Source of the DNA: a virus
Virus record (IMG/VR): IMGVR_UViG_3300033388_001919
Location: 1-39,005 of that record
Length of the DNA stretch: 39,005 nt
Reading direction: 5' to 3' (one strand)
The position numbers and the translations under genes were made by a program. Of this stretch, positions 1 to 39,005 are shown in pieces. Under the pieces are notes generated by a model. It ran no database searches. It was not told where the DNA came from and saw nothing but the letters and a program-made list of their open reading frames with translations. The first letter of the stretch is position 1. Every line of letters begins with the position of its first letter.

Positions 1-114
1 CCAAAGCCCTACTGGGTATAAGATAGATATTGCTGTAAATATAGCCCAATCTTCCAGATCATAATCACTCGGTTCAAATGGCATGGGTTTGTAGTTCCTG
101 GTTGATCTAATCAC
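1..114. repeat. Direct terminal repeat, left copy
   Basis: These 114 bases are identical to the last 114 bases of the window. Because a single gene (72 codons, start at 183 on the minus strand) reads across the join in frame, the repeat is best read as the overlap of a circular assembly rather than two separate genomic copies. The unique genome is then 38,891 bp. It could also be a short true terminal redundancy; the sequence alone does not decide. Confidence 0.95.
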
Positions 115-183
115 CAGCAACGCCGTAACCAGCGAAGGCAAAGCCCATAAAATCAATAGATAATCTAATACTGTTTCAATCAT
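1..183 (-). CDS. Small two-helix membrane protein, 5' part (continues at 38891)
   Basis: The ATG at 181-183 overlaps the end of the ninG gene (ninG stop TGA at 176-178), a typical coupled start in this operon. The 61 codons here run off the left edge in frame and continue at 38891 down to a TGA at 38856-38858, giving 72 residues. The protein begins MIETVLDYLLILWALPS, a hydrophobic segment ending near VIRSTR, and has a second hydrophobic stretch around IFTAISILYPVGLW. It is probably an inner-membrane protein; no family recognised. Confidence 0.75.
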   Translation of the reverse strand, partial: MIETVLDYLLILWALPSLVTALLVIRSTRNYKPMPFEPSDYDLEDWAIFTAISILYPVGLW

Positions 184-736
184 TGTTCTTCCTCAGTTGT
201 TTTAATAAATCTTTATAGTGCTGTTTGATCTCTTTTATGTCGTTGACACTTAGATGCTGCGCTTCATGCGGCCCTTCCAGCCATTCCACATTCTTAACGC
301 CTATCCTTTCGATTAGTCTTGGCCTGTATTCTGCAATGTTTCCAGACTTCATCAGGTTGCAGTTTTTGTTGCACTGCAAAAATATGTTCATCGGATGAAA
401 CCTAAGCTCTGGATGGCCTCCGCGAGTCTTAAAATGGCCAGCGCAGTATTGAATATCAGGCTTCATCGTACCGCATGATATACACTCCTTGCCCTTATCC
501 CTTTCTCTGATATACGCATTACACGCTTTCTGCGCGTCATCCAGCCATTGAGCCTTGGTTTTCATCGCCTCCTTACGTTTCCTCGTTTCTTTTCTAAAGT
601 CCTGCTCAGCGCGCTTAGCTTTGGCCTCCCGCTTCTTCTGAGTTAGTTCGTACCCACATTGCGGTGAGCACCACGCCTGAATGCTGTTGAATGGCTCAAA
701 CTCAGTTTTGCAGATACGGCATTTCTTCTTTTTCAT
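176..736 (-). CDS. ninG: NinG/Rap-like recombination protein
   Basis: This 186-residue protein matches the NinG (Rap) family of lambda-type nin regions, whose members act on branched DNA during phage recombination. An N-terminal zinc-binding knuckle is visible as C6-x2-C9 and C23-x3-C27, followed by a very basic coiled stretch at about residues 32-62. A second CxxC at about residues 85-88 is followed by a histidine-rich segment (AGHFKTRGGH) and a CNKNC motif. It lies downstream of ninB, as in lambda-like phages, in the leftward early operon. Length agrees with the family (about 200 residues). Confidence 0.88.
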   Translation of the reverse strand: MKKKKCRICKTEFEPFNSIQAWCSPQCGYELTQKKREAKAKRAEQDFRKETRKRKEAMKTKAQWLDDAQKACNAYIRERDKGKECISCGTMKPDIQYCAGHFKTRGGHPELRFHPMNIFLQCNKNCNLMKSGNIAEYRPRLIERIGVKNVEWLEGPHEAQHLSVNDIKEIKQHYKDLLKQLRKNND

Positions 737-742
737 GCCTAT

Positions 743-970
743 CTATGCCTCTGCAATCCTATCGCGCGCAATCTTAAAATAACCCTCATCAAGCTCTATG
801 CCGATGAAATCACGATTTAGGTTTTTAGCGGCAACTCCAGTGGTACCGCTACCCATTACATAATCAAGAATCAAATCACCTTCATTCGTGTATGTCTTAA
901 TAAGGTACTCCATAAGAGCAAGTGGTTTCTGAGTAGGATGCAGTTTGTTTTTCTGTTTATCGCTCCCTGA
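743..970 (-). pseudogene. C-terminal remnant of a DNA methyltransferase
   Basis: This minus-strand frame is open between a TGA at 971-973 and a TAG at 743-745 and has no start codon at its head. It encodes the C-terminal third of an N6-adenine/N4-cytosine methyltransferase: [14 protein letters not shown], then the SAM-binding motif [12 protein letters not shown], then [14 protein letters not shown]. Motif I normally reads D-P-F/C-x-GSGTTG; here the proline is tyrosine. The catalytic DPPY/NPPY part is absent. The fragment abuts and overlaps the 3' end of ninB, which runs in another frame, so a deletion appears to have removed the end of ninB and the front of the methyltransferase. Confidence 0.85.
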
Positions 971-1371
971 TCAACGTCATTGAGGTAATTTGAAAACTCT
1001 CTAACAGTCATAAGCTTGGTGACATCCATATACTCCATGGCCAGTACTTGCGCTTCGTATGGCAACACATCAAGAACTTTTGTACAGTAATCATTAAAAG
1101 CCTCATCCTCTCGCAGTATCGGAATGCCATTGTGCAGTTTACAAAGGTTGCGCTCATGCTCTTTGCCGTGACCGGTCATGCTGCCAAGGAGGTCATACCA
1201 AAGAAATGAAAGCCTGTTCTGCTTACCGCGGCGCTTCTCTTCGTCCAGGGAAACTTTTACCATGTAAACTTTTTCACTGGTTGCTGTGATCCTTGATATT
1301 GCTTGCATCACGCTGGCCTTGTCACGATCATTTCTGATCATAAAGATTTTTTCTTGTTTCTGCTTAGCCAT
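871..1371 (-). CDS. ninB: NinB-like recombination protein with replaced C-terminus
   Basis: The first about 134 residues resemble NinB (Orf), which works with RecA-type recombination and binds SSB and DNA in lambda. Visible family features are the [18 protein letters not shown] block and the [13 protein letters not shown] block. After DVD the reading frame runs through the neighbouring methyltransferase remnant in a different frame, giving about 33 residues ([16 protein letters not shown]...) that look like out-of-frame sequence. The usual last 15-20 residues are therefore missing. I chose the ATG at 1371 (MAKQKQ); ATG 1377 is also possible. The start overlaps the stop of the 26-codon ORF upstream. 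Confidence 0.75.
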
Positions 1372-1444
1372 TATCATCACCAAATAGGTTTGCAGCGTTT
1401 TTAAGGTGCTGCCAGTCGATGAGGATGAAGGCTTGTTTATCCAT
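1364..1444 (-). CDS. 26-residue peptide coupled to ninB
   Basis: The ATG at 1442-1444 overlaps the TAA of the upstream gene as TAATG, and the stop (TAA at 1364-1366) overlaps the ninB start. The peptide begins MDKQAFILIDWQHLKNAAN. This double overlap with real genes is the main evidence that it is translated. No family recognised. Confidence 0.45.
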   Translation of the reverse strand: MDKQAFILIDWQHLKNAANLFGDDNG

Positions 1445-1680
1445 TATTCTGCGTCGTAATCACAATAAAATGTTTCTGCTTCATGCTTGTCACCAGCTTC
1501 ATCGGTAAAGTGCATCACCTCACCAATATCCATAACCTGCAACTTTCCAACAACATCTATTCGCAGAAGCCCAGTCTCCACATCAATATCATAAACAGGC
1601 CACTCATCGCCACCACAAAAGGTCGCAATAAATGGCTGCGGCAAACTATTGATGTGTTCCAATCTTAATAAATCATTCAT
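1444..1680 (-). CDS. Hypothetical protein (78 aa)
   Basis: An acidic early-operon protein of unknown function. The ATG at 1680 (MNDLLRLEHINS) is preceded by a G-rich ribosome site (GGGGGGGGTGAT), so I prefer it to an in-frame start 18 bases upstream. The stop TAA overlaps the next ATG as TAATG. It ends in an acidic ETFYCDYDAE tail. Confidence 0.7.
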   Translation of the reverse strand: MNDLLRLEHINSLPQPFIATFCGGDEWPVYDIDVETGLLRIDVVGKLQVMDIGEVMHFTDEAGDKHEAETFYCDYDAE

Positions 1681-1698
1681 ATCACCCCCCCCAATCAC

Positions 1699-1926
1699 TT
1701 ACGCTTCATTAAGCGCGTCTTTAAATATCGTCACATCAGGCTCGCTAATGTACTTCTGTGCAAGCTCGATATTGCCCTTATCTAGAGCCTGCTCAATTAG
1801 CTCAAGCCTCAATATTTCGTGATCCATAGACCATGCTCGGCATATATCCAGTCCAGACATTTCCCTTATTTGCTTTAGCTTTTCAGGGGTGTCGCTTTGA
1901 AAAACTAATGTTGTAAATTTGCTCAT
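1699..1926 (-). CDS. Hypothetical protein (75 aa)
   Basis: Starts MSKFTTLVFQSDTPEKLKQ with a ribosome site (AGAGGGT) nine bases upstream. Mostly helical in appearance, with a C-terminal SEPDVTIFKDALNEA. Member of the leftward early operon; no function assigned. Confidence 0.7.
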   Translation of the reverse strand: MSKFTTLVFQSDTPEKLKQIREMSGLDICRAWSMDHEILRLELIEQALDKGNIELAQKYISEPDVTIFKDALNEA

Positions 1927-1932
1927 ATCTTT

Positions 1933-2112
1933 TTACCCTCTAAATCTTACGCGCTTACGACTCGCATACTCGCCACCATACCGCTTCACAGCCCTCTCAA
2001 GCAACGATAGCTTATCAAGTGGCACATACACCATAGCCCCGACTAATCCGAGCTTCTCGCGCCTCTCATCGTTGGCCTTTCTTAGCTGCTTTGCGTGTTG
2101 TTTTTTATTCAT
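1933..2112 (-). CDS. Small basic protein (59 aa)
   Basis: Reads MNKKQHAKQLRKANDERREK and ends in SRKRVRFRG, so it is strongly positive at both ends. It lies snugly between its neighbours: its stop is seven bases from the next ATG, and its start is close to the upstream gene's stop. Basic character suggests nucleic-acid binding, but this is only inference. Confidence 0.65.
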   Translation of the reverse strand: MNKKQHAKQLRKANDERREKLGLVGAMVYVPLDKLSLLERAVKRYGGEYASRKRVRFRG

Positions 2113-2115
2113 GCG

Positions 2116-2493
2116 CTACTCGTCACCAAGACTATAAGATACTTTCGCGTATGCCCGCTTGCTAGAATTTGGCTCAGCTTTTAGCAGGACTTCTTCATGC
2201 TTAACAAAATCAATAAATCTATTGTTATCAAGAAATTCAGAACGCATATCATCATTCCTCTGACTTACAAAATATAAAACTCCGCACCATCCATATGTAG
2301 AAAACAGTCGCGCAAGCTCCGGCAGCTCATCTTCTTTCACTTCCTCGCAATCTGGACTGGCCCACGCCCACGCATCATTCATATTTAATATGAATTTATC
2401 CCATGTTTCAGGATCTTCTTCAAAATCCTCAGCCTCAAAAAACAGACCTGATGCCATTAACATCTTCTTTGCGCCTTCAACACTACTAATCAT
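2116..2493 (-). CDS. Hypothetical acidic protein (125 aa)
   Basis: I chose the ATG at 2493 (MISSVEGAKKML) because AGAGGAA lies seven bases upstream; an in-frame GTG lies six bases earlier. Contains clusters of acidic residues (FEAEDFEEDPETWDKF; PDCEEVKEDELPEL) and a central aromatic/hydrophobic stretch (YGWCGVLYFV). Unknown phage early protein. Confidence 0.7.
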   Translation of the reverse strand: MISSVEGAKKMLMASGLFFEAEDFEEDPETWDKFILNMNDAWAWASPDCEEVKEDELPELARLFSTYGWCGVLYFVSQRNDDMRSEFLDNNRFIDFVKHEEVLLKAEPNSSKRAYAKVSYSLGDE

Positions 2494-2513
2494 ATTCACT
2501 TCCTCTTAACGAG

Positions 2514-2810
2514 CTATACGCTCTGTGTGGGGTTATTCTCTAATATTTTCCCTAGTTTAAGCATGTAAACGACCTCGCCTTCTGGAGCGCCCCATTCAAC
2601 AATGCCTAAACTTCTGCTAATATCTAAAAGCTCAATAGTGAAAGCTGGAGACCCTGCGCTATACCCGTTGCGGAAATGGATAGCGTCATAACTTTTACTG
2701 CTCAGTCGCTTTATCCAATACGGCTTTACTTCTCTGTATTCCTCGGTTTTTTTACCGGAGAGAATCATATCAAACCATTTCTTTTTCAAAGTTAAGTGTA
2801 AAATACGCAT
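2514..2810 (-). CDS. ASCH-domain protein
   Basis: The 98-residue protein has the hallmark of small ASCH (PUA-like) domains: an N-terminal HLTLKKKWFDMILSGKKTEE segment in which the GKKTEEYR motif lines the putative nucleic-acid or nucleotide pocket, followed by YDAIHFRNG and a beta-rich C-terminus. Such domains are thought to bind RNA or modified nucleotides. Start ATG 2810 follows GGGGGAA. Its role in the phage is not known. Confidence 0.75.
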   Translation of the reverse strand: MRILHLTLKKKWFDMILSGKKTEEYREVKPYWIKRLSSKSYDAIHFRNGYSAGSPAFTIELLDISRSLGIVEWGAPEGEVVYMLKLGKILENNPTQSV

Positions 2811-2861
2811 AATAATTCCCCCTAATCGTTATACGAATCTTACCACTTAAACGCGTTTAAT

Positions 2862-3044
2862 TCAAGTGATCACTGCCAAAGGATCATCATCTTTAATCCT
2901 GCTATCGTATAATTTCTCATCAACCTTGTGCCTGTCTACCTTATCGTAGCCTGCCGTGGTTATTTTCTGGCTATCTGCATCAATGCCGTGTTTCTGGCAA
3001 TACATTTCCCAGATAGTTAGATGGGGCTTTTCGCTGGCTTCCAT
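2862..3044 (-). CDS. Hypothetical protein (60 aa)
   Basis: Start ATG 3044 overlaps the upstream stop as TAATG and has AAAGGAG eight bases upstream, inside the previous gene. Sequence MEASEKPHLTIWEMYCQKHG then a charged C-terminal half. No family recognised. Confidence 0.65.
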   Translation of the reverse strand: MEASEKPHLTIWEMYCQKHGIDADSQKITTAGYDKVDRHKVDEKLYDSRIKDDDPLAVIT

Positions 3045-3223
3045 TACTTAGCTCCTTTTATCCGCTTAAGGTTCTTTCGCTGCCTTTTCTCTTCTGCTAA
3101 TTTCAAATGTTCAATATCTTTTTCTGTTAATCTTTTTATTGGCGACTTTCCAGTTACGACATCAATCATATGAGCGTCTGCATAAGATAGAGTAATAGCA
3201 AGCATAGCTTCAGAGCGTTTCAT
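3044..3223 (-). CDS. Hypothetical basic protein (59 aa)
   Basis: Starts MKRSEAMLAITLSYADAHM and ends in a lysine/arginine-rich helix (EEKRQRKNLKRIKGAK). Both its start and its stop overlap neighbouring genes as TAATG, strong evidence for coupled translation. No function assigned. Confidence 0.65.
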   Translation of the reverse strand: MKRSEAMLAITLSYADAHMIDVVTGKSPIKRLTEKDIEHLKLAEEKRQRKNLKRIKGAK

Positions 3224-3561
3224 TATTCAGCATCCATGATAGCTGCAATGCAGGCAATTTCTGCTTCGGCTATGGTTTTACCTATCACACATATAACCTC
3301 AACTCCATGCTCCTTTTCTTTGTCGCTACTAGCAAACCAAGATTCACCTTTTCGTACGGGGCGCGTAGTAATAATAAAATACTCCCTAACAATCTCTCTA
3401 CAGCGAGCATCTGAGAGCGTCCAAAAATCCTCAATTATTGTAGTGCCGTCAACGCCGTTATCGTATTCAAAATACTCATTAACTTGGCCTCGGCTACGCT
3501 CTTGCACGAATACGCCACAGCTTTCAGCTGCCCACTTGTCTAATTCCGCATTAATTTCCAT
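3223..3561 (-). CDS. Phage early protein, possible ABA-sandwich fold (112 aa)
   Basis: Begins MEINAELDKWAAESCGV. The central and C-terminal part (ARCREIVREYFI, then KGESWFASSDKEKEHGVEVI and a final helix IAEAEIACIAAI) resembles small phage proteins with an alternating beta-alpha sandwich and a substrate-independent role. The resemblance is weak and from memory. The ATG at 3561 overlaps the TGA of the 35-codon gene upstream (TGATG). Confidence 0.65.
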   Translation of the reverse strand: MEINAELDKWAAESCGVFVQERSRGQVNEYFEYDNGVDGTTIIEDFWTLSDARCREIVREYFIITTRPVRKGESWFASSDKEKEHGVEVICVIGKTIAEAEIACIAAIMDAE

Positions 3562-3668
3562 CACTTCATCTCCTCAATTATCTCGCCATGACAGGCCGCG
3601 CAGTTAATATCTATCACTACAGGCGGGGCTAGTACCGTCAGGCAAGCTGTTAATATTAAATTAATCAT
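3561..3668 (-). CDS. Tiny hydrophobic protein with CxxCH motif (35 aa)
   Basis: MINLILTACLTVLAPPVV forms a hydrophobic N-terminus that could be a signal or anchor, followed by NCAACHGEII, a CxxCH motif of the kind that attaches haem c or binds metal. Its ATG overlaps the stop of the upstream gene and its TGA overlaps the next ATG, which supports translation. In so short a protein the CxxCH may be chance. Confidence 0.5.
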   Translation of the reverse strand: MINLILTACLTVLAPPVVIDINCAACHGEIIEEMK

Positions 3669-3996
3669 TCTCAGCATCCGCTAATTGCTCAAGACACCAT
3701 TTGATTCTTTCTAGTCGCCATTGGTGAGCGTTATTATTTGAACTTACAGCCATACAAGCCTTAACCGTGAACAGTTTAATATGTTTATCTAGTAACCAGT
3801 CCTCGATAATGTGGGCTTGATTAATTCCATCGATGGTATGCTTGAATGGATCGAGTATGCAGCTTCTATACCCTGACTGACTAGGCCAATCTGGGTCGCA
3901 TACAGACAGTAGCCACACGCCTCCTTCGTATTCTCTGTACACATATCTTCCGGCTTCAACCAATATCTCGGCAGTTTTCTTTGTTATATCCATCAT
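3661..3996 (-). CDS. Hypothetical protein (111 aa)
   Basis: ATG at 3996 (MMDITKKTAEILVEAGRYVY) follows GGAGGGT and overlaps the upstream TAA. The C-terminus (HQWRLERIKWCLEQLADAEND) is a likely amphipathic helix. Rich in W, Y and C. No family recognised. Confidence 0.7.
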   Translation of the reverse strand: MMDITKKTAEILVEAGRYVYREYEGGVWLLSVCDPDWPSQSGYRSCILDPFKHTIDGINQAHIIEDWLLDKHIKLFTVKACMAVSSNNNAHQWRLERIKWCLEQLADAEND

Positions 3997-4244
3997 TAAC
4001 CCTCCACTTCATAATCATTATAAACAGCCACAGCCGTAGCCAGGCACTTAGTCTTGCAGCACTTTTCAACCGGCTCGCCTTCGCCGGATTCGTCGATGTA
4101 ATAAGCAACATACTGCTCATCAATATCGTTGTGCGGGTAATAAGTCAGATTCTTGCACTTCTTTGTTCTGGCTGGAGCGTGACCGGCTATTAGCAGCCCA
4201 TCTCTCATAGTGTTTGATGCGTTTCTTATTGAAATTTTATTCAT
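3996..4244 (-). CDS. Hypothetical protein (82 aa)
   Basis: Starts inside the last codons of the phosphatase gene (ATGAATAAA). Contains a basic stretch APARTKKCKNL, an aromatic core YYPHNDIDEQYVAYYIDE, and a CCKTKC cysteine cluster. Unknown function. Confidence 0.65.
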   Translation of the reverse strand: MNKISIRNASNTMRDGLLIAGHAPARTKKCKNLTYYPHNDIDEQYVAYYIDESGEGEPVEKCCKTKCLATAVAVYNDYEVEG

Positions 4245-4890
4245 CGATTTCTCCTGAAATCTGAATACAGGTTAGATTTCCAGCAAATACTGCGCCGGTA
4301 TCAATAAAATGCACGTTACCTATTTGAACAATATCATCAACTGGCGTATGACCATGAAATGTAGCGCAAACATTCTCAACATCTGCCATCTGTTTATCAG
4401 CAATCCAACACCTCGCCCAAATCATTACCTGCCGATCTCTTTCGCTAGGCGACTTCACATCATCCCAATTCATGCTTGGCGGCTGAGCGTGGCATATTCC
4501 AATATCACCATCTTCATGTTTTATTGTTATTGAAAGCGGCAGCTCTAAAACATGCTGAGCAATATCTTGCAGCTCTTCGTGATTAACGCCGTGATGCCAT
4601 ACGCCTCCATTCATATCCCATAAATCTGTATCAACCCCCTTTACTACGGAATTAATAAATAAATCTTCATGGTTGCCCATTACAGCATGGAACCAAGGCT
4701 CTTTTATTAAGTAAAGGCATTCCAAGCTGTTTGGACCTCTATCGATTAGGTCGCCAACCGAAAAGATGCGGTCAACATTTTTATCAAAAGAAATCTTATC
4801 CAGCGCGGCGTTAAAAAGATCAAAGCAGCCATGTAGATCGCCTATTATAAAATCTCTTCCTTTGGTGTTTTTTTCGTATATTTTATTCAT
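4237..4890 (-). CDS. Serine/threonine phosphatase, NinI/PPP family
   Basis: A 217-residue metallophosphatase matching lambda NinI (221 residues) in length. All PPP motifs are visible: GDLHG at residues 17-21, GDLIDRG at 46-52, GNHE at 72-75, then ICHAQPP and FHGHTP in the C-terminal half. The two-metal centre and catalytic histidine are intact, so it should be an active protein phosphatase in the host cytoplasm. Start ATG 4890 follows AGGGGATGATGAG. Confidence 0.92.
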   Translation of the reverse strand: MNKIYEKNTKGRDFIIGDLHGCFDLFNAALDKISFDKNVDRIFSVGDLIDRGPNSLECLYLIKEPWFHAVMGNHEDLFINSVVKGVDTDLWDMNGGVWHHGVNHEELQDIAQHVLELPLSITIKHEDGDIGICHAQPPSMNWDDVKSPSERDRQVMIWARCWIADKQMADVENVCATFHGHTPVDDIVQIGNVHFIDTGAVFAGNLTCIQISGEIDE

Positions 4891-4914
4891 CTCATCATCC
4901 CCTTATTTATATTT

Positions 4915-5211
4915 TCACGCCACACCTAGCAAAAACATATCTAGGTACGGTTTGATTTTAGAATTTATCTCGCTTTCTATTCTGACAGCAGCCATATCAG
5001 CCCTGACGGATTTATAATCAGCTCTGTTATGCGGCTTATATTTCCTTTTCCTTATCCAGTCGAAACTGGCTTGTTCTGATCGCTTCATCAACTCGCACTT
5101 CCTCCAGTGGTTTGAGAACGTGCTTTTTGCCATACCGATCAGTTCAGCTGCTTCTGCCAGGTTTAAAAACAGCGTCTTTCCTTCGTGTGTAATGTTGATA
5201 TATTTAGACAT
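4915..5211 (-). CDS. Helix-turn-helix protein (98 aa)
   Basis: Residues about 17-38 (LAEAAELIGMAKSTFSNHWRK) form a clear helix-turn-helix, followed by a basic RKRKYKPHNR stretch. The start ATG overlaps the end of the P-like gene (ATGTCTAA). Placed directly after the replication genes, it may regulate the operon or assist replication. Not assigned to a named family. Confidence 0.7.
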   Translation of the reverse strand: MSKYINITHEGKTLFLNLAEAAELIGMAKSTFSNHWRKCELMKRSEQASFDWIRKRKYKPHNRADYKSVRADMAAVRIESEINSKIKPYLDMFLLGVA

Positions 5212-5836
5212 TGGTGTTTCCTGTTATTTTTCCAGCAAGACCATTTGTCATCTTTACCAATTCAGCCGACCGTTTTTTATTCTCATCGGTCAACACTGGC
5301 TTGTCATCCATCTCTAAAGCCAAACGATTTATATTCTCGCTAGGCTTAACCCATCCACGATCTTCGAGCAATTTGTGCTGGCTCACCTTTTCGCGCTCAG
5401 AGGTTTCAAAGCTAACCCCTTGCGCTCTACTGTAAAACCAATCGTTGTCGTCCTCAGCGTTCTTATACGCAGCCAGAAACGTCATTCTTGCCGCTATCAT
5501 GTCTCCGGCATCAATCAACGGGATCGCAGAGCCTAAAGCGGTAGCCATTCTCTGGTTCATCCAGCCAGAGTCTGTTTCGAGTTTTGGAATGTGCGCCCAT
5601 GCTTCGTCACCGCTAACGCCAGCCGATCCAGCTATCAGCTCAATCACGCCAGCAGGAACAGGAGGAAACTTGACCGTTCTGGCGTACAAGGTCATAGCCT
5701 TGCTTATTTCTTCAAGGCTGAAATCAATCATCAGCCCAAACCAGAAATCAAACACTCTGGAATTTGACTCTTTGCCATAGGTCATCATTAAACCGTCGAG
5801 GCGCTTATTAAATTCCTGCCTGTCGTTTTCGTTCAT
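5204..5836 (-). CDS. Replication protein P-like helicase loader candidate
   Basis: A 210-residue protein whose N-terminal half (EFNKRLDGLMMTYGKES... FDFWFGLMIDFSLEEISKAM) resembles phage replication proteins that recruit the host replicative helicase, such as lambda P and similar loaders. It immediately follows the O-like gene, with an ATGA overlap, the order seen in lambda. I use the ATG at 5836 (MNENDRQEF), which follows GGAGAG. The assignment rests on position and weak similarity. Confidence 0.65.
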   Translation of the reverse strand: MNENDRQEFNKRLDGLMMTYGKESNSRVFDFWFGLMIDFSLEEISKAMTLYARTVKFPPVPAGVIELIAGSAGVSGDEAWAHIPKLETDSGWMNQRMATALGSAIPLIDAGDMIAARMTFLAAYKNAEDDNDWFYSRAQGVSFETSEREKVSQHKLLEDRGWVKPSENINRLALEMDDKPVLTDENKKRSAELVKMTNGLAGKITGNTNV

Positions 5837-6543
5837 GTCACGTCTCTCCACGATTCATTTTGCAATGATTTTCTAAATTCTGAATTAGCATCTGATTTAT
5901 TAGTTCCGGTCTTCAATGGAAATAGCCCTGTGTACCCGTTACTCATTGAAAACTCGATTATCTGCTTTTGTTCTGCATGGTTGCCCATTTCGATTATCTG
6001 GTTGATAGCTATTTTCTCACCGCGTGGAGTTAGCTTTTTAATCTTTGCTTCCCTTCGATGCTCAATCCACATAAGCCATGCTTCTTTATTTAATCCATCT
6101 GGATGAACAATAATTATTTCCTGCTGCTTTTTCTTTTTTGCAGGAATAGGTTTTATCTTTTCTTTTTCACTATCACTACCATTATCACTACCATTATCAC
6201 TACCATTATCACTACCATTATCACTACCATTATCACTATCGGCTTTTTTGGGATTGCTTGGGTTGCCAGATAACCCACTGGGTTTATCCTTATTAGGTGG
6301 CCTGCCTCCCTTTAAGCCATTGATTCTATTGCGTTCAACTATAGATTCGTACTTTTTAGCGTCACGTATGAATTGGTTTTTGAAAGGCGAGAATGCTACT
6401 TTTACGATAGGCGATGGCGTAAATTCATCATCAGAATGATACGCCTTCATTGCTCTAAGTAGTTCGCCGCATTGCTCATCAGTGAGGTCATTGATAACGT
6501 CAAGGCTATCGAGGTGCACTATGAATGAAGTTTTATTTTGCAT
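5833..6543 (-). CDS. Replication initiator (O-like) with internal tandem repeats
   Basis: A 236-residue protein. The N-terminal part (FIVHLDSLDVINDLTDEQ... then SPFKNQFIRDAKKYESIVER and NRINGLKGGRPPN) matches the DUF6291-type phage replication domain. A low-complexity linker follows with the tetrapeptide SDNG (or NGSD) repeated five times, then a basic stretch PAKKKKQQ, then a C-terminal domain. The start is the ATG at 6543, after GGTGAT. In lambda-like phages the origin lies inside the initiator gene; the repeats here are a candidate for that. Confidence 0.72.
   Translation of the reverse strand: MQNKTSFIVHLDSLDVINDLTDEQCGELLRAMKAYHSDDEFTPSPIVKVAFSPFKNQFIRDAKKYESIVERNRINGLKGGRPPNKDKPSGLSGNPSNPKKADSDNGSDNGSDNGSDNGSDNGSDSEKEKIKPIPAKKKKQQEIIIVHPDGLNKEAWLMWIEHRREAKIKKLTPRGEKIAINQIIEMGNHAEQKQIIEFSMSNGYTGLFPLKTGTNKSDANSEFRKSLQNESWRDVT
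6171..6238. repeat. Five 12-bp tandem repeats inside the O-like gene (possible origin)
   Basis: The unit TATCACTACCAT (+ strand) occurs five times without a break from 6171 to 6230, followed by a partial sixth unit. It encodes the repeated SDNG peptide on the minus strand. Repeats within the initiator gene are reminiscent of lambda iterons, so this could be the replication origin; alternatively it is only an acidic flexible linker. Confidence 0.9.
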
Positions 6544-6736
6544 TACTATCACCAACCAACTCTAAGAACCATCCCTTGTATTTCTGGAAGTTCTTTTCGT
6601 CAATTACTGATGATGTAACCGTTAGTAGTTCTTGAGGGGTGTCTGGGTATCGACTATTCGCATAATAGAAATCTTGAAAGCATGTATATATTCCACGCTT
6701 ACGGATGCCAAACTGGTCTAATGTTTTTTTATTCAT
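6533..6736 (-). CDS. Hypothetical protein (67 aa)
   Basis: ATG at 6736 (MNKKTLDQFGIRKRG) has AGAGAG upstream. The sequence TPQELLTVTSSVIDEKNFQKYKGW is well-formed globular protein. Its stop precedes the O-like start by a few bases. A structured untranslated segment lies upstream at 6795-6851. Confidence 0.65.
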   Translation of the reverse strand: MNKKTLDQFGIRKRGIYTCFQDFYYANSRYPDTPQELLTVTSSVIDEKNFQKYKGWFLELVGDSNAK

Positions 6737-6794
6737 ATCAACTCTCTTGTCTTGTAGTCCTGTCAATTAATGATATCGGCAACCATGACAAGTT

Positions 6795-6851
6795 GTGGCG
6801 TTCCGGTGGGGATCAATCCAACGTAAGCCGATACGTTCTATCCTACGCCAC
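6795..6851. other. Structured intergenic element, three-stem fold
   Basis: A 7-bp stem (GTGGCGT 6795-6801 with ACGCCAC 6845-6851) closes two internal hairpins: GGAT-CA-ATCC at 6810-6819 and AACGTA-6 nt-TACGTT at 6820-6837. It lies in the 141-bp gap between two early genes. It resembles a tRNA in having a 7-bp outer stem but has no T arm, so it is not a functional tRNA. It may be an RNA processing or attenuation site. Confidence 0.5.
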
Positions 6852-6877
6852 TTAGGAATATTTGCAAGTTCACTTGC

Positions 6878-7192
6878 TTAGCTGGCGCTATCAACCGCAT
6901 GCTCAGCTGGAATAAAGCCGCAAACTTTCTCAACTTCTTCCCAGGTGGATAGCTTTTCTTCGTTGTCGTCTATGCGGCGGAGCTGGTGCTCACTTATGTG
7001 CGACTGGTACCCCCTCTCCTCTCCTGATACCCTGCCAACGCCACGCAATTTTTTATCAATAGCCCACTGGCGAGCACCAAAGGCGCCATTTATCTCTCCA
7101 ATAAATTCGCCAACAGTAACTATAATGCCGTCATTGCCAGCGATGCTATTAACAATAACAGCCCTACATCCAGCCTCAATTGGTTTGCTCAT
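6878..7192 (-). CDS. Conserved phage hypothetical protein (104 aa)
   Basis: MSKPIEAGCRAVIVNS followed by NDGIIVTVGEFIG looks like a small beta-barrel domain often seen in phage early regions. RBS GGAG ten bases before the ATG at 7192. Function unknown. Confidence 0.7.
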   Translation of the reverse strand: MSKPIEAGCRAVIVNSIAGNDGIIVTVGEFIGEINGAFGARQWAIDKKLRGVGRVSGEERGYQSHISEHQLRRIDDNEEKLSTWEEVEKVCGFIPAEHAVDSAS

Positions 7193-7194
7193 AT

Positions 7195-7473
7195 CTATTG
7201 CTCCTTATGGTGCGTTAAGAATGGAATAAGCTCTCCGTAAAACGCTACATCAGAGAATCTGTTTATTGACTCTGCGAACTCAAGCCTTTCTTTTGAGCGT
7301 CTGATTAAATCAATACGCTGCTCACTTTCACATTCACTATCCCGCACTAGCTGGATGATCTCTTTGGCAACACTTGGAAGGTACGCGGTCATCGGCATCA
7401 TTGATGCAGCCTTTATTAAAAGCGGCTCAATCTTACCTAGTACATCATCTGTTAATTTATCATCGTTATTCAT
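7195..7473 (-). CDS. Hypothetical protein (92 aa)
   Basis: Starts MNNDDKLTDDVLGKIEPLL, with a GAGGGT ribosome site. Predicted helical throughout, with conserved-looking PSVAKEIIQLVRDSE. Two bases from its downstream neighbour's start. No family recognised. Confidence 0.65.
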   Translation of the reverse strand: MNNDDKLTDDVLGKIEPLLIKAASMMPMTAYLPSVAKEIIQLVRDSECESEQRIDLIRRSKERLEFAESINRFSDVAFYGELIPFLTHHKEQ

Positions 7474-7475
7474 AT

Positions 7476-7658
7476 CTAACCCTCTTTTTTCCGGTACTTC
7501 TTAATCCCAAAATAAGTCTCAACATGCCGCCTTACCTGGTCGCGCAGGCTTATAGGTACTTCTTCGAGCCTAGATCGGCGATCTTCTTTAGTTTTGCCTG
7601 CTACTACATAGGCTTGCCAGTTTGGCGTTATCCAGTTTTTCTTGTTCGGTTCTTTCAT
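7476..7658 (-). CDS. Small basic protein (60 aa)
   Basis: MKEPNKKNWITPNWQAYVVAG, then DQVRRHVETYFGIKKYRKKEG. Net positive charge, likely helical C-terminus. Unknown function; resembles short proteins found near phage replication genes. Confidence 0.6.
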   Translation of the reverse strand: MKEPNKKNWITPNWQAYVVAGKTKEDRRSRLEEVPISLRDQVRRHVETYFGIKKYRKKEG

Positions 7659-7663
7659 CGTTA

Positions 7664-7915
7664 TTACTGCTGTATCTCGATAACCTTTCCGTCATACCCA
7701 ATAAATTGTTTAATGGGTATCGGTAAAGAGCATAGCTGTGCTACGTGTGCAGCCCCTTTGTCAGTTGTATAGAAAATATCCTTTCCTCTCTCTTCAACCA
7801 GTCCCAAGCACACGAACATCTTTAGCGCGCCATCAACAGCTCCAGCGTCACGCCTTGGGTGAGGTGTTGGCGAAACATGGCAATGTATTAATATCTCTAT
7901 GTCGTTTGGTGTCAC
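7664..7915 (-). CDS. Possible winged-helix protein (83 aa)
   Basis: The frame opens with a GTG at 7915 placed after CAGGAGAATGAT, a strong ribosome site, so GTG is the likely start. The order of elements (DIEILIHCHVSPTPHP, then a helix DGALKMFVCLGLVEE and a beta wing FYTTDKGAAHV) fits a winged helix of the kind that separates a host-like DNA-binding fold. Role unknown. Confidence 0.65.
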   Translation of the reverse strand: MTPNDIEILIHCHVSPTPHPRRDAGAVDGALKMFVCLGLVEERGKDIFYTTDKGAAHVAQLCSLPIPIKQFIGYDGKVIEIQQ

Positions 7916-7964
7916 ATCATTCTCCTGTGCTGTGTATATTTGCCCTAGTGCCTATGAATGCCTG

Positions 7965-8318
7965 TTATCTAGTCCGTAGAGATTGTCTAAATTCAAGCAT
8001 TGATATTTCTTGAGCAAGGTTATCTCTTGTGAACCCTGCCTCATGGTCTTTATCCATAAGCTTTATAAAGTCTTTCTTCATAATCGCATCAACTTTGTTC
8101 CGTCTCTTTTTTAAAGAGTCGAGCTGGTCTAATACTTTTTGCCCATGCTCTTTGGCGTTAACGATCTCGACAAATTCATTATGAATAGCTACAGCCTCGC
8201 TACCAGTGTTCATATATTCGTCGCACTCACTTTTTGCTTTATCGGCTTTTTTAGAAAGCACTTTAAGCTCTTTCTTCATAGCAATTAAAGCTAACTCTTC
8301 ACCTGTTTTTATATTCAT
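7965..8318 (-). CDS. Coiled-coil hypothetical protein (117 aa)
   Basis: I use the ATG at 8318 (MNIKTGEELALIAMKKE) because CTAGGAGCTGAC sits just upstream. Long lysine/glutamate-rich heptads (ELKVLSKKADKAKSE; QLDSLKKRRNKVDAIMKK) suggest an extended coiled coil. Early operon, unknown function. Confidence 0.68.
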   Translation of the reverse strand: MNIKTGEELALIAMKKELKVLSKKADKAKSECDEYMNTGSEAVAIHNEFVEIVNAKEHGQKVLDQLDSLKKRRNKVDAIMKKDFIKLMDKDHEAGFTRDNLAQEISMLEFRQSLRTR

Positions 8319-8425
8319 GTCAGCTCCTAGATAACAAATCAATCAAGCTTCCCGATCCGCTTAAAAGTCTTTTTAGATACCGCCCCATGCAGTATCGTCT
8401 CGAATTTAGTCCTGTTACCCCTTGA

Positions 8426-8608
8426 TCACCATTTATTTTTATCAAATTGCCTATAATATGGTTTATTGACAGGGATCACTTTAATTATAGTGCCGAGATC
8501 GTCATCAAGCTCTTTAAGTCTTATTTCAAATTCTGTTTGCTGCCTCAAGGTATCAGCAAAATTCATTTCACTTAAAATACACTCATCAACAATAAATAAA
8601 TCTGTCAT
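8426..8608 (-). CDS. Hypothetical acidic protein (60 aa)
   Basis: Second gene of the leftward operon; its ATG overlaps the TGA of the Cro-like gene (ATGA). MTDLFIVDECILSEMNFAD then a charged helix EFEIRLKELDDDLG. No family recognised. Confidence 0.65.
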   Translation of the reverse strand: MTDLFIVDECILSEMNFADTLRQQTEFEIRLKELDDDLGTIIKVIPVNKPYYRQFDKNKW

Positions 8609-8814
8609 TTCTTACTCCTCACGAACCCATTCTTACGCTCAAACCCAATATCTTTAAGCATCTGCTCATTAGGCGCTGCAAGCTCTCGTTTGATATTAGA
8701 TATAAATGCGTTTGTCACACCATAATGAGTAGCCGCCTCTGTTGCCGTGTCGAAATTAACACGCACATATTTAGTGAATATCGCGCAAACTTCTTCTTCC
8801 TCGTAAACCTTCAT
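8605..8814 (-). CDS. Cro-like DNA-binding regulator
   Basis: First gene of the leftward operon. Residues about 23-43 (ATEAATHYGVTNAFISNIKRE) form a helix-turn-helix of the XRE/Cro type in a 69-residue protein, close to lambda Cro in size. It is transcribed from the promoter at 8844-8872 and sits next to the rightward promoter, so it probably represses one or both early promoters. No CI-like partner was found. Confidence 0.72.
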   Translation of the reverse strand: MKVYEEEEVCAIFTKYVRVNFDTATEAATHYGVTNAFISNIKRELAAPNEQMLKDIGFERKNGFVRSKK

Positions 8815-8843
8815 ATATAAGCCCTTTTTATTAGATATGCCTA

Positions 8844-8872
8844 ATTATGCTTCTCTATTAATAAATAAGCAA
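8844..8872 (-). promoter_or_regulatory. Leftward early promoter
   Basis: On the minus strand: -35 TTGCTT (8872-8867), 17-base spacer, -10 CATAAT (8849-8844). It lies about 30 bases upstream of the Cro-like ATG and would drive the whole leftward operon. AT-rich surroundings. Confidence 0.6.
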
Positions 8873-8896
8873 CATTAATTAATTAAATAAATATAG

Positions 8897-8924
8897 TTGA
8901 CAGCGAGGCCATAATATGGATAAT
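8897..8924 (+). promoter_or_regulatory. Rightward early promoter
   Basis: A consensus -35 TTGACA (8897-8902), 16-base spacer and -10 GATAAT (8919-8924). It diverges from the leftward promoter and would start transcripts near 8931, just at the base of the leader hairpin. Confidence 0.75.
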
Positions 8925-8930
8925 AGAACC

Positions 8931-8999
8931 ATGACTCGTCGAGCTTGATTAACCGCATGGCCTGTATGCCCTGAAATGCGTGAAGTGTAGGCGAGTCAT
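8931..8999 (+). promoter_or_regulatory. Structured 5' leader of the rightward transcript
   Basis: ATGACTCG (8931-8938) pairs perfectly with CGAGTCAT (8992-8999). Inside, CGCAT (8954-8958) pairs with ATGCG (8976-8980) and GGC with GCC at 8959-8970, giving a branched hairpin at the very start of the predicted transcript. A position like this fits an antitermination element acting as RNA (HK022 put sites are the known example) or a 5' end stabiliser. Function is inference. Confidence 0.5.
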
Positions 9000-9023
9000 C
9001 AAATTTAACGATAGGAGAAATAA

Positions 9024-9248
9024 ATGAAAAGCGTATTAAGCGAAGATTGTTGCAAGAAAGAAGAGAAGCCATTTCCTAAGTTGATGAAGCATGAGTCGTA
9101 TGGGAGTGTTTATTTAATGACCTCTAGAAGCGAAGGCACTGTTATCCATGTTGGCCATGGAAGCACTGTTTCTCTCGGTGAGCGCGCAAGAGTAACGCAA
9201 AGTTACATGAGCGACTACGAAGGCGATGTATGTCTGACTAACGGCTGA
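9024..9248 (+). CDS. Hypothetical protein (74 aa)
   Basis: First gene of the rightward operon, with AGGAG before its ATG. MKSVLSEDCCKKEEKPFPKL, then a beta-rich part (YGSVYLMTSRSEGTVIHVG). No family recognised. Confidence 0.65.
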   Translation: MKSVLSEDCCKKEEKPFPKLMKHESYGSVYLMTSRSEGTVIHVGHGSTVSLGERARVTQSYMSDYEGDVCLTNG

Positions 9249-9336
9249 GTCATTTTAAAAGGTAACGCATTTAACGACCACGGCAGAACGTAGTCATCAG
9301 GTCAACAACGGATTCAAAAACAGCTAGTGAGGCAAT

Positions 9337-9732
9337 ATGTGTAATTCAAATATCCAATCTACAGAAGCAATAAAAAACAACAAGCAGCTCGATGCTTATA
9401 AGTTGAAAGCCCAGGTATCTAGCATTGAGGCTTATTCTTATATAAAGCGGAGATTGTGCGATCAATGGAAGATTATTGATGGAAAAGATCTTATTGCTGA
9501 GCTTGAAGAATTGCTCCAGTTTCTGAATGAAATACCAAAGGCTGAGATCAGGTCGTTAATAGGTCTCGTGAAAATCAGAGATCAAGGGCCTATGAAATTA
9601 TGCCACTGCAAAATATGCAAAGGCGAGTTCTGGATAGCTAAAGATCGAGAGGTTCATGTTCTTGGTATGACTTGTAGTGATGATTGCGAAGAGCAATATC
9701 AAGAAATGCGTCGTGATGGTCATTGGGGATAG
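9337..9732 (+). CDS. Hypothetical protein with C-terminal zinc ribbon (131 aa)
   Basis: The N-terminal two thirds are helical. The C-terminus has C-H-C-K-I-C-K followed about 25 residues later by MTCSDDCEE, a CxC/CxxC-type pair that could hold one zinc. Probably nucleic-acid or protein binding. Start ATG 9337 lies in a weak ribosome-site context (GTGAGGCAAT). Confidence 0.65.
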   Translation: MCNSNIQSTEAIKNNKQLDAYKLKAQVSSIEAYSYIKRRLCDQWKIIDGKDLIAELEELLQFLNEIPKAEIRSLIGLVKIRDQGPMKLCHCKICKGEFWIAKDREVHVLGMTCSDDCEEQYQEMRRDGHWG

Positions 9733-9734
9733 CT

Positions 9735-9947
9735 GTGAGAGCTTTAACTTACATTAGTAAAAGCGGTTATTCTCGCGGTAAAAAGATTAATTCACTCAAC
9801 GAATTCATAAGAAGACTTGATAAAAGGCTTCCGTTTTACTGGAGGCATAAATTTATGGCCGCTGGTTTTATAGAGCATTGGTCAATAGTTCAGATTAAGA
9901 ATGCAATTAAGTACGGCGTATTGATTTGTGCCGATAAACACAATTAA
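9735..9947 (+). CDS. Hypothetical basic protein (70 aa)
   Basis: I favour the GTG at 9735 (MRALTYISKSGYSRG) after GGGGATAGCT over an upstream TTG. Contains LNEFIRRLDKRLPFYWRHKFM and a helical C-terminus. Positive charge; unknown function. Confidence 0.55.
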   Translation: MRALTYISKSGYSRGKKINSLNEFIRRLDKRLPFYWRHKFMAAGFIEHWSIVQIKNAIKYGVLICADKHN

Positions 9948-9961
9948 AGCAGGAGTAAGAA

Positions 9962-10732
9962 ATGTCAGATGATAAACAAGTAGCAACGCAGGAAAAGAAG
10001 TCGCTGGTTAAAACTATTGCGCATAAGTATGGCGTTGAAGAAAAGCAGATGCTTACTACCTTGAAGGCAACATGTTTCAGCCAGGGCAACAATAAGCCAG
10101 AAGTCTCAAATGAGCAGATGATGGCCTTACTGATCGTCGCTGATCAATATGATTTAAACCCCTTCACTCGTGAAATTTATGCTTTTCCCCAGAATGGCGG
10201 CATTGTGCCTATCGTTGGCATTGATGGCTGGATGAATATTATTAACAGCCATCCTCAGTTCGATGGAATGACGTTTGAAGATACGTTTGGTGACGATGGA
10301 AAGCTTGTTTCATGCACATGCACCATGTATCGCAAAGATCGTACGCACCCTACCGTACTAACTGAGTACCTGTCTGAGTGCAAAATGAACACAAAGCCTT
10401 GGGGAGACAAACCAGTACGCATGTTGCGCCATAAAACGGCTATTCAATCTGGACGTTATACCTTTGGATTCAGCGGTATTTTCGACGAAGATGACGCGGC
10501 TGCGATTAAAGATATTGGTGGCGGAACGACCAATGATGTCATTGATGTGGCTCCGGTTGAGGTGACTCTTCCTGATTACCCAGAAACGTCATTTGAGATC
10601 GACTCTGACGACTGGAAAGCGTTGATCATGGGCGGAAAGAAAAAAGCTACCGATATTATCAACATGCTCAAGATGAAATGGGCATTATCGGAAGATCAGG
10701 AAAACACAATTTATTCATTCGAGGATATGTAA
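9962..10732 (+). CDS. bet: Bet-like single-strand annealing protein
   Basis: A 256-residue recombinase of the lambda Bet family, which anneals complementary single strands behind a partner exonuclease. Diagnostic blocks are MALLIVADQYDLNPFTREIYAFP (first 20 residues suffice to identify), GIVPIVGIDGW, YRKDRTHP and MLRHKTAIQSGRYTFGFSGI. Length matches lambda Bet (261). AGGAG precedes the ATG and the stop overlaps the nuclease start as TAATG, so the two are made together as an annealing-exonuclease pair. Confidence 0.93.
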   Translation: MSDDKQVATQEKKSLVKTIAHKYGVEEKQMLTTLKATCFSQGNNKPEVSNEQMMALLIVADQYDLNPFTREIYAFPQNGGIVPIVGIDGWMNIINSHPQFDGMTFEDTFGDDGKLVSCTCTMYRKDRTHPTVLTEYLSECKMNTKPWGDKPVRMLRHKTAIQSGRYTFGFSGIFDEDDAAAIKDIGGGTTNDVIDVAPVEVTLPDYPETSFEIDSDDWKALIMGGKKKATDIINMLKMKWALSEDQENTIYSFEDM

Positions 10733-12378
10733 TGGAAACATTAAGTTTAGTACAGGGTTCGCCGGAGTGGTTAAAATTCAGAGTTGATTACTTTACCGCT
10801 TCTGAGGCGGCAGTGATGATGGGCGCTTCACCAAAAATGCGCCGCGATGAGCTGCTATCTATGAAGAAGTTTTCTATTGAGAAGGATATTTCTTGGTATG
10901 TGCAGAAATTCCTGTTCGATAAAGGGCATGAGCAAGAGGCGATGGCACGACCAATTATTGAGGCAGAAATTAGCGAAGCTCTTTACCCTGTAACAGGTAT
11001 TGATGAGATTGATGGGTTGCCCTTGCTTGCTTCATATGACGGCCTTATTATGTCGGAAGAAGACGGTTGGGAGCATAAAATGTGGAATGAAGCTCTTGCC
11101 GAAAAAGTACGAAACGGCAGTATCGTAGATGACCCTGAGTATTACTGGCAATTGGAGCAACAGGCGCTCATTGGTAAATTAAAAAGGATTAAGTTTACAG
11201 TTTCCGACGGCACTGAAAAAAACATGGTCAGCTGCTGGTACGAGCCTGTATCTGGCCGCGCTGAGCATCTTATCGCAGGCTGGAAACAGTTTGCCATTGA
11301 TCTTAAATCCCACGAACACGTCGAGGCCGAGGTTAAGCCAGCAGCCGCTGCAATCGAAGCATTACCTGCTTTAATGGTTGAGCTCGTAGGTGAAGTTAAG
11401 AGCGCCAATATCGCTGTTTACGAAGAAAGCACGATTGCTTTTATTCAGGGCATTAACTCTGAGCTGACCACGGATGAAGATTTTGCCAATGCTGAGCAAA
11501 ACGTGAAATTCTGCGCCGATGCTGAGAAACAACTGGCAGCAGCAAAGCAACACGCGCTATCCCAGACAGCCGATATAGATAAGCTATTCAGCACCATTGA
11601 CCGCATATCAGAAGAATTGCGCTCGAAGCGTCTTGAGCTGGATAAATTGGTTAAAAGCCAGAAGGCTGCAATTAAGTCTGAGATTGTCAATCAAGGCTCG
11701 TATGATTTGCAGGCTCACGTTGACTCAATTAACAAAGGGCTTGATGGTAATTATATTAGCATTGCTGAGCTTGGCGCTAATTTCCCTGCTGTTATCAAAG
11801 GCAAGCGAACCATGCAGTCTATTAAGGGTGCCGTGAATGATGAGCTGGCCAGAGTTAAGATACTTGGTAATGAAATTACTGAAACGGTTCGTGCAAATCT
11901 GAAAACACTTAATGCGCATGATGATTATCGTTTTCTGTTCAATGATCTGCAATCAATCATTAAAAAGAACAATGATGATTTTGAGCTGCTGGTTAAGTCT
12001 CGGGTTGGTGATCATAAAGAAGCTGAGGCCGAAAAAGAACGGGTGCGTATTGCTGATGAAGATGCAGAGAAAGCGCGAGTTGCAGAAGAGTCAAAATCCG
12101 CTGAAGCCCAACCAGTAAAAGAAGAGGTGATTGCCGAGGCTCAGGATATTGGCGGTGATATTAACGGTGCCGAGCAAGAAATCAGCGAAGCCGATGCCAA
12201 AAAACGCCAAGCTGACATCAATAAGCTGAAAAAATATGTAGCTCGACTGAATGACTACAAGGTTCCAGCTCTTGAAGATGCTCGGTGCATTGATATTTGC
12301 GCAAAGATCACCGAGCAGCTAATGACTTATCAAGAACGGCTTAATGGCCTGTTCCCAGAAACAACAGAAGATAAATAA
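10732..12378 (+). CDS. YqaJ-like recombination exonuclease with long C-terminal extension
   Basis: I start at ATG 10732 ([17 protein letters not shown]), which overlaps the bet stop. The N-terminal about 200 residues have the YqaJ/lambda-exonuclease signature: [46 protein letters not shown] and [11 protein letters not shown]. These residues form the PD-(D/E)xK site. After about residue 215 comes an unusually long helical, coiled-coil extension to 548 residues, with E/A/K-rich stretches. Typical YqaJ nucleases are about 200-350 residues, so the tail may be a partner-binding module. Confidence 0.87.
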
Positions 12379-12391
12379 AAAGGAGAAATGT

Positions 12392-12586
12392 ATGTTGATA
12401 TTAACCAGGAAAGTAGGCGAAGTCTTGATGATTGGTGATGATGTGACTGTCACTGTACTTGATATCAACGGAGGGCATGTCCGTATTGGGATTGATGCCC
12501 CTAAAGATGTAGCGGTTGACCGTAAAGAGATAAGGGAGCGAAAGAATGCTTCTGCCAATAAAGGTGAACTTGGGGGGGATCGATAA
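12392..12586 (+). CDS. csrA: Carbon storage regulator CsrA homologue
   Basis: A 64-residue CsrA, an RNA-binding translational regulator that recognises GGA in hairpin loops near ribosome sites. [20 protein letters not shown] and the segment [18 protein letters not shown] align along the whole length with the bacterial protein. RNA-contact residues L4, R6, V42 and R44 are kept. Ribosome site AAAAGGAG precedes the ATG, and the stop overlaps the ssb start (TAATG). A phage copy could redirect host translation or metabolism, or regulate its own GGA-rich leaders. Confidence 0.93.
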
Positions 12587-13029
12587 TGGCGCGCGGGGTG
12601 AACAAGGTAATTTTGGTGGGTAACTGCGGCAAAGACCCGGAAACCCGTTACATGCCCAGTGGTGGCGCGGTGACAAATATCTCTATTGCTACATCGGAGA
12701 GCTGGAAAGACAAGCAGTCCGGTGAAACCAAAGAGCGCACCGAATGGCACAACATTGTATTTTTCAATCGCTTGGCAGAGGTCGTGGACCAGTACATCAA
12801 AAAAGGTTCGCAGATTTATGTAGAAGGCAGTTTGAGAACTCGCAAATGGCAGGATAAGCAGGGCAATGATCGTTACACCACTGAGATTGTGGCCAGTGAA
12901 ATGCAAATGCTGGGTGGTCGTGGTGGTGATAACGCCGCACCCGCACAGTCTCAAAATCAGCAATCCAGTAATCAACCAGCTGCAGCGCCGATGGTTGAGG
13001 AAGGGTTCGATGATGATATTCCTTTTTGA
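12586..13029 (+). CDS. ssb: Single-stranded DNA-binding protein
   Basis: A 147-residue bacterial-type SSB. The OB fold shows [46 protein letters not shown] and [18 protein letters not shown]-rich linker ends in the acidic tip DDDIPF that recruits SSB-interacting proteins. It should serve phage replication and the Bet/YqaJ pathway. Its start overlaps csrA. Confidence 0.96.
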
Positions 13030-13046
13030 CTGGAGGGGGTGAGACA

Positions 13047-13292
13047 GTGCTTGTTCTCTCAAGAAAGATGGCGTTACGCCTTGTGGCTGTTGGTTACTTT
13101 GCCGATATAGAAAGCGTTGAGGCTAGTGATCAGTATTTAATTAGCGATGAACTGCCGGTGGTATGTTGTGGCTTTGGTATTCCTAATATCGAAGATAACT
13201 GCCGGCCATCCATCAATGATTGTTTTGATGAGAGGATGAGCTGGCAGAAAATGAACAGGGGTAATTTTAGCAAAAAGGACCGCAGAAAATGA
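13047..13292 (+). CDS. Hypothetical protein (81 aa)
   Basis: The most likely start is GTG 13047, ten bases after GGAGGGGG. Protein begins MLVLSRKMALRLVAVGYFAD, with cysteines CC and C in PVVCCGFGIPNIEDNC. The stop overlaps the next ATG (ATGA). Unknown function. Confidence 0.6.
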   Translation: MLVLSRKMALRLVAVGYFADIESVEASDQYLISDELPVVCCGFGIPNIEDNCRPSINDCFDERMSWQKMNRGNFSKKDRRK

Positions 13293-13642
13293 ACGACTGG
13301 ACAAAAGAAGATTGGGATGCGGTCAGATTAAAAATGGGCGCGTCAGATTACGATTACAGTACGAGCTTTATTTCATGGCTGGGTAAGAACCCTGCTATCT
13401 GGCAGATGTTTACTCAAAAAGCCCTGTACGCTTTCCGTGGTGATCATAAGCAGCGGTTCGGAGCGAAAGCGATCTTGGAAATATTGCGCTGGGAATCGTT
13501 TGTTTCTGATAGCGATATAACATTCAAGATCAACAACAACTACGCATCTGATATGGCTCGTCTGGTTATGGATTGCAAGCCGGAAATGCGCGGGTATTTT
13601 AGAATTAGAGGTAGCGAGCATCGTAGTGATGCGGCTAGATAG
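13289..13642 (+). CDS. Hypothetical protein (117 aa)
   Basis: MNDWTKEDWDAVRLKMGAS, then KQRFGAKAILEILRWESF and INNNYASDMARLVMDCKPE. The central segment looks like a helical or winged DNA-binding domain with a C-terminal basic tail. It is coupled to the previous gene and overlaps the following 58-residue gene by 14 bases. No named family. Confidence 0.65.
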   Translation: MNDWTKEDWDAVRLKMGASDYDYSTSFISWLGKNPAIWQMFTQKALYAFRGDHKQRFGAKAILEILRWESFVSDSDITFKINNNYASDMARLVMDCKPEMRGYFRIRGSEHRSDAAR

Positions 13643-13805
13643 TTATGGTTATGAGAAAAAAATTACTAATTTTATCGACGGCAGCTGCAATGGCGTTTAT
13701 GTACTATTTGAGGTTGGCGCTTACGGTGGCAACGAAAGGTATGAAGGTACTTATTTTAAAGAAGAGCTTGAACGAGTAGTGCTTACCGCTAACGGGTGGA
13801 CTTAG
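13629..13805 (+). CDS. Hypothetical protein (58 aa) abutting the first attC-like site
   Basis: Starts MRLDSYGYEKKITNFIDG and continues through VYVLFEVGAYGG. Its frame is much more protein-like than the competing frame in the same stretch. The TAG at 13803-13805 lies three bases before the first attC box, the same gene-attC arrangement as in the array, so it may be the first gene of the array or a flanking gene. Confidence 0.6.
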   Translation: MRLDSYGYEKKITNFIDGSCNGVYVLFEVGAYGGNERYEGTYFKEELERVVLTANGWT

Positions 13806-13807
13806 AG

Positions 13808-13891
13808 TTATAACTGGTTGAGTTAAGTGGTGAGCCACGGGTTTTCGTGGCGAGTCCAAGCCGATAGGCGACCTTGAACGATTTGTTATAT
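13808..13891 (-). repeat. attC-like site 1
   Basis: Boxes TTATAAC (13808-13814) and GTTATAT (13885-13891). Inner arms GAGTTAAG and CTTGAACG pair except for one extra G in the right arm (CTT-G-AAC). The central hairpin GCCACG/CGTGGC is perfect. The arms closely resemble those of aadA-type cassettes read in reverse. Confidence 0.8.
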
Positions 13892-13910
13892 TTTAATTGG
13901 AGATACTGAT

Positions 13911-14201
13911 ATGAGTGAGCGTGGAATGACTGAGTGTATATTGAAAACTGGACTTGAAGAGGCGGTAAAGAAAGACGAAGCCAGAGTCGATTCATTAAAA
14001 TCTGGCGTAGCTAATGGTTATTATATAAACCTATGGCTAAAAGGAATCGCAGTCGCACTTGTTGAAGCAAAGGAAATTTTGCCGAAGCGACTTTGCAAAA
14101 TAAAAAAGGATGCGGATGACTTGCCTAAAAGCGATAACGAACAATATGAAGATGGCTTTATGGATGGCGTTAAATACGCTTTAAACGAAATAAAATCGTG
14201 A
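13911..14201 (+). CDS. Cassette 1 gene, hypothetical (96 aa)
   Basis: Ribosome site TTGGAG before the ATG. MSERGMTECILKTGLEEAVK, then a helical part and a C-terminal EDGFMDGVKYALNEIKS. The motif DGFxDGxKYAL near the end recurs in the site-4 gene as EGFKKGVEDAIYKL, suggesting related domains. No family recognised. It ends 12 bases before attC-like site 2. Confidence 0.65.
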   Translation: MSERGMTECILKTGLEEAVKKDEARVDSLKSGVANGYYINLWLKGIAVALVEAKEILPKRLCKIKKDADDLPKSDNEQYEDGFMDGVKYALNEIKS

Positions 14202-14213
14202 AGCGAGACAGAA

Positions 14214-14298
14214 ATATAACATTTTAGCTAAGTTGGCGCATGATGAGCCAGCAGAAACACATTTAAGGTTGGCGCTCCACTTGAGCGCATGGTTATAA
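14214..14298 (-). repeat. attC-like site 2
   Basis: Boxes ATATAAC and GTTATAA. Arms AGCTAAGTTGGCGC and GCGCTCCACTTGAGC pair with one extra G on the right. Nearly identical to site 5 and closely related to sites 3 and 7, so these share a source. Confidence 0.88.
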
Positions 14299-14319
14299 AC
14301 AAATTACAGGAAAACGATT

Positions 14320-14442
14320 ATGAATGACTTTAATAAAGAAATACTACGAATACAGAGAAAGCATTTAAAAAAGAAGCTTTGGGATTTGTTTATGGTTGGA
14401 TGTATTATTTTTATAGTTTATGAGTTGGCTACAGGTTTATAA
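14320..14442 (+). CDS. Cassette 2 gene, small membrane protein (40 aa)
   Basis: MNDFNKEILRIQRKHLKKK is followed by a single hydrophobic segment (FMVGCIIFIVYELATGL) that ends the protein. Its TAA (14440-14442) lies inside the first box of attC-like site 3. A basic N-terminus and terminal helix suggest an inner-membrane anchor with a cytoplasmic head. Confidence 0.6.
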   Translation: MNDFNKEILRIQRKHLKKKLWDLFMVGCIIFIVYELATGL

Positions 14443-14521
14443 CATTTTAGCTAAGCCGCGCCACTGGCTGATGCAGAAAACACATATTTGTTTCCGCGTC
14501 GGCTTGAGCGCATTGTTAGTG
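14437..14521 (-). repeat. attC-like site 3
   Basis: Boxes TTATAAC and GTTAGTG. Left arm AGCTAAGCCG pairs with right arm CGGCTTGAGC save one extra G. The stop codon of the preceding gene is in the left box. Confidence 0.87.
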
Positions 14522-14540
14522 GTTTTAACGGGAGAATGTA

Positions 14541-14825
14541 ATGATTATTGATTGGAAAGAATTTGAAGATAAAGACCATGTTACGGCATGGCTAGTTCTT
14601 GAAGCTATGAGTGGGGTAGGTATTGAGAAGTTTGGAGACTTCGACAGCTCCGCTCTTGACGTTGAAATGAAGGTGAACGGGATAAGTGTTGATGTAATTT
14701 CTGTGCTTGAGTTTCTTCAAAAGCAGCTTACTGGTATTGAGCGGGAAGGCTTTAAGAAAGGCGTTGAAGATGCTATTTACAAGCTACAGGAAAATATTGA
14801 AGCTGTTTGCGCTGTTGACCACTAA
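14541..14825 (+). CDS. Cassette 3 gene, hypothetical (94 aa)
   Basis: MIIDWKEFEDKDHVTAWLVL, acidic and helical, with a C-terminal IEREGFKKGVEDAIYKLQEN. GGGAG precedes the ATG. Its TAA (14823-14825) is part of the attC-like box CACTAAC. Function unknown. Confidence 0.65.
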   Translation: MIIDWKEFEDKDHVTAWLVLEAMSGVGIEKFGDFDSSALDVEMKVNGISVDVISVLEFLQKQLTGIEREGFKKGVEDAIYKLQENIEAVCAVDH

Positions 14826-14900
14826 CGTTGAATTAAGCGGTAAACCGCTTTTTGGTTTGTCCGGTGCGTTTTTTGCACGAACTTGAGCGCCTTGTTAGGC
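14820..14900 (-). repeat. attC-like site 4
   Basis: Boxes CACTAAC and GTTAGGC, the latter the classic core. Arms GAATTAAG and CTTGAGCGC with one extra G on the right; an internal hairpin GTGC/GCAC at the tip. Confidence 0.82.
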
Positions 14901-14910
14901 GCAGGAGAAC

Positions 14911-15177
14911 ATGATGGAATTATTTAATAAAGAAGATATTTACGACAATGAAATAAGCCCTTTGATGCAGCAAATTATTGAGATTTGCAACAAACATAAG
15001 ATGCCAATGATTGCCTCGGTTACTTATGAGAACAACGAAGAGCTAGGGCCTGGTCGTTGCACTACTCTTCTAAATGGATTTGAGGATAGAGCCGATGATG
15101 CAAACCAGAAAGCCGCTAAGGTTATAAAAAACGGTGGTCATGAGACGTTCACGATGGCCATTAGTAAAAGCGCCTAA
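14911..15177 (+). CDS. Cassette 4 gene, hypothetical (88 aa)
   Basis: AGGAG lies close to the ATG pair at 14911/14914. MMELFNKEDIYDNEISPLMQ, then PMIASVTYENNEELGPGRCT and a C-terminal GGHETFTMAISKSA. Looks like a small globular protein. Its TAA is within the box GCCTAAC of site 5. Confidence 0.65.
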   Translation: MMELFNKEDIYDNEISPLMQQIIEICNKHKMPMIASVTYENNEELGPGRCTTLLNGFEDRADDANQKAAKVIKNGGHETFTMAISKSA

Positions 15178-15257
15178 CATTTTAGCTAAGTTGGCGCGTG
15201 ATGCGCTGACAGAAAACACATTTAAGGTTGGCGCTCCACTTGAGCGCTTGGTTATAT
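15172..15257 (-). repeat. attC-like site 5
   Basis: Boxes GCCTAAC and GTTATAT; interior almost the same as site 2 (ATTTTAGCTAAGTTGGCGC ... CACTTGAGCGC). One unpaired G in the right arm. Confidence 0.88.
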
Positions 15258-15277
15258 TATTACCAGGAGGATTAAAA

Positions 15278-15454
15278 ATGAAGAAGAAATTTAAAATTAT
15301 GCACCCTAACGGCAAGCCATATTTGCCACCACCTAAAAAAATGGTTGTGATGAATGGGCAAGGTGTTTTCTTTCTGTATAGCGGTGAGGAATATTATCCG
15401 TACATTCAAGAGTTATCAAAGGTTCTTCCAAAATATGATGTTGTTTGGAAGTGA
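15278..15454 (+). CDS. Cassette 5 gene, hypothetical (58 aa)
   Basis: Strong AGGAGG site before ATG 15278. MKKKFKIMHPNGKPYLPPPK, basic then aromatic (GQGVFFLYSGEEYYPYIQ). Ends at a TGA one base before site 6. Unknown function. Confidence 0.63.
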   Translation: MKKKFKIMHPNGKPYLPPPKKMVVMNGQGVFFLYSGEEYYPYIQELSKVLPKYDVVWK

Positions 15455-15540
15455 ATATAACGCCTGAGGCAAGCTGAGGCACTATGCCGTAACAGGAAAC
15501 ATATATTTGTAACACCGTCTGCTTGGGCGATTTGTTATAA
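15455..15540 (-). repeat. attC-like site 6
   Basis: Boxes ATATAAC and GTTATAA. Inner arms GGCAAGC and GCTTGGGC pair with one extra G on the right. The rest of the interior differs from the other sites, so it has a distinct origin. Confidence 0.78.
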
Positions 15541-15557
15541 ACAAAAAGGTGAATAAT

Positions 15558-15752
15558 ATGAAAAAAGTATTTTTAGTGATTAGAGAATATGACACGGAGG
15601 GCTATCGGATAGCTGGCATCTATGAAAAGAGAGCTGATGCGGCTATGGCTTTACTTAAAAACAATGAGGATGGTTACGGAATGACTGGCGAAAATAGGGT
15701 AGAGGAAGTTGAGCTAAATAGATATTTTGATATAGGCGATATGGGTTTATAA
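15558..15752 (+). CDS. Cassette 6 gene, hypothetical (64 aa)
   Basis: ATG 15558 follows AAGGTGAA. MKKVFLVIREYDTEGYRIAG is a beta-alpha-beta pattern typical of very small ferredoxin-like or ACT-like folds; then KRADAAMALLKNNED, a helix. TAA is inside the left box of site 7. Unknown function. Confidence 0.63.
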   Translation: MKKVFLVIREYDTEGYRIAGIYEKRADAAMALLKNNEDGYGMTGENRVEEVELNRYFDIGDMGL

Positions 15753-15831
15753 CGTTTAGCTGAGTTGGCGCATGATGCGACAACAGGAAACAAGTATATG
15801 GTTGGCGCTCCACTCTAGCGCCTTGTTATTA
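15747..15831 (-). repeat. attC-like site 7
   Basis: Boxes TTATAAC and GTTATTA. Arms TTTAGCTGAGTTGGCGC and GCGCTCCACTCTAGCGCC pair over most of their length; a relative of sites 2 and 5. Confidence 0.85.
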
Positions 15832-15853
15832 ATTTAAACATGAGGTATTTAAG

Positions 15854-16054
15854 ATGCAAGATGAACTGATGGAATACGACCCTGTAACAGGCGAAAGAAA
15901 GCCTTACCCTAGCCACGCCGAGCAATACAGAAAATACCACGGCCTGACTGCGTGGCTTTACAACCCGTGGACTGGCAACTTTAGAGATGCCCGAGATATT
16001 GGTGGCGATGTGCAGGGAAATGGCATTGTTGGCGATGAACCGCTTAAGGGTTAA
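15854..16054 (+). CDS. Cassette 7 gene, conserved phage-type protein (66 aa)
   Basis: MQDELMEYDPVTGERKPYPS, then AWLYNPWTGNFRDARDIGGD. The NPWTG-x-R-x-x-x-DIG-x-D pattern is familiar from small phage and prophage proteins of unknown function. The TAA is the first part of the box TAATAAC. Confidence 0.68.
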   Translation: MQDELMEYDPVTGERKPYPSHAEQYRKYHGLTAWLYNPWTGNFRDARDIGGDVQGNGIVGDEPLKG

Positions 16055-16135
16055 TAACGTGTTTATTAAGCTGGCACATGAGAATGCTGGGCAAGGCCGA
16101 TATGGTTACTGCTCAGCTTGAATTTATTGTTATAC
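16052..16135 (-). repeat. attC-like site 8
   Basis: Boxes TAATAAC and GTTATAC. Arms TTATTAAGCTG and CAGCTTGAATTT pair with one extra G on the right. Interior nearly identical to site 10. Confidence 0.85.
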
Positions 16136-16145
16136 GGGGTTTAGC

Positions 16146-16343
16146 ATGGAATATGTACAGAGAGCGATATATAAAGCAGGGCATAGGCTTGACGGGATGA
16201 TGCACGATAGAGTGCATGTTTCGGATGGAGGCGAGACACTATGCGGGAAAACTCTTGGCGAGATGTGGTATATAACAGGCGACGATAAGAGGCATAAAAA
16301 GATTGTCACTTGTAGAGAATGCGCTAAAAAATATGGCGTATAA
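16146..16343 (+). CDS. Cassette 8 gene, zinc-ribbon-like protein (65 aa)
   Basis: MEYVQRAIYKAGHRLDGMMH, then ETLCGKTLGEMWYIT and IVTCRECAKKYGV. The LCGK ... TCxxC spacing with upstream histidines fits a single zinc site. Similar small zinc proteins occur in phages. TAA is within the box GTATAAC of site 9. Confidence 0.68.
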   Translation: MEYVQRAIYKAGHRLDGMMHDRVHVSDGGETLCGKTLGEMWYITGDDKRHKKIVTCRECAKKYGV

Positions 16344-16404
16344 CTTTTGAGTTCAGCCGTGAACGTAGCGTAGCGGAGTGAATCCGCTGGAATGATTGTT
16401 AGGC
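16338..16404 (-). repeat. attC-like site 9 (short)
   Basis: Only 67 bp: boxes GTATAAC and GTTAGGC. Inner arms GTTCAGC and GCTGGAAT pair with one extra G on the right; tip hairpin GCGGA/TCCGC. Confidence 0.78.
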
Positions 16405-16433
16405 TGTTTATTGTGAATAGTTTAAAATAACAC

Positions 16434-16461
16434 TTGTTTCTTTTAAATAGTTGTGTATAAT
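16434..16461 (+). promoter_or_regulatory. Promoter inside cassette 9
   Basis: -35 TTGTTT (16434-16439), 16-base spacer, perfect -10 TATAAT (16456-16461), 38 bases before the ATG at 16499. Most integron cassettes lack a promoter, so this one can be expressed anywhere in the genome or array. Confidence 0.65.
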
Positions 16462-16498
16462 AGAACCCATCGAAGCAATACAACCACAGGACGAAACA

Positions 16499-16669
16499 AT
16501 GAATACTAAAGAAAAAGGCGAACTAATCGGACAAATCGTACAACAGCTAAGAATTAGCGCTGTTGCTCACAATGATTATCATTTTTGCGAAGGCGATACA
16601 TTTTTCTCTTTAGCCTTCAAAACTGATGAAGAGATAACAAATATAGCTAAGATTGCTGGGGTCTTATGA
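16499..16669 (+). CDS. Cassette 9 first gene, hypothetical (56 aa)
   Basis: MNTKEKGELIGQIVQQLRIS, then FCEGDTFFSLAFKTDEEITN. The ATG follows AGGACG and the predicted promoter. Its TGA overlaps the next gene's ATG (ATGA). The pairing with a downstream helix-turn-helix-like gene and its own promoter resembles a two-gene addiction or regulatory module, but no toxin family is recognisable. Confidence 0.6.
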   Translation: MNTKEKGELIGQIVQQLRISAVAHNDYHFCEGDTFFSLAFKTDEEITNIAKIAGVL

Positions 16670-16827
16670 CCCCCTCACAACAAGCCAAAGCCGCAGGGCT
16701 TAAAAACCTGACACAGGTGAGTGTGACTACAGGCGTGAGCCTTAACACCCTTACAAACTGGCACAGGGATAAGCCTGAGTTATTTAGAATAGTGCTGCTT
16801 GGGTGTCTGGCTGATTTGAGAGCCTAA
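16666..16827 (+). CDS. Cassette 9 second gene, helix-turn-helix-like (53 aa)
   Basis: MTPSQQAKAAGLKNLTQVSV followed by TTGVSLNTLTNWHRDKPELF reads as a helix-turn-helix of the kind used to bind DNA, similar to short phage regulators. It overlaps the upstream gene by four bases, and its TAA lies in the box GCCTAAC of site 10. It may regulate its own promoter. Confidence 0.65.
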   Translation: MTPSQQAKAAGLKNLTQVSVTTGVSLNTLTNWHRDKPELFRIVLLGCLADLRA

Positions 16828-16905
16828 CGTGTTTATTAAGCTGGCACAGGAAAGCGCTGAGCAAGGCCGATATGGTTACTGCTCAGCTTGAATTATTGGT
16901 TAGGT
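16822..16905 (-). repeat. attC-like site 10
   Basis: Boxes GCCTAAC and GTTAGGT. Interior is almost identical to site 8 (TTATTAAGCTGGCAC ... GCTCAGCTTGAATT), one extra G on the right. Confidence 0.86.
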
Positions 16906-16926
16906 ACACTTACGGAGTGATTAGCG

Positions 16927-17163
16927 ATGAAAAGTAGATATAGAATTATAGAAGACGACTTTAACGGCCACGAGGTTCAGGTGAAGCGATGGTGGTTTCC
17001 TTTCTTATGGTCGCAGTGCTGGAACGAAGGGCCTGCCAACACCTTCCCAACGCTAGATGAGGCGAAACGCTTTGCAGAGGCTAAGGCGAAAGGTATACCG
17101 TGGAGAAACGGAAAAGCTAAGAAGCGAAAAGTTATTACTGAATATAGTGATAGCAGTACCTAA
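16927..17163 (+). CDS. Cassette 10 gene, hypothetical (78 aa)
   Basis: MKSRYRIIEDDFNGHEVQVK, then WWFPFLWSQCWNEGP and TLDEAKRFAEAKAKG. A small mixed alpha/beta protein with several tryptophans and a basic tail (KAKKRKV). TAA is within the box ACCTAAC of site 11. Confidence 0.67.
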   Translation: MKSRYRIIEDDFNGHEVQVKRWWFPFLWSQCWNEGPANTFPTLDEAKRFAEAKAKGIPWRNGKAKKRKVITEYSDSST

Positions 17164-17291
17164 CGTATTAATTGAGGGGCAAACCGGAGAATATTATGAA
17201 TAGACATATAGGCCACGCAGAAGGTTGTAATAACCCAAAGTGCAGAGGAAGCTGCGACGTAGGTTTGTCCAGCTCGAATGCCTTGTTATGT
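17158..17291 (-). repeat. attC-like site 11 (long, contains a gene start)
   Basis: Boxes ACCTAAC (17158-17164) and GTTATGT (17285-17291). Arms ATTGAGGGGCAAACC and GGTTTGTCCAGCTCGAAT pair with an extra base on the right (ATT-GAG against CTCGAAT). The loop of about 75 bases holds a ribosome site and the ATG of the next gene. It is the longest site in the array. Confidence 0.72.
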
Positions 17292-17420
17292 ACCGTTTGT
17301 AATGGTACTGGCTTGTACGAGCAGTGTAGTGATGGCATGTGCGTTGATGTGGCCTGCGATTGCCCAGAAGGCGATAAGCGGGTTGAAGAGTGGCTTGAAA
17401 AGCACCCAGAAGATAGATAG
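17196..17420 (+). CDS. Cysteine-rich protein whose first third is encoded by attC (74 aa)
   Basis: Starts with ATG 17196 after CGGAGAA. The first about 32 residues (MNRHIGHAEGCNNPKCRGSC...) are encoded within the loop and right arm of attC-like site 11. The rest contains LCTVCNGTGLYEQC and VACDCPEG, a DnaJ-like CxxCxGxG zinc motif. Eight cysteines in all suggest two zinc sites. The reading frame passing through an attC arm is unusual; the short upstream part could be recent. Confidence 0.62.
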   Translation: MNRHIGHAEGCNNPKCRGSCDVGLSSSNALLCTVCNGTGLYEQCSDGMCVDVACDCPEGDKRVEEWLEKHPEDR

Positions 17421-17431
17421 TACATAACAAG
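17420..17431. other. Terminal simple recombination box at array end (attI-like candidate)
   Basis: GTACATAACAAG here is the exact reverse complement of CTTGTTATGTAC at 17282-17293, the right end of site 11. It is a single core without a stem. If the array is read on the minus strand, as the attC polarity suggests, this is where the attI-type site should be. A perfect inverted repeat GACTT-5 nt-AAGTC follows at 17441-17455. Confidence 0.45.
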
Positions 17432-17470
17432 GTGATAGTAGACTTGTGCAAAGTCGCTATATATTAATCA

Positions 17471-17773
17471 ATGACTTACAGAGAGAATGAGAAGGCAATT
17501 AAGCAGCGGTCTGAGCGTGGCGTGGCTGAAAGAGAGCGCCTACGTTTAGAGGCTGCTGCAGATACTGAGCCATACGAAGGCTATGATCCGTATATGAAGA
17601 TAACCGTGGAGCGCAGAGCTACGGGTGAGACTGCTGTGTTCGAGCTACACGAAGGGAATAGAATTGATAATTACACGGTGACATGTAACGGCGAGCACCA
17701 AGGTATCCAGTCGATAACGACATTAACTAAAAACATACGAAAAGCACTGCCTAGATTTAGGCGAATGGAGTAA
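17471..17773 (+). CDS. Hypothetical protein (100 aa)
   Basis: MTYRENEKAIKQRSERGVAE then RERLRLEAAADTEP, a charged helical start, followed by a beta-rich part (MKITVERRATGETAVFELHE). No attC-like box follows it, so it belongs to the phage backbone rather than the array. Unknown function. Confidence 0.62.
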   Translation: MTYRENEKAIKQRSERGVAERERLRLEAAADTEPYEGYDPYMKITVERRATGETAVFELHEGNRIDNYTVTCNGEHQGIQSITTLTKNIRKALPRFRRME

Positions 17774-17892
17774 TTATGCTACAATATACGAAAGCCACGA
17801 TACGCAGGACTCCTACTGTTACGCGTGGTCGCTGGGACTCCTGCCAGTGATTGACCTATGGTCGCCCGTCATTGAGAGTTGCTCGGTGGCGG

Positions 17893-17906
17893 GATATTTT
17901 AATATC
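17893..17906. promoter_or_regulatory. Palindrome in the terS leader
   Basis: GATATT-TT-AATATC is a perfect palindrome in the 197-bp non-coding gap before terS. The gap also has repeated GGACTCCT words near 17809 and 17834. It may be an operator or late promoter region; I see no convincing -35/-10 pair. Confidence 0.3.
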
Positions 17907-17970
17907 TTATTTCAATTCCATAGATATATAGGTTAATATTACAATCTGACAAACCACTCTAGGAGTGCCG

Positions 17971-18414
17971 ATGGCTAGGCCGTCTAAGTACACAAAAGCA
18001 TTAGCTACAAAGATATGTAAGCAAATGGTAGAAGGTAAATCGTTAAGGACGATATGCAAGCCTGCTTCAATGCCTAATAAATCAACCATAATGTTATGGG
18101 TATCTACTGATAGAGAGGGCTTTTCCGACCAATACGCGAAAGCCTTTGACGCAAGGATGTTATTTCACGCGGACGAACTGCTAGATATCGCTGATGATGG
18201 TCAGAATGATTATGTAGAAAGTAACGACCCTAATAATGATGGTTACAGGGTAAACGGTGAGGCTATAGCTAGAAGCCGGTTAAGAGTTGACACAAGAAAG
18301 TGGCTAATGTGCAAGCTAATCAATCGTTACTCTGATAAGAATGAAGAAAACACCAGCGCGGCTAAAGACATAGCTGACGCGATGAACGCAATCGCTGACA
18401 AGCTCCCATCATAA
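17971..18414 (+). CDS. terS: Terminase small subunit
   Basis: ATG 17971 (MARPSKYTKALATKICKQM) after AGGAG. The N-terminal helix-turn-helix (GKSLRTICKPASMPNKSTIM) binds the packaging site, followed by YAKAFDARMLFHADELLDIA, typical of P22/Sf6-type small terminases. 147 residues, as expected. Located directly before the large subunit. Confidence 0.9.
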   Translation: MARPSKYTKALATKICKQMVEGKSLRTICKPASMPNKSTIMLWVSTDREGFSDQYAKAFDARMLFHADELLDIADDGQNDYVESNDPNNDGYRVNGEAIARSRLRVDTRKWLMCKLINRYSDKNEENTSAAKDIADAMNAIADKLPS

Positions 18415-19727
18415 ATCCTCGCCTACAAAGAGAGCTAGACCGCTGGTATCCACTAAAGGATCACCCGGTTCAGTTGGCCTTAGTTGATGCGGTAAATAGC
18501 GGCATACGATTCCCTTTGGCCCCTGCTGGGCGTAGATCAGGGAAGACAGAGAGATTCAAGCGCTTCATATCTAAGCAAGCAATGAAGAACCCCAACGAGA
18601 AATACTTTGTTGGCGCGCCTACATACTCCCAGGCAAAGAAGATATTCTGGGATGATCTTAAGCTGATGACGCTATCAAGCCAGCATTTAAAAGCCCCCAG
18701 TGAGTCAGACTTAAAGATATTCATGCCAAACGGCTCAGAGATTCACGTATTAGGATTGGATAAGCCCGAGCGTATTGAGGGCGTAAACTGGACAGGCGGC
18801 GGGATTGATGAGATTGCCGACATTAAAGCCAAGGCGGTTAATGAGAATATAATGCCAGCATTGGATACAGAGAACCCATCAAAGCCTAATTACTTGGCGT
18901 GGTGCTGGTTCCTTGGGGTGCCTGATGGTCTAAACCATTACTATGATATGTGCTGCAACGCGGATTCAGGGAAAACGCCAGATGCTAAGGTGTTTCATTG
19001 GAAATCTGCTGAGATACTATCTCCCGAGGTAATAGCGGCTGCTAAGGCTCGTATGAGTGCCAGACAGTTCAAGCAAGAGTATGAGGCCAGCTTCGAGACT
19101 GCGACAGGTAAGATATACGAAGACTATTCAAAGGACAACCACACTGACAGGACTATACAGCCGCATGAGCAATTATTATGGATGCACGATCAAAACTATA
19201 CTCCGCTATCCTCTGCCATTGGTGTGAGGGATAAGAACTCATTGTATTTGATGGATGAGATTATCTTAACATCTGCCGTATCAAGACAGTCAGCATTAGA
19301 GTTTGTGGATAAATTCAAGAACCACGATAACAAGAATGTGATTATATATGGCGATCCATCTGGCCAGAATGGTGAGATACACGGGCAGGATTCAGACTAC
19401 ACAGAAATGGAGAAGGTGTTGAGGGCTGCTGGCTGGTCATTTCAGCGAAGAGTTAAAGACGCTCATCCACGGATCAAAGACAGGCAGAACGCTGTACGTG
19501 CAAAGATAAAGACGGCTGATGATAAAATCAGCTTGTTTGTGAACCCGTCAAAAGCTCAGTGGTGCGACAAAGGGCTAGCCACTGTTCAGCTAAAAGAAGG
19601 CTCGACGTTCCAGGAGAACCAGAAAGACAACCCGTATCAGCACGTAACAACAGCAATCGGTTACATGATAGACTACGAATGGCCTATTAATGGCGGTGGT
19701 AATTCAACAGACAAATTCAGGATGTAA
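18411..19727 (+). CDS. terL: Terminase large subunit, start codon unclear
   Basis: The packaging ATPase-nuclease. Numbering from 18411: a Q-motif-like DHPVQ at 17-21, Walker A GRRSGKT at 40-46, a Walker B-like GGGIDEIADI, and a nuclease segment YGDPSGQNGE. The open frame begins at 18399 but has no ATG, GTG or TTG before TTG 18474, which lies beyond the Q motif. The coding signal upstream (RLQRELDRWYPLKDHPVQ) is clear, so initiation may use ATA/ATC at the terS stop, or a frameshift out of terS. About 438 residues. Confidence 0.88.
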   Translation: MNPRLQRELDRWYPLKDHPVQLALVDAVNSGIRFPLAPAGRRSGKTERFKRFISKQAMKNPNEKYFVGAPTYSQAKKIFWDDLKLMTLSSQHLKAPSESDLKIFMPNGSEIHVLGLDKPERIEGVNWTGGGIDEIADIKAKAVNENIMPALDTENPSKPNYLAWCWFLGVPDGLNHYYDMCCNADSGKTPDAKVFHWKSAEILSPEVIAAAKARMSARQFKQEYEASFETATGKIYEDYSKDNHTDRTIQPHEQLLWMHDQNYTPLSSAIGVRDKNSLYLMDEIILTSAVSRQSALEFVDKFKNHDNKNVIIYGDPSGQNGEIHGQDSDYTEMEKVLRAAGWSFQRRVKDAHPRIKDRQNAVRAKIKTADDKISLFVNPSKAQWCDKGLATVQLKEGSTFQENQKDNPYQHVTTAIGYMIDYEWPINGGGNSTDKFRM

Positions 19728-19730
19728 GCT

Positions 19731-21119
19731 ATGCCAGTAGATACAAAGACGCAACCAGTTAAAGACGTAGAGCCAGACTTGGAGTTAGTGAAGGCGCTTT
19801 GGGGTGGAACGCAAGCAATGCGGGACGCTGGTGAGAAATATTTACCGAGAGAGCCTGGAGAGGAAAAGAAAGACTACGAGAATCGACGCGACAGATCAAC
19901 TCTTACAAATGTCTTCAAAAAGACGGTAACAACAAATGTTGGTCGCATCTTTGAAGACAAGGTCACAATAAATGATCCCAATTTTGCTGAGTTCGATGAG
20001 AATGTTGATGCAGAAGGTAGGAGTTTTCATCGTTTCGGCTATGACATTTCAAAACTCGCATTGCGCGATGGATTAAGATTCATCCTCGTTGAAGCTCCAG
20101 AGGCAGAAGGAGTAAAGACAAAGGCTGATGAGAAAGTAGCCGGTATAAGACCTTATTTTGTCGATGTAGATCGCAGGCAGTATCTAGGCGCAAAGGTCGA
20201 GATAATAGGTAGCCAGAAAATAATCACACAGTTCAGGATGATGGAGACCGTCTTTGAAGGCGGTGATGAGTTTGTACAGAAAGCGGTTGAGCAGATCAGA
20301 GTTATTGAGCCTAACAAGGTTCGATTGTACAGGAAGGCAGAAAATGGCGACTGGAAACTGCATCAAGAAATAGAGACCTCTATCCCATTCGTCCCTATTG
20401 TTCCTATTTACGCAGACAGAGACAATTACCTAGAATCCCCGCCACCGCTGATGGACTTAGCGTGGCTGAATACCGAGCACTGGCAAAAAATGTCAGACCA
20501 CAACAACATTCTGCACGTGGCTAGAGTGCCTATTCTGCATTGGGCTGGATACCAGTCCATGCAAGATGCTGATGGTAACAATGTTGATTTAACAATTGGC
20601 CCAAATACGCTGGCAAAATCTTCTAATCCTCAAGCCACGCTTGCATACACGGAGATTAAGGGAGATGGCGCGCTAGATGTAGGTCTTAAAGATACCGAAG
20701 CTCTAGAGGCTCGCATGGTCGCCTCTGGCGCAGAGTTTGCAGCACCTAAGCGAAGTGGTGATATTACCGCGACAGAAAAAGCTATTGATGAGAGCGGTGA
20801 CATATCAGAGCTTGCAGCATTCGCGCAGAACCTCAAAGACTCGCTAACCAATGCCGTGCAGATGGTTGCTGATATAACAAAGGTGAGTTTTAACGGCGAG
20901 ATAACCATGCCTACTGATTTGGGTATCGTTGTTACGCCCGTCAGCATTGAGCAATTGGTTAAGATTCGAGCAATGGGTGATATTAGTCGTGAGGGGATGT
21001 ATGAGGTGATGAATGATGAATGGGACACTGATCTAGATGCAGAGAAAGAGCAGGATAGATTGAGTGTTGAACAGCCATCATTGGTTAAAGAGCCTGCTGG
21101 CGTAGATGCCAACAGTTAA
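19731..21119 (+). CDS. Portal protein (DUF4055 type)
   Basis: A 462-residue protein with the pattern of DUF4055 portals: ALWGGTQAMRDAGEKYLP near residue 25, ENRRDRSTLTNVFKKTV, and a central WLNTEHWQKMSDHNNILHVA. It follows terL by four bases and precedes the head protein with overlap, the canonical portal position. It would form the dodecameric DNA gate. Confidence 0.87.
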   Translation: MPVDTKTQPVKDVEPDLELVKALWGGTQAMRDAGEKYLPREPGEEKKDYENRRDRSTLTNVFKKTVTTNVGRIFEDKVTINDPNFAEFDENVDAEGRSFHRFGYDISKLALRDGLRFILVEAPEAEGVKTKADEKVAGIRPYFVDVDRRQYLGAKVEIIGSQKIITQFRMMETVFEGGDEFVQKAVEQIRVIEPNKVRLYRKAENGDWKLHQEIETSIPFVPIVPIYADRDNYLESPPPLMDLAWLNTEHWQKMSDHNNILHVARVPILHWAGYQSMQDADGNNVDLTIGPNTLAKSSNPQATLAYTEIKGDGALDVGLKDTEALEARMVASGAEFAAPKRSGDITATEKAIDESGDISELAAFAQNLKDSLTNAVQMVADITKVSFNGEITMPTDLGIVVTPVSIEQLVKIRAMGDISREGMYEVMNDEWDTDLDAEKEQDRLSVEQPSLVKEPAGVDANS

Positions 21120-22206
21120 CGACAACCTGGCAGACAGCGCAGCCCGCCATACAGTCTATGGCCTGAGATGGTCTAAAGGCACGTATCGCAAGCGGCTAAA
21201 CCTGATTGATACGGTAATAGCTGATCTAACCTATCAGCTTAATATTCGCGCGCCTGCAAGCGGGTCAATCACAGAAGCAAGGCTCATGGCTATGCTCGCC
21301 AATGCTAAGGAGTCGAGCGCGTCATTATACTCTGCGTTAAATTCTGCCGTTACAGGCGATTACAGAGAGCTTGCTGCATTTGAATCAACATCCCAAGTGG
21401 CGCAGATTCAAGCGGCCTATCCAATCGAGTTAAAACTAAACACAATCCCAGCGGCTCAAATACACTCTGCTGCAATGTCTGAGCCATTCAGAGGGCGAGT
21501 GCTCAAGGATTGGTTCAAAGGTCAAGAGATAGGCTTTAGAGAGAAGTTATCCGCTGAGTTGCGCATAGGATATGTTGAAGGCCAAAGCTTAGGCCAGATT
21601 ACATCAAGGATGCGTGGTGTTGGAGATATCGCTAAGAAAGACCTTGAGACGGTTATTAGGACAGCCACATCTCACATGGCTTCACGGGCAAGGGCGCAAG
21701 TGGTCGAGGCTAATGAAGAGCTTTTCAAGGGTGAGGAGTGGTCGAGTACGCTTGACGGCAGAACCTCAGCCATTTGTATAGATTTGGATGGAAAACTATT
21801 CCCCGTTGGTAAAGGTCAATATCCGCCAGCCCACTTTTCGTGTAGGAGCAGCCGTATACCAATAACTAAATCATGGGAAGAGTTAGGCTTTGATGGTGTT
21901 GACGAAAATCAGCCGTTATCTAAGCGGCCTTTTGTCGCTGACACGCGCAGAGTCAAGGATATACCAAAATCGCAACGAGACGCGGTTATAGGCACGACCA
22001 GCGCACGGACATATAGCGAGTTCGCAGCTAATCAGCCATTGTCATTTATGCAGGACGTGGCTGGAGATTACAGGGGTGAGCTAGCTAAAAAAGGCACGTT
22101 ACCGCTCAATGCTTTGGTTAGAAATGGCCAATGGATGACTATCTACCAGATACAGGCTAGCGAGTCGAAAGCTATTAAGGCAGCTGTTAAAAAGGCGTTT
22201 GGATAG
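21106..22206 (+). CDS. Minor head protein, Mu F/SPP1 gp7-like
   Basis: 366 residues. The C-terminal signature WSSTLDGRTSAICIDLDG, then YPPAHFSCRSSRIPI is diagnostic of phage head morphogenesis (Mu F) proteins, delivered with the portal into the procapsid. Its start overlaps the portal stop by 14 bases. Confidence 0.88.
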   Translation: MPTVNDNLADSAARHTVYGLRWSKGTYRKRLNLIDTVIADLTYQLNIRAPASGSITEARLMAMLANAKESSASLYSALNSAVTGDYRELAAFESTSQVAQIQAAYPIELKLNTIPAAQIHSAAMSEPFRGRVLKDWFKGQEIGFREKLSAELRIGYVEGQSLGQITSRMRGVGDIAKKDLETVIRTATSHMASRARAQVVEANEELFKGEEWSSTLDGRTSAICIDLDGKLFPVGKGQYPPAHFSCRSSRIPITKSWEELGFDGVDENQPLSKRPFVADTRRVKDIPKSQRDAVIGTTSARTYSEFAANQPLSFMQDVAGDYRGELAKKGTLPLNALVRNGQWMTIYQIQASESKAIKAAVKKAFG

Positions 22207-22230
22207 TGTATAATAACAATAATCAATGAC

Positions 22231-22356
22231 TATTTTTAGAGAATGTATGCAGGGTATGCCAGCCGGTTAGAGCCGGTAAATATTGCAAAATCGTACTGAT
22301 TATTCAGACCAAAAGCGAACAAAAGTCAGAGCATATGCGTATGTTCTCTAAAAATA
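22231..22356 (+). ncRNA. Structured RNA candidate closed by a 20-bp stem
   Basis: Bases 22231-22250 pair with 22337-22356 over 20 contiguous positions if G-U pairs are allowed; the three non-Watson-Crick positions are all G-U. Inside are GCCGG-6 nt-CCGGU at about 22264-22279 and CUGA-UUAU-UCAG at about 22297-22308. G-U pairs in a stem point to selection on RNA. It fills the gap between the head protein and a zinc protein. It is not a tRNA or a known motif that I recognise. Confidence 0.6.
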
Positions 22357-22363
22357 TGAATAT

Positions 22364-22546
22364 ATGCTTAAACTAATAAAAGGCGATAACAAGCCGCTCC
22401 CCATAGTCGAATGCCCCAAATGCGGCGGCGTGTCATTTATCGAGGTGAGGCATACAAAGCACAGGACTGGTAAGCGAGTGAGCAAGGGCGTGAAAGCGGA
22501 TGCTTGCGTGACGTGTTTAATTAAAGGTGAGTTGGTTACGATATGA
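22364..22546 (+). CDS. Small zinc-ribbon protein (60 aa)
   Basis: CPKCGG at residues about 17-22 and CVTC near the C-terminus form a four-cysteine zinc ribbon. Between them is a basic loop RHTKHRTGKRVSKG. The stop overlaps the next ATG. Its position in the head operon is odd for such a protein; a regulator or cofactor is possible. Confidence 0.7.
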   Translation: MLKLIKGDNKPLPIVECPKCGGVSFIEVRHTKHRTGKRVSKGVKADACVTCLIKGELVTI

Positions 22547-23730
22547 GCACAGACCAAAATTACAGAACTCTGGGCAGTGGCGATTTAACGCTAGATGCTT
22601 GGGGTCAGCAGATAGTCGCTAATAGATTTTCACTGTTCCATGGGTTGTTCACGTTTGATATTCCGCCTACTTTGTTTAGGGTAGAAGTTGATGATGTGGA
22701 AGGGGATGTGCTTTCGTCATCAAGGGTTAGCTCAGTTGATGGTGCCTTGAATATAGATACAGACGGGACTAGCGGTCAGGTTGTCATTCTGGAGTCTCGT
22801 AGGCATCCAAGATACCAGCCAAATAGGTCTCATAGCTACTCTGCGTCAATCGGGATTGATAATCCGACAGAAGCAGCGGTGCAGGATTTTGGGCTGTTCA
22901 CAAAAACAAACGGTGTCTTTTTCAGATGTAAAACAGATGGTGAGTTGTATGCCTGTGTAATGAGTGGTGGCGTTTTAACCCACGAAGAGCTTATCACCTT
23001 GCCAGATGAGTTCCCTGATGATTTTGATATATCAAAAGGCCAGAACTATGATATTCAGTTTCAGTGGCGCGGCGTGGGTAACTTCTATTTTTACATTCAA
23101 AACCCAAAAACAGGATGCTCTAAAATAGTGCATAAGATAGACTTACTTGGAGTTCTATCTACCGTTTCAATGGAAAATCCAGCGTTACCTATTGCATATA
23201 GAGTGGTTTCTTTTGGTGATCCAGGTCTTATGTGGTCTGGGTGCTGCGACATTACAAGCTCAGGCGGAAATGCAGATAGACAGCAATATGGTGAGTATTC
23301 AAATAATAGAACCGTGACCGCTGGCGGCTCCAATATGGTGCTTGCTTTAAGAAACCCTAACCTAGCGCCATCAGGCGAGATAAATACAAGGGATTTAATC
23401 CTTGCTAGAGTCTCGATAACGGCAGGCGCTAAGGCGACCTTCAAAACATATCTAACTAGAGATGAGACCGCGATCGCTGGTGGTGCATGGGCAGCGGTTA
23501 AGCCCGGTAGCTTTGTTGAGGCGAACACAACGGCTACGTCTGCCGATATAACAAAGATGCAGGAATTCTCAACATTTAGAGTTGCTGCAAACCTACCACT
23601 GATTAAAGATAACCCATCTAAAGACTTGATCGACTTCGTTGGAATACATGGAGACATCATTGTTATCGTCATCACTTCTGGAAACAATATAAATGCAGAT
23701 GCAGGAGTAGAATGGGGGATCGAGATATGA
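22543..23730 (+). CDS. Putative virion structural protein (395 aa)
   Basis: Lies between the head protein and the scaffold. A beta-rich protein: LFTFDIPPTLFRVEVDDVEG, SYSASIGIDNPTEAAVQDFG and a C-terminal block of threonine/alanine-rich strands. The N-terminal LFHGLFTFDIPP motif recalls proteins in other siphoviruses with no assigned role. It could be a head fibre or decoration; location is the main support. Confidence 0.6.
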   Translation: MSTDQNYRTLGSGDLTLDAWGQQIVANRFSLFHGLFTFDIPPTLFRVEVDDVEGDVLSSSRVSSVDGALNIDTDGTSGQVVILESRRHPRYQPNRSHSYSASIGIDNPTEAAVQDFGLFTKTNGVFFRCKTDGELYACVMSGGVLTHEELITLPDEFPDDFDISKGQNYDIQFQWRGVGNFYFYIQNPKTGCSKIVHKIDLLGVLSTVSMENPALPIAYRVVSFGDPGLMWSGCCDITSSGGNADRQQYGEYSNNRTVTAGGSNMVLALRNPNLAPSGEINTRDLILARVSITAGAKATFKTYLTRDETAIAGGAWAAVKPGSFVEANTTATSADITKMQEFSTFRVAANLPLIKDNPSKDLIDFVGIHGDIIVIVITSGNNINADAGVEWGIEI

Positions 23731-23768
23731 TGAGCAAATCAACGGCTAAAAGAAAAAGATTTAACTAA
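23727..23768 (+). CDS. Very short basic ORF (13 aa)
   Basis: ATG overlaps the preceding TGA (ATGA) and encodes MMSKSTAKRKRFN. The coupled start is the only support; it may be untranslated. Confidence 0.25.
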   Translation: MMSKSTAKRKRFN

Positions 23769-23802
23769 CGCGGCAAGGTCGCATATTACGAGGTAATAAA
23801 AA

Positions 23803-24492
23803 ATGGCATTAGATCAGGAATTTTTAAAATCAATCGGGCTTTCAGAAGACGATGTTATGGCGAAGCTAATAGCGAAATCAACTGAGGACGAGGCAGGTCT
23901 TGTCAGCAAAAGGGATGAGCTGCTTGGAAAAAATGCAAGCTACAAAGAGAACCTTGCTAAATTTGAAGGCGTTGACGCTGATAAGTACAGGGAGATGCTA
24001 AAGCAGATTGAAACCATTGACGAAAAGAACTTGATGGACAAGGGCGACTTTGAGAAGATTCGAGAAAAGCTATTATCTGGCTTTGATGATGAGCGCAAGG
24101 CATTCACTGATAGCGAGACAAAGTTACGCTCGCAGCTTGAAAGCATGATGATTGATGCAGAAGCAGCAAAAGCCGTTGGTGAGGCTGATGGCAATCTCAA
24201 ACTGCTGATGCCCATAATTAAGTCTCGCGTTGCAATTGTTGATGACAATGGTAAACTTGTGATACAAATCAAGACAGAAGGCGGTGATCCTGCAACAGAT
24301 AAAGAAGGGAAGCCACTAAGTATTGCTGGATTGATGGATGAAATTAAAGCGGATGAGTCGTATTCTGGCGCGTTTGCATCATCTGGGCTGAGTGGAGCAG
24401 GGGCAAGGCCATCTGTGAAGAGCGGCAAAGTTGATACAGAGAGTAAAGTTATAGACGGTGGTTCTAAAATGGCCGCCGCTAATCGTCGCTAA
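23803..24492 (+). CDS. Scaffolding protein
   Basis: 229 residues, highly charged and helical (FEKIREKLLSGFDDERKAF; TKLRSQLESMMIDAEAAKAV), with a G/S/K-rich C-terminus. It directly precedes the major capsid gene. Such composition and position are typical of phage scaffolds that guide capsid assembly and leave. Confidence 0.83.
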   Translation: MALDQEFLKSIGLSEDDVMAKLIAKSTEDEAGLVSKRDELLGKNASYKENLAKFEGVDADKYREMLKQIETIDEKNLMDKGDFEKIREKLLSGFDDERKAFTDSETKLRSQLESMMIDAEAAKAVGEADGNLKLLMPIIKSRVAIVDDNGKLVIQIKTEGGDPATDKEGKPLSIAGLMDEIKADESYSGAFASSGLSGAGARPSVKSGKVDTESKVIDGGSKMAAANRR

Positions 24493-24512
24493 TCGTAGCG
24501 GCTAAGGGCTGT

Positions 24513-24613
24513 TAAGATTTAAGAATTAAATCCACGACATCCGTGGTCAGCTAGGCTGCAAACCTTTGGTAAGGCTAAAGGTAAACGGGAATAATCCCAT
24601 TTATTTTTAATAT
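24513..24613 (+). promoter_or_regulatory. Chain of four hairpins before the capsid gene
   Basis: In order: CCACG/CGTGG, CAGC/GCTG, ACCTTT/AAAGGT (9-base loop) and GGGA-ATAA-TCCC. The last is followed by ATTTATTTTT, as in an intrinsic terminator or attenuator. The element lies in the 139-bp gap between scaffold and capsid genes. It may tune the ratio of capsid to scaffold. Confidence 0.5.
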
Positions 24614-24631
24614 TACTGGAGGTTTATAGCT

Positions 24632-25561
24632 ATGGCTATGACACTATTGGAACACGACAAACTGTCACCCGCAGATGACTTTAAGACGGGTGTTGTCGAA
24701 TTATATGCAGGCTCGTCTGATGTGCTTGCAAACCTGCCGTTTGAGAATATCAATGGTAGTGCTATGAAATATAATACCGAGGAAACTTTACCCGGTGTCG
24801 CTTTTCGTGGTGTAAACGAAGATTACACAGCATCTACTGGTGTAATTAACCCTCAAACCGAATCACTGACCATCTCTGGCGGAACGCTAGACGTTGACCG
24901 CTTCTTGTCAATAACTGGCGGCGAGAGTGCCGGAGATCGTCATCAACGCATGAAGGTTCGCGCATTATCACTGCACTGGACTAAAAAGTTCATCAAAGGT
25001 GACAGTGAGTCTGACCCGCGTGAGTTCGACGGTCTACAGGCAAGACTGATAAATGATCAGCTTATTGCCGCTGGCGGAACTTCTGGTGGCGACGCCCTAA
25101 GTCTTGCTAAGCTTGATGAAGTTGCGGATCAGGTTCTAAACCCTACTCACTGGATTATGAACAAGACTATGAAGCGCCGTTTAACACAGGCCGCGCGTAA
25201 TACGTCTGTCGGTGGTTTTATTACTTATGAGCAAGATATGTTTGGTCGTAAGCAGGCGTTCTATCAGGGTATGCCGATTCTTACTCTTGATCTTGACAAC
25301 GAAGGTTCGGCGATTCTCCCGTTCTCTGAGGCCAATCCCGGTGGCGGAACTGCTGCGTCAACATCAATCTACTGCGCGAGCTTTAGCGATGATGGCGTGA
25401 CCGGCATCCAGAACGGCGGTATTGAGGTTGATGATCTTGGCAGAAGCGAGTCAGGCACGTCAGACCGCAAGTTCATCGAGTGGTTTTCATCTATTGCAAT
25501 CTATAATGGCCGAGGCGCAGCGCGTCTTAACGGCATTACAGATGCAGCAGTAACAGTTTAA
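24632..25561 (+). CDS. Major capsid protein
   Basis: 309 residues, GGAGG before the ATG. MAMTLLEHDKLSPADDFKTG, GVAFRGVNEDYTASTGVINP, LSLHWTKKFIKGD, and WIMNKTMKRRLTQAARN match HK97-fold capsid proteins of small siphophages. It follows the scaffold and precedes a decoration protein. Confidence 0.87.
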   Translation: MAMTLLEHDKLSPADDFKTGVVELYAGSSDVLANLPFENINGSAMKYNTEETLPGVAFRGVNEDYTASTGVINPQTESLTISGGTLDVDRFLSITGGESAGDRHQRMKVRALSLHWTKKFIKGDSESDPREFDGLQARLINDQLIAAGGTSGGDALSLAKLDEVADQVLNPTHWIMNKTMKRRLTQAARNTSVGGFITYEQDMFGRKQAFYQGMPILTLDLDNEGSAILPFSEANPGGGTAASTSIYCASFSDDGVTGIQNGGIEVDDLGRSESGTSDRKFIEWFSSIAIYNGRGAARLNGITDAAVTV

Positions 25562-25574
25562 GGAGGTATGAAAA

Positions 25575-25970
25575 ATGACTAATCGAGTATCTAAAATCTA
25601 TGATTCTGCTTTAGCTTTGCGTGTATCTGGTTCTGCTGAGTCATCTACAGCATCAGAAACAGGCGTTGAGTTTGCAGTTCGCAACATTGGCGCTTATAAG
25701 GCTGTTATTAACTACAGTGGCAAGGTTTACACCAATGAGACTTACATCTACACCATTGAGGTGAGTGATGTGGTTGGTGGCACTTATACTGCTATCGCTA
25801 CAATGCCTGATATTGGCGACAACGGCTCAGTTGCTGGCACTCTTAACATTCCTTTGAATGGCAAGATTGCGGAAGAGCTGGACGTTGATTCAGCGTTTAT
25901 CCGCGTGACCGTGACAATCACAGGTTCTGCCCCTGGCATTGACTATGATTGTTTCCTAACCAAGGAGTAA
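25575..25970 (+). CDS. Putative decoration protein (131 aa)
   Basis: Small beta-sandwich-like protein (AVINYSGKVYTNETYIYTIE; FIRVTVTITGSAPGIDY), strong AAGGAGG site. Immunoglobulin-like appearance and its place after the capsid gene suggest a head decoration protein. Confidence 0.68.
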   Translation: MTNRVSKIYDSALALRVSGSAESSTASETGVEFAVRNIGAYKAVINYSGKVYTNETYIYTIEVSDVVGGTYTAIATMPDIGDNGSVAGTLNIPLNGKIAEELDVDSAFIRVTVTITGSAPGIDYDCFLTKE

Positions 25971-25973
25971 AGC

Positions 25974-26114
25974 ATGGCTATTGTAATTGATAAGAAAGGT
26001 AAAGAGCTGAAATGCGAACCTGTAGACGCTAAGGAGCTTATTGCTTCTGGCGAATACACGGCTCCAAAGGCTGATAAACCAAAGAAAAAAGCGGCTCCAA
26101 AGGCTGATAAGTAA
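25974..26114 (+). CDS. Small lysine-rich protein (46 aa)
   Basis: MAIVIDKKGKELKCEPVDAK with a tail APKADKPKKKAAPKADK, repeating APKADK. AAGGAG before the ATG. Placed between decoration protein and connector; similar short proteins occur there in other phages. It ends just before a terminator. Confidence 0.65.
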   Translation: MAIVIDKKGKELKCEPVDAKELIASGEYTAPKADKPKKKAAPKADK

Positions 26115-26120
26115 CTAGAC

Positions 26121-26148
26121 GGGGCGGGTTAATCTCGCCCCTCTTTTT
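26121..26148 (+). terminator. Rho-independent terminator after the capsid genes
   Basis: GGGGCG (26121-26126) pairs with CGCCCC (26136-26141), followed by TCTTTTT. It ends or attenuates the head transcript before the connector and tail genes. Confidence 0.8.
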
Positions 26149-26159
26149 AGAGAATTATT

Positions 26160-26516
26160 ATGGCATTAGTAGTTGAAGATGGCACAGGTTTAAGTAATGC
26201 AGAAAGTTACATATCTGTAGCTGATGCTGACATTTATATAGCCGCCTACAAAGGCGCTGATGCTACGTGGGACGATGCAACAGACGCTGCAAAGGAAATA
26301 GCAGCACGACAGGCCACGCAGTACATAGACGGACTTTATAACTGGATTGGCGAACCGGAAACATCAACGCAGGCGCTAGATTGGCCTCGTAACTATGTTT
26401 ACGATGAGCTTGGCTATGCAGTGGATGGAATCCCAACGAATTTAGAGCAGGCAACTGCTGAGGTGATGTTTTTAGTTATTGGCGGAACGTCTTTAACTCA
26501 ACACGCGAAAAAGTAG
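26160..26516 (+). CDS. Head-tail adaptor, DnaT-like family, frame interrupted
   Basis: MALVVEDGTGLSNAESYISV, then WDDATDAAKEIAARQATQYI and LDWPRNYVYDELG identify the DnaT-like adaptor family that joins the portal to the tail. The 0-frame stops at 26514-26516 after QHAKK, but the family's C-terminal strand (VDVIEVEYEIGASNQP) continues in the -1 frame to a TGA at 26627-26629. Full protein would be about 156 residues. Confidence 0.78.
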   Translation: MALVVEDGTGLSNAESYISVADADIYIAAYKGADATWDDATDAAKEIAARQATQYIDGLYNWIGEPETSTQALDWPRNYVYDELGYAVDGIPTNLEQATAEVMFLVIGGTSLTQHAKK

Positions 26517-26629
26517 ATGTGATTGAAGTGGAATATGAGATAGGTGCAAGCAACCAGCCATCATTCACAGTAGTCAGTAGATTATTGACTGATTATGTTC
26601 ATTCATCAGGTAGGACGCAGCGTGGCTGA
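26513..26629 (+). other. -1 frame continuation of the adaptor gene
   Basis: This frame encodes the missing C-terminus and stops exactly where the next gene's GTG lies (GTGGCTGA overlap). The join is at a run of five A (GCGAAAAAG). G-AAA-AAG is similar to but not the same as the A-AAA-AAG slip site of dnaX. It may be a programmed shift, a mutation or a sequencing indel. Confidence 0.6.
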
Positions 26630-26981
26630 TTTTTACGATGGACTAGTCATAGTAGCGGCTAATTTATTAATTGATAAGGGGCAAGTGGTGACATTTAGCC
26701 GTGAGGTAGGCGGCACTTTTGATCCAGTGCTTGGCAAAACAAGTGGTGCGACAACTACGCCATGGGCTGCAAACGCGGTAGCTTTGAGTTATAGCAATGC
26801 TGAAATAGATGGAACGGTTGTTCAGAAAGGCGATGTTAAGTTGGTATCAGAATATACCACCACAGAACCTCAGCCAGACGATACATGCACGGTTGATGGT
26901 GTGGTTTACAGAGTGATGAATAATGAGCCTATAAGCCCAGCTGGAACGACAGTGATCAATAAGGTTCAACTGAGAAAATAA
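26622..26981 (+). CDS. Head closure protein candidate (119 aa)
   Basis: I choose GTG 26622 (MADFYDGLVIVAANLLIDKG) rather than ATG 26595, since the former overlaps the adaptor extension. YRVMNNEPISPAGTTVINKV at the end resembles phage head-closure proteins. Coupled to the following gene (TAATG). Confidence 0.68.
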   Translation: MADFYDGLVIVAANLLIDKGQVVTFSREVGGTFDPVLGKTSGATTTPWAANAVALSYSNAEIDGTVVQKGDVKLVSEYTTTEPQPDDTCTVDGVVYRVMNNEPISPAGTTVINKVQLRK

Positions 26982-27295
26982 TGAGCTTCTCAGGCGATAT
27001 TGAAGCATTTACTAAAAAGACAGAGGTTATAACTCTGTCTGTATTTAAGAAAGTTAGCTTTGATGTATTCGGGCGCGTTGTTAGAAGAACACCGGTTGAC
27101 ACTGGAAGATTAAAAGGCAATTGGCATATAACGCCAAATATCACGCTTGGAAAGCGTGTGTTTATCTCTAATAACTTGCCTTATGCCCAAGCAATTGAGG
27201 ATGGGCACAGCAAGCAAGCCCCTGCCGGAATGGTGAAAGTGACTGTAGCCGAATTCCTTCCTATTGTGAATAAAGCTGTGAGGATGAACAGGTAA
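26981..27295 (+). CDS. Tail completion protein, HK97 gp10-like
   Basis: 104 residues. VVRRTPVDTGRLKGNWHI and DGHSKQAPAGMVKVTVAEF are the signature of gp10/minor capsid connectors that fit head to tail. Start overlaps the previous stop, and its own stop overlaps the next ATG. Confidence 0.85.
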   Translation: MSFSGDIEAFTKKTEVITLSVFKKVSFDVFGRVVRRTPVDTGRLKGNWHITPNITLGKRVFISNNLPYAQAIEDGHSKQAPAGMVKVTVAEFLPIVNKAVRMNR

Positions 27296-27720
27296 TGTCA
27301 GATACATTCACAGATATTAAAGCAGCTCTAAATACACAGCTAAATGCTATGACTGGGAAGCCCCCTATTGCTTGGCAAAATTACGGCTACGAACCAATAA
27401 AAGGAACACTATATATCAGGCCAACAGATTTAAGCGGAGATTTTGAGCAGGTGACGCTCGGCGCAGGTGGGCAGGATCAAGTAACAAGTATTTATCAGGT
27501 TGATATATTTGCTCCATCTGGAGAAGGCTCGGGAACATCGACAGCTATGGCTGAATTAATAGCTAATCAATTTAAACGCGGAGCATATCCTGCATACGGA
27601 GGCGTTATACTAAGGATTAAAAGCGTAAGCCCTCCAAAAGAGGGGGTAAACGAAGATACTGGGTGGTATCATACATTCATAGAAATAACTTATACAGCGA
27701 TAACAGACGCGAGGACATAG
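27295..27720 (+). CDS. Tail terminator protein
   Basis: 141 residues; MSDTFTDIKAALNTQLNAMT and WQNYGYEPIKGTLYIRPT followed by QVDIFAPSGEGSGTSTAMA fit the DUF4128/gpU-like tail terminator that caps the tail tube. Position after gp10-like and before tail tube fits. Confidence 0.8.
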   Translation: MSDTFTDIKAALNTQLNAMTGKPPIAWQNYGYEPIKGTLYIRPTDLSGDFEQVTLGAGGQDQVTSIYQVDIFAPSGEGSGTSTAMAELIANQFKRGAYPAYGGVILRIKSVSPPKEGVNEDTGWYHTFIEITYTAITDART

Positions 27721-27721
27721 C

Positions 27722-28663
27722 ATGGCAACAACAGCAACAGGCTCAAGACATTCGATGGGATTCATTGCAGAATCCTCTTATGGTTCTACGCCGTCAACAC
27801 CAGCATTTGCAGACATTCGACATACGAGCTGCAATCTTGGATTAACTAAAAGTGAGCTTGAATCGGCAGAAATCCGAACAGATCGCCAAATAGCCCATTT
27901 TCGGCACGGCAATAAATCAGTGGCAGGCGATATTGGTATTGAATTGTCTTATGGTACATTTGATGATTTCCTAGAGGCTGCTTTATGTGGCACATGGGAT
28001 ACTGATACGCCGTCAGCAGGAATTGACCAGCTGCAAGCAGGGGTAACGCGTAGAAGCTTTACTGTTGAACGTAAATTCGCAAATTTAGATACCCCTGAAT
28101 ATCATCGTTATACAGGTCTTGAGATTAATACGTTAAATTTAACTGTTGCTCCTGATGCGATGATCACGGGAACATTTGGAGCGATTGCCCAAGATTATGC
28201 AATTGACACCTCTATTGTGTCAGGTGCAACTTACCCAGCTGCAACTACTACGGAGCCATTTGACTCGTTTAGCGGAACAATTAATGAAGGGGGTTCGCCT
28301 ATTGGCTCAGTGACCGCTATCGATATGACATTGGAGAATGGATTAAACCCGTTGTTTGTTATCGGTAGCGCTACCACTGATTTGCCCTCTATTGGCAAAT
28401 CAAGAGTAACAGGGAATCTCACTGTGTTTTTCCAGTCAAAAGCACTGCTTGATAAATTCATTAATGAGACTGCATCTAGTTTAGTCTTTGTGCTTTCTGA
28501 TCCAGCTGGAAACACTTATGATTTCACATTCCCAAATATTAAATACAACGGCGGTCAGCCTGATGTAGATGGAGAGGGTGAGGTTACTATATCTCTGCCA
28601 TTTATCGCTCTATATGATTCCACAGAAGGCTCAAACATTACAATTGAAAGGAACCCTGTTTAA
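27722..28663 (+). CDS. Major tail tube protein
   Basis: 313 residues. MATTATGSRHSMGFIAESSY, ESAEIRTDRQIAHFRHGNKS and FDDFLEAALCGTW are familiar from phage tail tube proteins of the long form, with a further beta domain in the C-terminal half. Overlaps the tail chaperone start (TAATG). Confidence 0.88.
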   Translation: MATTATGSRHSMGFIAESSYGSTPSTPAFADIRHTSCNLGLTKSELESAEIRTDRQIAHFRHGNKSVAGDIGIELSYGTFDDFLEAALCGTWDTDTPSAGIDQLQAGVTRRSFTVERKFANLDTPEYHRYTGLEINTLNLTVAPDAMITGTFGAIAQDYAIDTSIVSGATYPAATTTEPFDSFSGTINEGGSPIGSVTAIDMTLENGLNPLFVIGSATTDLPSIGKSRVTGNLTVFFQSKALLDKFINETASSLVFVLSDPAGNTYDFTFPNIKYNGGQPDVDGEGEVTISLPFIALYDSTEGSNITIERNPV

Positions 28664-29034
28664 TGGATATTGAATACCTTTACACTGTTGATGACCATGA
28701 GTCTGGCGCTGAAATGCAGGTCAATGGCCCTAATGGGAAGCCGTTAGATATGTTTATTACCGTTGCTGGCGTTGATTCTAAGCGATGGCGCAAGGCTTTG
28801 CATAAGGGGATGAGCAAGAGAATAAAGAAATCAGGCGACAGTGATGACATTGAGGCTGAGTCATTAGCTGAGGCCATTCTCGGATGGCGCGGCTTTATGA
28901 GCGACGGAAAAGAACTTAAGCATTCCAAAGCTCAGGCCAAGAAATTACTCGTTAATGCCCCATATATTGCTCTGCAAGTCGATAGGTTTATAGCAAACCG
29001 CGCAAATTTTACCAAAGGCAAGGCGACAAGTTAA
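28663..29034 (+). CDS. Tail assembly chaperone, short form (G-like)
   Basis: 123 residues: MDIEYLYTVDDHESGAEMQV and EAILGWRGFMSDGKELKHSK, as in phage G proteins. Near its end a slip site A-AAT-TTT at 29004-29010 would shift some ribosomes to the -1 frame, making a G-T fusion. The ratio of G to GT is important in tail assembly. Confidence 0.83.
   Translation: MDIEYLYTVDDHESGAEMQVNGPNGKPLDMFITVAGVDSKRWRKALHKGMSKRIKKSGDSDDIEAESLAEAILGWRGFMSDGKELKHSKAQAKKLLVNAPYIALQVDRFIANRANFTKGKATS
29004..29010 (+). other. Programmed -1 frameshift site
   Basis: A AAT TTT fits X-XXY-YYZ in the gene's zero frame. The downstream -1 frame is open from here to 29357. Confidence 0.75.
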
Positions 29035-29357
29035 CGTCCTTTGCCGAGTGGTATTTTTACGCGAATAGTTATGATAGAAGCCATCAGATACCGAAATGCA
29101 AGCCAGTTACTAGGCTTGCGCATTGGGAGCAAGTTAAAAAGTCATCTGGTATTACGCCGGAAGGATTATTAAATAAGCAGGAGCTGCCTGAAAAAATAGA
29201 ATATTTATGGTTGGCTTATTTAGATATAAAAAAAGGATGTGAGAATATAATGTATTCAGACCTTGATCATTATCAGAATGTGATAGGTGCAAGCTTAACG
29301 CCCTGGGAGGCTTCATTAATGATTGATATAGATTTAATAAGGCGCAGACATGGCTGA
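29010..29357 (+). CDS. Tail assembly chaperone, T-part of frameshift product
   Basis: The -1 frame has no start of its own at its head but encodes TSFAEWYFYANSYDRSHQIP, WLAYLDIKKG and LTPWEASLMIDIDLIRRRHG. It ends eight bases into the tape-measure gene. Made only as an extension of the upstream chaperone (about 239 residues in all). Confidence 0.82.
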   Translation, partial: YQRQGDKLTSFAEWYFYANSYDRSHQIPKCKPVTRLAHWEQVKKSSGITPEGLLNKQELPEKIEYLWLAYLDIKKGCENIMYSDLDHYQNVIGASLTPWEASLMIDIDLIRRRHG

Positions 29358-30969
29358 GGATATTGCAAAACTTGGTATTGAGATTGACTCGTCTGGAGTT
29401 ATTAGGGCTACAAAAGACCTTAAAAAGCTCGACCGTCAATCTGAAAAGAATGTCGATTCAACTAAAAGCCTAAAAAGGTCATTTATTGGCCTTAAGTCTG
29501 CTGCTGTTGCGCTGGCTGGCTCATTGGTAATTAAGAAGTTTATTGATACTGCTGCTTCGTTTGAAACAATGAAGATAAGCCTTGAGACTGTCACAGGTAG
29601 CGCAGAACGGGCAACCATGGCTTTCGATGGTATCAGGGAGTTTGCCAAAAACACCCCTTTTCAAGTTAGCGAGATAACACAAGCATTTATCAAGCTGAAA
29701 GCTCTAGGCATCCAACCTACAGAATCCGCCCTGATTAGCTTTGGCAATACATCATCTGCGATGGGTAAATCACTCAATCAGATGATCGAGGCTGTGGCTG
29801 ATGCTGCTACAGGTGAGTTTGAACGACTAAAAGAATTTGGTATAAAAGCCCGTTCAGAGGGCGATAACGTCACCTTCACCTTCCAAGGCATTGCTACCAC
29901 GGTCAAGAAAAATTCAGAGGATATAACCGAGTACCTTGAGAGCATTGGTCAGACGCAATTCGCTGGAGCAATGGAAAAGCAGATGGACACTGTCAATGGC
30001 GCATTCTCTAACGCTGGAGACGCTATTGATAATCTCGCTACAGCGCTTGGTGATTCTGGGTTAAATCAGATTGTAAAAGATATTACGCTCAGCTTCTCTA
30101 ATATGGTAAACGCAATGGCGGGCTTTATCACTGGACGCGATGAAGTTGAGAAGCTGACCGACAGACTAAGAAAGGCGCAAGAAGAGCTAGCTGGATCAGA
30201 TAACGAGCGATATAAAGCTGTCTTGCAGGCGGCTATTGACAAGTATCGCGCTGAAATTGACGCATTGACTGAGGCCAAGAAAGCTGCAGGCATTGATGCG
30301 GCTGGCGGACTGACTCCAGAAGCTGCAGCAGAAAAAGCGATGCTAGTTGCAGAAGCAGAAAGATCCGCGCAATGGGAGATAGACGCAAATAAGATATTTG
30401 ACCAGATTGAATTCAACGAAGAAACCGAAAGACTGGAGCAGGTAGCTGCCGATAGAAGACTGGAAATAGCAAAAGCGGAAGCGGATGCTAGAAAATCTGT
30501 CATGGCTGGAATGTTCGGCAATCTTGTGTCGCTGATGAACTCAGGCTCTAAGAAAATGTTTAATATCGGCAAGATCGGGGCAATAGCTCAAGGTCTATTA
30601 AATCTCCGCGAATCAGTAATGAGCGCCTATGCCGCTGGTTCAGAGGTAGGTGGCCCCGTAGTCGGCGCTGCTTATGCTGCAACTGCTGGACTGGCTCAAG
30701 TTGCGAATCTGGCTAAGATTAAAAGCGCATCATTCGGTGGTGGCGGTGGCGGCGCTACAGTGTCGAGCACTACCGGTGGTCAGCCTGTCACAGGCCAACT
30801 ACAACTAGAACCACCATCTCAGGCAGAAACGGCAGCGCCTACCGTACAAGAGCTGCGCGTTGTTGTCGAAGGTGATGGCCCTCATTCAGAAGGTATGCGT
30901 ACATTCGCTGAGAACTTGGCAGAAACAATCAAAGATATGGGCGGCGTTGGTCGTTTGGTGATTTCATAA
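29350..30969 (+). CDS. Tape measure protein
   Basis: 539 residues. N-terminal coiled coil, then FETMKISLETVTGSAERATM, FAKNTPFQVSEITQAFIKLK and long helical stretches. A C-terminal hydrophobic domain with GSEVGGPVVGAAYAATAGL could cross the host membrane. Using the general 1.5 angstrom per residue, the tail would be near 80 nm. Confidence 0.9.
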   Translation: MAEDIAKLGIEIDSSGVIRATKDLKKLDRQSEKNVDSTKSLKRSFIGLKSAAVALAGSLVIKKFIDTAASFETMKISLETVTGSAERATMAFDGIREFAKNTPFQVSEITQAFIKLKALGIQPTESALISFGNTSSAMGKSLNQMIEAVADAATGEFERLKEFGIKARSEGDNVTFTFQGIATTVKKNSEDITEYLESIGQTQFAGAMEKQMDTVNGAFSNAGDAIDNLATALGDSGLNQIVKDITLSFSNMVNAMAGFITGRDEVEKLTDRLRKAQEELAGSDNERYKAVLQAAIDKYRAEIDALTEAKKAAGIDAAGGLTPEAAAEKAMLVAEAERSAQWEIDANKIFDQIEFNEETERLEQVAADRRLEIAKAEADARKSVMAGMFGNLVSLMNSGSKKMFNIGKIGAIAQGLLNLRESVMSAYAAGSEVGGPVVGAAYAATAGLAQVANLAKIKSASFGGGGGGATVSSTTGGQPVTGQLQLEPPSQAETAAPTVQELRVVVEGDGPHSEGMRTFAENLAETIKDMGGVGRLVIS

Positions 30970-31742
30970 TGGGAATGCACATCGGCTATCACAACCTGTT
31001 CACTGATTCAGGTGCTACAGTAACTGTATCCTCTGCGGCTACAGGCTTTGAGGGTGTAAATGCTTATAGTGGATTTGGATATGATTGGTGGAAACCAACA
31101 ACCACGACAGGATACAATAATCTTGAGGTTGAGTTCGCCTCTGCCAAAACAGCTGATTATGTTGCTATATGGGGACATACAATAGGCAGCATAGGAGCTG
31201 GCGCATTGATTGCCGTTAGTCACTCTGAGGATGGCATTACATGGTCTGACAGCGTGTCAGCTACATCTGTGACTGATAACAACACGATCTATATCCCATT
31301 CACAAGCTCATCACATAAGTATTGGCGCGTTAGCATATACATTCCATCTACAACGCTACCGTTTATTGCTGGAATCCAGATAGGCGATAGGCTGGAAATG
31401 CCTAATAGTGCAGAAGTAGGATTTGCAGTTCCAACATTAGCACCTAAGACTAAATTGAAAACAGCGCGATCAGAATCAGGCGCATTTATCGGTGGTAGTC
31501 AGTTAAGCCAGGGTATTGATGGAAGTATCAGCTTCACAAACATAGATCCTGCATGGGTGCGCTCAGATTGGGAGCCGTTCATTGCTCATGTGCAGACACC
31601 GGCTGTTTTTGTAATGGCATGGGATACCGTGACCTATACAGACGAGATCATGCTTGCATGGGCTGATGGTGATGTATCAGTCCCAAATTACAGTAGCCCC
31701 TTGTATATGAACTTCTCGCTAAAGTTTGAAGGCACGAAATGA
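30969..31742 (+). CDS. Distal tail protein candidate (257 aa)
   Basis: Follows the tape measure. MGMHIGYHNLFTDSGATVTV, then a carbohydrate-binding-like beta sandwich (FASAKTADYVAIWGHTIGS; SHKYWRVSIYIPSTTLPFIA) similar to a discoidin domain. A tail-tip position and sugar-binding fold suggest early host contact. Confidence 0.72.
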   Translation: MGMHIGYHNLFTDSGATVTVSSAATGFEGVNAYSGFGYDWWKPTTTTGYNNLEVEFASAKTADYVAIWGHTIGSIGAGALIAVSHSEDGITWSDSVSATSVTDNNTIYIPFTSSSHKYWRVSIYIPSTTLPFIAGIQIGDRLEMPNSAEVGFAVPTLAPKTKLKTARSESGAFIGGSQLSQGIDGSISFTNIDPAWVRSDWEPFIAHVQTPAVFVMAWDTVTYTDEIMLAWADGDVSVPNYSSPLYMNFSLKFEGTK

Positions 31743-33490
31743 GCTATGATGCTGAAAAAGCAAAGTTAGGCAGGGAGCCGTTTACTGCTATTGGGCTAGT
31801 GATGGACTACTGTTCATTAACTCACGGTGTAGCGCCTTGTACTGCGACTGAGACGGGTGATGATAAGTGCTTCAATACTCGTAAAACATGTAACGACACG
31901 CCGAACTATGACAAAACCACAAAAGAGTATATTTGTGGACAGCCTCGCTCATCCTTACCTGCTGGTGAAACTATTTACCCTGTCATTGTTGGCGATGTTA
32001 GAAGGTCGGGAACATCAACCACGGCAGGCAGCGGATTGGGAAAAAGAGCCGTAGTCAGAGTTAAGCTAAAAGACTTCGCTCACCATGACCGAGGCATTGA
32101 TAAATACACCTCTGATCGAACTTATGATGCTCAGTCACAAGGCACATTTTGGGGCAAGTTTATTTCTCGTAACCCATATTACGAAGGCCGGACTATAAAG
32201 GTCTATTATGGATATATTGGCGACACGTTCTCATGGGATGATTTTGAGGTTCAAGAATACGATATAACAGACATTACCGGCCCTGATAATGGATTTGTGA
32301 ATATCACGGCGAAAGATGTACTAGTCAGGACTTACGATAGGAAATCGCAATATCCAGTCGCCAGTGAAGGCTCTTTATCCGCCAATATAACCGATTCAGA
32401 TACGTCTGCGACATTGATTCCTGCTGGGATAGGAAATAGCAATTACCCTGCAAGCGGCACGGCATCAATGGGTAAAGAGGCGATGAGCTTTACACGCTCA
32501 GGCGATGCCTTAACGCTCACGCGCGCACAATGGGGCACGACTGCAAGCTCGCACAGTGCTGATGATACAGTTCAAATATGCGCTACATGGGACGGCGTAC
32601 CGTCTACAGATAACGTCACCGATGTATTATATGAGTTATTAGTGACTGGGGCTGGATTACCATCTGGCTACATACCGACTGCTGACTGGGATACTGAGCA
32701 AGACCTATGGTTATCAGCTGCAACTGTTAAGGGTATTCTAATGAAGCCTGAGAGCATCGAGAAGGTGATTGCTGAGCTGTCAGAATCATTTATGTTTGAT
32801 ATATGGTGGGATGCGACAGATCAAGAGGTGAAGATTAAAGCCTTATCTCCTGAACCATCTGGCGCAACTATTAACACTCTGACAGAAGGCGTGAGCATTA
32901 AGCAAGGAAGCCTCAAGATTGACCGTAAGTCTGCAGATAGATTTACTGAAATACGAGTTTATTACAATAAAACTGATTACTCAGAGGATAATAAGCCTGA
33001 GAAGTTCGCAGCGGTACAAATAGCGGCTGATGCGAATAGAGCTAGTGCTGATTTGTATGATGGTAATTCGATCAAAACAATTACAAGCCGATGGTTTGAG
33101 GCAGGCGCAAACGCTGCTCAATTAACTGGCAGGTTGTTAGCTAGATTCTCAGATACTCCAGAAACCGTTACATTCATGCTTGATAACAAAGATCATGGTA
33201 ATATGGTGATGGCTGGAAGGCTTGAGATTGATTCCTGGCAGTTCCAGGATGCAACAGGGGCTAATGAGGCTAAGAAGTTTCAAGTCTTAGAGGTTAACCC
33301 TAAAGAGTCTGGACATGATTTTGAGGTGAAGTGCTTAACATCGTCATTTGTAGGCCGGTACTTCTTTGTTACTATCGACTCCATGCCGGATTATTCATCG
33401 GCTACAGAAGCGCAAAAAGAAGCGAATGGATTTATATCATTATCAACCGGATTATTTGCAGACGGTACGCAGGGGCATAAAATAGTATGA
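31739..33490 (+). CDS. Tail tip/baseplate hub-like protein (583 aa)
   Basis: N-terminal cysteine-rich part (DYCSLTHGVAPCTATETG; CFNTRKTCNDTPNYD; YICGQPRSS) is a signature of tail proteins found after the tape measure in many siphophages; a disulphide-rich or metal-binding segment. The central and C-terminal parts look like a hub with IEKVIAELSESFMFDIWW. Coupled by ATGA on both sides. Confidence 0.76.
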   Translation: MSYDAEKAKLGREPFTAIGLVMDYCSLTHGVAPCTATETGDDKCFNTRKTCNDTPNYDKTTKEYICGQPRSSLPAGETIYPVIVGDVRRSGTSTTAGSGLGKRAVVRVKLKDFAHHDRGIDKYTSDRTYDAQSQGTFWGKFISRNPYYEGRTIKVYYGYIGDTFSWDDFEVQEYDITDITGPDNGFVNITAKDVLVRTYDRKSQYPVASEGSLSANITDSDTSATLIPAGIGNSNYPASGTASMGKEAMSFTRSGDALTLTRAQWGTTASSHSADDTVQICATWDGVPSTDNVTDVLYELLVTGAGLPSGYIPTADWDTEQDLWLSAATVKGILMKPESIEKVIAELSESFMFDIWWDATDQEVKIKALSPEPSGATINTLTEGVSIKQGSLKIDRKSADRFTEIRVYYNKTDYSEDNKPEKFAAVQIAADANRASADLYDGNSIKTITSRWFEAGANAAQLTGRLLARFSDTPETVTFMLDNKDHGNMVMAGRLEIDSWQFQDATGANEAKKFQVLEVNPKESGHDFEVKCLTSSFVGRYFFVTIDSMPDYSSATEAQKEANGFISLSTGLFADGTQGHKIV

Positions 33491-33705
33491 GTACAGTAAA
33501 TTTAACAGAGAATGTATTGGTTCCATGTCCAGAGCGTGAGTTTGCCTATAGAAAGGTTAAATTTTGCCTTGAATGTAAGCATTATCAAGGTATCGCCCAC
33601 GCATCACATAACGGTGAGCCATTAGAAGGTGATGAGGCCGATGTATACCAGATTATCTGTGGCAGGCCAATAACTAGAAAACTTGTGAAGATTAGCGAGG
33701 ATTAA
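33487..33705 (+). CDS. Small four-cysteine tail protein (72 aa)
   Basis: Contains CLECKHYQG and a later IICGRPITRK, with CPERE before; probably binds one zinc or iron-sulphur site. Overlaps the hub gene (ATGA). Similar small cysteine proteins accompany tail tips in other phages. Confidence 0.68.
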   Translation: MSTVNLTENVLVPCPEREFAYRKVKFCLECKHYQGIAHASHNGEPLEGDEADVYQIICGRPITRKLVKISED

Positions 33706-33707
33706 AA

Positions 33708-34169
33708 TTGACAGCTTATACCGTAATCGCAGACAGCGAGATAGATCCAGAAAGCCCAGGCACTACTACGCTATTCACAAAGTTACGAAATAACCCTATA
33801 GCAATCTCTGAGGGGTCTAGTGGCGCTCCGCCAATATTAGATGCGGCGCTTGATACAACAGTCACTGCCGCTGGGACTACGTGGGTACAAAACAGAATTG
33901 CTGGATCGTCTGTTGATGATATTGGTACATACATCTTTGCTAGCGGAGCTGATACTGCACAAGGTTCTACTATAGCGGGGAGCGGGCTAACTCCAACGTC
34001 AGGAGCGCGCAGATGGGATAATGGCGATGGTGTAACGCCTATAGATATATCTTTTGATACAGGCTCGACATTGTCAGGGACATGGCGCTGCATGGGGTAT
34101 TCTGATGCAAGCGCAGTAAGTTCTGGATGCACCCTATACGGGGCTACTTTATGGTTAAGGATTTCATAA
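33708..34169 (+). CDS. Tail fibre-region protein, TTG start (153 aa)
   Basis: TTG 33708 follows GAGG and gives MTAYTVIADSEIDPESPGTT. Glycine/serine/threonine-rich beta protein (TTVTAAGTTWVQNRIAGSS). Likely virion surface. Its stop overlaps the next ATG. Confidence 0.68.
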   Translation: MTAYTVIADSEIDPESPGTTTLFTKLRNNPIAISEGSSGAPPILDAALDTTVTAAGTTWVQNRIAGSSVDDIGTYIFASGADTAQGSTIAGSGLTPTSGARRWDNGDGVTPIDISFDTGSTLSGTWRCMGYSDASAVSSGCTLYGATLWLRIS

Positions 34170-34516
34170 TGAATATAAGAAACCCGATTTATAACGAGCA
34201 CGGCTCTATTGATTGCGAATTAGAACATCCAGATTTTGGATGGATACCATTTACTGCATCGCCAGATGATAGTGAGCAGCATGGTAGAGATATTTACGCG
34301 GCTTTAATTGATAGCGGGAATATTGCCGCCTACTCTGCACCAGTCCCGCCTGAACCAACGGCAGAAGAGCTGGCTACTAAGTACAGGCAAGACAGAAAGG
34401 CAGAATACCCTTCTGTATCAGACCAGCTAGACATGATCTACTGGGATAAAGTAAACAATACAAACGAATGGCAAACTTTGATAGAATCAATTAAAACTAA
34501 ATATCCAAAAATATAG
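34169..34516 (+). CDS. Tail assembly protein, XkdW-like (115 aa)
   Basis: ATG 34169 (MNIRNPIYNEHGSIDCELEH). The N-terminal PDFGWIPFTASPDD and C-terminal RQDRKAEYPSVSDQLDMIYW are familiar from phage tail-fibre accessory proteins in which the YPS-x-x-DQLDM motif is conserved. Confidence 0.75.
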   Translation: MNIRNPIYNEHGSIDCELEHPDFGWIPFTASPDDSEQHGRDIYAALIDSGNIAAYSAPVPPEPTAEELATKYRQDRKAEYPSVSDQLDMIYWDKVNNTNEWQTLIESIKTKYPKI

Positions 34517-34527
34517 AGGATAAAGAC

Positions 34528-34995
34528 ATGGCAGAAAATGGCATACCTATTGCAGGTAAAGACGAAAACGGGGATAAGAAAGATATAGGCATGGTTGATG
34601 ATGCGGCCAAGGTTTTAGACCAGTCCGTAAGTCCCGGCGAAGACTCAACGCTAGATAAACAGTTCGTTACTGATGGCTTCCTGTATAAACAGTTAACAGC
34701 AACAGGTACCGTTAAATCAGGTGCGGGATATATCGCTGGTATTATTCTAGTGTCTGGCGGGGCGGCGGATGTAGATTTAACGCTCTACGACAATACGTCG
34801 GCTTCTGGAGCAAAACTACATGTTTCGGTAGATTCGGATGCAACAGCGAGCAGCATTTATATGCCTTTCCCAAAACCTATAAAATTCAATAATGGGGTTC
34901 ATGCTGTAATTGGCGGAACTACACCAGTCTTTAACTTCATATTGGCGATGGTATCAGCCATTCAATTAACTGCGGATTCAAGCCTGATCTTGTAA
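34528..34995 (+). CDS. Tail/fibre protein (155 aa), possible N-terminal part of the long fibre
   Basis: MAENGIPIAGKDENGDKKDI, then a beta-sandwich TVKSGAGYIAGIILVSGGAA. Its last codons overlap the -1 frame that encodes the start of the fibre (34935 on). It could be an independent protein or be joined to the fibre by a frameshift. Confidence 0.65.
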   Translation: MAENGIPIAGKDENGDKKDIGMVDDAAKVLDQSVSPGEDSTLDKQFVTDGFLYKQLTATGTVKSGAGYIAGIILVSGGAADVDLTLYDNTSASGAKLHVSVDSDATASSIYMPFPKPIKFNNGVHAVIGGTTPVFNFILAMVSAIQLTADSSLIL

Positions 34996-36581
34996 TCATC
35001 AAAGGTGACTCGACAGTAGATGGTGTTTTCGTTCATCCGTTTACATGGGATGGTGGTACGCAGGGCTTTGGTTCTAATCTGGCAGGAGCAACAAAAGCGG
35101 TTATCTCAGGGCGCGGCTTTGGTGTTAATGGCCATGCTGATGTTAATACTGACGGAGTGACGTATTACTGGGTGGCGTTCGCCGATAATCAAACTGATTC
35201 ATTGAAGTGCTTTGGTTACAACGGGACAGAAGTTGACAATACAACTTTCGCAGATTTGATGGTTAAAAAGCCAGAATTTCTAGTTGTTAAACGTGATTCT
35301 GTGCAGCACGGTAATATTAAATTGGCACTTCATGCTACAGACATTTGCAAGCCTTTTAATGCTGCAGTAGAGGCCGACCATATCAAATCACTTGGTGACG
35401 ACGGTTCATTTGTAACCTCAGACGATCCAAGCGTGAACGAATGGAAACCTACTCTCGGTCTGGGTGAGGCGCATGACTGTTTTGCTTTCTTCCCGTCTGA
35501 CGGCGTACAAGTTCAATTATATGACGGCAATGGTGTAGCTGATACTGAAATTGCAACAACTGTGTCAGACCCAAAGTTTGCGATGGTCATTCCCACTGAG
35601 GCGAAAACTATTGAGTATGCGACTAGCGATATGGTTAACGACTCAGCATCAAGTGGTGCTACGGCATTAAGAGCAAATAGAATTAAAGCGTTGGGCGCAT
35701 CAAGTGTGACGCTCGGGAGTGATGATGCTGTTAATGAGGCTGGCAAAGAATATTACCTGATTACAATTGGCGCTACTACAACAACCGAGCAAAGGCCAAA
35801 GCCTATCTCTGGTTCTCAGAATGTAATGAAGATCGCATCAAGACAAGGAGCGGTGGATTCAGTTAAGTGTGGCACTAGCGACACACTTTCCATAACGGGT
35901 GCTATGACTATGGAGTGGCACGGCAAATTACATCCTATAAATATCATTGCTGAGCAAACAGAAATCCCGTTGATGAACAGGGCAAACGCCGGATCAGGCA
36001 CTACGCCGGACACATGGAATTGGGGAATGGTCTACAGGAGAGCGCCAGGTGGTTTGATAATCTGCACAGGAACGTACTTTGACTTAAACGACACAGGTTC
36101 GGATGTTGGTACTTTGTGGAGAACTGGGGTTGTGTTGGACGAGAACAGAGAGCACCACATAATGATCACGCACGATGGTAATGGTTACTGGAAGTTGCTT
36201 GTTGACGGTATTTGTCGCAAGACTCGTAATATAGACATGGTTGCTGATTATGGTGATAAAAACATCAACGGGCTGGCTGGTGCTGGTACTGCTATTGCAG
36301 CAAGAGGGCATACGCCGGGAAGCGTAACAGCACAGAATGGCGCGCATGAATTATACCGTTGCCGCATTTACGATGCAGAATTAACCGCAGAGGAAGGTTT
36401 AACTCGTTATCGTATTGCTGTTTTAAATCAAACCGACCTGACTGACCCGGCTACAGACATGGTGGAGGAATGGGGCGCTACAGTTGGAGCTGCTGGCACA
36501 ATGCCTGCAACTAACGCCTCAGCCAATGATGGCGCTTTAGCCAATAGCAAGGCCGTTTGGACTACGAGATACGACCAATGA
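34935..36581 (+). CDS. Receptor-binding/tail fibre protein with LamG-like domain
   Basis: The frame opens at 34935 and the coding pattern is already clear by IGDGISHSINCGFKPDLVII, a repeat found in many phage fibres (GFKPDLVxIK). No ATG, GTG or TTG lies in this frame before GTG 35157. The C-terminal about 200 residues (REHHIMITHDGNGYWKLLVD; HELYRCRIYDAELTAEEG) look like a LamG/concanavalin domain, a likely host-receptor binder. From GTG 35157 it is 474 residues; from 34935, about 548. Confidence 0.78.
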   Translation, partial: LHIGDGISHSINCGFKPDLVIIKGDSTVDGVFVHPFTWDGGTQGFGSNLAGATKAVISGRGFGVNGHADVNTDGVTYYWVAFADNQTDSLKCFGYNGTEVDNTTFADLMVKKPEFLVVKRDSVQHGNIKLALHATDICKPFNAAVEADHIKSLGDDGSFVTSDDPSVNEWKPTLGLGEAHDCFAFFPSDGVQVQLYDGNGVADTEIATTVSDPKFAMVIPTEAKTIEYATSDMVNDSASSGATALRANRIKALGASSVTLGSDDAVNEAGKEYYLITIGATTTTEQRPKPISGSQNVMKIASRQGAVDSVKCGTSDTLSITGAMTMEWHGKLHPINIIAEQTEIPLMNRANAGSGTTPDTWNWGMVYRRAPGGLIICTGTYFDLNDTGSDVGTLWRTGVVLDENREHHIMITHDGNGYWKLLVDGICRKTRNIDMVADYGDKNINGLAGAGTAIAARGHTPGSVTAQNGAHELYRCRIYDAELTAEEGLTRYRIAVLNQTDLTDPATDMVEEWGATVGAAGTMPATNASANDGALANSKAVWTTRYDQ

Positions 36582-36637
36582 AACTCTCAATCCTAACCCC
36601 AGTAGAGCCTGAAATACGAGGTCAAGACGTACTATGA
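36578..36637 (+). CDS. Tiny coupled ORF (19 aa)
   Basis: MKLSILTPVEPEIRGQDVL. It overlaps both the fibre stop and the peptidase start by four bases (ATGA), which suggests translational coupling of the lysis gene to the fibre gene. It may serve only as a relay. Confidence 0.4.
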   Translation: MKLSILTPVEPEIRGQDVL

Positions 36638-37089
36638 AGCTAAAAATATCTGACAACTTCGATATTCGTGAGCTAGTCCATCCTGATATATTCGATATAT
36701 GCGGAATGCGCTCTAAGGCGTATATTAATCCTCATCTACCAACCACACTGGAAACGCTAAAAAGATGCCTCACGGAGCTTCTAGATAGCGATAAAGTTGA
36801 GTCTGTAGTGGTTAATAACTGGATATGGGGCGGCGCATACATTGACTCAGGCTTGAGACTCCCACGTGGCAATGTTGGCAGTAAGTTGTCTGGTCACAAA
36901 TTTGGAACTTGCGCTGATACAAAGTATAATCATCATACACCACAAGAGGTGTTTGCTTTTATTACTGAAAACCAAGAATTATTCCCGTATATATCTCGTA
37001 TGGAAGATATTTCGGCAACCCCAACATGGAATCACATAGAAGTGGGTGATTCTGAGCGTGTTGGTAATATTTATATTTTTAAACCTTGA
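36634..37089 (+). CDS. Peptidase M15-type endolysin
   Basis: 151 residues. SGHKFGTCADTK (H88, D95) and WNHIEVG (H134) give the zinc ligands and fold of M15/VanY-type L,D-carboxypeptidase or endopeptidases. These cleave the peptide of peptidoglycan. No signal peptide, so it needs a holin. Confidence 0.85.
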   Translation: MKLKISDNFDIRELVHPDIFDICGMRSKAYINPHLPTTLETLKRCLTELLDSDKVESVVVNNWIWGGAYIDSGLRLPRGNVGSKLSGHKFGTCADTKYNHHTPQEVFAFITENQELFPYISRMEDISATPTWNHIEVGDSERVGNIYIFKP

Positions 37090-37098
37090 GGAATATAT

Positions 37099-37218
37099 AT
37101 GCCACGCAGACCAAGGCAACCACCGCCTAAGAAATCACAGTCAGCGGCTAATAGGCAGCGATCTCAGGCAGCCAATAATGCTCCTCGTGATAATGCTGGA
37201 CGGTTTAAAAAAGCATGA
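37099..37218 (+). CDS. Small basic proline/glutamine-rich protein (39 aa)
   Basis: MPRRPRQPPPKKSQSAANRQ with a tail DNAGRFKKA. RBS GAGGAA. Its TGA overlaps the holin-like start. No hydrophobic segment. Unknown; lies in the lysis cluster. Confidence 0.55.
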   Translation: MPRRPRQPPPKKSQSAANRQRSQAANNAPRDNAGRFKKA

Positions 37219-37736
37219 GTGACCAAGCAATAGAAATAGTCTGCGCATTACTTCCCGTGCTTGCTGCGTTAATGATATTTTTAACGCCTAAAGGGTGCGC
37301 CAGAACAATAAATACGCTTCTCGCTGTACTTGTCATCTTTATATTTGGCTTTGATGAGGCGGCAAGATCGGACGTTGCTGTGTCGCTAGGTGTCTATGAC
37401 GGTAAGTGGTTTGATGTAACTGTAGGTACAATTTACGCCTTAATGGTTCCTTTGTTTTATCGTGCTGGCGGCTATATCCATGCAGGACTATCGTTTGCAG
37501 GCGCATTGCTTAGTACCTGGTATTACATGTCATGGGTTGGCGATGTTAGACCTATAAGCTTGTTCTATTCCGAGTCATTTATTGCACTAACAATTATTCA
37601 ATTACTTATCGCCTCTGATGCGCCGCTTAATACATTATTAAATAAATTGTTACATGGAGGTGGCAGTGAAAGCGTTCTTGGTCGGAGTCGTAATAATGGC
37701 TCTAGCGGTAATCCTGTTCATAGGAATCATTCCTGA
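37215..37736 (+). CDS. Membrane protein, holin candidate (173 aa)
   Basis: Four hydrophobic segments: IVCALLPVLAALMIFL, TLLAVLVIFIFGF, GTIYALMVPLFY and a fourth around YIHAGLSFAGALL/LTIIQLLIA. Short polar termini. Adjacent to the peptidase. Its large number of helices is unusual for a minimal holin, so an antiholin or export role is possible. Confidence 0.65.
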   Translation: MSDQAIEIVCALLPVLAALMIFLTPKGCARTINTLLAVLVIFIFGFDEAARSDVAVSLGVYDGKWFDVTVGTIYALMVPLFYRAGGYIHAGLSFAGALLSTWYYMSWVGDVRPISLFYSESFIALTIIQLLIASDAPLNTLLNKLLHGGGSESVLGRSRNNGSSGNPVHRNHS

Positions 37737-37842
37737 TGTCAAGAGAGCTAGAGAAGTTAAGAGAAGAAGTCAGCTCGCAAGGTCGAGAGTTAGACAAGCT
37801 CACAGACAAGATGCGCGACATCGAGGAAACAGAAAAGATTAA
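37666..37842 (+). CDS. Spanin-like candidate, single membrane helix (58 aa)
   Basis: GTG 37666 has GGAGG six bases before it. MKAFLVGVVIMALAVILFIG is a membrane anchor; the rest is very basic (KRAREVKRRSQLARSR). It lies in a different frame from the holin-like gene it overlaps. An i-spanin would have a coiled coil after the helix; that coiled coil is in the neighbouring frame. Confidence 0.5.
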   Translation: MKAFLVGVVIMALAVILFIGIIPDVKRAREVKRRSQLARSRVRQAHRQDARHRGNRKD

Positions 37843-37870
37843 TAGTCCTGCTCCTTACCGCCGGCAATAA
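37736..37870 (+). CDS. Coiled-coil protein in lysis cluster (44 aa)
   Basis: ATG 37736 overlaps the holin-like TGA (TGATG). MSRELEKLREEVSSQGRELD, then KLTDKMRDIEETEKI, is a strong heptad coiled coil of the type in Rz periplasmic domains. Ends in SPAPYRRQ. It is nested inside the 37666-37842 gene in another frame. Confidence 0.55.
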   Translation: MSRELEKLREEVSSQGRELDKLTDKMRDIEETEKINSPAPYRRQ

Positions 37871-37934
37871 AGTCACTGACACTCCTCAGATGAATAAAGA
37901 GAAGGTGAAGTGGATAGAGTCCCTGGTGAGATGA
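37794..37934 (+). other. Third overlapping frame, possible outer spanin remnant
   Basis: Open but without a start codon until 37890. It encodes RLIVLLLTAGNKVTDTPQMN. The hydrophobic stretch followed by a small-residue box is like a signal/lipobox, but the lipobox cysteine is absent (N instead). Its TGA overlaps the next ATG (ATGA), a hint it is real. Confidence 0.3.
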
Positions 37935-38014
37935 TTAACACTATAATAGCCTATGTATTCGTAATATCGCTGATAGGCTATGCGCTGTACAGTCAGGCTG
38001 AAAGCTTGTTATGA
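37931..38014 (+). CDS. Tiny membrane peptide (27 aa)
   Basis: MINTIIAYVFVISLIGYALY followed by SQAESLL. One membrane helix. Both start and stop overlap neighbours as ATGA. Confidence 0.5.
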   Translation: MINTIIAYVFVISLIGYALYSQAESLL

Positions 38015-38235
38015 GCTACATTCTTAAAAAAATACTAATGAGTTATCTGAGAGGATATATGATTAAAAAATTCTTTATGAACTGGTTGGCACCAATGGTG
38101 CTTGATTATCTTGCTGAGAAAGGCGCTAACTATCTCGACAACCCTGAAACCGCCGATGATGACAACCTTGTTAAAGACTTTGTTGATAGTAGCCGTAAGC
38201 TTTCTGAGTACAAATTGAAAGAGATCATAAAGTGA
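38011..38235 (+). CDS. Small membrane-associated protein (74 aa)
   Basis: Last rightward gene. MSYILKKILMSYLRGYMIKK, a basic amphipathic start, then MNWLAPMVLDYLAEKGANYL and a charged C-terminus. ATG 38011 is coupled; ATG 38059 with GAGAGGATAT before it is an alternative. May be lysis-associated. Confidence 0.58.
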   Translation: MSYILKKILMSYLRGYMIKKFFMNWLAPMVLDYLAEKGANYLDNPETADDDNLVKDFVDSSRKLSEYKLKEIIK

Positions 38236-38255
38236 TTAAGAGTCTTTAGGTTGCG

Positions 38256-38453
38256 CTACAGCCTCTCTAATGTCCTTTCCCAGTTGTGAGTAGACATCCC
38301 ATTGCATACCTTTTCACATTCGCCATCTGGAGCATACCAGTAGCCGCTAGATGGTACGGGAGCTAATTCAAAGGCGTTCAGCACACCATCAACGTCCTTT
38401 GCTAGAAACTTAGCCCAATCTGGCAACTTTATTTTTCTTGTAATAGTTTTCAT
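38256..38453 (-). CDS. Hypothetical protein (65 aa)
   Basis: Minus-strand end of the leftward operon. ATG 38453 (MKTITRKIKLPDWAKFLAKD) follows GGGGGATTTGAT. Contains CEKVC and several W/Y residues (GYWYAPDGECEKV). Converges with the + strand lysis genes; no clear terminator is visible. Confidence 0.65.
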   Translation of the reverse strand: MKTITRKIKLPDWAKFLAKDVDGVLNAFELAPVPSSGYWYAPDGECEKVCNGMSTHNWERTLERL

Positions 38454-38454
38454 A

Positions 38455-38568
38455 TCAAATCCCCCTAGGTGTATTAATAACCACTTCATCATCCTCAATA
38501 TAGTGCCCACAAGCCCAGGTTGACGAGCATACAGTGAGTAGAAGTAGTCCGTAGATTAGTGTTTTCAT
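38455..38568 (-). CDS. Small secreted or anchored protein (37 aa)
   Basis: MKTLIYGLLLLTVCSSTWAC is a signal-peptide-like or lipoprotein-like start; the remaining residues are acidic (GHYIEDDEVV). Its TGA lies one base before the next ATG. The LTVC-S segment could be a weak lipobox. Confidence 0.55.
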   Translation of the reverse strand: MKTLIYGLLLLTVCSSTWACGHYIEDDEVVINTPRGI

Positions 38569-38569
38569 G

Positions 38570-38755
38570 TTACTCAACTAATGTTGCTCCGCCGTCAATA
38601 TAATCGTTTGACCAGTCGCGCCAATATTCAAACATTAGCTCTTCTTTAATCTCCTCTGTTTCACATTCAGCCCACTCCTCATCGTCAATGTCAATAATCT
38701 CTTCATGGGTTGCGCCAGGGTATCCAATACTTAATGTAACTTTAATTTTCGGCAT
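38570..38755 (-). CDS. Conserved phage acidic protein (61 aa)
   Basis: MPKIKVTLSIGYPGATHEEI then DIDDEEWAECETEEIKEELM. This short beta-then-helix pattern (SIGYPGA...DIDDEEW) is common in phage early regions. RBS GGAGTGAGAT. Function unknown. Confidence 0.72.
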   Translation of the reverse strand: MPKIKVTLSIGYPGATHEEIIDIDDEEWAECETEEIKEELMFEYWRDWSNDYIDGGATLVE

Positions 38756-38780
38756 ATCTCACTCCTGCCCAAACGGGTCT

Positions 38781-38841
38781 TTATGTCAAAATCTATGCAC
38801 GTTTCCGACTTAGTGTGCTTCTTATGTCGAAAACTATACAT
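38781..38841. repeat. Pair of 20-bp imperfect direct repeats
   Basis: TTATGTCAAAATCTATGCAC (38781-38800) and TTATGTCGAAAACTATACAT (38822-38841) match at 16 of 20 positions. They lie in the gap between two minus-strand genes, just upstream of the 61-aa gene. They could be operator or promoter elements. Confidence 0.6.
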
Positions 38842-38855
38842 CAATCCGGTATTTA

Positions 38856-39005
38856 TCAAACAGTATCATCAAGCCATTCCGTGAAAATATGCCAAAGCCC
38901 TACTGGGTATAAGATAGATATTGCTGTAAATATAGCCCAATCTTCCAGATCATAATCACTCGGTTCAAATGGCATGGGTTTGTAGTTCCTGGTTGATCTA
39001 ATCAC
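38856..39005 (-). CDS. Small two-helix membrane protein, 3' part (start is at 183)
   Basis: The other end of the gene at 1-183. The last 11 codons (HIFTEWLDDTV) run from 38891 to 38859 with TGA at 38856-38858; bases 38892-39005 repeat codons already listed in the left copy. The intact frame across the join supports a circular genome. Confidence 0.75.
   Translation of the reverse strand: MIRSTRNYKPMPFEPSDYDLEDWAIFTAISILYPVGLWHIFTEWLDDTV
38892..39005. repeat. Direct terminal repeat, right copy
   Basis: Identical to bases 1-114. See the left copy. As a likely assembly overlap it should be trimmed once to give a 38,891-bp circle. Confidence 0.95.

Follow-up and report, generated by a model that had tools for sequence, protein, structure and literature searches.

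The late leader of lambda-type phages runs from pR' to tR' and corresponds to the '6S' transcript. The put RNA of HK022 is an RNA-only antiterminator of about 70 nt, which consists of two stem-loops and lies downstream of the early promoters (PMC9378689). The Pas sRNAs are described as ncRNA morons of E. coli prophages (PMC13192938), and GOLLD and ROOL as non-coding RNAs on phages or other mobile elements (PMC12286853). The abiF-associated RNA belongs to the AbiF system (PMC12373285).

The RNA described here, found in four members (the window copy, L203, L205, and L214), resembles put RNA in size and in being structured, phage-encoded, and protein-free; its L214 copy lies in a termination-control region. 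It differs in its whole-element closing stem, its branched fold, and its varied genomic positions, and identity with put RNA was rejected because helices P1 and P2 close the whole element, in contrast to two open stem-loops. The L214 copy is also like the lambda late leader in lying between Q-like and lysis genes and ending at a terminator, whereas the other three copies do not follow Q. A lambda-type late leader was rejected as well, since the position fits L214 only; the window copy lies between head genes, and the L203 copy is antisense to the late operon. With Pas and GOLLD/ROOL, the RNA shares the character of a mobile-element ncRNA gene without a fixed gene neighbor. It differs from them in having no Rfam match and in its four helices with compensatory changes, and at about 100 nt it is far smaller than GOLLD/ROOL. 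The likeness to the abiF RNA is that of a phage-encoded structured RNA for which a defense or anti-defense role is possible; the RNA described here differs in lacking an Rfam match, and no Abi protein was recognized among the neighbor genes examined.

A cmscan search of the window, L203, L205, and L214 against 4,227 Rfam 15 families returned sub-threshold hits only, with no credible match at the element, and the assignment to a new family absent from Rfam is supported. ARAGORN made no call of a tRNA or tRNA-like structure and no Rfam tRNA family matched; the ideas of a bacterial Y RNA, a tRNA, and put RNA were all rejected by the class tests. A scan of the window for intrinsic terminators gave no terminator-like site at the element.

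The window is the whole stretch of DNA analyzed, 39,005 nt, corresponding to positions 1-39,005 of IMGVR_UViG_3300033388_001919. Positions 1-114 are repeated exactly at 38892-39005 as a 114-bp direct terminal repeat, so the contig probably represents an entire phage genome, either circular or circularly permuted. About 10 small ORFs at 13800-17430 are separated by attC-like sites of roughly 57 to 80 nt with TAAC...GTTA-type ends, a region that looks like an integron-type gene-cassette array in a phage genome; phage integrons have already been reported (PMC9892861). A 12-bp tandem repeat, CATTATCACTAC, occurs in several copies at 6156-6250.

The element lies in a 157-bp gap between a head-morphogenesis gene and a small Zn-finger-like ORF (Table 1). 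Its two arms form 21 consecutive pairs on the + strand, 18 Watson-Crick and three G-U, the longest stem of the window; the runner-up has 16 pairs, and when the whole window was dinucleotide-shuffled 12 times, the longest stems had 14 to 18 pairs. The initial annotation had described a closing stem of 20 bp, and computation recovers the stem with a length of 21 pairs; its observations that all three non-Watson-Crick places are G-U and that the gap holds two small internal hairpins were borne out. Folded as RNA, positions 22231-22356 reach -42.2 kcal/mol (z = -6.2; 0 of 200 shuffles). The minus strand of the same interval folds less well (z = -4.6), because the G-U pairs turn into A-C there. In a palindrome decaying by transitions, we estimate that all three mismatches would be G-U on the + strand with a probability of about 1/8. 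The G-U argument is thus weak by itself, and homologues were therefore sought.

BLASTN searches with the gap or the L203 copy against phage, plasmid, and E. coli collections returned nothing, and window DNA compared with 369 gammaproteobacterial-class genomes gave chance-level matches only. A scan of IMG/VR with an 18-nt motif from inside the element instead matched one contig, L203, which is 84% identical to the window element over 76 nt (E value, 3e-19) and has a closing stem wholly unlike that of the window in sequence that nevertheless still pairs. A covariance model built from the window and L203 matched two of 392 genomes of one order, G710, in which the L203 locus resides, and G755, which has an independent member, L205 (76 bits; E value, about 1e-16). 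L214 (84 bits; E value, 3e-23) came from a further motif scan and a three-member model. L205 and L214 were thus each detected by a model built without that member, while coding or chance matches of the models scored at most 29 bits. Over sets of 392, 163, 46, 248, 200, and 190 genomes (some searched twice), only G710 and G755 matched the RNA models. The family is known from four members, which are 69 to 81% identical to each other over all columns and 73 to 85% in the central part; the window holds a single copy.

Several other leads were rejected. A scan with the stem-end pattern gave 96 unrelated matches, including repressor operators and coding sequence; weak matches of model R2 in L206 to L208, L238, and L269 lie inside coding sequence or run against it; and L262 and L047 match no better than chance. 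The hairpins of L167, L015, and L123 (123 to 129 nt) showed no BLASTN sequence similarity to the element and no match to covariance model R1. The L167 hairpin (3034-3156) is 123 nt long, with a perfect 20-bp stem and a TATAAT box just upstream, and its loop contains D and T arms like those of a tRNA (GAG-TATTGGTTAG-CTC and TTAGG-TTCAAAT-CCTGA, respectively); neither ARAGORN nor Rfam made a call, and it may be a phage RNA that resembles a tRNA or a Y RNA. The elements L015 1189-1317 and L123 282-409 are 128 to 129 nt long and branched inside, each closed by a stem of 22 bp, and one of them directly follows two tRNA genes; their architecture is like that of the window RNA, their sequence unlike it. 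Within the late gene cluster of the window, an intrinsic-terminator-like hairpin at 26116-26155 (GGGGCG...CGCCCC-TCTTTTT) is followed by the 12-mer TTTTTAGAGAAT, which also forms a P1 arm; this recurrence of the arm motif, at 26144, is near chance level.

The four members were aligned (alignment A6), and 99% of the cells are paired under the consensus fold, compared with only 27 to 35% when the partners are slid. Two-sided compensatory changes occur in 10 of 24 base pairs (12 cells), a result reached in 0 of 500 shuffles, and RNAalifold recovered the same helices independently from the four members. The covarying helices are P1, whose core covaries across the four members, P2, P4, and P5. Across members, P3 reads GCCGGU-nnGA-GCCGGU, and ACCAAA and ACAAAAGUC are likewise invariant; within the ACAAAAGUC strand, an additional mini-hairpin, AC-AAAA-GU, is possible. 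The closing helix is 21 bp in the window and 5 to 6 bp in the other members, the outer 15 bp being confined to the window. The thermodynamic stability of L205 is unremarkable (z = -0.3).

Table 1. Features of the window element, its surroundings, and its homologues (window positions unless a homologue is named)
Feature	Position	Strand	Remarks
Head-morphogenesis gene	21106-22206	+	phrog_241; stop at 22206
Possible sigma-70 promoter TTAAAA-16-TATAAT	22187-22214	+	10/12 match; ends 16 nt before the hairpin
P1 closing helix, 5' arm	22231-22251	+	Inner 22246-22251 conserved P1; outer 22231-22245 window-specific extension
Conserved core, covariance model positions 1-98	22245-22342	+	cmsearch models R1/R2/R3, 111-114 bits in the window
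GGG bulge	22252-22254	+	Precedes P2 5' strand
P2, 5' strand	22255-22259	+	Two compensatory pairs
P3 hairpin GCCGGU-UAGA-GCCGGU	22262-22277	+	Paired letters invariant in 4/4 members
A-rich joining strand AAATATTGCAAAA	22278-22290	+	Largely conserved, alignment A6
P4, 5' strand UCGU	22291-22294	+	Pairs with GCGA 22315-22318; U-A to C-G compensatory change
P5 hairpin CUGA-UUAU-UCAG	22296-22307	+	3/4 pairs compensatory among four members
Internal bulge ACCAAAA	22308-22314	+	ACCAAA conserved in 4/4 members
P4, 3' strand GCGA	22315-22318	+	Partner of UCGU 22291-22294
Invariant ACAAAAGUC strand	22319-22327	+	Alignment of four members
P2, 3' strand	22331-22335	+	Pairs with 22255-22259
P1 closing helix, 3' arm	22336-22356	+	Inner 22336-22341 conserved; outer part window-specific
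Small Zn-finger-like ORF	22364-22546	+	phrog_15916; ATG at 22364
Homologue L203	828-926	+	cmsearch
Homologue L205	1501-1597	-	cmsearch
Homologue L214	7971-8076	-	cmsearch

The element is a conserved folded RNA, in the + strand sense, in four unrelated phage settings, and that it represents a structured RNA family is virtually certain. The initial annotation's proposal of a new structured RNA holds: homologues with the compensatory changes described above occur in three unrelated (pro)phages, and Rfam has no match. Selection on the RNA, which it had read from the G-U pattern, is upheld mainly by the homologues and less by the G-U pattern; the evidence that carries weight is comparative.

The window copy lies between head genes, on the same strand as both, with no terminator after it. 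The L203/G710 copy neighbors trpG, where an HK97-type prophage ends, and is convergent with the late operon, whose genes (TerL, portal, capsid, tape measure, and tail fibers) are on the opposite strand. The L205/G755 copy lies in the chromosome of a bacterium, within a small phage-like remnant, between a glutamine synthetase gene and one that, on our own reading of the ORF, is presumably sulfatase-like. The L214 copy, carried by a (pro)phage of 55 kb, is flanked by a gene for a Q-like antiterminator (phrog_79) and by the endolysin/spanin lysis genes. No neighbor gene is common to the four members. Terminators adjoin the RNA in two of the four: an intrinsic terminator directly follows it in L205 (1502-1483), and intrinsic terminators, one of them at 7970-7956, do so in L214; both are separate hairpins beyond the RNA. 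Promoters are weak in all members checked (the window, L205, and L203). The candidate in the window is only suggestive, as the region should hold just as many sigma-70-like sites of that quality by chance, and a search of the + strand of L203 found none.

The nearest relatives of the window phage, identified through TerL and head-morphogenesis searches, are L146, L181, and L182. Identity to the window phage in L146 and L182 is 60% for the portal, about 70% for the capsid, and 58% for the small ORF; in L181 it is 72% for the capsid and 65% for the small ORF. The small ORF overlaps the head-morphogenesis gene in each of these relatives, leaving neither gap nor element, and in Caulobacter phage DMCA the corresponding gene pair is separated by 9 bp. 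In L181 and L172, the space that separates the portal gene from the head-morphogenesis gene appears, by eye, to contain small ORFs and not this RNA. The initial annotation had counted absence from relatives against the element, and absence is literally what the three nearest relatives covering the site show; three unrelated (pro)phages nevertheless carry the RNA. Since the RNA moves among unrelated phages, its absence here shows mobility and not lack of function. The simplest reading of these sequences is that the element was probably inserted in the lineage of the window phage.

The main rival to a free-standing RNA, which we regard as rather unlikely, is a cis-acting leader that would control the genes directly downstream by antitermination or attenuation or by ligand sensing. 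The L214 copy, which follows the Q-like gene and precedes terminators and lysis genes, speaks for such a leader, as do two further features: the terminator that L205 carries immediately behind the RNA, and joining strands that are A-rich, invariant, and reminiscent of a compact aptamer-like fold. The downstream genes nevertheless differ in all four members, and the window copy is not followed by a terminator. Nothing follows the L203/G710 copy in the sense direction. Directed toward the 3' end of the late operon and convergent with it, this copy cannot act as a leader. An effect on the translation or mRNA stability of the small Zn-finger-like gene in the head operon is improbable. The 3' arm stops 8 nt ahead of the ATG of this gene, which lacks a Shine-Dalgarno sequence, but of the 36 window start codons listed, roughly one in three is likewise without a clear one; the nearest relatives keep the gene pair, with overlapping frames, without the element; and no other family member adjoins this gene. 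Because the neighbors differ in every member, control of the next gene and packaging, both suggested in the initial annotation, are disfavored.

The small size, the multi-branch fold, and the invariant unpaired A-rich strands could also befit a catalytic RNA of a new kind, self-cleaving or other; no Rfam ribozyme family matches, conservation is highest in a hairpin, and we consider this reading very improbable. Barely credible is a function of the palindrome as DNA, as a MITE-like insertion, a recombination site, or a packaging signal. The element is absent from the corresponding site of the relatives, so that it probably arrived by insertion, and its arms start and finish with TA. However, the homologues have the loop in common while their arms are wholly different yet paired, none of the 96 pattern hits with the stem ends is homologous, the window holds only one copy, and the G-U pairs occur on one strand only. 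A MITE or inverted-repeat insertion was rejected, as the pattern scan gave no copies with shared terminal repeats and the arms differ among members.

The explanation that we favor, at somewhat better than even confidence, is an undescribed phage small-RNA family, a free-standing moron with a compact fold acting in trans. The preservation of the fold in unrelated contexts, two direct terminators, and one copy opposing its late operon indicate that the RNA is probably trans-acting and free-standing, and action in trans, taken by itself, is fairly likely. The fold comprises a core of ~100 nt with P1, the GGG bulge, P2, the invariant GCCGGU hairpin P3, A-rich joins, and a P4-P5 arm with the ACCAAA bulge. 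The RNA gene would be separately transcribed or cut from a longer transcript, and most likely the compact fold would bind a host protein or complex rather than control a neighbor gene. We infer from the invariant hairpin and the A-rich joins that protein binding or a compact tertiary fold is likelier than an antisense seed; a protein-binding take-over or anti-defense role, the latter already raised in the initial annotation, is proposed tentatively.

In the window, the free-standing RNA would be embedded in a presumed polycistronic head mRNA, without a terminator of its own. Its P1, stretched to 21 bp, would be a duplex of RNase III substrate length, and cleavage of the head mRNA could free the RNA. 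Such a release is plausible because a 21-bp duplex is a natural substrate of RNase III, although we hold it as a possibility short of an even expectation. That all of this combines into one take-over or anti-defense RNA class, in which a protein-binding moron of ~100 nt, set in the window copy within a 21-bp helix that RNase III could cut, would be delivered by the head mRNA, is speculative and rather doubtful.

To our knowledge, few phage-encoded structured RNAs are known. Several of those examined closely (pRNA, anti-CRISPR RNAs, and put RNA) opened a mechanism. The four-member covariance model makes wider searches and probing of the new family immediately possible. Its moves among head, lysis, and end-of-prophage positions suggest a useful function that is independent of its neighbors.
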